From Acidimicrobiales bacterium (lineage in GTDB: Bacteria; Actinomycetota; Acidimicrobiia; Acidimicrobiales; MedAcidi-G1), in assembly GCA_014239855.1 (NCBI GenBank), contig JAAZXY010000017.1, forward strand, positions 1 through 43,860: a stretch of 43,860 nt of DNA. The letters are read 5' to 3'. This document shows, piece by piece, positions 1 to 43,860 of the stretch (its first letter is position 1; every line of letters starts with the position of its first letter). The notes below the pieces were generated by a model. It was not told the DNA's origin. It saw only the letters and a list, made by a program, of their open reading frames with translations, and made no database searches. A program made the position numbers and the translations under genes.

Positions 1-498
1 GGCACCGTGGTGCTGATCACCCATGATCGCCACCTGATCCGTTCGGTGGCCGACTGCGCCGTCGAGGTCAGGGACGGCCGGGCGACCTGGCACGAGGGAG
101 TCCCCGACCGGGTGCTCTACCCGGTCAAGGCCGATTCGGCGCCCGCCCCGTCGTCACATGGAGCGACGGCCCGCCGCGAAGGAGCCGGCCCGGACGGCGA
201 CAAGCAGGCCGGCAACAAGAAGTCCGGCGGCCAGAAAACCAGTGGCCAGAATTCCGGTGGCCGGGGCCGCCAACGCGATCCCAGGCAGGGCCTCCAACGG
301 AAGTTGGACCGTGCGGAGAAGCAGTGGGAGGCCGCTGAGGCCGCCGTGGTGGAGGTCCAGGAACGTCTGGCCGACCCCGACCTGTACCAGGACCCTGATG
401 GGGCGGCCGCCGTGGTGACCGAGCACGAGACGGCCAAGGACCGGGCCGCCGAGCTGATGGCCGAATGGGAACGCCTCAGCCTGCAACTGGCGGACTGA
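1..498 (+). CDS. ABC-F family ATP-binding protein, C-terminal part (5' cut by window)
   Basis: Only the last ~165 residues are present; the frame is open to base 1. The visible start is the end of the second nucleotide-binding domain: VVLITHDRHLI is the post-Walker B strand with the H-loop histidine, as in ABC-F proteins (Uup, YheS, EttA type), cytosolic ATPases that act on ribosomes. Then follow a Lys/Gly/Ser/Gln-rich linker (about residues 45-98) and a charged coiled-coil tail with the ADPDLYQDP motif typical of the Uup-type C-terminal domain. The tail fits Uup/YheS rather than EttA, but the subfamily cannot be fixed without the N-terminus. It ends in TGA and is followed by a GC-rich hairpin. 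Confidence 0.85.
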   Translation, partial: GTVVLITHDRHLIRSVADCAVEVRDGRATWHEGVPDRVLYPVKADSAPAPSSHGATARREGAGPDGDKQAGNKKSGGQKTSGQNSGGRGRQRDPRQGLQRKLDRAEKQWEAAEAAVVEVQERLADPDLYQDPDGAAAVVTEHETAKDRAAELMAEWERLSLQLAD

Positions 499-519
499 GC
501 CCGGCGCGACCCGGCTGGG

Positions 520-545
520 CTGCTGGCGGGCTGGCCCGCTGGCAG
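520..545 (+). terminator. GC-rich hairpin after the ABC-F gene
   Basis: An 11-bp stem (CTGCTGGCGGG with CCCGCTGGCAG, two G-U pairs) closes a CTGG loop 21 nt after the stop codon. No U-tract follows, so it is an I-shaped or processing hairpin at best. It separates the ABC-F gene from the surE promoter. Confidence 0.45.
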
Positions 546-564
546 GCCATTCCACGACGGTCGC

Positions 565-579
565 TACGGTCGACCCATG
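565..579 (+). promoter_or_regulatory. Leaderless -10 element of surE
   Basis: The hexamer TACGGT (565-570) is followed by 6 nt and then the ATG at 577. No Shine-Dalgarno sequence lies upstream. This spacing places the transcription start on or next to the start codon. No clear -35 box is seen. Confidence 0.5.
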
Positions 580-1404
580 CGAATCCTGGTCACCAACGAC
601 GACGGCATCGACTCGGTGGGCCTCCACGAACTGGCCCGGGCCCTGGTCGACCTCGGTGAGGTCACCGTGGTGGCCCCCGATTCCGAGTACTCGGGCGCCG
701 GCGCGTCGCTCGGGGCCATGCACCTCATCCGCCCCGAGGTCCACGACGCCCGGATCGACGGCATCGACCGGTCCTGGTCGGTCAGCGGCCCCCCGGGGCT
801 GTGCGTCATCTACAGCCGCCTCGGACTGTTCGGCGACCCGTTCGACCTGGTGGTGGCCGGCATCAACCCGGGGATGAACGTCGGACGGTCGGTGTACCAC
901 TCGGGCACGGTGGGCGCAGCCCTCACCGCCCGCAACGGCAGCATCACCGGCATCGCGGTGAGCCAGGCCGTCACCGGTTGGGGCATCGAGGGCCAGGGGG
1001 CCGACGAGGTCCTGATCGACCAGCACTGGGACACGGCGGCCACCGTGGCCCGGGCCGTGGTCGGTGCGGTGGTGGAGAACCCGCCGACCACCGCCGAGGT
1101 GTTGAACGTGAACGTCCCCAACGTCCCACTGGGCGAGCTGAAGGGCTGGCGGCACACGGTGACCGGGTCAGCGCCCCCTCGCAGCCTGACCACCGCCGAG
1201 ATGATCCCCAAGAAGGGGCACGCCGGCAGCTACCGGGTGGAGATGCACTGGGGCGAACCCGGCGACCTTCCCGCCGACACCGACGGCGGCGCGGTGATGG
1301 CCGGGCTGGTCAGCCTGTCGCGCCTGAACCGCCTGCACGACGAGCCGTCGCCGACCGACGACCCGGCAGCCCGCGGCCTTGATGACCTACTGGGCCGAGG
1401 GTGA
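577..1404 (+). CDS. surE: 5'/3'-nucleotidase SurE
   Basis: 275 aa, the usual SurE length. SurE is a divalent-metal-dependent cytosolic phosphatase acting on nucleoside 5'- and 3'-monophosphates. The family signature is intact: NDDGI at 7-11 with metal ligands D8 and D9, S39 in the SEYSGAGAS loop, and N99 in GINPGMN. The ATG at 577 gives MRILVTNDDG, the normal SurE N-terminus, and sits 6 nt after a TACGGT hexamer, so translation is probably leaderless. The stop codon overlaps the GTG of the next gene by 4 nt (GTGA), indicating coupled translation. Confidence 0.96.
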   Translation: MRILVTNDDGIDSVGLHELARALVDLGEVTVVAPDSEYSGAGASLGAMHLIRPEVHDARIDGIDRSWSVSGPPGLCVIYSRLGLFGDPFDLVVAGINPGMNVGRSVYHSGTVGAALTARNGSITGIAVSQAVTGWGIEGQGADEVLIDQHWDTAATVARAVVGAVVENPPTTAEVLNVNVPNVPLGELKGWRHTVTGSAPPRSLTTAEMIPKKGHAGSYRVEMHWGEPGDLPADTDGGAVMAGLVSLSRLNRLHDEPSPTDDPAARGLDDLLGRG

Positions 1405-1991
1405 CCAGCCCCGGAGCGACCCCGGTCTGGTACGTGGCCTACGGGTCGAACCTGCTGGCCGCACGCTTTGACGCCTACCTCAGCGGCTGCGGCGACGACA
1501 CGCCGTGGGGTGCCCACCGAGGGGCCACCGACCCCGGCCCGGCCACCGGTGACCGGAAGGTGGTGGTCCCCCATCCGGTGTTCTTCGGCGGCCACTCCCG
1601 ACGATGGGACGGTGGCTGCTGCTTCTGTCCCGTCGGACCCACACCGGGTGACCGGCTGGACGTGGTGGGTCGGGCATGGCGCATCACCTGGGACCAGATG
1701 GCCGACGTGGTCGCCCAGGAGAACGGTCGCCCCACCGCGGACGCCTTCCTGCCCGTCGAACCTCCCGGACCGGGCCAGTCCGTCCGGGTGCTGGACGGGA
1801 TCATCGACCTGCTGATCGGGATGGACCGGATCGACGGCGAGCCGGTCTGCACGCTCGGGTCGACCGCTCCTCCCCCGGCGGGGCCACCCAGCACGTCGTA
1901 CCGGGCCGTGCTGGCCGCCGGCATGGCCGAGATGGGACTGGAGCCCGACGAGGCCGAACGGCACCTCGTCGATCTCGACCGCAGCCGCTGA
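1401..1991 (+). CDS. Gamma-glutamylcyclotransferase-like protein
   Basis: 196 aa. The N-terminal VWYVAYGSNL is the YGSNL substrate-loop signature of the gamma-glutamylcyclotransferase (GGCT/AIG2) fold, whose members release 5-oxoproline from gamma-glutamyl amines or peptides. The central part (GRAWRITWDQMADVVAQENG) fits the conserved beta-barrel region in which the catalytic Glu lies, but I cannot pick that Glu with certainty. The start is a GTG inside the surE stop (GTGA overlap), so the two genes are coupled. The substrate is unknown; the link to SurE is positional only. Confidence 0.65.
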   Translation: MTSPGATPVWYVAYGSNLLAARFDAYLSGCGDDTPWGAHRGATDPGPATGDRKVVVPHPVFFGGHSRRWDGGCCFCPVGPTPGDRLDVVGRAWRITWDQMADVVAQENGRPTADAFLPVEPPGPGQSVRVLDGIIDLLIGMDRIDGEPVCTLGSTAPPPAGPPSTSYRAVLAAGMAEMGLEPDEAERHLVDLDRSR

Positions 1992-2002
1992 TCGCAGGCA
2001 CC

Positions 2003-2019
2003 GAGGCGCTGCCGGCCTC
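2003..2019. terminator. Weak hairpin between convergent genes
   Basis: GAGGC and GCCTC pair around a 7-nt loop, and the right arm overlaps the stop codon of the minus-strand SDR. The stem is only 5 bp with no U-tract. The gap between the convergent genes is just 26 nt, so this is the only candidate stop signal there. Confidence 0.25.
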
Positions 2020-2800
2020 AGATGGTGATGAGGCCGCCGTTGGGCGAGATCCACTGGCCGGTGATGAACGAACTCTCCGACGACGCCAGGAACAGCGCCG
2101 TGGCGGCGATCTCCTCGGCCGTGCCCTGACGCTTCAACGGCGTCATCATCACCATGGGAGCCAGCATGGCGTCACCCACGTCGGCGGTCATCGGCGTATC
2201 GATCACCCCGGGGGCGATGGCGTTGATGCGGATGCCCATGGCGCCCAGTTCCCGCGACGCCGCCCGGGTGAAGCCCAGCACGGCGCCCTTGGCCGAGGCG
2301 TAGTGCACCGGTCCCCATCCGGCCAGCCCGGCGATGCTGGACAGGGTGATGACCGACCCGCCCTCGCCCATGAGCTTCACGGCCTCGCGGGTACCCAGGA
2401 AGGTGCCACCGGCATGGATGGCCATCATCTTGGAGAACGCCTCGTACCCCATCAGGGAGATCTGGGAGCCCTGGCCGGCCATCATCTCGTCGAAGCCGTC
2501 GCCCGGCAGGCGGCTCACCCCGGCGTTGTTGACCTGCACGTCGAGACGACCCCAGGCCCCGTGGATCTGGGCGAACATCGAGACCATGTCGCCCTCGTCG
2601 CAGACGTCGCCCCCGAAGGCCCGGTGACCGTCACCGTCGAGCAACTTGACCGTCTCGTCGGCCGCCTCCCACCGGAGGTCCTGGGCGGCAATGGTGGCGC
2701 CCTCCTCCGCGAAACGCAGCGCCATGGCCCGTCCCAGTCCCGATCCGGCCCCGGTGATGCAGGCCACCTTCCCGGCCAGACGGCCCGTCTCACGGCTCAT
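2018..2800 (-). CDS. SDR family NAD(P)-dependent oxidoreductase
   Basis: 260 aa from the ATG at 2800. A classical short-chain dehydrogenase/reductase: TGAGSGLG cofactor loop (16-23), D41 at the end of beta-2 suggesting NAD(H) preference, NNAG (91-94), Ser154/Ser155, Tyr167 and Lys171 (YASAK) and the IAPGVIDTPM segment. There is a short insertion around residues 98-118 (between NNAG and helix alpha-5). The substrate cannot be told. The best SD (GGGGAGG, 2826-2832) is too far from this ATG; instead it serves a 6-codon mini-ORF whose TGA overlaps the ATG, so translation may be coupled to it. No other in-frame start lies close. Confidence 0.9.
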   Translation of the reverse strand: MSRETGRLAGKVACITGAGSGLGRAMALRFAEEGATIAAQDLRWEAADETVKLLDGDGHRAFGGDVCDEGDMVSMFAQIHGAWGRLDVQVNNAGVSRLPGDGFDEMMAGQGSQISLMGYEAFSKMMAIHAGGTFLGTREAVKLMGEGGSVITLSSIAGLAGWGPVHYASAKGAVLGFTRAASRELGAMGIRINAIAPGVIDTPMTADVGDAMLAPMVMMTPLKRQGTAEEIAATALFLASSESSFITGQWISPNGGLITI

Positions 2801-2817
2801 ACGGTGTCTCGATTCAC
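2797..2817 (-). other. Possible leader mini-ORF of the SDR gene
   Basis: GTG at 2817 begins a 6-codon frame (V/M-N-R-D-T-V) ending in a TGA that overlaps the SDR ATG (ATGA). A strong SD, GGGGAGG at 2826-2832, lies 8 nt before the GTG, an ideal spacing, while the SDR ATG itself has none. Coding status rests on this geometry only. Confidence 0.3.
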
Positions 2818-2830
2818 GTGTGTTTCCTCC

Positions 2831-2855
2831 CCGATCGAACGTCGCGTCCGATCGG
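2831..2855. promoter_or_regulatory. Inverted repeat between divergent SDR and flavodoxin genes
   Basis: CCGATCG, 11-nt spacer, CGATCGG; each arm contains the palindrome CGATCG. It lies in the 116-nt divergent region, where a regulator could affect both genes. On the minus strand TACACT (2861-2866) could be a -10 box. The role as an operator is inferred. Confidence 0.35.
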
Positions 2856-2899
2856 CGGCGAGTGTAGAACGGGTGATCTTCCTGAGGCACACTGTGGTC

Positions 2900-2920
2900 A
2901 TGAAGCAGGCACCTCAGTGA
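2900..2920 (+). other. Possible leader mini-ORF of the flavodoxin gene
   Basis: ATG at 2900 begins a 6-codon frame (MKQAPQ) whose TGA overlaps the flavodoxin-like GTG start by 4 nt (GTGA). CACACT at 2888-2893 sits 6 nt before this ATG, as in the leaderless starts of the window. The flavodoxin GTG has no SD of its own at good spacing. This mirrors the arrangement of the divergent SDR gene. Confidence 0.3.
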
Positions 2921-3345
2921 ACGTCGTCATCATCCACCAGAGCCGGACCGGCAACACCCGGAGGGCCGCCGAGTTGATCGGCGGGGCCGCCGCAGCGGCC
3001 GGGGCCACCGTGGCCGTACGCCCGGTCACCAACATCGACTACAAGGAACTGGCCGAGGCCGATCTGGTCTTCGTCGGCACGTGGGTCGACGGCCTGATCC
3101 TGTTCGGCCACCGCCCCGGCGACACCGGCAAGGTGCGCCAGATCCCGAAGTTGTGGGACAAGCAGGTGGCCGCGTTCATGACCCATGCCGTGAACCCCGG
3201 CAACGCAGCCACGAAACTGTCCGACGTGCTGGAGGGTCACGGTGCCACTGTGGTGGCTGCCCGCTCGCTGAACCGTCGCCGTCTCGATGACGAGGCCCCG
3301 GCATTCGCCGCCGAGGTCCTGGCCTCGGTAAGCGCCGCGGCCTGA
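2917..3345 (+). CDS. Flavodoxin-like protein
   Basis: 142 aa, cytosolic. The N-terminal VIIHQSRTGNTRRAAE is the phosphate-binding loop of the flavodoxin fold (SxTGNTxxxA), followed by ADLVFVGTWVDG, the second FMN-contacting loop region. The length matches single-domain flavodoxins, which bind FMN and carry electrons; a multimeric NAD(P)H:quinone reductase role is also possible. The GTG at 2917 was chosen because the flavodoxin fold begins at the next codon; the longer upstream frame has no family similarity. The stop is 1 nt from the stop of the convergent RarD-like gene. Confidence 0.82.
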   Translation: MNVVIIHQSRTGNTRRAAELIGGAAAAAGATVAVRPVTNIDYKELAEADLVFVGTWVDGLILFGHRPGDTGKVRQIPKLWDKQVAAFMTHAVNPGNAATKLSDVLEGHGATVVAARSLNRRRLDDEAPAFAAEVLASVSAAA

Positions 3346-3346
3346 C

Positions 3347-4264
3347 TCAGCCGACCTGACCGCGCTGCCCGAGGGAACGCCAACCGGCCAGCCGGCCTCC
3401 CGTCCCCACCGACCGGAGGCCGTCGAGGGTGAACACGGCGAGCCCCGTCCACACCAGGGCGAATCCGATCAGGCGACCTCCACCGAACGGTTCGTCGTAG
3501 GCCACCACGCCGAGCAGGAAGTTGATGGACGGCGACAGGTACTGGATCACGCCGATCACCGACAGCGGTACCCGCTGCACCGCCCCGGCGAAGCACAACA
3601 GCGGCACGGCGGTGAACAGGCCGCTACCCAGCAGGACCACGTACTCGGTGCCCGACGCGGAGACCAGCGCGTCCTGTCCGTTGATCAGCCGGGTCCCCAG
3701 GAACACCAGGACCAGCGGCAGCATGACCGTCAACTCGATGGCCAGCATGTCCAGAGGAGGCCGGTTCACCGTCTTCTTGATGAGGCCGTAGATGCCGAAC
3801 GTGGCCGCCAGGAAGAGCGACACCCACGGGAGTCGACCCATGTCGATGGTCAGCCACGTCACGCTGGCCGCACCGAGGGCGACGGCTGCCCACTGGGCCC
3901 GACGAAGGCGTTCACCGACCACGACGACGCCCAGGACCACACTGACCAGCGGGGTGATGAAGTAGCCGAGGCTGCCCTCGATCACCCGACCGTTGGTGAC
4001 CGCCCATACCCAGACCAGCCAGTTCGACCCGATGAGGATCCCGGCCAGCGCCTCCAGGGCCAACGTCCGGGGCTCACGGGCCGCGGTCCGCACCGAACGA
4101 AGCGACCGACGGACCAGGTGGATGACCAGCACGGTCACGAAGGTCCAGAGCGCCCGGTGCCCCAGCATGTCCAGAGCCGGGATGTCCGAGCCCAGCCGCC
4201 AGAAGGCCGGTGACAACCCCCACATGACCTGGGCACACACGATCAACACCAGGCCCCTACGCAT
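3347..4264 (-). CDS. RarD/EamA-type drug/metabolite transporter
   Basis: 305 aa, close to the ~300 aa of RarD. About ten hydrophobic segments in two EamA repeats make it an inner-membrane protein of the DMT superfamily. RarD hallmarks include the start RRGLVLIVCAQVMWGLSPAFW, the segment GSNWLVWVWAVTNGRVIEGSLGYF and the late QYLSPSINFLLGV. The substrate is unknown. ATG 4264 was chosen because the first membrane helix follows directly; the upstream extension is polar and overlaps the divergent promoter region. GAGACT sits 6 nt before the ATG, a weak leaderless -10 candidate, the same hexamer and spacing as before the SDR at 21533. Confidence 0.88.
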   Translation of the reverse strand: MRRGLVLIVCAQVMWGLSPAFWRLGSDIPALDMLGHRALWTFVTVLVIHLVRRSLRSVRTAAREPRTLALEALAGILIGSNWLVWVWAVTNGRVIEGSLGYFITPLVSVVLGVVVVGERLRRAQWAAVALGAASVTWLTIDMGRLPWVSLFLAATFGIYGLIKKTVNRPPLDMLAIELTVMLPLVLVFLGTRLINGQDALVSASGTEYVVLLGSGLFTAVPLLCFAGAVQRVPLSVIGVIQYLSPSINFLLGVVAYDEPFGGGRLIGFALVWTGLAVFTLDGLRSVGTGGRLAGWRSLGQRGQVG

Positions 4265-4345
4265 CGGGCCAGTCTCGTCAGCAACCACCCGCCCGACCAA
4301 CCCGGTATCGGGCCGCACGACCCCGGCCAGCAGGGGTCGGGCCGG

Positions 4346-4361
4346 TACCGTCCGTCGAATG
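4346..4361 (+). promoter_or_regulatory. Leaderless -10 element of the amidotransferase gene
   Basis: TACCGT (4346-4351), then 7 nt, then ATG at 4359. No SD sequence. Same geometry as at surE. Confidence 0.45.
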
Positions 4362-5066
4362 CGGATCGGACTGCTGCGTTGCGACGACATCTTCGAGGAC
4401 CTGCGTCCCGAGTACAGCGGCTACCACCAGCTGTTCACCAACCTCTTCGCGGCCACCGGTGACGAGTCCGTGGAGTTCACCGACCTCCCCGTGTACCAGG
4501 GCACGTTTCCCTCGGCTCCCGACGAGTACGACGCCTGGTTGATCACCGGTTCGGCCCGCGGCGTCTACGAGGACGAACCGTGGATCCGGTCACTCCTGGA
4601 TCTGGTGCGTGACCTGGATGTGGCCCGTGCCCCCACCCTCGGGGTGTGCTTCGGCCACCAGGCCATCGCCCAGGCCCTCGGCGGTCGGGTCGAGCGCGTC
4701 GACACCTGGGGCATCGGCAACCGGGCTGCCCGGATCACCCGACGGGAATCGTGGATGACCCCGGGCCACGACGAGGTGGGCATCTTCTACAGCCACCGCG
4801 ACCAGGTCCTGGACCTGCCCTCCGGCGGTCGGGTGGTGGCCACCGCGGACCACTGTCCGGTGGCCGCGCTGGCCGTGGGCGACCACATGCTGGGCATCCA
4901 GGCCCACCCCGAGTTCGACCCCCACTACGCCGACGTGCTCTACCGGGGGCGCTACACCGGCACCCGTCTACAGGAGGTCCTCGACGACGCGCTGTCCACC
5001 CTGGACGCCCCACTCCACCGGGTCGACGTGGCCACCTGGATGCTGCGGTTCATCCGCGGCCTCTAG
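4359..5066 (+). CDS. Class I glutamine amidotransferase (GMP synthase-like domain protein)
   Basis: 235 aa, a stand-alone GATase1 domain. The nucleophile elbow is LGVCFGHQ with C97; the His-Glu pair is in GIQAHPEF (H183, E185), so the catalytic triad is complete. Such free-standing proteins resemble GMP synthase glutaminase or YfeJ/gamma-glutamyl hydrolases of the PuuD group and hydrolyse glutamine or gamma-glutamyl bonds; the acceptor is unknown. ATG at 4359 yields MRIGLLRCDD, the start of the fold, and lies 7 nt after TACCGT. Divergent from the RarD-like gene and convergent with the next EamA gene. Confidence 0.88.
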   Translation: MRIGLLRCDDIFEDLRPEYSGYHQLFTNLFAATGDESVEFTDLPVYQGTFPSAPDEYDAWLITGSARGVYEDEPWIRSLLDLVRDLDVARAPTLGVCFGHQAIAQALGGRVERVDTWGIGNRAARITRRESWMTPGHDEVGIFYSHRDQVLDLPSGGRVVATADHCPVAALAVGDHMLGIQAHPEFDPHYADVLYRGRYTGTRLQEVLDDALSTLDAPLHRVDVATWMLRFIRGL

Positions 5067-5068
5067 GC

Positions 5069-5092
5069 CCGGAGCCCTCTTCAGCGCTCCGG
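5069..5092. terminator. Hairpin between convergent genes
   Basis: CCGGAGC (5069-5075) pairs with GCTCCGG (5086-5092) around a 10-nt loop that contains the stop codon of the minus-strand EamA gene. The convergent position suits a shared terminator; no U-tract. Confidence 0.5.
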
Positions 5093-5968
5093 TCGAACCG
5101 TCACCTCGACCGGTCGGGTCACCACGAAGGACAGGGCGACCAGCACCACGGCCATCCCGAGGCCCTGCTGGCCGGCGATGCGTTCGTCGATCAGCCACCA
5201 TGCGTAGAGCGGGGCCACCGCAGTGAACAGCAGGCTGATCAGGCTCATCTGGGTCAGCGTCACGTGGCCGTGGGCGAAGTTGGTCATCAGGTGGCCGGTC
5301 CCAGGGATGATGGCCATGGCCGCCACCATCCACCAGTCCCCACCCGATGGCAGGGCCACGCCGCCCTCGGCCACCAGGGCGATCGGCAGCAGGACCGCCG
5401 TGGCCACCACGGTGAGGGCCAGTTGATAGGTGATGGAGTCCATCTCGGCCCGGGCCTTCTTGGAGGCCACGTAGTAGGAGGCGAACAGGATCATGGTGAT
5501 CAGGGCCATCAGGTCGCCCGACCAGGTGGACACGCCCCCGGCCCCCGCTCCCGCCATGGCCACCACGACACCCAGGAAGGCCACCGTGGCACCCACATAG
5601 ACCGACCGGTGGGGGCGTTCGCCGAACAGCCGATGTCCGACGGCCAGGAGCAGGACGGGCTGCAGCGAGGCGATGACCACCGCGTTGACCGCACTGGTCC
5701 GACGCATCGACAGGATGAAGAACACCAGGTTGACGGCGAAGATCACGCCACCCACGGCGGAGCGCTTCAGGTCGACCCAGCGGAGCCGGTTGCCGGCCAG
5801 CACCAGGACCACGGCGTAGAAGGCGGCGGCCAGGCCGAGCCTCCAGAAGACGAAGGCCATCTCGGCCATCTCGACCTTCTTGACGATGCTGGGCCCGAAG
5901 GCCATGAAGCCCACGGCGCCCACCGCCGCACCGCGCCCCAGCAACACCCGATCCCGCATCCGGTGCAC
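5081..5968 (-). CDS. EamA family transporter
   Basis: 295 aa with about ten predicted membrane segments in two EamA repeats, so a DMT-superfamily inner-membrane permease; the substrate cannot be told. Typical pieces are the AFVFWRLGLAAAFYA segment in repeat 1 and LISLLFTAVAPLYAWWLIDE in repeat 2. I chose the GTG at 5968 because GGAGG (5976-5980) precedes it by 7 nt; the ATG at 5959 would be 16 nt from the SD. Last gene of the minus-strand run that begins near 7361; 44 nt after the PlsC-like gene. Confidence 0.87.
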   Translation of the reverse strand: MHRMRDRVLLGRGAAVGAVGFMAFGPSIVKKVEMAEMAFVFWRLGLAAAFYAVVLVLAGNRLRWVDLKRSAVGGVIFAVNLVFFILSMRRTSAVNAVVIASLQPVLLLAVGHRLFGERPHRSVYVGATVAFLGVVVAMAGAGAGGVSTWSGDLMALITMILFASYYVASKKARAEMDSITYQLALTVVATAVLLPIALVAEGGVALPSGGDWWMVAAMAIIPGTGHLMTNFAHGHVTLTQMSLISLLFTAVAPLYAWWLIDERIAGQQGLGMAVVLVALSFVVTRPVEVTVRPER

Positions 5969-6012
5969 CCTTCCACCTCCGCGCCTCCCGGCAGGCGTCG
6001 GGGAACCCCGAC

Positions 6013-6687
6013 TCAGGTCCTTGCCGTCGCCTCGTCCTGAGCGGCCTGCAGGGCTTCGGTCAGGTTCTCGGTCCACGACCGGAGAGAACTACGGGCGCCC
6101 TTCGGTTCGGGCGGATCGATGGGCGGGCCGACCACCAACCGAACCCGGGTCGGACGGGGGAACCGCGCTCCGGTGGGCATGGCCTCGCCCGTCCCGGCGA
6201 TTCCCACCGGCACCACCCGGGACTGTGTCTTGGCGGCCAGCCACGCCGTGCCGTCGAACAGTTCACCGATGTCGCCGCCCTCGTGGCGCTTCCCCTCCGG
6301 GAATACCAGCAGGAGGTTGCCGTCGTTGAGGAGCTCGCGGGCGATGCGCATCGACTCACGGTCCGCAGTGTCACGGTGCACGGGAAACGCACCCAACGAG
6401 GCGATCACCCAGGCCAGTGGCCGAAACCTGAACAGGCTCTCCTTGGCCAGTGCCCGGAGTCGCCGCCGCGTCAGCGGGGCCAGCATCAACGAGTCGAGGT
6501 TGGAACGGTGGACGGGCGCCAGGATGACCGGTCCGTCGGCCGGGATGTGTTCGCGACCCACGGCCCGGGTCCGGAAGTACGGCCAGAGCAGCAGGCGGGC
6601 CAGGCCCCGGATGGTGCCGTAGACCAGCGGCGCCGTCCACGCCGCGCTGGTACGACGGGCGCGGGCCTGACGTTCCGACGAGTCCAT
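6013..6687 (-). CDS. 1-acyl-sn-glycerol-3-phosphate acyltransferase (PlsC family)
   Basis: 224 aa. Carries the glycerolipid acyltransferase motifs in order: HRSNLD (H60, D65; the HX4D catalytic pair), the conserved KESLFRFRPLAW region, FPEG (129-132) that binds the glycerol phosphate, and a VPVGIAGTGEAMP segment. Likely membrane-associated; transfers a fatty acyl group to lysophosphatidate or a related acceptor. Actinobacteria usually have several paralogues, so the exact acceptor is open. The second of two possible roles is acylation of another lysolipid. It follows the CBS-pair gene by 51 nt on the same strand. Confidence 0.9.
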   Translation of the reverse strand: MDSSERQARARRTSAAWTAPLVYGTIRGLARLLLWPYFRTRAVGREHIPADGPVILAPVHRSNLDSLMLAPLTRRRLRALAKESLFRFRPLAWVIASLGAFPVHRDTADRESMRIARELLNDGNLLLVFPEGKRHEGGDIGELFDGTAWLAAKTQSRVVPVGIAGTGEAMPTGARFPRPTRVRLVVGPPIDPPEPKGARSSLRSWTENLTEALQAAQDEATART

Positions 6688-6738
6688 GGCGTCAGGTGGC
6701 CGGAATCGTTGGGTCAGCGTTGGACGTCGGGCGACGCG

Positions 6739-7116
6739 TCAGCGCTGGGCGATGCGGGCGCTCAACACGTCGCGGAGGCTGACCATGCCGAGGAGCTCGC
6801 CGTCGACCTCCACGGGAAGGTGGCGATAGCCGCGACTCAGCATCAGGGCGGCCGCCTCCTCGGTGTCCAGGTCGGGCAGGGCGGTATCGGGATCCGGGGT
6901 CATCCAATGGTCGACCCGGGACGCCCGCAGGTCGTCGTCGTCGGCGGCGGCCCGGAGAACATCGCGCTCGGTCAGGATGCCCAACAGCATCCGACCCTGA
7001 ACCACGACCACCGAACCGAACCCGCCCCGGACCATGACCCGTGCGGCATCACTGATCGTCGAATCGGGTGGCAGGGTGACCACGTTGTCGGTCATCACCT
7101 CGGAGATGGCGACCAT
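6739..7116 (-). CDS. CBS-domain pair protein
   Basis: 125 aa made of two CBS repeats and nothing else (about residues 3-62 and 67-125). Repeat 1 shows VMTDNVVTLPPDSTISDAA and GILTERDVLRA; repeat 2 shows HWMTPDPDTALPDLDT and GMVSLRDVLSA. Such stand-alone pairs bind adenine nucleotides (AMP, ATP, SAM) and sense energy state; the partner is unknown. Its ATG overlaps the stop codon of the upstream small gene by one base (TGATG), so the two are coupled. Confidence 0.92.
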   Translation of the reverse strand: MVAISEVMTDNVVTLPPDSTISDAARVMVRGGFGSVVVVQGRMLLGILTERDVLRAAADDDDLRASRVDHWMTPDPDTALPDLDTEEAAALMLSRGYRHLPVEVDGELLGMVSLRDVLSARIAQR

Positions 7117-7361
7117 CAGCCACTCCCCCCGACCTCGTCGACGTCACGATCCTTCCGGGCTCCCGACGGGACCTCCAGATCGAGGTTGAGGGCGCGCCAG
7201 AGGTTGCCGGCCCACACGCTGGTGTGGGGCCACTCCCGCCAGAAGGCCTGGAGGACGGCGGGATCCATCTCGGCGGCGGCTTCTTCCGGACTCTGGTCGC
7301 GGGCCAACGCGTCGAGGGCGTCGACCACGGCAAGCAGACGGACTGATGGAGTCTCTGACAC
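7116..7361 (-). CDS. Small protein of unknown function
   Basis: 81 aa from GTG 7361, acidic, no membrane segment or signal peptide, rich in Ala/Glu/Asp with a Trp-rich stretch (FWREWPHTSVWAGNLW). I do not recognise a family. The TGATG overlap with the CBS-pair gene and normal codon use argue that it is real. A GGGAGG sits 4 nt before the GTG at 7361; another in-frame GTG at 7379 has no SD. It may be a partner or target of the CBS protein, but that is only a guess from position. Confidence 0.55.
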   Translation of the reverse strand: MSETPSVRLLAVVDALDALARDQSPEEAAAEMDPAVLQAFWREWPHTSVWAGNLWRALNLDLEVPSGARKDRDVDEVGGSG

Positions 7362-7489
7362 GAAGCCTCCCGGGCTCACGGACGATCGGAGGTTCCGTCG
7401 TCCGCCCTTCGATCATCCCCCGAATCGGACGGCTCGGCAAACGGACCGGCAGGAGGGCCGACTCGAGGGCCGACCCGATGGCCGGAGGG

Positions 7490-8743
7490 TCACGCCGTTT
7501 CGTCGGCCACCGCATCGTGGTCGAGCATGGACAGCAGGCCCTGCCGCTGGATGAGGAGCGCATTGGCGGCCAACAGGCAGCCCGCCCCGAGGGTCACCCA
7601 ACGCAGCCCGACCAGGTCACCGAGGATGCCGAAAGCCAGCCCGCCCACCGGGATGCCACTCAGGACGGCCACCAAAAACACCGACATGACCCGTCCCCGG
7701 TACCGCTCGTCGACCCGCATCTGCAGCGCCGTGCTGAGGGTCGTCCCGTGGAGCATGTGGGCCGCACCCATGCACAGGTAGCCGACGATGCCGACGGCCA
7801 GCCACCCGGTGGACGCCACCACCACCAGCCCGATCGAGTACAGCAGGATGCTGCGACGTTCCATGACCGACCGGGCGACCCGTGAACCGGCACGACTGAT
7901 GTGCACGCTGGCCAACAGCGAGCCCACGCCGAGACTGGTGGACAGGACGCCGAGGCCACCGCCACCCAGGCCGTAGAGGTCGTCGGCGATCCCGGCGGCC
8001 AGCGAGAAGGCGAACACCGCGCCGAGCGAGGCCACCGTGAAGGCCAGTCGGAAGGCCAGACGCATCTCGGGTCGGGCCCGGACGTAGGCGATCCCGTCCC
8101 CCAACTGGGATCGCAGCGACCCGTCGGCGCCGGTGGGCGACCACTTCGTCCGCACGGTGGCCAGTACCAGGAATCCGGCCACGTAGACCCCGAGGCCCAC
8201 GGCGAAGGCCAGGCCCGGGCCACCGAAGGCCAGCGTCAGGGCGGCCACCACCGGACCGATGGACCGACCCACGGTGAAGGTGATGGACACCATCCGCACG
8301 GCAGCGGCCAGCGACTCCCGCGGCACGAGGATGGCGCCCAACGACTGGATGGGCGCCCACATGAACGAGGCCGCCGACCCGCCGATGAAGTTCAGGCCCA
8401 GGATCAGCCACGGGGTGAGGCGGCCGGACTGGTAGAGCACCACGATCCCCACCATGACCAGGACCTGCATCCCGACTCCGCCCAGCAGGAGCAGGCGCCG
8501 ATCCATCCGGTCGGCCAGCGCACCGGCGAACGGCGTGCCGATGACCGACGGGAGGAGCGCGGCGAACGACGCCGCGCCGACCCACGAGTTGGAGTCGGTG
8601 AGCTGGTTGATGAGGAACGGGGTGGCCAGTCCGGCGAGGAACTGGGCGATGCCACAGAGGGTCGTCCCCATGGCGAACCGGGCGAAGGCCGGATGGCGGA
8701 GCGCGGTGAACGGGTTCGTGGCGTGCAGCGACTCGCCGCTCAC
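7490..8743 (-). CDS. MFS transporter
   Basis: 417 aa, with about 11-12 hydrophobic segments and the MFS loop 2-3 motif GALADRMDRRLLLLGG. The general layout (enterobactin exporter EntS / MFS_3-like) fits an inner-membrane drug or siderophore efflux carrier; the substrate is unknown. The GTG at 8743 overlaps the stop codon of the YceI gene (GTGA), so I chose it over longer upstream readings that run antisense through other genes. 128 nt separate its end from the next gene; that gap has only GC-rich sequence with no clear motif. Confidence 0.88.
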   Translation of the reverse strand: MSGESLHATNPFTALRHPAFARFAMGTTLCGIAQFLAGLATPFLINQLTDSNSWVGAASFAALLPSVIGTPFAGALADRMDRRLLLLGGVGMQVLVMVGIVVLYQSGRLTPWLILGLNFIGGSAASFMWAPIQSLGAILVPRESLAAAVRMVSITFTVGRSIGPVVAALTLAFGGPGLAFAVGLGVYVAGFLVLATVRTKWSPTGADGSLRSQLGDGIAYVRARPEMRLAFRLAFTVASLGAVFAFSLAAGIADDLYGLGGGGLGVLSTSLGVGSLLASVHISRAGSRVARSVMERRSILLYSIGLVVVASTGWLAVGIVGYLCMGAAHMLHGTTLSTALQMRVDERYRGRVMSVFLVAVLSGIPVGGLAFGILGDLVGLRWVTLGAGCLLAANALLIQRQGLLSMLDHDAVADETA

Positions 8744-9582
8744 CCGGTGGCCCCCACCGATCGGGTCAGGAACAACTGGAATTCGACCACGCCGTGGTCG
8801 GCCACCGAGACCACGATGGGGGCACTGGGTGCCTCGACGTCGTGGTCGGCCAGGACCACCGGGAGGCTGCCCACCACGGTGAGGACGTCGCCCACCAGGG
8901 TGGCCTCCAGGGTGGCCTCGACGGCCACCGACAGGCCGTTGACGGTCAGCTCGCCGGGTGCCGTGGCCGCCAGTTCGGTGGTCCCCTCGGCCAGCGGGAC
9001 CGGGGCGTCCAGCACGAACACGGCCTCGGGGTGCTGGTCGACGTGGAGGACCTCGAACACCTTGCCGTCCCGGTAGGTCCGATCCGAGATCAGGCCCCGG
9101 AGATCCGCGGTGATCCGGGCGGACGCCACCGCACCGTTCACGATCTCGATGGTGCCGGTGACCAACGGGGTACGACCCACGGCGGTCGTGGCGCCGATGC
9201 CCCTCCCCAGTTCCTCGTCGATCCGGTAGCCCACCCACGTCGACGTGAAGTCGTGGAACGACCCGATGTCGGGGTCCACGGCCCACGTGCCGGACGGATC
9301 CGGAGGGCCCGCCGTGGTCGCCGGCGCGACCGTGGTGGGCGTAGCCGTGGTGGCGGGCGCGGCTGTGGTGGGTGCCGCGCTGGTCGGCGAAACCGTGGTC
9401 GCCGGCTGCTGGGCGGCTGCCGCGGTCTCCGCTGCAGTGGCCAGGTCCGGGGCGGGCGGCGCGTCGGACCGCACCAGGAACCACCAGCCGGCGAACGCCA
9501 CCACGAGGATTCCGGCCAGCACCAGCATCCCGGTCCGTCGCGCTCCCCCCGAACCGTCCGCCGTCCTGTCGGTCGTCGCCAT
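8740..9582 (-). CDS. YceI family protein with membrane anchor and P/A/T linker
   Basis: 280 aa. Residues ~18-36 form one membrane helix (uncleaved signal anchor), followed by a Pro/Ala/Thr-rich linker (~52-92) and a C-terminal YceI lipocalin-like domain beginning at GTWAVDPDIGSFHDFTSTWVGY. YceI proteins are secreted or periplasmic isoprenoid/lipid binders; here the domain is tethered outside the membrane. It shares a coupled operon with the MFS carrier, so it may collect or hand over that carrier's hydrophobic substrate (inference). TAGGGT lies 6 nt before the ATG, pointing to a leaderless mRNA. Confidence 0.85.
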   Translation of the reverse strand: MATTDRTADGSGGARRTGMLVLAGILVVAFAGWWFLVRSDAPPAPDLATAAETAAAAQQPATTVSPTSAAPTTAAPATTATPTTVAPATTAGPPDPSGTWAVDPDIGSFHDFTSTWVGYRIDEELGRGIGATTAVGRTPLVTGTIEIVNGAVASARITADLRGLISDRTYRDGKVFEVLHVDQHPEAVFVLDAPVPLAEGTTELAATAPGELTVNGLSVAVEATLEATLVGDVLTVVGSLPVVLADHDVEAPSAPIVVSVADHGVVEFQLFLTRSVGATG

Positions 9583-9605
9583 TCCCGGACCCTAGATCCG
9601 GGTCC
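9580..9605 (-). promoter_or_regulatory. Leaderless -10 of the YceI gene inside an inverted repeat
   Basis: On the minus strand TAGGGT (9594-9589) is followed by 6 nt and the ATG (9582-9580). It is embedded in CCCGGA-N7-TCCGGG (9584-9602) and the overlapping GGACCC-N7-GGGTCC (9587-9605). A repressor bound here would cover the -10 box. Confidence 0.4.
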
Positions 9606-9654
9606 TCCCGGTGGCCCTGTCCGGGCCGACCCGGCCCCGGCGGACACCGCCCCA

Positions 9655-9670
9655 TAGGGTCACGACGGTG
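9655..9670 (+). promoter_or_regulatory. Leaderless -10 element of the LLM oxidoreductase gene
   Basis: TAGGGT (9655-9660), 7 nt, GTG at 9668; no SD. The hexamer is identical to that of the divergent YceI gene. Confidence 0.5.
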
Positions 9671-10939
9671 AAGTTCGGACTGTTCTACGAGCACCAGATC
9701 GCCCGCCCGTGGGGCGAAGGCGACGAACACCGCCTCTTCAAGGACGCCCTCGACCAGGTCGAGTTGGCCGACCGTCTGGGCTTCGACCACGTGTGGGAGG
9801 TCGAGCACCACTTCCTCGAGGAGTACAGCCACAGCTCGGCCCCCGAGGTCTTCCTTGCCGCGGCCAGCCAACGCACGTCACGGATCCGGCTGGGCCACGG
9901 CATCGTCCTGCTGCCCGGGGCCTACAACCACACGGCCCGGGTCGTGGAACGCATCAATACCCTGGACCTGCTGTCGGACGGCCGGGTCGACTTCGGGTCC
10001 GGCGAGTCGTCGTCCAACGCCGAGTTGGACGGCTTCGGCATCGATCGGGCCACCAAGCGCGACCAGTGGCTGGACCACATCGAGGCCGCCACCCGGATGA
10101 TGGTGGAGGAACCGTTCGCCGGGTGGGACGGCCCGTGGCTCCAGATGCCGCCTCGCAACGTGGTGCCCAAGCCGTTCCAGAAGCCCCACCCACCCCTGTG
10201 GGTGGCCTGCACCCAACGCGAGACCATCCGCCTGGCCGCCACCAAGGGCATCGGCGCCCTGTCGTTCGGCTTCGTGGAACCCGGCGAGGCCGAGGAATGG
10301 GTGGGCGAGTACTACGACACGATCGCCTCGGAGGCCTGCGTGCCCGCCGGGTTCGCGGTGAACGCCAACGTGGCCTGCGTGCTGCCGTTCATGTGCCACG
10401 ACGACGAGCAGGAGGCCATCGACCGGGGGCTCGACGGTGCCCACTTCTTCGGCTACTCGCTCGGACACTTCTACGGATTCGGCGACCACCGGCCGGGCAC
10501 CACCGACATCCACGAACAGTTCCTGGCCAACCGCAGCGCCTACGGCTTCGACCGGGAAACGGCCGCTCAGGTGGGTGTCGGGCTCCGGGCCCGGATGACC
10601 CGTGAGGCCGACGGGGTCGAGGAGGGGTTCGCCTCGTTGCGGGGCGCCATCGGGACACCCGACCAGATCCGCGACCTGTTGCTGGACTACGAGGCGGCCG
10701 GCGTGGACCAGGTGATCTTCATCAGCCAGGCCGGCCACAACCGGCACGAGCACATCTGCGAGTCCATGGAACTGTTCGCCCGTGAGGTGATGCCCGAGTT
10801 CGCCGAACGGGACCGGGCCCACGTAGCGGCCAAGGAGGAACGTCTGGCGGGCGCCGTGGAGGCCGCTCTGGCCCGACGCAGCGGGCCGCGATCCGTGGAC
10901 CCGGAGTACCGCATCCCCCCACCGACCGGCGGCGCATGA
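9668..10939 (+). CDS. LLM class flavin-dependent oxidoreductase
   Basis: 423 aa bacterial-luciferase-like (TIM barrel) monooxygenase/oxidoreductase. Family marks: KFGLFYEHQ start, [56 protein letters not shown], and the C-terminal [23 protein letters not shown]. Members use FMNH2 or F420; the sequence alone does not decide. The substrate is unknown. GTG 9668 gives the standard N-terminus. Its TGA overlaps the ATG of the cupredoxin lipoprotein (ATGA), so both are made together, which is unusual for a cytosolic flavoenzyme and an exported copper protein. Confidence 0.9.
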
Positions 10940-12348
10940 CCCGCCGGGCCGGCGCCGTACTGGTCGCCGTGCTGGTCGCCTCCGTGTCGGCCTCGTGCGG
11001 AGGCAGCGGGGACGAGACTTCGGCAGCACCCACCACCGCAACGCCCGCCACCGCTGCGCCCGCCACCGCTGCGCCGGCAACTGAACCGCCGTCGACCCCG
11101 CCACCGACCACGGCGCCGCCCACGGCACCACCCACTACCGCTCCGGCCACCACGGTCCCGGAACCGGAACCGGAACCGGACCCAGACCAGGTCCGGGACG
11201 CCGCCACGTTGCAGGCCTACGTCGCCGAGGCGGCCTCGTTCACCCAGGCCGACACCGCCTGGCTGCTTCCCGACGACCTCGACCCGTCGGCGGGCGGCGC
11301 GCCCGGCATGACCCGCTACGTGTTCCGCGAGACGTCAGCCGGCGTGGTCCCCACCCTCGTGGAGGGGCCCATCGGTCGACAGGTCCGCTGTCAGGACCCC
11401 GACCTACCGTGCTCGTACAGGGATCTGGTCGAGCTGCACGCTTCCGGCGACCCCATTCCAGACGCCCTGTCGATCACCGCCGACCAGTTGGGCGCCCTGG
11501 TCGGCCAACTCGACACCCTCGCCGCATTCGCGATCCGCCACGCCGAGCCGGACGCGGCCTGTGCGGCGGGCTTCGTCTCCGACGCCATCCAGACGCCCAA
11601 CATGGGATCGCACTTCCACCGGGCCCGGTCGTTCCTCGACGGCTTCGACCCGGGAGCGCCCGAGATCCTGATCTACGCACCGTCGGACGGCTCGCTGGTC
11701 AACGGGCCCCTCGGGTACTGCGCCGGCGACGTCTGGATCGGCCCCGACCTGTCACTGGTCGGAACGGCCTTCCTGCTTCCCCCCGACGTGGTGGGCATCG
11801 AACACCCGGAGGGCTTCACCGGTGATCTCGACAACTGGCACAGCCACTTCAACCTGTGCCGGGGCAACGCCCGGGGTCGGGACGCCTTCGTCACCCGGGC
11901 CGAGTGCGAGGCCGCCGGGGGCAGCTGGTTCGACGCCATCGGTTGGATGCTCCACGCCTGGGTGGCCCCGGGCTTCGACAGCCAACTCGGCGTGTTCTCC
12001 ATGTGGAACCCGACCATCGCCCCGGTGGCCGACCCGGACGCCGTTCGGGCCGCCCGTCAGGTCCGGGGAAGCGACTTCCCCGACGGGGCCCGCCAGTCCC
12101 TCATCACCAACTTCGCCTTCGAGCGGACCCTCACCGTCGACGTGGGCCAGAGCATCTACTTCAACAACGTGGACTCGGTCCCCCACACGGTGAGCGCCGG
12201 CACGCCCGACGACCCCGACCTGGCCTCGTTCGACAGCGGGCTGTTGTCACCGGGCGACAACTGGGAACTGCCCACTTCCGAAGCCGGAACCTTCAGCCTG
12301 TTCTGCGCCCTGCACCCCGACATGACGGCCACCCTGATCGTCGACTGA
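10936..12348 (+). CDS. Cupredoxin-domain lipoprotein
   Basis: 470 aa. Signal peptide with lipobox SASC (C21), then a Pro/Ala/Thr linker (~30-80), a ~280-residue central region I do not recognise, and a C-terminal plastocyanin-like domain (~375-470). The type 1 copper ligands are visible: H417 in VPHTV and C457, H460 and M463 in CALHPDM. The central region has conserved-looking His residues (GSHFHRA, DNWHSHFNLCRG) and several Cys, so it may bind another metal. Anchored outside the membrane, it could be an electron carrier or copper-dependent oxidoreductase. Coupled to the LLM gene by ATGA. Confidence 0.82.
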   Translation: MTRRAGAVLVAVLVASVSASCGGSGDETSAAPTTATPATAAPATAAPATEPPSTPPPTTAPPTAPPTTAPATTVPEPEPEPDPDQVRDAATLQAYVAEAASFTQADTAWLLPDDLDPSAGGAPGMTRYVFRETSAGVVPTLVEGPIGRQVRCQDPDLPCSYRDLVELHASGDPIPDALSITADQLGALVGQLDTLAAFAIRHAEPDAACAAGFVSDAIQTPNMGSHFHRARSFLDGFDPGAPEILIYAPSDGSLVNGPLGYCAGDVWIGPDLSLVGTAFLLPPDVVGIEHPEGFTGDLDNWHSHFNLCRGNARGRDAFVTRAECEAAGGSWFDAIGWMLHAWVAPGFDSQLGVFSMWNPTIAPVADPDAVRAARQVRGSDFPDGARQSLITNFAFERTLTVDVGQSIYFNNVDSVPHTVSAGTPDDPDLASFDSGLLSPGDNWELPTSEAGTFSLFCALHPDMTATLIVD

Positions 12349-12378
12349 ACCGTCGGACAGGTCGGCCCGATCGGCTGG

Positions 12379-13566
12379 TCAGCCCAACCGGCCGGTGAGC
12401 CAGTGGGCCGGGCGACCGCCCAACTCGAGGTGGAGTTGCTCGGTGAGACCCGGTCGGACTTGACGGGCCAGCGCCCGGTCGGCCACCAGCACCCCGATCC
12501 CCCAGCCCGGGCACTGCTCGGCGGCCACCCGTCCGAGGGTGGCGTAGAGGTTCCGGAGGTCGCCGCCACCCAGTCGCCCACCCCACGGCGGGTTGGTGGC
12601 CACCAACCCCGGGGCCGGTTCAGAGGAGGGCCCGGCACCTCCCGGCGGCTCGAGGGCAGCCACCGGGGCCACCCGGAACTCGATGCGGTCAGCAACGCCG
12701 GCCCGCTCGGCGTTGGCCCGGGCCGCCTCGATCGCGCCGGCGTCCCGGTCGGCAGCCACGATCCGCGGCGGGCCATGGCCGTCGGGTACCGGAGCCTCAC
12801 TCCGCATCCGGCCAGCATCGGCCGACACGCTGGCCCAGGTGCCCGGCTCGAAGCACGACCACGTCCTGAGGGCGAGATCCCGGTCGTGGGCCGGCGGCAC
12901 GCCGGCGGCCCGGAGCGCCGCCTCGATGGCAATGGTCCCCGAACCGCACATCGGGTCGACCAGGGGCGCCGACGGGTCCCAGCCAGCGGAGGACAACAAC
13001 CCGGAAGCCACTGATTCACGCAACGGTGCCTTGGCCGTGGCCTGACGCCAGCCCCGTTCGTGCAGCGGCGCGCCCGACGAGTCGATGCTCACCGTGAACC
13101 GGTCGTCCACCGCCCGGACCACGATCAGCTGCGTGGAAGCCTCGTCGGACCGGTCGGCGGACACGTCAGTCGATTCCCCGGTTCGGGAACCCGGACCGAG
13201 CGCCGCGGCGAACCGTTCGGCGATCGCCCCGTCGTGCCACAACTTTGAATGCCGGGTGGTGACCCGAAAGCGGGGCACGGTGTCGGGAGCAAGCCAGGCG
13301 TCCCAGTCCATCTCGCCGATGCGGCGCTCCAGATCGGCGAAGGTCCGCACGGTGAAACCCCCGACGCGCACCAGCACCCGGGTGGCACACCGCAGGAACA
13401 GGTTCGCCGCGTACAGCCGTCGGGTCGTCAGGTCGACGGTGACCGTCCCCTTGCCCCGCCGCCCCGGTCGGGCACCCAGGGCCACCAGCTCCTCGGCCAC
13501 CAGCTCCTCCAGACCGGGAGGACAGACCACCAGACACGGATGGGTGGGAGCGCGACGACTGTTCAT
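12379..13566 (-). CDS. THUMP-domain class I SAM-dependent RNA methyltransferase (RlmL/Trm14-like)
   Basis: 395 aa. The N-terminal half is ferredoxin-like plus THUMP (~8-160), with the conserved TVPRFRVTTRHSKLWH. The C-terminal half is a Rossmann methyltransferase: DPMCGSGT (~203-210) for SAM binding and TNPPWGGRLGG (~322-332), the NPPW/NPPY catalytic motif of N2-guanine/N6-adenine methyltransferases. Shorter than E. coli RlmL (no RlmK half), like many actinobacterial homologues. The probable target is 23S rRNA guanine or a tRNA guanine. Third gene of the minus-strand run starting at 15615; 17 nt from the TIGR03085 gene. Confidence 0.88.
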   Translation of the reverse strand: MNSRRAPTHPCLVVCPPGLEELVAEELVALGARPGRRGKGTVTVDLTTRRLYAANLFLRCATRVLVRVGGFTVRTFADLERRIGEMDWDAWLAPDTVPRFRVTTRHSKLWHDGAIAERFAAALGPGSRTGESTDVSADRSDEASTQLIVVRAVDDRFTVSIDSSGAPLHERGWRQATAKAPLRESVASGLLSSAGWDPSAPLVDPMCGSGTIAIEAALRAAGVPPAHDRDLALRTWSCFEPGTWASVSADAGRMRSEAPVPDGHGPPRIVAADRDAGAIEAARANAERAGVADRIEFRVAPVAALEPPGGAGPSSEPAPGLVATNPPWGGRLGGGDLRNLYATLGRVAAEQCPGWGIGVLVADRALARQVRPGLTEQLHLELGGRPAHWLTGRLG

Positions 13567-13583
13567 GGCCCCACCATGGCGCG

Positions 13584-14234
13584 CTAGAAGCCCATCGGGG
13601 CGGACCGCACCTCGGCCACCCCCTCGGCATCACCGGTCAGCTCGACCAGGGCATGGTCACGCCGCCCGAAGAAGAACAGCGAGAGCTCGAGTGGCTCGCC
13701 GGTGACCAGCACCGGCCTGCCCGATGACGCCGGGCCCGGTCGACGGACGGCCACCGGAGCTCCCCCGGGCCGGGCGATCGAGAGGTCGAGGTGGCGCAGG
13801 GCCCGGGTTCGCATCCGGGCACCGCTCCGCTGGAACGGCCAGAGGGCGTCCTGGAGCGGGCCGATATCGGACCTGGCCGTCCAACGGTCGACCGACCGGC
13901 GCACGTCCTCGTGGTGGACGGCGAATTCCACCAGGTTCATGGGGCCGTCCACCGGCCGAACCCACCCCGGCGGACCTGCCCGCAGGCGCTCCACCAGTTG
14001 GCCGAAAGGCGCTCGTTCGGCCAGCCGGGCCGTCACCCGGGCGGTGTGTCGAGCCGCCGCACCACCCACCACCAGGCCGGGTCCGACGTCGGGTCGGCGT
14101 TCACGGACCACCAGATGGGCGGCCAGCAGCGCCGTCGTCCAGCCCTCACAGAGGGTGGGAGCGTCTGGCCCAACTGCCGCCAGCAGGTCGCAGAGGGCGG
14201 CCCGCTCCGCACGGGCCAGCCGGCCGGACCTCAT
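13584..14234 (-). CDS. TIGR03085 family metal-binding protein (DinB-like fold)
   Basis: 216 aa from ATG 14234. The N-terminal stretch RAERAALCDLL..VGPDAPTLCEGWTT..LAAHLVVRERRPD matches the actinobacterial TIGR03085 family, and the FAVHHEDVRRS segment supplies the second conserved His pair; both are expected ligands of the four-helix metal site. Related families include mycothiol-dependent maleylpyruvate isomerase, but the reaction of TIGR03085 proteins is unknown. The upstream extension to 14399 would overlap the carotenoid oxygenase gene in another frame and is rejected. Lies between the oxygenase and the RNA methyltransferase with short gaps (31 and 17 nt). Confidence 0.85.
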   Translation of the reverse strand: MRSGRLARAERAALCDLLAAVGPDAPTLCEGWTTALLAAHLVVRERRPDVGPGLVVGGAAARHTARVTARLAERAPFGQLVERLRAGPPGWVRPVDGPMNLVEFAVHHEDVRRSVDRWTARSDIGPLQDALWPFQRSGARMRTRALRHLDLSIARPGGAPVAVRRPGPASSGRPVLVTGEPLELSLFFFGRRDHALVELTGDAEGVAEVRSAPMGF

Positions 14235-14265
14235 TGTCCGACACTCATCCCGGTGAAGACCCTCA

Positions 14266-15615
14266 TCAGGGAGAGACCGTCGTATCCGGCACCCACGCAC
14301 CGTGGAACCCGTCGGGCACCCGCTGCGGGAGGTGGATCCGGGCCACCGGCGGACCGTCCAGATCCCCGCCATCGAGTACCACCAGTTCGGCGGGGCCACC
14401 CGACCGGTCGTTCACGCACACCAGGATCCAGGCGTCCCCCTCCTCGGTGGAGCCGTCCTTGGGTACGACGACTGGCTCGGCGCCGAACCGGTCCGGACCG
14501 TGGTCGTGGGTGAGCACCGCACCGGTCTCGACGTCGACCCGGGCGGTCGGCCCGAGCCCCAGGCCAGCCGACGTGTAGGCGAAGCGGTGGCGCAGGGTCC
14601 CGACCCGTGGATCATGGGTGGGGAACTCGTGGGCGCCATCGGCCAGCACGGTCTCGGTCACCCGCCGGGCCACCGGGTCGACCACCCACCGGGCCAGACG
14701 GGGCTGGCTGTCGCCCACCGGACCCAGCCGGTCGTGATCGAACATCGAGTCGTATCGGCAGACGTCGACCACCACGGTGCCGTCGTCGGCGTCATACGCG
14801 TTGACGGGGTGGAACACGTAGGCCTGCGGCGCCTCGCACCACACCACGTCGCCGGTGGCCCGTGACAGCACGCCGACCCGGGCCGGATGGTCGGGCTTCC
14901 ACGAGAACGGGAACGGGCTGCCACCCATGGCCATCTCGATGTCCAGGCAGACCGGCAGGTCGTAGACCAGCACGCTGGTCTGCGTCAGGGACATGTCGTG
15001 CACCATCGGCATGTCGTCGACCGCCACGTCGGTAACCGAGGTGACGAGACCCTCGGCGCCCACCACCACGTGCTGGACCCGGTCGGGATGGTCGGGGTAG
15101 GCGTAGCAGACGGCGTGCAACTCGCCGGTCGCCCGATCGAACTTCGGGTGGGCGGTGAACCCGGCGGGCAGCGTCCCCCCGAAGTCGTCGTAGCCGACGG
15201 TGTCCAGCTCGTAGGTCAGGGCCATGGGCGTGGTCCCCGCCTCGACCATGGCCCACGTCCGGCCGGCGAACCCACCGACCGACGTGTTGGGGCCGAGCTC
15301 CCAGTCGCCGAACGAACGGCCGCCGGGGGCCGGTTCGCCGAGGGCCGCTGCCACCCGGGTGCCCCGGACCCAGCGATTCCGGTACCACTCGGCCCGTCCG
15401 CCCCGCAGGCGCACGCCGTGCACCATCCCGTCGCCCAGGAACCAGTGGTGGGTGGCCGGATCGACCGCACCCTGCGGATTGGGGCCGTTGCGAAGCCACC
15501 GGCCCTCCAACTCGGCTGGCAGGGATCCGGTCACCGGCAGGTCGTGGGCGGTCACCTCCTCGGTCACCGGCGCCATGGCCCCAGCCAGATAGGGGTTGCC
15601 AGCGTGAGCGTCCAT
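14266..15615 (-). CDS. Carotenoid oxygenase (carotenoid cleavage dioxygenase family)
   Basis: 449 aa, a normal length. This beta-propeller non-heme iron enzyme family cleaves carotenoid, apocarotenoid or stilbene double bonds with O2. The four iron-binding histidines are all present: H156 (TAHPKFD), H206 (MVHDMSLT), H269 (VFHPVNAYD) and H438 (DGFHGAWVP). The N-terminal LEGRWLRNGPNP and GDGMVHGVRL are also typical. ATG 15615 has GGAAGG 8 nt upstream; ATG 15633 is a less likely alternative. No carotenoid biosynthesis gene is in the window, so the substrate may be taken from elsewhere. Confidence 0.94.
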   Translation of the reverse strand: MDAHAGNPYLAGAMAPVTEEVTAHDLPVTGSLPAELEGRWLRNGPNPQGAVDPATHHWFLGDGMVHGVRLRGGRAEWYRNRWVRGTRVAAALGEPAPGGRSFGDWELGPNTSVGGFAGRTWAMVEAGTTPMALTYELDTVGYDDFGGTLPAGFTAHPKFDRATGELHAVCYAYPDHPDRVQHVVVGAEGLVTSVTDVAVDDMPMVHDMSLTQTSVLVYDLPVCLDIEMAMGGSPFPFSWKPDHPARVGVLSRATGDVVWCEAPQAYVFHPVNAYDADDGTVVVDVCRYDSMFDHDRLGPVGDSQPRLARWVVDPVARRVTETVLADGAHEFPTHDPRVGTLRHRFAYTSAGLGLGPTARVDVETGAVLTHDHGPDRFGAEPVVVPKDGSTEEGDAWILVCVNDRSGGPAELVVLDGGDLDGPPVARIHLPQRVPDGFHGAWVPDTTVSP

Positions 15616-15658
15616 GTTGCGAGCCTTCCACACCCTTCATGCGGGCCACCGGGTCGGC

Positions 15659-15675
15659 TACGTTGCGCGGCCGTG
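15659..15675 (+). promoter_or_regulatory. Probable leaderless -10 element of the MetE-like gene
   Basis: TACGTT (15659-15664), 8 nt, GTG at 15673; no SD. It lies in the 57-nt gap divergent from the carotenoid oxygenase gene. The spacing is 1-2 nt longer than the other sites. Confidence 0.35.
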
Positions 15676-16749
15676 GACAACCCGCTGGGCATCCCACTGG
15701 GCATCCCACTGGGCATCCCGACGACCGTGGTCGGGGCCTACCCGAAACCCGGACACGTCCCGGTGTCGGACTGGTTCGACCTCCCCGACCGGGACTACGC
15801 CCGACGGTGGGCCGACGAGATGGCCGCGGCGGGCGACGAGGCCGAGGCGTCGTTCGTGCGGGCCGCCTCCGAGGTGATCGCCGACCAGGTCGAAGCCGGT
15901 GTCGACGTGGTGACCGACGGCGAGGTCCGCCGGGAGAACTACATCCACTACCACTGCCGGCACCTCACGGGCTTCGACTTCGACGACCGGGCCGACACCA
16001 CCATGCGCGGCTTCCTGACCACCACGCTGCCCACCATTGTCGGCCCGGTGACGGCCGGAGAGGCGTTCCTCCCGCATGACTGGCGGACCGCCCGGGCCTC
16101 GACCGATCGGCCGGTGAAGGTCACCATCCCCGGGCCTCTGACCATCACCGACAGCACCGTGGACCGATTCTATGGCGACCGGGCCGCCCTGGTGGCCGAC
16201 CTGGCCCGGGCCGTCAACGCCGAGGTGTTGGCCCTCGCCGATGCCGGCTGCACCCACATCCAGATCGATGAACCGGTGTTCGCCCGACGGGTCGACGACG
16301 CCCTGGCCTTCGGGGTGGAAGCCCTGGCCACCTGCTTCGCCGGGGTGCCCGACCATGTCGTGCGAACCGTCCACTGCTGCTGCGGCTACCCCCGCCACCT
16401 CGACGACGACGACTACGAGAAGGCACCACCCGGGGCCTACCTGGAGATCGCCGAGGCCATCGACGCCGCGCCCATCGACCGATTCAGCCTGGAGGACGCC
16501 CACCGGCCCAACGATCTGGCCGACCTGCTGCCGCGCTTTCAGGACACCACGGTGATCCTGGGGTGCGTGGCCATTGCCCGGAGCCGTCTGGAGACGGTCG
16601 ACGAGGTGCGAAGTCGTCTCACCGAGGCACTCCGCCACATCGACCGGGAGCGCCTCATCGCCGCACCCGACTGTGGGCTGGGCTATCTGGGGAGGGACCT
16701 GGCCCGGGCCAAGCTGGCCGTGCTCTGCGAGGCCGCCCGCACGGTCTGA
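15673..16749 (+). CDS. MetE C-terminal-like (cobalamin-independent methionine synthase family) protein
   Basis: 358 aa, covering only the catalytic barrel of MetE, like archaeal core MetE and epoxyalkane:CoM transferase-type enzymes. Zinc ligands are visible: H234 and C236 in VHCCCGYP, E274 in SLEDA, and C334 in APDCGLG. TDGEVRREN (81-89) and QIDEPVF (197-203) are family marks. It probably moves a methyl or alkyl group to or from a thiol; the thiol is unknown and an N-terminal folate-binding half is absent. The N-terminus holds three in-frame LGIP repeats (residues 5-16). Starts at GTG 15673. Confidence 0.85.
   Translation: MDNPLGIPLGIPLGIPTTVVGAYPKPGHVPVSDWFDLPDRDYARRWADEMAAAGDEAEASFVRAASEVIADQVEAGVDVVTDGEVRRENYIHYHCRHLTGFDFDDRADTTMRGFLTTTLPTIVGPVTAGEAFLPHDWRTARASTDRPVKVTIPGPLTITDSTVDRFYGDRAALVADLARAVNAEVLALADAGCTHIQIDEPVFARRVDDALAFGVEALATCFAGVPDHVVRTVHCCCGYPRHLDDDDYEKAPPGAYLEIAEAIDAAPIDRFSLEDAHRPNDLADLLPRFQDTTVILGCVAIARSRLETVDEVRSRLTEALRHIDRERLIAAPDCGLGYLGRDLARAKLAVLCEAARTV
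15685..15720 (+). repeat. Three tandem 12-bp repeats in the N-terminus of the MetE-like gene
   Basis: Three copies of CTGGGCATCCC(A/G) in a row encode LGIP-LGIP-LGIP just after the start codon. The unit is four codons, so copy-number change keeps the frame. Confidence 0.9.
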
Positions 16750-16766
16750 GGCGGGAAAGCCCGCCT
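16749..16766. terminator. Bidirectional terminator hairpin
   Basis: Perfect 7-bp stem AGGCGGG / CCCGCCT with an AAAG loop, exactly filling the 15-nt gap between the convergent MetE-like and acyl-CoA ligase genes and overlapping the ligase stop. Only a short T-containing stretch follows. Confidence 0.65.
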
Positions 16767-18420
16767 ATTCCTCGACGAAGGTCTGGGTGGCCTCTCCTCG
16801 TAGGACGGCCTTGACCACCTTGCCGCTGGCGTTGCGGGGTAGCGGCTGATCAAGCACCTCGAGATGGTCGGGCAGCTTGTAGGCGGCCAGGGTCTCGCCA
16901 CAGAACGCCCGCACCCCGTCGAGGTCCAGCGTCGTGCCGGGACGCAACACCACAAAGGCCTTGACCTCCTGGCCCAGGGTGCGGTGGTCGACGCCGTCCA
17001 CCGCGCACTCGACGACCGCCGGGTGCATCTCGAGACGGGCCTCCACCTCGCCGGGGTACACGTTCTCACCACCCCGCAGAATGAGGTCGCGCAGTCGGCT
17101 GGACAGGAAGAGCTGGCCACCGACCAGCCGCCCGTAGTCGCCGGTCTGCAACCAACGGCCGTCCATGAGGGCCTCGGCGGTGGACTCGTCGTCCTCCCAG
17201 TAGCCGAGCATGTTCAGCGGGCTGCGGACGCAGATGGCACCGCCCTCGCCCTCAGGGACCTCCCGGCCGTCCTCGTCGACGATCTTCAGCGACACGGTGG
17301 GCATGCCCATGCCGATGCTGTCGGGGCTGGCCTTGAGCATCTCGTTGCTGGCATGGCTGACCATCCCGCCGGCCTCCGTCGACCCGTAGCCCGACGTGAA
17401 GGTGTCGACCAGGTGCGGGAACCGCTCCTCGGTGGCCCGGATGAGTTCCGGGGTGGTGGCCGAACCGCCGATGGCCACCGTCTCGATGAGGGACACGTCG
17501 AGGTCCTCGATGGTCGGTTCCTCCAACAGCCGGAAGATGTGGGTGGCCGACCCGTTCCAGGCGTAGATGCCCTCCTCGACGGTCAGGCGGACGATCTGGG
17601 CCGGATCGAACCGCCCCATGGGCCAGACGTTGCCGGCCCCGGTGGCCATCGGGGTGACGCTGGCGCTCTGCAGCCCCGAGATGTGGAACATCGGGAACAC
17701 GGCCAGGCGGGGACGGGGCGTACCCGACGTCGAACCACCGACCTGAGCCGCCTGGGCGGCACCCAGGAAGGTCACGATCTGCACGAAACCCACGAGGCTG
17801 CGGTGGCTGAGCACGGCGGCCTTGGGGCGACCGGTGGTTCCCGAGGTGAACTGCATCAGGGCCGGCTGGTCCTCGTCGATGGGCACGTCAGGCAGGGCCG
17901 CGTCCGGGGCGAACCCGGTGAGGGCGTCGAAGTCGTCCTCCACCACGACGACGGGCATGCCGGGATCGGCGCTATCGAGACGGGCCAGGCGTCGTCGGTC
18001 GGCCACCAGCAGGACCGGACCGGTGCGTTCCAGGGCGTGCACGATCTCGTCGCGGGTCCACCAGCCGTTGCAGGCCACGGCGATGGCCCCCAGCGACACG
18101 GTGGCCCAGAAGGTCACGATCCACTCCGGGCAATTGGCGGCCAGGATGGCCACCCGGTCTCCCGGGCCGATGCCACGCTCGGCCAGGGCGGCGGCCACCG
18201 AGGCCACCTGCCGTTCGTGGCCGGCGAAGGTCAACGCCCGGCGTTGGCCTCCGTCGTGAAAGACGGCGTAGGCGGCGTCCCCGAAACGGGTCGACGAGAC
18301 CAGCAACTCGCGTAGCGAGCGGGCCCGCTGCACGAAGACCGGCATCTCCTCGCCGAGTACCTCCTCGACTCCCATCTCGAACGGGGCACCCGGGGCCAGC
18401 AGGGCCATCACGTCATTCAT
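16765..18420 (-). CDS. Acyl-CoA synthetase (class I adenylate-forming enzyme)
   Basis: 551 aa. ATP-dependent ligase that makes acyl-CoA through an acyl-AMP. Motifs: TSGTTGRPKAAVLSH (P-loop), GYGSTEAGG, QTGDYGR, RLRDLILRGGENVYPGEVE (hinge) and NASGKVVK with the catalytic Lys near the C-terminus. Fits the FadD/long- or medium-chain group; chain specificity is not readable. ATG 18420 has GGGAGA 8 nt upstream. It follows a second ligase by 23 nt on the same strand, so both probably serve one degradation pathway. Confidence 0.92.
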   Translation of the reverse strand: MNDVMALLAPGAPFEMGVEEVLGEEMPVFVQRARSLRELLVSSTRFGDAAYAVFHDGGQRRALTFAGHERQVASVAAALAERGIGPGDRVAILAANCPEWIVTFWATVSLGAIAVACNGWWTRDEIVHALERTGPVLLVADRRRLARLDSADPGMPVVVVEDDFDALTGFAPDAALPDVPIDEDQPALMQFTSGTTGRPKAAVLSHRSLVGFVQIVTFLGAAQAAQVGGSTSGTPRPRLAVFPMFHISGLQSASVTPMATGAGNVWPMGRFDPAQIVRLTVEEGIYAWNGSATHIFRLLEEPTIEDLDVSLIETVAIGGSATTPELIRATEERFPHLVDTFTSGYGSTEAGGMVSHASNEMLKASPDSIGMGMPTVSLKIVDEDGREVPEGEGGAICVRSPLNMLGYWEDDESTAEALMDGRWLQTGDYGRLVGGQLFLSSRLRDLILRGGENVYPGEVEARLEMHPAVVECAVDGVDHRTLGQEVKAFVVLRPGTTLDLDGVRAFCGETLAAYKLPDHLEVLDQPLPRNASGKVVKAVLRGEATQTFVEE

Positions 18421-18443
18421 CAGTTCCGTCTCCCGTTCGCCGG

Positions 18444-20180
18444 TCAGCCGGCGGTCGGCGTTCCGACCAGTTCGTCGCGCAGCGTCCGCTTCACGAACTT
18501 GCCGTTGGCGTTGCGGGGCAGGGCCTCGTCCCGGAACCAGACGTGTTCGGGCACCTTGAAGCCGGCGATGAGGGTCCGGGTGTGGGCCCGGAGGTCGTCA
18601 GCCGACAGCTCGGCGTCGGGCAGCAGCACGACGGCCACGCCGACCACCTCTCCGTGGCGTTCGTCGGGCACGGCGAACACCGCGGCCTCGGCAATGGACG
18701 GGTGCTCGTAGATGGCCGCCTCCACCTCGGCGCAGTACACGTTCTCGCCGCTCCGCAGCACCATGTCCTTGGCCCGGTCGACCAGGAACAGGAAGCCGTC
18801 GTCGTCGAGGTAGCCGATGTCGCCGGTGTGGAACCAGCCGTCGGTGAGCGCCTCGGCGTTGGCCTCCGGTCGGTTCAGGTAGCCCCGGAACACGTTGCCG
18901 CCCCGCACCCAGAGTTCACCGTGGCCACCGGTCGGCTGGTCGGTGCCGTCCTCGCCCACGATGCGGGCCTCCATGACCGGGCACGGCGAACCGGCCGACG
19001 CCGGCTTGGCCAGGAAGAATTGGCCGGCGTTGATGGTGATCACGCCGTTGGTCTCGGTCAGGCCGTACCCCGTGCTGGGACGACCCTCCATCCGGTCCTC
19101 GATCTTCTGGACCAGGTCGGGCTGGACGGCCGCCCCACCGCCCCCGAGGGTGGTGATGCTGGACGTGTCGCGGGTGGCGAAGTCGGGGCTGTTGATGAGT
19201 TCGCGGGCCATGGTGGGCACGCCGGTGAACGTGGACGGGCGTTCGCGCTCGATGAGCTCGAGGGCCGTCTCGGGGTTCCACCGGTGCATCAGGATGAGCT
19301 TGCCGCCCACCGCGGTGATCGGATGCAGGCAGCAGTTGCAGCCCGTGACGTGGAACAGCGGCACGGCCAGCACCGCTCCGGGCGTCGACTCGCCGGTCAC
19401 CTTGTCCGACCCGGGAGGCGGCTCACCGGCCGCCACGGCCTTGGCTTCGGCACTGCCCGCCATGAGCTGCCAGAAGGCCAGGTTCAACAGGTTCGACACC
19501 GCACCCCGGTGGGTCAGCACCGCGCCCTTGGGGTGCCCGGTGGTGCCCGAGGTGTAGAAGACGCACAGGTCGTCCTCGGGTCCGATCTCCACAGCCAGCG
19601 CGGGCGCCCCGTCGGCGGCCCCGGAGATGACATCGTCCCAGTGGACGGCGTCATCGGGCAGGTCGAGACCAGCGGCCCGGACGGCAACCACGTGGAGCGG
19701 CCGCTCGGCCCGCAGGGCAGCCAGATGGGGGCCCACCCGCTCGAGGCGTTCGGCATCACCGATCAGCACCTTCGGAGCCGAATCCGACAGGCCGAACTCC
19801 ATCTCCGGACCGGTCCACCAGGCGTTCATGCCGACCACCGCGGCGCCCACGCTGACCGTGGCCCAGTAGGCCAGCACCCATTCCGGGTAGTTCCGCATGG
19901 CCAACGCCACCCGGTCACCGAGACCGACACCGTTGGCCACCAGGTGGGCGGCCAGGGCCGCGACGGTCACGTGGGCCTGGGCGTAGGTGATTCGCTCGTC
20001 CTCGTAGACGATGTACTCGGCGTCGCCATGGGCGGCCGATCCGGCCCAGAGTTGGGCCATGCTCGCCGGGGCGGTGTCATACGCCCGCGTCGGTACGCCA
20101 CGGACGTCGGTGACCGACCAGGCGAAGGGTGCTCCGGGCGCGGTCAACTCGTCCCACGCCTCCTGGTAATACCGGTCCAA
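18444..20180 (-). CDS. Acyl-CoA synthetase (class I adenylate-forming enzyme)
   Basis: 578 aa, a paralogue of the following gene with the same motif set: YTSGTTGHPKGAVLTH, GYGLTETNG, HTGDIGYLDDDG, DRAKDMVLRSGENVYCAEVE and RNANGKFVKR (catalytic Lys). Both open with a similar LxAPGAPF segment. The start is TTG at 20180, supported by GGAGG 4-5 nt upstream and by the lack of an ATG or GTG nearby before the conserved region. Divergent from the MaoC gene. Substrate unknown. Confidence 0.91.
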   Translation of the reverse strand: MDRYYQEAWDELTAPGAPFAWSVTDVRGVPTRAYDTAPASMAQLWAGSAAHGDAEYIVYEDERITYAQAHVTVAALAAHLVANGVGLGDRVALAMRNYPEWVLAYWATVSVGAAVVGMNAWWTGPEMEFGLSDSAPKVLIGDAERLERVGPHLAALRAERPLHVVAVRAAGLDLPDDAVHWDDVISGAADGAPALAVEIGPEDDLCVFYTSGTTGHPKGAVLTHRGAVSNLLNLAFWQLMAGSAEAKAVAAGEPPPGSDKVTGESTPGAVLAVPLFHVTGCNCCLHPITAVGGKLILMHRWNPETALELIERERPSTFTGVPTMARELINSPDFATRDTSSITTLGGGGAAVQPDLVQKIEDRMEGRPSTGYGLTETNGVITINAGQFFLAKPASAGSPCPVMEARIVGEDGTDQPTGGHGELWVRGGNVFRGYLNRPEANAEALTDGWFHTGDIGYLDDDGFLFLVDRAKDMVLRSGENVYCAEVEAAIYEHPSIAEAAVFAVPDERHGEVVGVAVVLLPDAELSADDLRAHTRTLIAGFKVPEHVWFRDEALPRNANGKFVKRTLRDELVGTPTAG

Positions 20181-20266
20181 TGTCCCTCCTCAGGGTCGAG
20201 GGGGCCATGATGGCGCCACCACGGGACCCCGGAGAAGCCGGAGCACCCAGGAACGGGAGAATCACC

Positions 20267-20734
20267 ATGACCGAGATCGCCTTCGACGACCTGGATGCGC
20301 TGCGCGGCGCCATCACCGAGGAGTGGAGCGAGTGGGGTCCCGAGTACGAGATGACCCAGGAGAAGGTGAACCAGTTCGCCGAGCTGACCGGCGACCACCA
20401 GTGGATCCACGTGGACGTGGAGCGGGCCACCGCCGGACCGTTCGGTGGCCCGATCGCCCACGGGTTCTTCACCCTCAGCCTGCTGCCCACCCTGAACCGG
20501 ACGGGCCACGTCAAGATCACCGGCCAGGCCAACGTCGTGAACTACGGCGCCGACGGCCTTCGCCTGCTGGCTCCCGTGCCGGTGGGCTCCACGCTGCACG
20601 CCCGCAACCGGATCACCGAGATCCGCGAGCACAAGAAGGGCACCCTGGTGGCCACCCGGGTGGCCATCCACGTCAAGGGCAACGACGACGTCCCCGCCGT
20701 GCTCTACGACGCCCTCAGCCTCTACCAGGGGTAG
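20267..20734 (+). CDS. MaoC family dehydratase
   Basis: 155 aa single hot-dog domain. The hydratase-2 signature is clear: FAELTGDHQWIHVDVERA then GPFGGPIAHGFFTLSLLP, with the Asp (D45) and His (H50) catalytic pair. (R)-specific enoyl-CoA hydratases of this type hydrate enoyl-CoA in beta-oxidation or related pathways. ATG 20267 has a GGGAGA site 6 nt upstream. It is divergent from the acyl-CoA ligases and convergent with an SDR (10-nt gap), in a cluster that can activate, hydrate and dehydrogenate an acyl chain. Confidence 0.93.
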   Translation: MTEIAFDDLDALRGAITEEWSEWGPEYEMTQEKVNQFAELTGDHQWIHVDVERATAGPFGGPIAHGFFTLSLLPTLNRTGHVKITGQANVVNYGADGLRLLAPVPVGSTLHARNRITEIREHKKGTLVATRVAIHVKGNDDVPAVLYDALSLYQG

Positions 20735-20744
20735 GGCTGGCCCG

Positions 20745-21533
20745 TCAGTTGTTCTTGACGGTCATGCCGCCGTCGACCATCAGCAGGTGGCCGGTGATGT
20801 AACTCGAGGCGGGCAGGGCCAGGTGGACGATGCCGTGGGCCACCTCCTCCGGATCGGCGTAGCGCCGCACCGGCACCCGCCGGCGGGCGAACTTCACCTT
20901 GGCCTCGTCGGGGATGCCCGCTGTCATACCGGTGTCGATCGGGCCGGGGCCCACCGCGTTGACGGTGATCCCCGTCTCGCCCAGCTCGACGGCCAGTGCC
21001 CGGGTGAGGCCGACCACGCCGTGCTTGGCCGCCGTGTAGGCCGACGTGGATGGCGAGCCACCCACCCCTTCGGTGGACGACACGTTCACGACCCGTCCGG
21101 CCGCTGAAGCCCGGAGGTGGGCCATGGCCGCCCGGATGGTCAGGGTCATGCCGGTGAGCATCACGTCCAGCGCGGCATGCCAGGTGTCGCCGTAGTCGGC
21201 GCTCTCGATGGGGGCTCCCGCTGGGATCCCGGCGTTGTTGACCAGCACGTCGAGGCCACCCATGTGGGCGACCGTCTCGGCCATCACCCGGTCGACAGCA
21301 GCCGCGTCGGCCACGTCGAGTGGCCAGGCCCGGGCTGAACCACCGGCCCCGGTGATCTCGGCGGCCACCCGTTCGGCCCGGTCGCCGTCCAGGTCGGTGA
21401 CGGCCACCGATGCCCCCTCGTCGGCGAACAGGTGGGCGGTGGCCCGACCGATGCCGGAGCCGGCACCGGTCACCAGGACACGATGACCGGCCACCGACCG
21501 GCTGAGACTGGTGAGGCGGGTCGAGGTGGTCAT
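20745..21533 (-). CDS. SDR family NAD-dependent oxidoreductase (FabG-like)
   Basis: 262 aa classical SDR: TGAGSGIG (22-29), D47 after beta-2 (NAD preference), NNAG (99-102), Ser152/Ser153, Tyr166 and Lys170 (YTAAK), and a C-terminal ITGHLLMVDGG. It resembles FabG and 3-hydroxyacyl-CoA or alcohol dehydrogenases; the substrate is not readable. ATG 21533 was chosen because GAGACT lies 6 nt upstream (weak leaderless -10) and the farther frame runs through the intergenic region. The operator-like palindrome at 21628-21644 lies 95 nt upstream. Confidence 0.91.
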   Translation of the reverse strand: MTTSTRLTSLSRSVAGHRVLVTGAGSGIGRATAHLFADEGASVAVTDLDGDRAERVAAEITGAGGSARAWPLDVADAAAVDRVMAETVAHMGGLDVLVNNAGIPAGAPIESADYGDTWHAALDVMLTGMTLTIRAAMAHLRASAAGRVVNVSSTEGVGGSPSTSAYTAAKHGVVGLTRALAVELGETGITVNAVGPGPIDTGMTAGIPDEAKVKFARRRVPVRRYADPEEVAHGIVHLALPASSYITGHLLMVDGGMTVKNN

Positions 21534-21627
21534 GGCCGAAGTCTCGCGTGTCGGCCCGTCGCCGATCCGACCCGGCCCGACAGCACCCGGTAGCACCGCG
21601 GCTGAACCAACGCTCGGCCCACCTTGC

Positions 21628-21644
21628 CCTGACGGTCCGTCAGG
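21628..21644. promoter_or_regulatory. 17-bp palindromic operator-like site
   Basis: CCTGACGG, centre T, CCGTCAGG: a perfect palindrome. Its core TGACGG-N-CCGTCA recurs at 24489-24509. It ends 15 nt before the amidohydrolase start codon, overlapping the likely -35/-10 spacer, the position of a repressor site. The shape suits a TetR-family dimer; no such gene is in the window. Confidence 0.6.
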
Positions 21645-21647
21645 TCC

Positions 21648-21662
21648 GATGATGGGGCCATG
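21648..21662 (+). promoter_or_regulatory. Weak leaderless -10 element of the amidohydrolase-like gene
   Basis: GATGAT (21648-21653), 6 nt, ATG 21660; no SD. It matches A-N3-T of the consensus but lacks the first T. Confidence 0.3.
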
Positions 21663-22568
21663 ACCAGCTCCACCTTTCCCGACGACGTGGCAGCCATCGA
21701 CACGATGATGGGCACCCGGGCCGGCCCCAACGCCAAGTTGAACTACGAGAACCTCACCGGGATCAAGGACGCGGCCTCCCGGGAGATGAACTTCCCGGCC
21801 CAGTACATGTTCAAGGACGTGCCGTTCTCCGATCAGGCCCGCGACGCCGACGGTCAGCTCCAGGACCCACCCCAGGGTGCCGAGTTGTGCCTGCCGTTCA
21901 TGGACCGCAGCAACGTCCAGATGGCCATGATCGGCATCGGCCCCGGCAAGTCCGAGGGTCGGGCCATGGTCGAGGAGCACCCGGACCGCTTCTTCGCCTG
22001 CCACGAACCCGACCCCAACGACGTGATGGGGTCGATCCGGACCATCCGCCAGCTGCACCGTGACGCCGGGCTGAAGGCGGTCACCGCCTTCCCGTGCGGG
22101 CGCAACCCGCAGGTCCCGATCGACGACCCGAAGATGTACGCGCTGTACGCCACGTGCTGCGAACTGGACATCCCGATGTTCTGCTGCGCCGGCATCCCCG
22201 GCCCCCGGGTGCCGTTCGCCCCCCAGCACGTCGAGTTGATCGACCAGGTCATGTACGACTTCCCCGACCTGGTGTTCGTCACCCGGCACGGCTGCGAGCC
22301 GTGGCAGGACCTCATGGTCAAGCTCATGTTGAAGTGGCCGAACCTGCACTACTCGACCTCGGCCTTCTCGCCGAAGCACTACCCGCAGGCCATCATCGAC
22401 TACGCCAATACCCGGGGCGCCGACAAGATCATCTACGCCGGCTACTTCCCGATGGGCCTGTCGCTGGACCGGATCTTCACCGAACTCCGGGACGTGCCGT
22501 TCAAGGCCGAGGTGTGGCCGAAGTTCCTGCGGGAGAACGCCATCCGGGTGCTCAAGCTCGACGCCTGA
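21660..22568 (+). CDS. Amidohydrolase-related (ACMSD-like fold) protein lacking usual metal ligands
   Basis: 302 aa TIM-barrel protein of the amidohydrolase_2 group, many of which act on aromatic breakdown intermediates. Overall order is kept: N-terminal strand, MVEEHPDRFFACHEPDP, FVTRHGCEPWQDL, and a C-terminal IIYAGYFPMGLSLDRIF. But the first strand reads IDTMMG where metal-dependent members have IDxHxH, and the late strand has YAGYFP instead of GSDYP, so the HxH pair and the Asp are missing. It may use another chemistry or be non-catalytic. Followed after 4 nt by the PrmA-like gene. Confidence 0.8.
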   Translation: MTSSTFPDDVAAIDTMMGTRAGPNAKLNYENLTGIKDAASREMNFPAQYMFKDVPFSDQARDADGQLQDPPQGAELCLPFMDRSNVQMAMIGIGPGKSEGRAMVEEHPDRFFACHEPDPNDVMGSIRTIRQLHRDAGLKAVTAFPCGRNPQVPIDDPKMYALYATCCELDIPMFCCAGIPGPRVPFAPQHVELIDQVMYDFPDLVFVTRHGCEPWQDLMVKLMLKWPNLHYSTSAFSPKHYPQAIIDYANTRGADKIIYAGYFPMGLSLDRIFTELRDVPFKAEVWPKFLRENAIRVLKLDA

Positions 22569-22572
22569 GCCC

Positions 22573-23202
22573 ATGACCCCTCCCGACGGAGACCCTGAGG
22601 TTCCCGACTGGGTGCGGGCCCAGCGGGAGTGGCTCCGCCCCGTCGTGGTGGGCCGTCTGGGGATCCATCCGCCGTGGCTGGATCCGGTGGGCGAGGTTCC
22701 CGTGTCGATCGACCCGGGGCCCACGTTCGGCCACGGTGCCCACCCCACCACCGCCCTCGTGCTGGCCGAGGTGGATCGACTGGCCGGTCCCGACACCTCG
22801 GTGCTGGACGTGGGTTGTGGTTCCGGGGTCCTGGCCATCGCTGCGGCCCTTCTGGGGGCCGACCCGGTGGTCGGCATCGACGTGGAGGACGACGCCGTGG
22901 CCTGGACCCGCGCCAATGCGGCCGCCAACGGCGTCGAGGTCGCGGCGTCGACGACCCCCATCGGCGACGTGACCGCCAACTTCGACCTGGTGCTGGCCAA
23001 CGTGCTGCCCGTGGTGCACGAGGCGATCGCCCCCGACGTGGCGGCCCGGGTCACCGAGGCCGGCACGCTGCTGGTCAGCGGGATCCCCGACGAGCACGTC
23101 GACGACGTGGTCGGGCGCTACCTGACGACCGGTCTGGTCGAGGAACGTCGAACGACCGACACCGGTTGGACAGCCGTGGTGTTGAGGGTTCCCGGTCCCT
23201 AG
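22573..23202 (+). CDS. PrmA-like class I SAM-dependent methyltransferase (short form)
   Basis: 209 aa, against ~290 for PrmA. PTFGHGAHPTT (50-60) is the PrmA active-site signature (normally FGTGxHPTT), LDVGCGSG (78-85) binds SAM, and LANVLP replaces the NIL motif. Almost all of the N-terminal domain that recognises ribosomal protein L11 is missing, so the substrate may be another protein or small molecule. Starts 4 nt after the amidohydrolase-like gene, in one operon. Its TAG is shared with the stop of the convergent CoA-transferase through a CTAG tetramer. Confidence 0.8.
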   Translation: MTPPDGDPEVPDWVRAQREWLRPVVVGRLGIHPPWLDPVGEVPVSIDPGPTFGHGAHPTTALVLAEVDRLAGPDTSVLDVGCGSGVLAIAAALLGADPVVGIDVEDDAVAWTRANAAANGVEVAASTTPIGDVTANFDLVLANVLPVVHEAIAPDVAARVTEAGTLLVSGIPDEHVDDVVGRYLTTGLVEERRTTDTGWTAVVLRVPGP

Positions 23203-24455
23203 CTCCGCGGGCCGGCGGCGCCCGAGGCCCGCATTTCGGCAATGGCCTCGACCGACAGGCCGATCCCGGCCAGCACCTCGTCGGTGTGCTCGCCCATGCC
23301 CGGCGCCATGGTCGGCGTGGGCGGCAGCTGGCCCTCGATGTAGACGGGCAGCGGCAGTTGTTCGGCGCCCACGTCCTCGATCCGGTAGAAGGGCAGGCGG
23401 TGGGCGAACTGCGGGTCGTCGGGAGCGGTCTTCGGCGTGTTGACCGGGGCGATCGGCGTGTTCACCTCGTTGGCGAAGTCGAGCCACTCCTGACAGGTCC
23501 TCGTGGCGAAGATGGCCTTCAGCTCGGCCTGCATCTCGGTGTTGTGCCGGGCGTGGTCGGCGTACTTGGAGCCGGGCCACTTCTCGAACATGTCCATGCG
23601 GTCGACGCCCTCGCAGAAGTTCCGCCAGAAGGCCTGCTCGGAGGCCATGAACAGCACATGGCCGTCGGACGCCTCGTAGATCTGGTAGCGGACGCCCTCC
23701 CACATGCCGGCCAGACCGGGCTCGCGTCGTTCGTAGTCGTCCGAGGCGTTGCCGGTGACCACGTCGGCCGGTCGCTCGTAGGCCTTGTAGGTCTCGATGC
23801 GGTACCAGTCCATGTAGGCCGCGGCGTCGGACTGGGCCACCTCCAGCCACGTGCCCTTCCCGGTCTCCCGGGCACTGATGACGGCGGCCAGGATGCCCAG
23901 GGCGCCGATCATCGGGCCGACGTTGATGCCGATGTTGGGGATGACCGGGATGCGGGTGAAACCCTCGTCGTCGACCACCGGGTCGATCAGGCCGGCCCAC
24001 GTGTCGTAGGCGATGCCGTGGCTGGGCATGTCCCGGTACGGCCCGGAAGCGCCGTAGCCGGAGATGGTGCAGAAGACGATCCTCGGGTTGATCTCCACCA
24101 GGTCGTCGAAGCCGATCCCCAACTTGGCCAGCGAGCCGGGGCGCATGGCCTCGACGACCACATCGGCCTCGCAAACCATCTCGCGGTAGGCCTCCAGCGC
24201 CGACTCCTGCTTGAGGTCGAGGCAGATGCTCCGCTTGCCGCGGTGGGTGTGGAGGTGGAGCAGCGAGTTGCCCTCGACGATGGGCCACGTCATCTGACGG
24301 ACGTAGTCCCCGGCCGGCGGCTCGACCTTGATGACGTCGGCCCCCAGGTCGGACAGGAAGGTGGCCACGAGGCCGGGGCCGAGCAGCGAGTTCTCCAGGA
24401 CCTTGAGACCGGCCAGCGGTCGGTTGGCGGCGTGCGGCGTATCGGTGGTCCCCAT
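23199..24455 (-). CDS. CaiB/BaiF CoA-transferase family protein
   Basis: 418 aa class III CoA-transferase, which moves CoA between acyl groups through an aspartyl anhydride. Family marks: LKVLENSLLGPGLVATFLSDLGADVIKVE, FDDLVEINPRIVFCTISGYGASGPY, and the catalytic Asp at D151 in SHGIAYDTWAGL. The C-terminal helix pair reaches around the partner subunit in the usual interlocked dimer. Substrate unknown (relatives act on formyl-, carnitine-, bile-acid- or 2-methylacyl-CoA). ATG 24455 has GGGAGG 5 nt upstream. The 21-bp palindrome at 24489-24509 is in its promoter region. Confidence 0.92.
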   Translation of the reverse strand: MGTTDTPHAANRPLAGLKVLENSLLGPGLVATFLSDLGADVIKVEPPAGDYVRQMTWPIVEGNSLLHLHTHRGKRSICLDLKQESALEAYREMVCEADVVVEAMRPGSLAKLGIGFDDLVEINPRIVFCTISGYGASGPYRDMPSHGIAYDTWAGLIDPVVDDEGFTRIPVIPNIGINVGPMIGALGILAAVISARETGKGTWLEVAQSDAAAYMDWYRIETYKAYERPADVVTGNASDDYERREPGLAGMWEGVRYQIYEASDGHVLFMASEQAFWRNFCEGVDRMDMFEKWPGSKYADHARHNTEMQAELKAIFATRTCQEWLDFANEVNTPIAPVNTPKTAPDDPQFAHRLPFYRIEDVGAEQLPLPVYIEGQLPPTPTMAPGMGEHTDEVLAGIGLSVEAIAEMRASGAAGPRS

Positions 24456-24488
24456 GGTGGCCTCCCTCGGTGGCGGGTCTTCCGGCGA

Positions 24489-24509
24489 AATCTGACGGAC
24501 CGTCAGATT
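24489..24509. promoter_or_regulatory. 21-bp palindromic operator-like site
   Basis: Left arm AATCTGACGG, centre A, right arm CCGTCAGATT: perfect 10-bp arms. It shares the TGACGG-N-CCGTCA core with the site at 21628. It lies 34 nt upstream of the CoA-transferase start and 55 nt upstream of the divergent ABC exporter start, so one protein could control both. Confidence 0.65.
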
Positions 24510-24551
24510 ACCCGCCCCGAGCCTCCCTTCGTGGGCTCAAGCGCCACTCCG

Positions 24552-24566
24552 TAGGCTCGGCCAGTG
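24552..24566 (+). promoter_or_regulatory. Leaderless -10 element of the ABC exporter gene
   Basis: TAGGCT (24552-24557), 6 nt, GTG 24564; no SD. This supports the GTG as start rather than the in-frame ATG at 24576. Confidence 0.5.
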
Positions 24567-26429
24567 GCCAACGCGATGCACCTCCTCCACGTCATGGCGC
24601 ACCAGTCCGGTGCCCCGAAGACCATTGGCCGAGAGACCCGCCGCCGCGTCTGGGGCTTCGCCCGCCCCTACCGGTCCAAGGTGGTCGGCTTCCTGGCCGT
24701 GGTCACCGCCTCGTCGCTGCTCGGCGTGGTCCCGCCCCTGCTGTTCCGGGAGATCATCGACGGGGCCATCGTGGCCGGCGACCGGGACCGCCTCACCGTG
24801 CTGGGCCTGCTGGTGGTGGCCGCCGCCCTGGCCCAGGCGGTCCTCTCGTTCGTCGAACGGTGGGCATCGGCCCAGGTCGGCGAGGGCCTCATCTTCGACC
24901 TGCGGGTGGCCCTGTTCGACCACGTCCAGCGCCTCCCCCTCTCGTTCTTCACCCGCACCCAGACCGGGGCACTGGTCAGCCGACTCAACAACGACGTGAT
25001 CGGTGCCCAGCGGGCGCTCACCGGCACGCTGGGCACGGTCGTCTCCAACGCCATCACGGCCGCCACCACCCTGATCACCCTGTTCCTGTTGGAGTGGCGG
25101 GTCACCCTGCTGGCCATGGTGCTGCTGCCGCTGTTCATCCTCCCGGCCCGTCGGGTGGGTCGCACGGTGGCCGAGATCACCCGGGAGGGCATGAACCTCA
25201 ACGCCTCGATGAACACCACCATGACCGAGCGCTTCAACGTCTCGGGCGCCCAACTGGTCAAGCTGTTCGGCCGCCCCGACGAGGAGACCGACGGATTCGC
25301 CGACCGGGCCGGCCGGGTACGCGACATCGGGATCCGCAACGCCATGTTCAGCCGGGCCTTCGTCATCGCCCTGACCCTGCTGGGGGCCATCGGCACGGCC
25401 ATCGTCTACTGGGTCGGCGGATCGCTGGCCATCAGCGGCGCCATCACCATCGGCACGCTGGCCTCCATGGGCGTCCTGGTGGCCCAGCTCTACGGCCCGT
25501 TGGCCCAGCTCACCAACGCCCGGGTCGACGTCATGTCGGCCTTCGTGTCCTTCGAACGGGTCTTCGAGGTGCTTGACGCCCCCAACCCGGTGGCCGACGC
25601 ACCCGACGCCCGGCCCGTCCCCGAGGCCACGGGCCGTCTCGCCTTCACCGGCGTGTCGTTCCGCTATCCGGCGGCCGACGAGACCTCGGTGGCCTCGCTG
25701 GAGACCGACGCCACCCCCGGCGAGCCGGGTCGCATCGTGCTCCACGACATCGACCTGGCGGTCGGCCCGGGGCAGATGCTGGCCATCGTCGGTCCGTCAG
25801 GATCCGGCAAGTCCACGCTGGCCTCCCTCGTGCCCCGCCTCTACGACGTGACCGACGGGTCGATCACGCTGGACGGCCACGACCTGCGCGCGCTGCGCCA
25901 GGACGACCTGCGGGCCCGCATCGGCGTGGTCACCCAGGACCCCCACCTGTTCCACGACACGGTGGGCGCCAACCTCCGCTACGCACGCCCCGACGCCACC
26001 GACGCCGAACTGGACGAGGCCTGCCGGGCAGCCCGCATCCTCGACGTGGTCCGTCGCCTCCCCGACGGCTACGACACGGTGGTCGGCGAGCGGGGCCACC
26101 GCATGTCGGGCGGCGAGAAGCAGCGCCTGGCCATTGCCCGCCTACTGCTCAAGAACCCGGCGGTGGTCATCCTCGACGAGGCCACCAGCCACCTCGACAC
26201 CGAGAACGAAGCCGTCGTCCAGTTGGCCCTGGCCGATGCCCTGGCCGGCCGGACGGCCATCGTGATCGCCCACCGGCTCTCCACGGTGGTCGACGCCGAC
26301 GAGATCGTGGTGCTCGACGAGGGCCGGATCATCGAACGGGGCCGACACCCGGAACTGCTGACCGCCGGCGGGTTGTACGCCGACCTGTGGACCGCCCTGG
26401 TCCGCGGCGAGGCGACCGCCGGGGACTGA
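24564..26429 (+). CDS. ABC exporter (fused permease and ATP-binding protein)
   Basis: 621 aa half-transporter of the MsbA/LmrA/MDR type. Six membrane helices span about residues 30-320. The ATPase domain has Walker A GPSGSGKST (~410-418), Q-loop in GVVTQDPHLF, signature MSGGEKQR (~514-521), Walker B VVILDEATS (~534-542) and H-loop AHRLST. It would work as a homodimer exporting lipids or drugs; the substrate is unknown. Located divergently from the CoA-transferase and 69 nt before the thiolase. The shared palindrome hints at co-regulation with CoA-ester metabolism. Confidence 0.94.
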   Translation: MANAMHLLHVMAHQSGAPKTIGRETRRRVWGFARPYRSKVVGFLAVVTASSLLGVVPPLLFREIIDGAIVAGDRDRLTVLGLLVVAAALAQAVLSFVERWASAQVGEGLIFDLRVALFDHVQRLPLSFFTRTQTGALVSRLNNDVIGAQRALTGTLGTVVSNAITAATTLITLFLLEWRVTLLAMVLLPLFILPARRVGRTVAEITREGMNLNASMNTTMTERFNVSGAQLVKLFGRPDEETDGFADRAGRVRDIGIRNAMFSRAFVIALTLLGAIGTAIVYWVGGSLAISGAITIGTLASMGVLVAQLYGPLAQLTNARVDVMSAFVSFERVFEVLDAPNPVADAPDARPVPEATGRLAFTGVSFRYPAADETSVASLETDATPGEPGRIVLHDIDLAVGPGQMLAIVGPSGSGKSTLASLVPRLYDVTDGSITLDGHDLRALRQDDLRARIGVVTQDPHLFHDTVGANLRYARPDATDAELDEACRAARILDVVRRLPDGYDTVVGERGHRMSGGEKQRLAIARLLLKNPAVVILDEATSHLDTENEAVVQLALADALAGRTAIVIAHRLSTVVDADEIVVLDEGRIIERGRHPELLTAGGLYADLWTALVRGEATAGD

Positions 26430-26475
26430 CCCCCGCTCCACCGGAGACGCTCCAGCCGGAATCGGGGCACGGGGC

Positions 26476-26501
26476 GACCGACCGGTACGGTCACCGGCAT
26501 G
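26476..26501 (+). promoter_or_regulatory. Leaderless promoter of the thiolase operon with inverted repeat
   Basis: TACGGT (26486-26491), 7 nt, ATG 26499; no SD. The box is covered by GACCG-N7-CGGTC (26476-26492) whose spacer contains ACCGGT, a possible operator. Confidence 0.45.
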
Positions 26502-27698
26502 GCATCTCCCGTTGACCCACCAATCGTCATCCTCGCCGGGGCCCGCACCCCGATGGGCCGGTTCCAGGGCGGGCTCTCGTCCCGCTCGGCCACCGATCTG
26601 GGGGCCGCAGCCATCGCGGCGGCCATCGAACGATCGGGAATCACCCCCGATGACGTCGACTTCGCCTACCTGGGCAACGTGGTGGCCGCCGGGGTCGGCC
26701 AGGTTCCGGCCCGCCGGGCCGCCGCCGATGCGGGCATTCCCCTCACCGTGCCCAGCACGCTGCTGAACCGGGCCTGCCTGTCGGGGCTGCACGCCATCCA
26801 CCTGGCCTCCCAGATGATCCGCCTCGGCGAGGCCGACACCGTGGTGGCCGGCGGCATGGAATCCATGACCAACGCCCCCTACCTGCTCACCAAGGCCCGG
26901 TCGGGCTACCGCATCGGCGACGGGGCGGTCGTCGACTCGATGATGGCCGACGGCCTGACCTGCACACTCGAGCACTGCGCCATGGGCGAGGCCACCGAGC
27001 GCTACGCCGCCGAGCTGGGCCTGACCCGGGAGCCTCAGGACGCCTTTGCCGCCGCATCGCACGAGCGGGCCGCCCGAGCCCAGAAGGACGGCCTGTTCGC
27101 CGACGAGATCGTGCCGGTCACCATTCCCCAGCGACGGGGCGACGACTCCGTGGTGACCGATGACGAGGGCATCCGGACCGACGCCGATGCCGAGTCGATG
27201 GGTCGGCTCCCGTCGGCCTTCGCCCCGGGCGGCAACCTGACCGCCGGCAACGCCTCCCAGATCTCCGACGGCGCCGCGGCGTGCATCGTCACCACCATGG
27301 ACCGGGCCGAGGCCCTGGGTGTCGCCCCGCTGGCCGAGGTGGTGTCCCACGGACAGGTGGCCGGCCCCGACGCCAGTCTCCTCCACCAGCCCAGCAACGC
27401 CATCGGCCTGGCGCTGGACCGGGCCGGCCTCTCGGTCGGCGACCTGGACCTGCTGGAGATCAACGAGGCGTTCGCCGCGGTCGCCCTGGCGTCCATGGAC
27501 GCCCTCGGGGTGAGCGACGAGATCGTGAACGTGAACGGTGGGGCCATCGCCCTGGGTCACCCCATCGGCATGTCCGGCACCCGCATCGCCCTCACGCTGG
27601 CCCACGAACTGGCCCGCCGGGGCGGAGGCCTCGGAGCCGCCGGCCTGTGTGGCGGTGGCGGACAGGGCGAGGCCATGGTCCTGCGGGTCGCCGCGTGA
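26499..27698 (+). CDS. Acetyl-CoA C-acyltransferase (thiolase)
   Basis: 399 aa, typical thiolase length. Catalytic residues are in place: nucleophile C93 (NRACLSG), the NEAFA motif, H354 in GGAIALGHPIGMSG, and C384 in GLCGGGGQG. It cleaves 3-ketoacyl-CoA or condenses two acetyl-CoA; direction cannot be told, though the C-terminal marks fit degradative and biosynthetic thiolases (FadA/AtoB type). First gene of a three-gene run with overlapping ends (thiolase-esterase-epimerase). Confidence 0.95.
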   Translation: MASPVDPPIVILAGARTPMGRFQGGLSSRSATDLGAAAIAAAIERSGITPDDVDFAYLGNVVAAGVGQVPARRAAADAGIPLTVPSTLLNRACLSGLHAIHLASQMIRLGEADTVVAGGMESMTNAPYLLTKARSGYRIGDGAVVDSMMADGLTCTLEHCAMGEATERYAAELGLTREPQDAFAAASHERAARAQKDGLFADEIVPVTIPQRRGDDSVVTDDEGIRTDADAESMGRLPSAFAPGGNLTAGNASQISDGAAACIVTTMDRAEALGVAPLAEVVSHGQVAGPDASLLHQPSNAIGLALDRAGLSVGDLDLLEINEAFAAVALASMDALGVSDEIVNVNGGAIALGHPIGMSGTRIALTLAHELARRGGGLGAAGLCGGGGQGEAMVLRVAA

Positions 27699-29230
27699 GC
27701 AGCGTGCCCGAGGCCGACGAGTTGCTGGTCCGGGTCGCCCAGGGGGTTCTGCAGGGTCGCCGCCGCAAGGGTGTCGAGTTGTTCGCCGGCATCCCCTACG
27801 CCGCGCCGCCCACCGGGGCCCGCCGGTTCCGGGCCCCCGAGCCCCCCGAGCCGTGGGACGACGTGCGCGACGGCCGCCGGTTCGGTCCTGCCGCTCCGCA
27901 GCTGCCGGGTACCGGCCTGACCAGCAACTTCGAGGTTCCGTGGGACGAGGACTGTCTCACCCTGAACGTCGTCACCCCGGGGTGCGACACCGACGGGCCA
28001 CTTCGCCCCGTCTACGTGTGGATCCACGGCGGCGCCTACAAGCACGGGCAGGGAGCCACCCCGTGGTACGACGGCACCTCGTTCGCCACCCGGGGCGACA
28101 TCGTGGTCGTCACCATCAACTACCGCCTCGGTGCTCTGGGCTTCTGCGACCTGGCCAGCCACCTGGGTGACGACCCGGCCGGGGGGCTGGACACGTGCGG
28201 CATCAACGGCACACTCGACCAGTTGGCCGCCCTGCGGTGGGTACACGAGAACATCTCGGCCTTCGGCGGCGACCCGGACCGAGTCACCATCGGCGGCGAA
28301 TCGGCCGGGGCATTCAGCGTGTGCAACCTGCTGGCCATGGAGGCTGCCGACGGCCTGTTCCAACGGGCCATCGCCCAGAGCGGGGCCTGCCACCACACGT
28401 TCGGCCCGGTCGACGGCAAGGAGATCGCCGGGCAGTTCCTCGACCAGTTGGGCAACCCGTCGGCCGAGACGCTCAGGGGCCTGCCCGTCGACGATCTGCT
28501 GCAGGCCATGGAGCGGGTCAGCGAGGAACGCGGCCAACGCACCGGTCGCAGCCAGGAGCCGTTCTACCCGGTGTGGGGCCATGACCTCCTCCCCCGCGAT
28601 CCCCGGGATCTGGTGGCCGACGGAGCGGGAGCGACCGTCCCCCTGTTGACCGGCACCAACGAGGACGAGCTGGCCCTGTGGGGCGTGACCGGCATGTCCG
28701 ACGACGACCTGGCCGAGATGGTGGACGGCCTGACCGATAATGCGGAGGCCCTGCTCGCTCCCTACCGGGACCGCCTCGACGGACCCGAAGGCCCGGCGGC
28801 CGCCGGATGGGTGGCGTGCGCCATCGGATCGGACCGGGTGTTCGGCGTGCCGGCGGCCCGCCACGCCGAGTACCGCCACCCCCACGGCGCCCAGACGTGG
28901 ATGTACCGGTTCTCGTGGGACTCGAGGGCCTTCGACGGGCTGTTCGGAGCGGCCCACGCCCTGGAGATCCCGTTCACCTTCAACACGGTGGACCGGCCGG
29001 GCGTGGACACCTTCCTGGGCCCCGGCGAGACGCCCACCGCACTGGCCGAGGCCATGCACGACGCCTGGATCGCCTTCATCCGAGACGGCGACCCGTCGAC
29101 CGCGGTGCTCGGCGACTGGCCCCGCTACACGCCCGATGACCGGACGGTCATGGACCTCGACGACCGGTGCGGCCTGCTGACCGATCCACGACCCGCCGAA
29201 CGAACGGCATGGAAGGACCTCATCCGATGA
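27695..29230 (+). CDS. Carboxylesterase family protein (type B)
   Basis: 511 aa alpha/beta-hydrolase of the carboxylesterase B family. N-terminal FAGIPYAAPPTGARRF, EDCLTLNVVTP and the oxyanion-hole WIHGGAY are classical. The triad is nucleophile S203 in GGESAGA, an acidic residue in GTNEDE, and H421 in GAAHALEIPF. No signal peptide is evident, so it is probably cytosolic. It hydrolyses carboxylic esters, substrate unknown. GTG 27695 overlaps the thiolase stop (GTGA), and its own stop overlaps the next ATG (ATGA). Confidence 0.93.
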   Translation: MSSVPEADELLVRVAQGVLQGRRRKGVELFAGIPYAAPPTGARRFRAPEPPEPWDDVRDGRRFGPAAPQLPGTGLTSNFEVPWDEDCLTLNVVTPGCDTDGPLRPVYVWIHGGAYKHGQGATPWYDGTSFATRGDIVVVTINYRLGALGFCDLASHLGDDPAGGLDTCGINGTLDQLAALRWVHENISAFGGDPDRVTIGGESAGAFSVCNLLAMEAADGLFQRAIAQSGACHHTFGPVDGKEIAGQFLDQLGNPSAETLRGLPVDDLLQAMERVSEERGQRTGRSQEPFYPVWGHDLLPRDPRDLVADGAGATVPLLTGTNEDELALWGVTGMSDDDLAEMVDGLTDNAEALLAPYRDRLDGPEGPAAAGWVACAIGSDRVFGVPAARHAEYRHPHGAQTWMYRFSWDSRAFDGLFGAAHALEIPFTFNTVDRPGVDTFLGPGETPTALAEAMHDAWIAFIRDGDPSTAVLGDWPRYTPDDRTVMDLDDRCGLLTDPRPAERTAWKDLIR

Positions 29231-30345
29231 CAGGAACCTCCGCCGGCCCCAAGCGGGTACTGGTGATGGGCGGCACCCAGTTCAACGGGCTGGCCCTCGT
29301 CCACGAGCTGGCCCGGCAGGGCCACGACGTCACCATTGTCAACCGTGGCCAGACCGAGGCCCCGCTGCCCGACGGCATCAACCGCCTCTACGCCGACCGC
29401 ACCGACCACGACCAGATGCGCCAGATCCTGAGCAGCGAGTCACTCGGCGGGCGGGAGTTCGACGCGGTGCTGGACATGAGCGCCTACCACCCCGACGACG
29501 TCAACCTCATGATGGAGATCTTCGAGGGACGCACCGGGCAGTACGTCTTCGCCAGCTCCACCGTCGTCTACGCGGCGGCCGACCTGTTGCCCATTGCCGA
29601 GGACCACCCCGTCCAGCGGGACGCCCCCCAGATCGAATACGGCGGCAACAAGCTCCTGTGCGAGGACGCCCTCATGGCCGCCCATGCCGAGCGGGGCTTT
29701 CCGGTCACCATTGTCTACTTCTCGATGGTCTACGGGCCCCGCAACATCATCCCGGACCGCGAGCAGCGCATGTACGCCCGCCTGGAGGCCGGCCGACCGG
29801 TCATGATCCCGGGCGACGGCACCACGGTGTCCCAGGTGGGCCACGTCGACGACCAGGCCCGGGCGCTGGAGGCTGTCATCGGCTCCCCGGCCACCATTGG
29901 TCGCCGCTACAACCTGACCGGGAAGGGCTTCCACACCGACCTCGGCTACGTGGCCACCACGGCGGCCCACCTGGGGGTGGAACCCGACATCCGGTTCATC
30001 CCGGCGACCACCATGGATGCCCTCTGGGACGGCGAGATCGAGATCGTCGTGGACAGTGCGGCGAAGGCCAACATCGACATCCGGACCACCGACGAGGCCC
30101 GGAAGCGTCAGCAGTCGGTGCGCCACCGGTTCAAGTTCGCCTCGGTGGTCCCGCGCCTGGCCCCCAACATCCACCGGTGGAACCGCAACGTGGTGTTCGG
30201 CATCGACGCCCTGCGGCGCGACACCGGATGGGAACCGCGCCACGACCTGGCGTCGATGGTGGCCCAGACCCACGCATGGCACGTCGAGACCGGTGGTCGT
30301 GACTACGACTGGACCTACGAGGACGAGCTCCTGAAGCTCCTGTGA
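29227..30345 (+). CDS. NAD-dependent epimerase/dehydratase family protein
   Basis: 372 aa extended SDR. The nucleotide loop is GGTQFNG (GGTxFxG), as in the CSP41/sugar-epimerase-like subgroup rather than GxxGxxG. Ser-Thr in FASSTVVY, and Tyr and Lys in EYGGNK supply the catalytic residues. The substrate is not readable: nucleotide sugars are usual, but steroid or hydroxyacyl substrates occur in this superfamily. ATG 29227 lies in the esterase stop (ATGA), giving three fully coupled genes. Confidence 0.87.
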   Translation: MTGTSAGPKRVLVMGGTQFNGLALVHELARQGHDVTIVNRGQTEAPLPDGINRLYADRTDHDQMRQILSSESLGGREFDAVLDMSAYHPDDVNLMMEIFEGRTGQYVFASSTVVYAAADLLPIAEDHPVQRDAPQIEYGGNKLLCEDALMAAHAERGFPVTIVYFSMVYGPRNIIPDREQRMYARLEAGRPVMIPGDGTTVSQVGHVDDQARALEAVIGSPATIGRRYNLTGKGFHTDLGYVATTAAHLGVEPDIRFIPATTMDALWDGEIEIVVDSAAKANIDIRTTDEARKRQQSVRHRFKFASVVPRLAPNIHRWNRNVVFGIDALRRDTGWEPRHDLASMVAQTHAWHVETGGRDYDWTYEDELLKLL

Positions 30346-30363
30346 CCAGATCCGGGGGCTGAT

Positions 30364-30378
30364 CTCCATCTGGTGGAG
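30364..30378 (+). terminator. Small hairpin after the epimerase gene
   Basis: CTCCA-TCTGG-TGGAG, a 5-bp stem 18 nt after the stop codon, no U-tract. It is the only candidate terminator of the thiolase operon. Confidence 0.25.
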
Positions 30379-30392
30379 CCGAGAAGTCGATT

Positions 30393-30419
30393 ACTAAACA
30401 GCACCGAACGTGCATTAGT
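30393..30419. promoter_or_regulatory. Nested inverted repeat upstream of the fic gene
   Basis: Outer arms ACTAA / TTAGT enclose GCAC / GTGC around CGAAC; spacers differ (3 and 1 nt), so the dyad is imperfect. It ends 4 nt before the -10 box and would block the promoter if bound. The surrounding 60 nt are much more AT-rich than the window. Confidence 0.45.
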
Positions 30420-30423
30420 TGCA

Positions 30424-30439
30424 TAGTATCGCTCACATG
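30424..30439 (+). promoter_or_regulatory. Leaderless -10 element of the fic gene
   Basis: TAGTAT (30424-30429), 7 nt, ATG 30437; no SD. Confidence 0.5.
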
Positions 30440-31540
30440 ATCTACGCCACCCCGCCGCTGACATCGGCCGACGAGCGGGTTCTGGAAGACATCGACGACC
30501 TCCGGGCCGAACTGCGGTTCTACCTTCGGTCGCCCCGACGCTGGTACGGATCGCTGCGCCGGGCCACGTTCGCCCGCGTGGTCCAGGGGTCCAACTCGAT
30601 CGAGGGTTACCACGCCAGCGTGGAGGACGTCGCCGGGGTGATCGACGACGAAGAGCCGATCGACGCCGACGAGGAGACCCGACAGGCCATCGCCGGCTAC
30701 CGGGACGCCATGACCTATGTCGTCCAGTTGGCACCTGACCCGCCGGCCATCGACGCGTCGTTGCTGAAGTCCCTGCACTTCATGATGCTGAAGCACGACC
30801 TGACGAAACACCCGGGCCAGTGGCGGCCGGGCTCCATCCGCGTCCAGGACGGTGACGGCGACACCGTGTACGAAGGGCCCGACCGGGAACTCGTCGAGCC
30901 ACTGGTCGCCGAACTCCTCGAGGACCTCGCCCAGCGTCGGTCACCGCCCATCGTCCGGGCCGCCATGGCCCACCTGAACCTCACGCTCATCCACCCGTTC
31001 AGCGATGGGAACGGTCGGATGGCCCGATGCCTCCAGACCTTCGAGTTGGCGACCGACGGCCTCGCCTCCCCGGAATTCTCGAGCATCGAGGAGTACCTGG
31101 GACGCAACACCCCCGCCTACTACGAGGTCCTGGCCCAGGTCGCCCGAGGTGGGTGGTCCCCGGACCGGAGCGCCCGACCCTGGCTCGAGTTCTGCCTGAC
31201 CGCCCACCTCCGGCAGGCCCAGACGCTGCTCCGACGGATCCGGGAGACCGAGGCGCTGTGGGACGCCTGCCAGCAGGCGGCCGCCCGCCACGGACTCCCC
31301 GACCGGGTGGTCGGCGCGCTCTGCGATGCGGCCCGGGGTTGGAGGCTCCGGCGATCGCTGTACGTGAAGGTCACCCGATCGTCCACCGGTGAGACGATCA
31401 GCGACACGATGGCCACCCGGGACCTGGCGGCAATGGTCGCCGCCGGACTGGTCGCCCCGGTGGGCGAGAAGCGCGGCCGTTCCTACGAACCCACGCCCGA
31501 TCTCCGGGCCCTGTGGGACGACGTCCGGGCGACACGCTGA
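30437..31540 (+). CDS. Fic family protein with C-terminal winged-helix-like region
   Basis: 367 aa. The Fic core HPFSDGNGRMAR (186-197) has the full HPFx(D/E)GNGRxxR motif, so it should transfer AMP to hydroxyl groups of proteins. SNSIEG (52-57) is the inhibitory (S/T)xxxE(G/N) motif before the core, placing it in class II (self-inhibited). The C-terminus (~280-365, ISDTMATRDLAAMVAAGLVAPV then GRSYEPTPDL) looks like a winged helix-turn-helix, suggesting DNA binding and autoregulation at the dyad upstream. No antitoxin gene adjoins it. ATG 30437 follows TAGTAT; the TTG at 30419 is less likely. Confidence 0.93.
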   Translation: MIYATPPLTSADERVLEDIDDLRAELRFYLRSPRRWYGSLRRATFARVVQGSNSIEGYHASVEDVAGVIDDEEPIDADEETRQAIAGYRDAMTYVVQLAPDPPAIDASLLKSLHFMMLKHDLTKHPGQWRPGSIRVQDGDGDTVYEGPDRELVEPLVAELLEDLAQRRSPPIVRAAMAHLNLTLIHPFSDGNGRMARCLQTFELATDGLASPEFSSIEEYLGRNTPAYYEVLAQVARGGWSPDRSARPWLEFCLTAHLRQAQTLLRRIRETEALWDACQQAAARHGLPDRVVGALCDAARGWRLRRSLYVKVTRSSTGETISDTMATRDLAAMVAAGLVAPVGEKRGRSYEPTPDLRALWDDVRATR

Positions 31541-31544
31541 CCCG

Positions 31545-31570
31545 TCTGATTCCCCCTCGGGGGAATCAGA
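31545..31570. terminator. Perfect bidirectional terminator hairpin
   Basis: TCTGATTCCCCC (31545-31556), TC, GGGGGAATCAGA (31559-31570): a perfect 12-bp stem. It lies between convergent fic and oppF and contains the oppF stop codon. It ends the long opp transcript and the fic transcript. Confidence 0.75.
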
Positions 31571-32594
31571 TCGAGGGAAAGTGACAGGCCACGAAGTGGT
31601 CGTCGCCCACCTGACGCATGACCGGTTCCTCGGAGGCGCAGCGGTCGGTGGCCCGGGGGCACCGGGTCCGGAACCGGCAACCGGACGGCGGATCGATGGG
31701 TGACGGGATCTCGTCGCCGATGTCGGCATCGGACGGATCCACGGTGGGCGCCGGTTCAGGCGCCGAGGCCAGGAGCACCCGGGTGTAGGGATGGGCCGGC
31801 CGCTCGTAGAGGGCGTCGGCGTCACCCACCTCGCAGAGCTTCCCGAGGTACATGACGGCCACCCGGTCGCTCACGTTGCGAACCACCGACAGGTCGTGGC
31901 TGATGAACACCAGGGTCAGCCCGTAGCGCTCCTTCATGTCCTCCAGCAGGTTCAGGATCTGGGCCTGCACCGACACGTCCAGCGCCGATACCGGCTCGTC
32001 GCAGATCAGGATCTCCGGATCCATGACCACAGCCCGGGCAATGGAGATGCGCTGGCACTGGCCGCCCGAGAACTGATGGGGTCGTCGGGTCGCCGCCACC
32101 TCGGGGTCGATGCCGACCGCCTCGAGTACCTCGTCCACCCGGGCCTGCTGGTGGAGGCCATCGGACGCCTTCGACCAGATGGCCAGCCCCTCACCCACGA
32201 TGTCGCGCACCGACCGACGGGGGTTCAGCGACGAGATGGGGTCCTGGAAGATCATCTGCATCCGCGGTCTGACGGCCCGCAGGGCCGAACCTGAGAGGGC
32301 CACCATCTCCACCTCGGTGGCCGCCCCCGGATCGAGGACCACCCGCCCGCTGGTCGGAGGCGGAAGCTGGACCAGGGCCCGGGCGGTAGTGGACTTGCCG
32401 CACCCCGACTCCCCGACGATGCCCAGGGTCTCGCCCCGACGGACGTCGAGGCTCACGTCGCTGACCGCGTGCACGACCTGGCGCCGCCCGCCGCTGCGTC
32501 CGGCCGGGAACTCCTGGACGAGGTGCTCGACCCGGAGCACGACGTCGTCATGAGCGGCCGGATCCCGCAGGTGGTCGGTACCGCTCCCGGCCAT
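31566..32594 (-). CDS. Oligopeptide/dipeptide ABC transporter ATP-binding protein (OppF/DppF-like), cassette 1
   Basis: 342 aa. Walker A GESGCGKST (61-69), Q-loop MIFQDPISSLNPR, signature FSGGQCQRISIAR, Walker B ILICDEPVSALD. The C-terminal oligo_HPY extension has SGCRFRTRCP, DRC and ACHFP: four cysteines like the [4Fe-4S] site reported in DppD proteins. Pairs with OppD to drive peptide uptake. Its ATG overlaps the oppD stop by one base (TGATG). Highly similar to the cassette 2 copy (37644-38648), even to the MAGSG start. Confidence 0.94.
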   Translation of the reverse strand: MAGSGTDHLRDPAAHDDVVLRVEHLVQEFPAGRSGGRRQVVHAVSDVSLDVRRGETLGIVGESGCGKSTTARALVQLPPPTSGRVVLDPGAATEVEMVALSGSALRAVRPRMQMIFQDPISSLNPRRSVRDIVGEGLAIWSKASDGLHQQARVDEVLEAVGIDPEVAATRRPHQFSGGQCQRISIARAVVMDPEILICDEPVSALDVSVQAQILNLLEDMKERYGLTLVFISHDLSVVRNVSDRVAVMYLGKLCEVGDADALYERPAHPYTRVLLASAPEPAPTVDPSDADIGDEIPSPIDPPSGCRFRTRCPRATDRCASEEPVMRQVGDDHFVACHFPSI

Positions 32595-33631
32595 CAGGAA
32601 TCACCCCGCCCGTCGGACCCGACCGACACGATGCAGGCCGAGTGGTGGGAAGCGTCCTCAGCACCCTCAGCACCGGCAGCACCGACCGGTACGGGCACCA
32701 GCGGCGGTACCCCATCCAGGCAGTCGTCGATCCGGTGCCGACAGCGGGCGGCGAACGGACAGGACCTACCCACCTCGGCGGGGCTGGGGGGCCGACCGGG
32801 GATGGGCACCAGCCGGGTGTGGGCCGGGGCGTCGATACGGGGAATGGTCTCCAGCAGCGCCCGGGTGTACGGGTGGTGCATCCGCCCGAACAGCGTGGGC
32901 GTCTCGGCCGACTCCATGGTGCGACCGCCGTACATCACCATCACGTCGTCGGCCCGGCCCTTCACCACGCCCAGGTCATGGGTGATGAGGATCATCGACA
33001 TGGCCCGCTCCCGGCGCAGGTCGTCCAGCAGGTCGAGGATGTGCTTCTGGACGGTCACGTCCAACGCCGTGGTGGGCTCATCGGCGATGAGGAGGCGGGG
33101 TCCACAGGCCAGGGCCATGGCGATGACCACCCGTTGCCGCAGGCCACCGGACAGCTCGTGGGGGTACTGGCGAAGCCGTTTGCGCGGCTCGGGGATCCCG
33201 ACGCGTTCCAGCAGGTCGAGGGCCTCAGCCGTCGCCACCTTCCGGCTTCGCCCCAGGTGGACCCGCAGGCACTCGGCGATCTGCTCGCCGATCCGCTTCA
33301 CCGGGTTGAGCGACGTCATGGGGTCCTGAAAGACCATGGTGAGTTCCACGCCCCAGAAGTGGCGCTCCCGCGCCGCGGCCAACGCCCGGAGGTCACGACC
33401 GCCGAAGGTGATCGAACCCTCCACCTCGGCATAGGACGGAAGCAGGTTCATGAGGGCCTTGGCGGTCACCGACTTGCCGGAACCCGACTCACCCACGATG
33501 CCCAGCGTGCGACCCTCGGTCAGGTCGAACGACACCCCGTCCACGGCCCTCACCGGACCGTCGGCGGTCCCGAAGGTGACGCCCAGGTCCTGAACCGACA
33601 ACAGGGGCCCAGCGGCCGACGCGGTGCTCAT
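32594..33631 (-). CDS. Oligopeptide/dipeptide ABC transporter ATP-binding protein (OppD/DppD-like), cassette 1
   Basis: 345 aa. Walker A GESGSGKS (47-54), MVFQDPMTSLNP, signature LSGGLRQRV, Walker B LLIADEPTTALD, and a C-terminal oligo_HPY region with cysteines (SCPFAARC, DDC, SACIV). It is the partner ATPase of OppF. The ATG at 33631 overlaps the oppC stop (ATGA); a longer reading upstream would only run through oppC. Confidence 0.94.
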   Translation of the reverse strand: MSTASAAGPLLSVQDLGVTFGTADGPVRAVDGVSFDLTEGRTLGIVGESGSGKSVTAKALMNLLPSYAEVEGSITFGGRDLRALAAARERHFWGVELTMVFQDPMTSLNPVKRIGEQIAECLRVHLGRSRKVATAEALDLLERVGIPEPRKRLRQYPHELSGGLRQRVVIAMALACGPRLLIADEPTTALDVTVQKHILDLLDDLRRERAMSMILITHDLGVVKGRADDVMVMYGGRTMESAETPTLFGRMHHPYTRALLETIPRIDAPAHTRLVPIPGRPPSPAEVGRSCPFAARCRHRIDDCLDGVPPLVPVPVGAAGAEGAEDASHHSACIVSVGSDGRGDS

Positions 33632-34593
33632 CGCTCGAAAGCCAGTTCGCGGACGTCCATGAACCAGCGGAGTCGGTCGCCGGCGTAGTTGAGCGCCAGC
33701 ACGGTCAGGAACATGGCGCCGATCGGAAACATGGCCACCCACGGCCCTTCTCGGAGAGTTCGCGGGGCGGCACCCGTCACGATCAACTTCCCCCACGAGA
33801 ACCCGTCGGACACGCTGAGGCCCAGAAAGGCCAGGCCACCTTCGGCCACCACGGTCAACGCCATGCCCAGCAGGGCCAGACCGCTCATGGGGATCAACAC
33901 GTTGGGCAGCAGTTCGCGCACGATGATGCGACCGTGGCTGGCACCCAGCAGCCGGGACGCCTGGACGAACTCGCGCTCGGCGTACAGCAGGGTGGCCGCC
34001 CGGGCCAGACGCCCCACCGGGGCGATGGCCAGGAGCCCCAGGGTCACCGACACGATGGTCAGGCTGGATCCCAGGGTGGCGATGAACAGGAGAGCCAGCA
34101 CGAGGCCCGGGAAGGCCAGCATGGCGAACATCACGAACGAGATGAGCCGGTCGACCACGCCTCGGAAGTAACCGGCGATGATGCCCAGCGCCCCGCCGAA
34201 CACCATGCCCATGGCAATGGCCACAAAACCAACCACGAGCGAGATCCGGGCCCCCCAGACGGTCCGGGAGAACACGTCGCGACCGTTGCCGTCGGTGCCG
34301 AACCAGGCGTCGCCGCTCGGCGCGTCCAGCCGACCACCGAAGCCCGTCTGGTCGGGGTCGGCCAACGGCAGCCACGGAGCGGTCACCGCGGCCACCACCA
34401 CCAGGCCCATCCATCCGACAGCCAGCCAGAAGAACACCCCCAGACGGGATCCCTTCGAATCGTCGAAGACCTGGCCGCCCAGCAGGGCCTCGTAGCTGCC
34501 TCGGACCGAGACCTCCGAACCGAGGTCCTGCACGTGCAGGTGCGAATCGCGCTGATCGGGTGTGCGCTCTCCCGGAGCAGGCATGTCAGCCAT
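33628..34593 (-). CDS. Peptide ABC transporter permease (OppC/DppC-like), cassette 1
   Basis: 321 aa with a polar N-terminal ~50 residues, then about six membrane helices. GTDGNGRDVFSRTVWGARISL is the OppC N-terminal signature and EFVQASRLLGASHGRIIVRELLPN is the EAA loop that docks with the ATPases; GLAFLGLS is also typical. Overlaps oppB by 8 nt at its start (ATG 34593; the ATG at 34584 is possible and would avoid the overlap). Confidence 0.93.
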   Translation of the reverse strand: MADMPAPGERTPDQRDSHLHVQDLGSEVSVRGSYEALLGGQVFDDSKGSRLGVFFWLAVGWMGLVVVAAVTAPWLPLADPDQTGFGGRLDAPSGDAWFGTDGNGRDVFSRTVWGARISLVVGFVAIAMGMVFGGALGIIAGYFRGVVDRLISFVMFAMLAFPGLVLALLFIATLGSSLTIVSVTLGLLAIAPVGRLARAATLLYAEREFVQASRLLGASHGRIIVRELLPNVLIPMSGLALLGMALTVVAEGGLAFLGLSVSDGFSWGKLIVTGAAPRTLREGPWVAMFPIGAMFLTVLALNYAGDRLRWFMDVRELAFER

Positions 34594-35593
34594 CGGCCCG
34601 GACCCGGGGGTCGATCAGGGTGTAGAGCAGGTCGACGGCGAAGTTCACGACCACGAAGCCGGTGGCCACCACGACCACACCGCCCAGCACGATCGGGAAG
34701 TCGTCACGGATGACCGCCTCCACGAGGGCCCGTCCCAGGCCGGGGATGGAGAAGATCTGCTCCACGACCAGCGAGCCGCCGATCATCCCGGCGGTCGACA
34801 GTCCGAACACGGTGACCAGCGAGAACAACGACGGCCGCAGCACGTGGCGGAACATCACCCACTGGTCGCTCATGCCCTTGGCCCGGGCCATGAGCACGAA
34901 GTCCTCCTGCAGGGTGGTCAGCAGGTCGGTCCGCAGCAGGCGCATGTAGACGGCGGCCGCCGGCAGGCCGAGGGTCAGGCCGGGCAGGACCATCGACCGG
35001 AGCCGCGACCACAGGTCGGTGTCGTCGTAGCGGCTGGAGAAAATCTGCCACCGCACCACGAACAGGTAGAAGAGGATCACCCCGAGGGCGAAGCTGGGGA
35101 TGGCCACCAGACCGAACGTCCCCACGGTCGACGCCCGATCGAAGGGCCGATGGGCCCGGTAGGCGGCGGCCACCGCCCACGGCACGGCCAGGCCCACGGC
35201 GATGACCTGGGCCACCACCATGAGCAGCACCGACTTGGGCAGCTTCTCGCCGATCACCTCGCGGACCGGCATCTCGTTCTTGAACGAGGTCCCGAGGTCG
35301 CCCCTCACGATGTCACCCAGCCAGTAGCCGTACCGGATGGGCAGCGCGCGGTCCAGGTGGTGTTCCCGGCGGGCCTCGGCAATGACCTCGCAGTCGCCCC
35401 GACCGCCCGCCGTCTGGCCCGAGATGTCGTCGACCTCGCCGGCCGCAACCGCGTCACAGTCCACCGAGGCGATGAACCCGACCACGTTGAACAACGGGTC
35501 CCCGAGCACGTTCATGGCCCCGAAGGCCAGCCCGGTGACGGCCAGCAGCACGGCCACCAGGGCCGCGACGCGCCGCACCACGAACCCGACCAT
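34586..35593 (-). CDS. Peptide ABC transporter permease (OppB/DppB-like), cassette 1
   Basis: 335 aa, about six membrane helices. N-terminal helix, a long extracytoplasmic loop (~40-90) carrying two cysteines (C46 and another in RGDC), then RYGYWLGDIVRGDLGTSF, EAA loop DFVLMARAKGMSDQWVMFRHVLRP and the usual end LLYTLIDPRVRADG. The cysteine-bearing loop insert is absent in cassette 2 OppB. GGGAGG lies 11 nt before the ATG. Confidence 0.93.
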   Translation of the reverse strand: MVGFVVRRVAALVAVLLAVTGLAFGAMNVLGDPLFNVVGFIASVDCDAVAAGEVDDISGQTAGGRGDCEVIAEARREHHLDRALPIRYGYWLGDIVRGDLGTSFKNEMPVREVIGEKLPKSVLLMVVAQVIAVGLAVPWAVAAAYRAHRPFDRASTVGTFGLVAIPSFALGVILFYLFVVRWQIFSSRYDDTDLWSRLRSMVLPGLTLGLPAAAVYMRLLRTDLLTTLQEDFVLMARAKGMSDQWVMFRHVLRPSLFSLVTVFGLSTAGMIGGSLVVEQIFSIPGLGRALVEAVIRDDFPIVLGGVVVVATGFVVVNFAVDLLYTLIDPRVRADG

Positions 35594-35638
35594 CAGGCGC
35601 GCTCCTCCCGACCGGTGGCGACGTGGGTCGCGGTGCGT

Positions 35639-35660
35639 CGGTCCCCGTTACCGGGGATCG
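35639..35660 (-). terminator. Intercistronic hairpin between binding-protein gene and oppB, cassette 1
   Basis: A 9-bp stem (CGGTCCCCG / CGGGGATCG on the plus strand, one G-U) with a 4-nt loop, 6 nt after the binding-protein stop. Likely an attenuator or mRNA 3' stabiliser that raises binding-protein level over permease level. Confidence 0.55.
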
Positions 35661-35666
35661 ACCCGC

Positions 35667-37538
35667 TCAGTCCTCCATCCAGATCTGGTGCGTTAGGTGC
35701 CACCCGTTGACCGTGCACATGAGCCGCACCCCATCTGGCGAGAGCGCGCCGCAAACGTTCTTCACGTTCGAGGCGAAGCCGTTGGCCCACAACGTGTGGG
35801 TGAACAGGATGTACGTGTAGTCGTCGTGCACCTTCCGGGAGATCTGCTTCCACAGTTCCACCCGCTCGGCCTGATCCACGGTGCCCCGCTGGGCGTACAT
35901 CAACTCGTCACGGGCCGGGTCGCAGTACCGGGGCCAGTTCAGCGACAACGCCCCGATGGCCCCGCAGTTCAACCACGTCACGTCATTGTCGGGATCCGGC
36001 GAGCCCATCTGACGCCACGTGACCCAGTCGTAGAGCCCGAAGGCCACGTGCGTGATGTGGTCGTCCTGAAGGAGCATCTCCTTGGTGATGTTGAAGTGGT
36101 CGCTCCAACCGTCGGCGAGGATGTCGTAGATCCGGTCCTGGACGACCGACGGTCCGGAGTACTGGAACTCCATGTCGATCTTCCCGTCGGTGCAGTAGTC
36201 GGGCTTCTCCGCGCACAGTTCGGCGACCAGCGGGGTGGCCAGATCGGGCGAATCGCCCTCCTGGACGAGGTCCGGGTCGTGGTACGGCGAGCCCGGTGGG
36301 AACCACGAGTTGGCGGGACGCAGGAGGCCCTGGCCGATGAACTCCAGATAGTCCGCACGGGCCGCCGCGAAGGTCAGCGCCTTGCGGGCCCGAATATCAT
36401 CGAAGGGCGCCCCGGCCGTGTTCAACATGCCGAAGGTCTCCGAGCCGTGGTCGGACTCGATTCGCACGACGTCTTCGTCGTCACGCAGCACGAGCACGGC
36501 GTCCACGTTGGAGGTGTGCATGCCGTCCAGGTCACCCACGGTGAGGGCGTCGGCGGCGATGACCGTGTCGGTGTAGACGTAGTACTCCACCGCGTCCAGG
36601 TAGACGTCGCCGTTCCACCAGTCGTCGTTGCGTACGAACCGGGTCATCTGGTCCTGGGTACGGCTGTCGAACCGGAACGGTCCGGTGCCCACCGGCGCCT
36701 GGTTCAGCGTCGGGTCCTCCATGGCGGCCCGGATCCACGTGGGCGAGGGGATGTAGCCCAACTGCCCGGTCACGTACCGGGCGAAGTCCGAGGTGGGTCG
36801 GATCAGGTTGAACCGGGTGGTCAGTTCGTCGATGATCTCGGCCGGCTCATAGGCCTCGGTGTCGGGATCATCGGCCGGGTACATGGGCTTGACGGCCAGC
36901 GAGATGAGCGGGTCGACCATCTGCCTCTGGAAGCCCAGCAGGACCGCCTCGGACGTCAGCGGGGTGCCGTCGTGGAAGGTGATCCCCGGTCGCAGCTTCA
37001 CGTCCCACGTCATGAGGTCGTCGGACGGGGTGAAGGACTCGGCCAACCAGGGCACGGCCCGGCTGTTCGTCTCGTCCCAGATGGCCAGGGAGTCGAACAC
37101 CGCGTGGGCCATCTGGGTGGCCGACACGGCGAACCGGTTGACCGTCGGGTTCAAGCCGTCGGTCTCGGCTTCGACACCGAGGCGAAGCGTGCCGCCGAAC
37201 ACCGGCTCGGGCGCTGCCTCCTCAGGGGCCAGGGTGGTCGTCGCCGTGGACTCGGCCTGCGAATCCGGCGCCTGGGTGGTCGTCGCCGGGGCGTTGGTCG
37301 TGGTGGTGGCCGGCTCGTCAGCGGCAGGCTCCTCGGCCGCCGCCGTGGTGGCGGGAGCCGCGGTGGTGGCGGGAGCCGCGGTGGTGGCCGGGGCGGCCGT
37401 GGTGGCCGGCGCCGCGGTGGTGGCCGGTGCCGCGCCGTCGCCATCCCCGTCGGATGATCCGCCGCAGGCCGACGCCACCAGCGCCAGTCCCAGCAGGATC
37501 GACACCCAACCGCTCATCGTGGTCCGCCTGATACCCAT
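35667..37538 (-). CDS. Peptide ABC transporter substrate-binding lipoprotein (SBP_bac_5), cassette 1
   Basis: 623 aa. Signal peptide with lipobox VASAC (C25), Pro/Ala/Thr linker with five PATTAA units (~36-100), then an OppA/DppA-type cluster C receptor starting at GGTLRLGVEAETDGLNP. Family marks: WDVKLRPGITFHDGTPLTSEAV, GTGPFRFDSR and the FVRNDDWWNG segment. It binds peptides or other medium-size solutes outside the membrane and feeds the OppBCDF complex coded downstream. ATG 37538 has a GGGGGGAA run 4 nt upstream; ATG 37517 is an alternative that keeps the signal peptide. Confidence 0.94.
   Translation of the reverse strand: MGIRRTTMSGWVSILLGLALVASACGGSSDGDGDGAAPATTAAPATTAAPATTAAPATTAAPATTAAAEEPAADEPATTTTNAPATTTQAPDSQAESTATTTLAPEEAAPEPVFGGTLRLGVEAETDGLNPTVNRFAVSATQMAHAVFDSLAIWDETNSRAVPWLAESFTPSDDLMTWDVKLRPGITFHDGTPLTSEAVLLGFQRQMVDPLISLAVKPMYPADDPDTEAYEPAEIIDELTTRFNLIRPTSDFARYVTGQLGYIPSPTWIRAAMEDPTLNQAPVGTGPFRFDSRTQDQMTRFVRNDDWWNGDVYLDAVEYYVYTDTVIAADALTVGDLDGMHTSNVDAVLVLRDDEDVVRIESDHGSETFGMLNTAGAPFDDIRARKALTFAAARADYLEFIGQGLLRPANSWFPPGSPYHDPDLVQEGDSPDLATPLVAELCAEKPDYCTDGKIDMEFQYSGPSVVQDRIYDILADGWSDHFNITKEMLLQDDHITHVAFGLYDWVTWRQMGSPDPDNDVTWLNCGAIGALSLNWPRYCDPARDELMYAQRGTVDQAERVELWKQISRKVHDDYTYILFTHTLWANGFASNVKNVCGALSPDGVRLMCTVNGWHLTHQIWMED
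37342..37431 (-). repeat. Five tandem 18-bp repeats coding the PATTAA linker
   Basis: Five 18-bp units (plus-strand consensus GCGGTGGTGGCSGGNGCC) code PATTAA x5 in the lipoprotein linker. The first two differ at one base, suggesting recent expansion. Confidence 0.85.
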
Positions 37539-37643
37539 GCCGTTCCCCCCATGTCCGCTGAGCGACGGTCGCCGCTCATGACCACCACGATGGCCTCCAG
37601 AAGGTCGCTCGTCCAATCCCACAGGATCGACGGGAGCGGAGGA

Positions 37644-38648
37644 CTATTCGGCGACGGCCACCAGGGGGTGGTGACAGGCCACGTGGTGGCCCTCGGCCAC
37701 CTCACGCATCTGGGGCTCCTCGGCCGCGCATCGATCGGTGGCGTGCGGGCAACGGGTCCGGAACCGGCAACCCGAGGGCGGGTCGATGGGCGACGGCAGC
37801 TCGCCTGAGTCGACGAGCCCCTCGTCCACCACCACTTCGGGGTCGGGCTCGGGAATCGAACCGAGAAGCAGCGCTGTGTAGGGGTGGGCGGCGTTGGCGT
37901 ACAGCTCATCGGGCCCAGCCACCTCGCAGAGCTTGCCGAGGTACATCACGGCCACCCGGTCGCTGACGTTCTTGACCACGGCCAGGTCATGGGCGATGAA
38001 CACCAGGGTCAGCCCGTACTCCGCCTTGAGGTCCTCAAGCAGGTTCAGGATCTGGGCCTGCACCGACACGTCCAGCGCCGATACCGGCTCGTCGCAGATC
38101 AGCAACTCGGGGTCGACCACCAGGCTGCGGGCGATGGAGATCCGCTGGCACTGGCCCCCTGAGAACTCGTGGGGGTGCTTGTCGCGGGCCGCGTCGGGGT
38201 CGATACCCACGGCGTCCAGCATCCGGTCGACCAACGCCTTCTGCTCGGCCTTGTCGTGCGGCCCCCAGACCCGCAGCGGCTCGGCCACGATGTCACCCAC
38301 CGTGCGGCGCGGGTTCAGCGACGAGATGGGGTCCTGGAAGATCATCTGGATGTCGGTCCGACGCCGGCGCATGGCCTCGTCGGACAGATCGGTCAACTCC
38401 ACCAGCCCGTGGCGGACTGATCCCGAGGTGGGTGACGGCAACTGGATGAGGGCCCGGCCGGTGGTCGACTTCCCACAGCCCGACTCACCGACCAGACCGA
38501 GGGTCTCACCCTTGGCGATGTCGAAGCTGATGCCGCTGACAGCCTTGACGGTCCGACCCCGGCCCACCGGGAACTCCACCACCAGGTCCTCGACCCGGAT
38601 GAGCACCTCGTCATCGGGCCGCAGGTGGGCCTTGCCGGAACCGGCCAT
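37644..38648 (-). CDS. Oligopeptide/dipeptide ABC transporter ATP-binding protein (OppF/DppF-like), cassette 2
   Basis: 334 aa. Walker A GESGCGKST (54-62), MIFQDPISSLNPRR, signature FSGGQCQRISIAR, Walker B LLICDEPVSALD, C-terminal oligo_HPY with SGCRFRTRCPHATDRC and ACHHP, a likely Fe-S cysteine set. Closest relative in the window is cassette 1 OppF. ATG overlaps the oppD stop by one base (TGATG). A 105-nt gap without clear structure separates it from the cassette 1 binding-protein gene, so readthrough between cassettes is possible. Confidence 0.94.
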   Translation of the reverse strand: MAGSGKAHLRPDDEVLIRVEDLVVEFPVGRGRTVKAVSGISFDIAKGETLGLVGESGCGKSTTGRALIQLPSPTSGSVRHGLVELTDLSDEAMRRRRTDIQMIFQDPISSLNPRRTVGDIVAEPLRVWGPHDKAEQKALVDRMLDAVGIDPDAARDKHPHEFSGGQCQRISIARSLVVDPELLICDEPVSALDVSVQAQILNLLEDLKAEYGLTLVFIAHDLAVVKNVSDRVAVMYLGKLCEVAGPDELYANAAHPYTALLLGSIPEPDPEVVVDEGLVDSGELPSPIDPPSGCRFRTRCPHATDRCAAEEPQMREVAEGHHVACHHPLVAVAE

Positions 38649-39790
38649 CAGACGATCCTCTCATTGCCAGTCGGAAGGGGGGCGCTCATCTGGTCGCCGG
38701 TCGGCAGGTCGACGGCCACGGCCTGCGGCAGGCCGTCGGACACGTTGCGGGCGAAGGCCTCAGCCCCTTCAGGTGAACCGACGGGCGTGAAGCAGGCAAA
38801 CGCATGGTCGGGGTCATCGCCCGAACCGCCGGTGGTCAGGGGTGGCACCTCGTCACGGCACCGGTCCTGGACGTAGGGACACCGGGGGCTGAACGCACAA
38901 CCCGACGGCGGGTCGATGAGATCAGGCGGCCGACCGGTGATGGCCGCCAGGCGGGTATGGCTGGCGTGGCTGGTGCGGGGCAATGAACGCAGCAACGCCT
39001 CAGAGTAAGGGTGGCGCATTGAGGCGAACAACGAGGTGGTGGGCGACTGCTCGACCACCTTGCCGGCGTACATGACGAGCGTGTCGTCAGTGCGCCCAGC
39101 CACCACGCCCAGGTCGTGGGTGACCAGCACCATGGCCATGTCGCGGTCACGCTGCTCGCGCCCCAGCAGGTTCAGGATCTGGTGCTGCACGGTCACGTCG
39201 AGCGCCGTGGTGGGCTCATCGGCGAACAACAGCGTCGGTTCACAGGCCAGGGCGATGGCGATGCAGATCCGCTGGCGCATGCCGCCCGACAACTCGTGGG
39301 GGAAGGCTTTCAGGCGAGCCTCCGGTTCAGGAATCCGGACCTCGTTGAGAAGTGAGACCGCGGTCTTGTGCGCCTCGGCGCGGCTCACGCCGAGGTGACT
39401 CCGGAGGTGCTCGGTGACCTGGCGGCCCACCCTCACCAACGGGTTCAGAGACGTCACAGGGTCCTGGAAGACCATGGCCATCTCCATGCCCCACTGTTCC
39501 TGCATCTCGGACATGGAGAGCGACAGCACATCGCGGCCAGCGAAGGTCGCCGTACCGGTCGTCGTCACGTTGCTGCCGATGTTGAGCCGCATGATCGAAC
39601 GGGCCAGCACAGTCTTGCCCGAACCGCTCTCGCCCACGATGCCCAACGTCCGCCCCCGATCCAGGGAGAAACTCACGCCGCGCACGGCCTTGACGTCGCC
39701 GGCGGGGATGGAGAACGTGGTCCGCAGGTCGTCGACGGCCAGCAGCGTGCGGCCCGGGTCCACCGAATCCGTCTGCATGGAATCCGTCAT
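38648..39790 (-). CDS. Oligopeptide/dipeptide ABC transporter ATP-binding protein (OppD/DppD-like), cassette 2
   Basis: 380 aa. Walker A GESGSGKT (53-60), MVFQDPVTSLNP, signature LSGGMRQRI, Walker B LLFADEPTTALD, and SGCAFSPRCPYVQDRC plus FAC at the C-terminus (probable Fe-S ligands). About 40 residues follow the last cysteine, an extension not seen in cassette 1 OppD. ATG 39790 overlaps the oppC stop (TGATG); the in-frame ATG at residue 5 is an alternative. Confidence 0.94.
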   Translation of the reverse strand: MTDSMQTDSVDPGRTLLAVDDLRTTFSIPAGDVKAVRGVSFSLDRGRTLGIVGESGSGKTVLARSIMRLNIGSNVTTTGTATFAGRDVLSLSMSEMQEQWGMEMAMVFQDPVTSLNPLVRVGRQVTEHLRSHLGVSRAEAHKTAVSLLNEVRIPEPEARLKAFPHELSGGMRQRICIAIALACEPTLLFADEPTTALDVTVQHQILNLLGREQRDRDMAMVLVTHDLGVVAGRTDDTLVMYAGKVVEQSPTTSLFASMRHPYSEALLRSLPRTSHASHTRLAAITGRPPDLIDPPSGCAFSPRCPYVQDRCRDEVPPLTTGGSGDDPDHAFACFTPVGSPEGAEAFARNVSDGLPQAVAVDLPTGDQMSAPLPTGNERIV

Positions 39791-40638
39791 CAGAGGGCCG
39801 CCGATCGCACGGCCTTGGACCGTCGGAGATGGTCCCCGACGTTGTTGAGCGAGTACACGGTGAACACCAGGGCCAGCGACGGCCAGATTGCCGGCCAGAC
39901 GTTGATGGTCAGGTCGACCCGTGCCGCGTTGACCATGTTCCCCCACGAGGCGGTCGGGGGCTCCACGCTGAGGCCCAGGAAGGCCAAAGCACCTTCCAAC
40001 AGGATGATGACCGCCGCGTTGACCAGCGCGAAGGCCATGAGCGTGGGCAAGCAGTTCGGGATGATCTCGCGGAACAGGATGGTGCGTTTGCGGGTGCCGA
40101 TGGCCCGTGCCGCCATCACGAACTCCCGCCGGCTGACGGCCAACGCTGTGGCCCGTGCCACCCGCGTATAGGGCGGAATGGACAGGAACCCGACCACTGC
40201 GGCGATGACCATGAGGTCCCTTCGTCCCAGCAGCGTGACCACGGTGAGCAGCAGCACCAGGCCGGGGAAGGCCAGGATCACGTCGACCGCCGCCATGATC
40301 GTGGCGTCGGTTTTGCCGCGGACGAAGCCCACCAGTGCCCCGAAGAACCCCCCGAACACCGAACCCATGACCACCGCGGTCATCGACACCACGAGCGACA
40401 CCCGGGCGCCGTAGACGATGCGAGCCAGGATGTCCCGGCTGTTGTTGTCGGTCCCCATCAGGTGGTTCCACGACGGCCGTTCGTTGGTCGCCCCGTCGCC
40501 GAACAGGAAGCCCTGGTAGTTCGGATCCTTGAGCCCCGGGATGAGGTCGGCGAAGATCGCCCCGAGGACGATCACGATGAGCCAGCCCGCGCAGATGCGG
40601 GTGAAGAAGGACATGCGGGAACCCGTTCCGGCGGCCAT
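39790..40638 (-). CDS. Peptide ABC transporter permease (OppC/DppC-like), cassette 2
   Basis: 282 aa with about six membrane helices. GTDNNSRDILARIVYGARVSL, EAA loop EFVMAARAIGTRKRTILFREIIPN and GALAFLGLS are the OppC marks. Lacks the ~35-residue polar N-terminal tail of cassette 1 OppC. Starts 1 nt after the oppB stop; GGAAGG lies 9 nt before the ATG. Confidence 0.93.
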   Translation of the reverse strand: MAAGTGSRMSFFTRICAGWLIVIVLGAIFADLIPGLKDPNYQGFLFGDGATNERPSWNHLMGTDNNSRDILARIVYGARVSLVVSMTAVVMGSVFGGFFGALVGFVRGKTDATIMAAVDVILAFPGLVLLLTVVTLLGRRDLMVIAAVVGFLSIPPYTRVARATALAVSRREFVMAARAIGTRKRTILFREIIPNCLPTLMAFALVNAAVIILLEGALAFLGLSVEPPTASWGNMVNAARVDLTINVWPAIWPSLALVFTVYSLNNVGDHLRRSKAVRSAAL

Positions 40639-40639
40639 G

Positions 40640-41593
40640 TCAGTCGGCCTTCCGGATGCGGGGGTCGACCACCATGTAGATCAGGTCGACGGCCGTGTTG
40701 ACCAGCACGTAGATGGTGGCGATGAGCACGGTGATGCCCTGCACCATCATGAAATCACGCTGGAAGATGGCGTCCAGCAGGCGTTTGCCCAGACCGGGCA
40801 TGGCGAACAGGAACTCCACGACCACCGTGCCGCCCAGCAGCGTGCCGATGTTGAGGCCGACCACCGTGATGAGGGTCAGGGAACTGGGACGGAGACAGTG
40901 TCGGAACAGGATGTACCGGTTGCCGAGGCCCTTGGCCCGGGCCGACAGCACGTAGTTCTCCTGCAGGGTGTTCATGACGTCGGATCGCACCACCCGGGTG
41001 TAGACGGCAATCTCGATGAGGGCCAGCGACAGGGCGGGCAGGATGACGGTCTTCAGGTTGTCCAGCAGGCCGTTGGAGAATCGGTTCCAGCCGGTGGCCG
41101 GGAGCCATCCCAGCTTCATGGCGAAGATGTAGATCATGAGCAGGCCGGCCACGAACCCCGGGATGCTGAGGAACAACTGCGCCATGCCGGAGATGACCTG
41201 GTCCACACGCGAGCCCTCGCGGTAGGCAGCCATCACCCCCAGTGGTATGGCCAGCATCACGGAGAACAGGACGGTGACGATCATCAGTTCAGCGGTCACC
41301 GGGAGACGATGGGTGATCTCACTGCTGACCGTGCGTGAGGTGACGATCGAGTCGCCGAAGTTGCCCTGGACGGCGTCGCCCAACCAGCGGCCGTAGCGCA
41401 CGATCATCGGATCGTTGAGGCCCCACTCCTCCCGGACCTGCTCCACGAACTCGCGGTCCTGCTGGGCGTCGATGGGAATGAGCGCGTTGATGGCGTCACC
41501 GGGCAGCAGGTTGACGAGCAGGAACGTCAGAAACGAGACGGCCAGCAGGGTGGCCACCAGGCGCACCAGTCGCTTGGCGATGAACGGAAGCAC
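40640..41593 (-). CDS. Peptide ABC transporter permease (OppB/DppB-like), cassette 2
   Basis: 317 aa, about six membrane helices. LPGDAINALIP after helix 1, RYGRWLGDAVQGNFGDSI, EAA loop NYVLSARAKGLGNRYILFRHCLRP and the end DLIYMVVDPRIRKAD match OppB. The start is GTG 41593; the SD is poor, so translation may depend on the upstream hairpin/transcript context. 142 nt separate it from the binding-protein gene. Confidence 0.93.
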   Translation of the reverse strand: MLPFIAKRLVRLVATLLAVSFLTFLLVNLLPGDAINALIPIDAQQDREFVEQVREEWGLNDPMIVRYGRWLGDAVQGNFGDSIVTSRTVSSEITHRLPVTAELMIVTVLFSVMLAIPLGVMAAYREGSRVDQVISGMAQLFLSIPGFVAGLLMIYIFAMKLGWLPATGWNRFSNGLLDNLKTVILPALSLALIEIAVYTRVVRSDVMNTLQENYVLSARAKGLGNRYILFRHCLRPSSLTLITVVGLNIGTLLGGTVVVEFLFAMPGLGKRLLDAIFQRDFMMVQGITVLIATIYVLVNTAVDLIYMVVDPRIRKAD

Positions 41594-41640
41594 GGAAGGC
41601 AGATACCTTGGCAGTGAGGAAAGCGAGTGAGGCGGGTGGG

Positions 41641-41691
41641 CCAGACGCGGACGGGGCGGGACCTGGGTCCCGCCCCGCCACGGACGTCTGG
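41641..41691 (-). terminator. Large two-part hairpin between fusion binding-protein gene and oppB
   Basis: Inner perfect 10-bp stem GGGGCGGGAC / GTCCCGCCCC (41653-41676) with a CTGG loop; outer stem CCAGACG / CGTCTGG (41641-41647 with 41685-41691). It stands 45 nt after the binding-protein stop. As in cassette 1, it may attenuate transcription into oppB or protect the upstream mRNA. Apart from it the 142-nt gap shows nothing clear. Confidence 0.65.
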
Positions 41692-41735
41692 CCGGTCAGG
41701 GGCCGGAGCCCCCGGTCGGTCTGATCAGGCGGTGG

Positions 41736-43860
41736 CTACTCCATCCACCAGGCCTGACGCCAACGACCCTCCGACGCCGGGTGGCCGCTGCCGAGCGCCC
41801 CGTCGACGGTGGTCCACGTGGCCAGGCCGGTCAGCTTCTCGTCCACGGCCAGCACGGTGGCCGTGCCACCGGTGTACCAGTACGGCACGTCCCGGGCGGC
41901 GATCAGCCCGATGATCTCGTACTGGCGTCGGCGCTCCTCGAAGTCGTCCGTGGCCAGCGCGGCGGCCAGCGCCACGGTGGCATCCGGATGGGAGTAGTTC
42001 GAGAAGTTCAGCGGCGAGGCCTGCCAGGGTCCGGCGAAGGCATCACCCAGCGCAATGGACGGATCGTCCTGGCTGGACCAACGCCAGCAGTGCACGCCAT
42101 GGTCGCCCATGAAGCCGTTGGAGATGCCCAGGGCGATGTTGATGTGCGTCTGCTGGTCAGCATGGCTGAGGTTGAACTCCACCAGGTCACTGGCCGTCCA
42201 GAGCTGCTCGAGCACCGAGGCGAAGGCGATCAGCGTCGGGTCAGGCGGACAGGCGAAGTCCACGGTGATCTTCTCGCCTACAGCCTTCTCGTCAGACCGG
42301 GCCGGATCGTCCACGTACTCCTGGACCAGTGCCTTGCCCGCCTCGTAGTCGAAGCTCGGGTAGGCGTCGGCCACCTCCTGGGAGTACCAGTTGCTGTCGG
42401 CCGAGAAGAACTGGGTGGCCGGGGTCGAGATGCCCTTGCCTCCCAGGGCCTCGATGGTGGCCTCCTGGTTGTTCATGAGCGTCAGCCCGCGCCGCACCCG
42501 CACGTCGTCGTACGGCGGGACCAGCACGTTGAACATGCCGCCACCGGAGTTGTTGCCCTGGAACTCGAACAGGGTCAGACCCTCGGTCATCCGGGCGTCG
42601 CGCACCGTGGCACCACGCAGCGACCCCATGCCGTCGATGGTGCCCGACACCACCGATGCCAGACGGGTCGTCTCGTCGGGGATGGGCCGGAAGGCGATGC
42701 CGTCCAGGTAGGGCAGCTGACGGCCCCAGACATCGGTCCGCCAGTAGTCCGGGTTGCGGACCAGCACCGTCTCGTTGTCGATGTCACGGGACTCGATCAT
42801 GAATGCACCGGACCCGACCGGGGCCAGGCTGAAGCCGTCCGGGTCGGCTGTGGCGGCCGCCGGCTCGAAGAGCATCCCGAGGTAGGCCCGGGACAGGAAG
42901 CTCGGGAAGGCCGAGTTGCCGGCGCTCAGGGTGTACGTGACCTCCATGTCACCCGTGGCCTCCACACCGGCCAGCTTGGAGGACCGGATATGGCCCGCTG
43001 CCGCAGAACCGGTCTGCTGCAGGGCCCACATGTCCTCGACGGTCTGAGCGGTGACAGCAACCCCGTTGTGGAAGGTCATACCGTCGCGAAGGGTCAGCGT
43101 CCACACCGTGAGGTCGTCGTTGGGCGTGATGCCGACTGCCGCGTTGCCCACGTAGGCGCCGGTCGCGTCCTGCTCCAACATGGTGTCGAAGATGCTGAAC
43201 ATGATGTTGTAACAGGGCGACGAACAGGAGTCCTCCCACGGCCGCAGGCCCACCGCCTCAGCCTCCAGGCCGATGGTGGCCGTCCCGCCGTAGCTCGGGA
43301 TGACGGCCGGCAAGACGAGGTTGCCCTCGCCGAGGCTGGAACCACCCGGGGCGTACTCGTAGACGACGTTGGCATTGGATGCCGAGACGTCACCGGAGTC
43401 GCCGTGACCGATCACGGTGATCTTCTGCGAACCACAGTCACCAAAGGCGTCACAGCTGATCAGGCCGATGATGCCCGAGTAGTCCTCAACCGCGTTGAGA
43501 TGCTCGCGCACCCCGGCCCGGTCGATGACCAACGTGCCGTCATCGTCATAGCTGGCCGCGGCAATGGCGTCCAGCAGCAGCGTCGTGGCGTCATAGGAAT
43601 GCGCCCAGAACGGTGCTGCCGGGTCCTCACCCCACTCGTCGGTGTAGGCCGCCAGGAACGAGTCGGCGGTCTGACCGGTCGACTGGTTCGTGTTGGCGCC
43701 GTAGCGAATGTCGGGACCGGAGAAGTACATGCCCTCGGTCTCGGAGATGGCCATGAAGTTGCTGTTCAGCAGGCCATCAGCCGCCATCAGCGTCGTCTCC
43801 TCCATACCAGCCCTGAGGGGAAAGCAACGCGCCTGTGGGGAAACCCGACGAATCGATGAC
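41736..43860 (-). CDS. Fused LivK-type and OppA-type substrate-binding protein, cassette 2 (5' cut by window)
   Basis: At least 708 codons; the frame is open to the window end, and residues count from the ATG at 43805. Residues ~1-155 are the C-terminal lobe of a type I receptor (Peripla_BP_6, branched-chain amino acid or amide binders): LMAADGLL, GMYFSGPD, WAHSYDATTLLLDAI, GIIGLISCDAFGDCG (C118-C124 may bond). From ~171 a full cluster C receptor (SBP_bac_5) follows: GGTATIGLEAEAVGLRPW, WTLTLRDGMTFHNGVAVT, GSGAFMIESRDIDN, VRNPDYW. Because the type I lobe begins mid-domain, the true start with signal peptide must lie beyond 43860. It heads the oppBCDF cassette 2. A double receptor is unusual; the permease fits the OppA half. 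Confidence 0.88.
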   Translation of the reverse strand, partial: SSIRRVSPQARCFPLRAGMEETTLMAADGLLNSNFMAISETEGMYFSGPDIRYGANTNQSTGQTADSFLAAYTDEWGEDPAAPFWAHSYDATTLLLDAIAAASYDDDGTLVIDRAGVREHLNAVEDYSGIIGLISCDAFGDCGSQKITVIGHGDSGDVSASNANVVYEYAPGGSSLGEGNLVLPAVIPSYGGTATIGLEAEAVGLRPWEDSCSSPCYNIMFSIFDTMLEQDATGAYVGNAAVGITPNDDLTVWTLTLRDGMTFHNGVAVTAQTVEDMWALQQTGSAAAGHIRSSKLAGVEATGDMEVTYTLSAGNSAFPSFLSRAYLGMLFEPAAATADPDGFSLAPVGSGAFMIESRDIDNETVLVRNPDYWRTDVWGRQLPYLDGIAFRPIPDETTRLASVVSGTIDGMGSLRGATVRDARMTEGLTLFEFQGNNSGGGMFNVLVPPYDDVRVRRGLTLMNNQEATIEALGGKGISTPATQFFSADSNWYSQEVADAYPSFDYEAGKALVQEYVDDPARSDEKAVGEKITVDFACPPDPTLIAFASVLEQLWTASDLVEFNLSHADQQTHINIALGISNGFMGDHGVHCWRWSSQDDPSIALGDAFAGPWQASPLNFSNYSHPDATVALAAALATDDFEERRRQYEIIGLIAARDVPYWYTGGTATVLAVDEKLTGLATWTTVDGALGSGHPASEGRWRQAWWME

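Follow-up and report, generated by a model that had tools for sequence, protein, structure and literature searches.

A LivK–OppA double receptor ahead of oppBCDF and a constant LivK module in the receptors of a marine Acidimicrobiales family

The fused receptor gene and its surroundings

The window analysed here is a stretch of 43,860 nucleotides that makes up an entire contig (C53) of a MAG of 144 contigs (2.35 Mb, 83% complete). According to the ORF list of the window, an uninterrupted frame of 707 codons runs from 43859 to 41739 on the reverse strand, followed by a stop at 41736-41738. This frame encodes the C-terminal part of a LivK-type receptor joined to an OppA-type receptor, and an oppBCDF cassette directly adjoins it (Table 1). 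A preliminary description of this DNA had proposed a LivK and OppA double receptor in one frame at the head of such a cassette; this fusion is real, and its architecture is near certain.

Table 1. Positions of the features in the window and at the compared loci (E, E-value)
Feature	Position	Strand	Remark
Fused receptor gene, part present: C-terminal part of LivK module and OppA-type receptor	41736-43811	-	5' end cut off by contig edge
Constant LivK module, residues 244-402 of ~410	43335-43811	-	88% identity to module; C-end match E 2.8e-31
OppA-type partner part	~41739-43337	-	ahead of oppBCDF
SBP_bac_5 (PF00496) match within OppA-type partner	42318-43148	-	Pfam, E 1.9e-50 to 1.5e-49
Chimeric contig edge, 54 bases, outside receptor	43807-43860	.	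inverse-identical to C62 ~884-937 of same MAG
oppB-type permease	40640-41593	-	NCBIfam Opp2B E 6e-95, below curated cut-off
oppC-type permease	39790-40638	-	NCBIfam Opp4C E 3e-63, below cut-off
oppD-type ATPase, start approximate	38648-39757	-	NCBIfam OppD subfamily E 1e-102, below cut-off
oppF-type ATPase	37644-38648	-	NCBIfam OppF E 2.5e-117, below cut-off
Second OppA-type lipoprotein, unfused, Thr/Ala/Pro repeat linker	35667-37622	-	SBP_bac_5 E 3.6e-57
PF00589 tyrosine recombinase gene	L050:4463-5512		these four in two genera, including the window's genome
PF00589 tyrosine recombinase gene	L051:3659-4672		
PF00589 tyrosine recombinase gene	L057:3773-4828		
PF00589 tyrosine recombinase gene	L062:7421-8461		
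Receptor polyprotein without LivK module	L153:4240-7923		
Receptor polyprotein without LivK module	L154:3580-6528		
Receptor polyprotein without LivK module	L155:1872-5498		
Receptor polyprotein without LivK module	L156:4426-7263		

The SBP_bac_5 match covers protein residues 238-514 (profile positions 4-275 of 368) and scores 169.5 bits against a Pfam cut-off of 32.4, while the NCBIfam matches of the OppA-type part are of the Opp class, including nickel, glutathione, and peptide receptors, all below cut-off. The best matches of the cassette genes are likewise to the Opp/Nik family, and all of them lie below curated cut-offs. An apparent second opp cassette, with its downstream genes read by eye, occupies 32594-37622 of the window and is headed by the unfused OppA-type lipoprotein.

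The LivK identity of the other part of the frame derives from relatives. The N-terminal 190 residues of the window protein gave no Pfam match even at E ≤ 0.05, but the stretch 43335-43811 is 88% identical to part of a module that scores as Peripla_BP_6 where it is complete (E 7e-23 to 3e-35 in single-LivK chains). Hence, of the two Pfam domains named in the preliminary description, one was recovered in the window itself and the other only in complete relatives.

C53 terminates inside the LivK module, which is a repeat in the genomes of the window's family. The counterpart on C62 of the 54-base edge lies upstream of the leader of another (or the same) receptor, and residues 1-22 of the frame match C62 in a protein search. 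Since the edge is inverse-identical to C62, frame residues 1-16 are chimeric sequence from the contig edge, and the receptor's own sequence begins at ~43811; the assembly has no sequence past 43860, where the preliminary description had suggested looking for the N-terminal lobe. C62 also carries, at 3-815 on the reverse strand, the leader MRTRTRWLMALVAVFTLLAGAC followed by module residues 1-185, which is likely the missing start of the window gene; that C62 and C53 hold one gene is what we infer, and the contigs were left unjoined. On C71, also from the window's genome, a module end is followed by a remote LivK-like partner with no Pfam match on the partner.

A second kind of double receptor exists in the same genome: on C122 (L001:1228-4053), a TauA/NMT1-like receptor (a weak Pfam match, E ~1e-3) is fused to an OppA-type receptor in a protein of 941 aa ahead of oppB. 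Loci L153-L156 carry further receptor polyproteins, all lacking the LivK module; they comprise a Bmp-Bmp-OppA chain of 1228 aa (L153), two Bmp-OppA chains, and one OpuAC-SBP_bac_3-OppA chain of 1209 aa.

A constant LivK module and its partners

Going beyond the preliminary description, other genomes reveal that the LivK half is the constant module of many receptors. The sample consisted of 48 genomes of the window's family, all draft MAGs in which the module, as a repeat, is prone to mis-joining. With the window protein as query, long frames were matched only over residues ~17-188, at 53-93% identity. A search with a complete module matched 62 places, spread over 29 of the 48 genomes, at E ≤ 1e-20, and 40 of the 62 were read. 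The last 66 residues of the module, a query that misses shorter ends at contig edges, located 49 C-ends in 26 of the 48 genomes, with up to four per genome. All 49 lie in frames that run on, by at least 305 further residues in those read. Eighteen of the 40 copies read, from 14 genomes, are delimited by stops at both ends, whereas a contig edge truncates the remaining 22.

The partners recognised by Pfam are SBP_bac_5 (several types), OpuAC, NMT1, Bmp, a second Peripla_BP_6, and a PF00144 serine hydrolase (beta-lactamase family in Pfam), the last being attached to the module with no receptor partner (L054, L063, L064). A further partner is a remote LivK-like part of ~400 residues that matches Peripla_BP_6 at E 0.003 only. 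The longest chain, LivK-OpuAC-Bmp-PhnD (1471 aa), has four receptors in a row; others are an NMT1-LivK-OpuAC chain of 1115 aa cut at a contig edge, an OpuAC-LivK chain with a further part (1256 aa), and a cut chain in which a module end precedes two OpuAC domains. The idea that the fusion is limited to LivK and OppA is ruled out by the OpuAC, NMT1, Bmp, LivK, and serine-hydrolase partners. Read by eye, single-module genes in which the leader is present begin with a lipobox signal peptide, followed by a linker that is mostly rich in Thr, Ala, and Pro, and the module usually lies between this leader or linker and the partner. An AlphaFold2 model of the complete fusion L040, built from a three-row alignment, had a pLDDT of 29.6 and was not used. 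At L050:2-1267, a second remote LivK-like copy, cut at the contig start and with a module end, lies just upstream of a complete fusion in a tandem array.

In the window, as at 11 of 11 loci from genera g1 and g6, the partner of the window type follows a module C-end that lies at a contig edge; one of the 11 (L015) shows only the linker after the module. In G023 (genus g5), the window-type partner follows an apparent Bmp end. The same receptor is a stand-alone lipoprotein at all six g4 loci (second matches at two loci excluded) and in all five records from other marine Acidimicrobiales; its stand-alone state there, set against the fused state in 12 genomes, suggests that the fusion is probably derived, and it is recurrent. 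The module N-terminus is absent from all 12 window-type fused copies, every one of which breaks at a contig edge. However, five complete LivK-OppA paralogues exist (L041, L042, L043, L045, and L047, two of them in G035 and one each in G027, G031, and G046), from which the full length of the window gene may be put at ~1000 aa. The length of ~1000 aa and the lipobox leader that had been anticipated for the window gene are both seen in complete relatives, and the objection that no homologue might combine both domains falls away with these five genes. We also considered and rejected a wide occurrence of the double receptor in the phylum, since among 396 genomes, 48 were matched and none outside the window's genome had a match spanning both halves; this negative is weak, with the best two candidates per genome scored and the long frames of G538 (1497 aa) and G508 (1102 aa) outside it.

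Could the fusions have been created by assembly, through a collapsed LivK repeat joined to the flanks of unrelated receptor genes? Many contigs do stop inside the module, and the last 54 bases of the window are chimeric, as is probably the edge of G041:C49. The latter (L046:7438-7778) has no leader and runs into sequence that C38 carries ~525 bases farther upstream, so that it is either a deletion variant or a chimera. An artefact is nevertheless barely credible and largely refuted, given the 18 complete in-frame fused genes in 14 genomes, a partner type that recurs after module or linker in 11 genomes besides the window's, the fusions with other partners in another family, and two genomes (L034, L040) that are separately deposited records. 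The simpler variant, a stand-alone module gene mis-joined by assembly, is ruled out by the 18 complete genes.

Residues S79, T102, Y150, Y202, and E226 of the leucine-binding protein, which we take to be its ligand contacts, correspond to S, T, Y, F, and D in all 24 family modules and all nine outside modules aligned. The window's own module part covers only the last of these positions and is outside the 33 modules aligned. Across these 33 rows, stand-alone receptors included, 140 of 410 positions are invariant. The invariant pocket of the 24 family modules makes it likely that the LivK half works as a receptor.

The copies of the module within one genome can be very similar. In a comparison of the last 133-216 bases before the module end, which omitted L028, L066, L067, and L068 (no end motif) and pairs sharing fewer than 100 bases, the DNA identity between copies was 95-100% in five of ten genomes: 99.1% among three of four copies in G025, 99.1% in G027 (98.4% over 497 bases), 95.2% in G029, 97.7% between two of three copies in G037, and 100% over 133 bases in G045, where it is possibly an assembly overlap. 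A further copy in G025 and in G037 is only 76-89% identical to the rest, and the copies of the other five genomes (G041, G035, G031, G039, and G046) are only 68-91% identical. The partners had no DNA similarity in eight of eight within-genome pairs tested (the G045 pair being outside the test). Between genomes, G025:C12 and its same-partner orthologues in three sister genomes are 87.6-88.2% identical in the partner and 89.7-91.5% in the module, and G025:C4 and G029:C4 are 93.1% identical in the partner and 88.0% in the module over 166 bases. Near-identical modules on unrelated partners, together with a module that falls below its partner in this last pair, form the pattern expected of gene conversion, which may be the cause of the module identity in about half of the genomes compared.

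No clades of partner types appear in a tree built from 24 family and nine outside modules (three of the latter fused); with mixed support (15 of 30 inner branches starred) and one long outlier (L088), this tree gives a hint of swapping or conversion only. Partners might also be exchanged by site-specific recombination behind the constant module, as shufflons exchange C-termini, and besides the absence of clades, a tyrosine recombinase gene lies beside four of the loci (Table 1). Such an exchange is very unlikely, though: members carry leaders of their own, 12 genomes share the window-type fusion, and only four of the receptor loci read showed a recombinase, which may be an ordinary Xer-type gene.

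The livHMGF operon and the origin of the module

A search of the order in which at most four candidates were scored per genome found a homologue of the module (E ≤ 1e-70) in 83 of 397 genomes, ten of them in the window's family. Outside this family, 67 of 90 rows lie in frames shorter than 600 aa, and some of the longer frames are also stand-alone (L085, L086). The gene order livK-livH-livM-livG-livF was read in L085, L087, L088, L089, and L090. The distance between LivK and livH was counted with 90 of the 115 outside-family rows, the 25 weaker ones (46-60% identity) being omitted: for 69 livH genes, the module is less than 700 bp upstream in 61, 3.6-6 kb upstream in five, and absent in three; rechecking the eight livH genes without a near LivK against the 25 omitted rows left the result unchanged. 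Two of the three without a module (G151, G354) are near a contig edge, and the third, G264 (family f35), has 6 kb upstream without LivK. The only listed module of G264 is fused to an apparent NMT1-like half that has no Pfam match, so that G264 reads as a second lineage with a fused module and a livHM lacking LivK. In another family, a LivK-LivK tandem lies ahead of livH (L081:6278-8884), with each copy 68-69% identical to the query.

In the window's family, a livH orthologue is present in 45 of the 48 genomes, and its upstream region was read in 44. No LivK was found upstream of livH in any of the 37 genomes with at least 1.3 kb readable there. The stretch read is at least 7 kb in seven of the 37 (L101-L105, L107, and L108), 3.1-5.3 kb in 12, and ~1.3-1.5 kb in 18, the last being short, as LivK is sometimes 3.6-6 kb upstream outside the family. 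In the other seven, livH is at a contig edge. By eye, the edge in G022 (genus g5) is the end of an apparent stand-alone LivK, and those in G021 and G023 (also g5) are the ends of apparent OpuAC receptors upstream of livH; in G019, G020, G038, and G042, the edge is uninformative, and G030 was outside the livH reading. G022 apparently keeps a stand-alone LivK.

The operon genes of the family score best as LivF and LivG (L101) and as LivH and LivM (L105), below curated cut-offs. Beside the L101 operon are an aminotransferase-IV gene and a sulfotransferase gene that resemble, by eye, two genes at the livKHMGF locus L088, and these shared neighbours indicate that the L101 operon is probably the same operon minus its receptor. 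G013, which is 96% complete, has one gene with Peripla_BP_6 matches, a LivK-LivK2 fusion. In four of the six genomes scanned (G000, G041, G037, and G031), other Peripla_BP_6 receptors occur outside fusions in frames of 423-524 aa, and these might serve LivHMGF.

The liv operon of the family appears to have lost its own LivK, a second observation from other genomes that the preliminary description did not contain. The best reading is that the livKHMGF operon once had the LivK module as its receptor and that the module was relocated, although apparently not in every genome. It might be argued that the LivK half has become a mere stalk or stable folding domain that keeps the partner off the membrane and spreads as a long repeat with no role in transport. 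This would fit its usual place between leader or linker and partner, the recombined look of the copies, and partners of several unrelated folds. It is quite unlikely in view of the pocket, invariant in 24 of 24 family modules, of the 140 invariant positions over the 33 rows, and of the retention of livHMGF, as judged by livH.

A proposed service of two permeases by one chain

Because LivHMGF is left without a receptor, we propose that it is fed in trans by the LivK half. The window gene belongs to a group of lipoprotein "receptor polyproteins", each found to join the LivK module to a second domain, often the receptor of a neighbouring ABC importer. LivK would have left the livKHMGF operon to become the constant half of several receptors, and gene conversion would keep the module uniform in about half of the genomes compared. 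The partner, here of the OppA type, would capture its ligand and dock on the adjacent permease, here OppBCDF, whilst the LivK half would capture an amino acid, probably branched-chain, and dock on the orphan LivHMGF encoded elsewhere, so that one lipid-anchored chain would serve two permeases. We hold it somewhat probable, from the comparison of gene contents, that the relocated, shared LivK domain feeds the orphan LivHMGF and each partner its own permease; the docking of LivK on LivHMGF, the ligand, and the simultaneous service of two permeases are putative. Of the options in the preliminary description, the loading of two solutes on one permease is less supported, and service of two permeases, the neighbouring one plus the orphan LivHMGF, fits better.

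In several fusions, the partner type matches the neighbouring genes. OppA partners lie beside opp-type genes in the window and at L046, L078, L091-L095, and L097; the NMT1 partner of L049 lies beside two permease-like ORFs and an ATPase (by eye), the OpuAC partner of L096 beside an ATPase and a PF00528 permease, and the second-LivK partner of L056 beside livF- and livG-like ATPases. Among the fusions read, only L056 had recognisable HAAT genes as neighbours. The serine-hydrolase fusion L054 has no adjacent permease gene, and none was recognised beside L050 and L051, which have the LivK-like partner; service of two permeases therefore cannot hold for every member.

Partners with no adjacent permease, such as the PF00144 serine hydrolase (neighbours read for L054 only), would also be expected if the LivK half were a sensor or gate, in which the binding of an amino acid alters the exposure or docking of the partner and nothing is delivered to LivHMGF. 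The import of peptides, betaine, or nucleosides would then track the amino-acid supply, and the full conservation of the pocket in the aligned modules is consistent with this. However, a sensor leaves the receptor-less LivHMGF operon unexplained, and the fused chains scanned with Pfam showed neither a signalling nor a permease domain, which makes it an unlikely function.

The proposed coupling of two permeases by one chain has partial parallels. Among described proteins with linked receptor domains, GlnPQ of Lactococcus lactis comes nearest; according to PMC8025302, it has two substrate-binding domains with different ligands in one chain, which raises the local number of receptors, and it resembles the fusions in these tandem receptor domains. 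The GlnPQ domains are linked to a transmembrane domain and compete for one translocator. In contrast, the fusions are lipoproteins without a permease domain (none in the chains scanned with Pfam; lipobox leaders by eye), they combine receptors of two transporter classes, and many chains have one of the halves in common. PMC8025302 also notes translocators with more than one receptor; those receptors are separate or linked to the one permease, whereas here a single chain apparently carries receptors for two different permeases. As to the single classes, the module resembles LivK/LivJ (HAAT) in being closest to the leucine-binding protein among solved structures (2lbp, E 1.8e-26) and in having stand-alone relatives that head livHMGF, and differs in that no unfused copy was found in the window's family apart from the contig-edge reading of G022. 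The window receptor resembles OppA/DppA (PepT) in its SBP_bac_5 match and its place ahead of oppBCDF and differs in the LivK module in front of it. A literature search, wanting most subscription journals and preprints, turned up papers on GlnPQ and on shared components but neither a free-standing fusion that joins receptors of two transporter classes nor any such case from Acidimicrobiales. PMC10205998 deals with the marine family MedAcidi-G1 and its five genera, which may be the family of the window; in the main text of that paper, the words "substrate-binding" and "fusion" are both absent.

That so many of the family's draft genomes break at the same gene can be explained by a module that is dispersed and near-identical. 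Descriptions of ABC importers usually assign receptors to a single permease, and the linked receptor domains that we found in print are part of the permease chain that they serve. In the fusions described here, a chain combines receptors from more than one transporter class, with as many as four in succession, and one receptor domain recurs in many chains. Should the orphan LivHMGF be served by the fused LivK, the bookkeeping of "one receptor, one permease" would break down in these marine bacteria, and automatic annotation would miss the liv receptor. We suggest, tentatively and from gene comparisons, that a receptor domain may have become a shared adaptor, one that left its operon, became attached to receptors of many unrelated importers, is held uniform by conversion, and couples all of these importers to one orphan permease; if so, one pool of lipoproteins would serve two or more transport systems at once.
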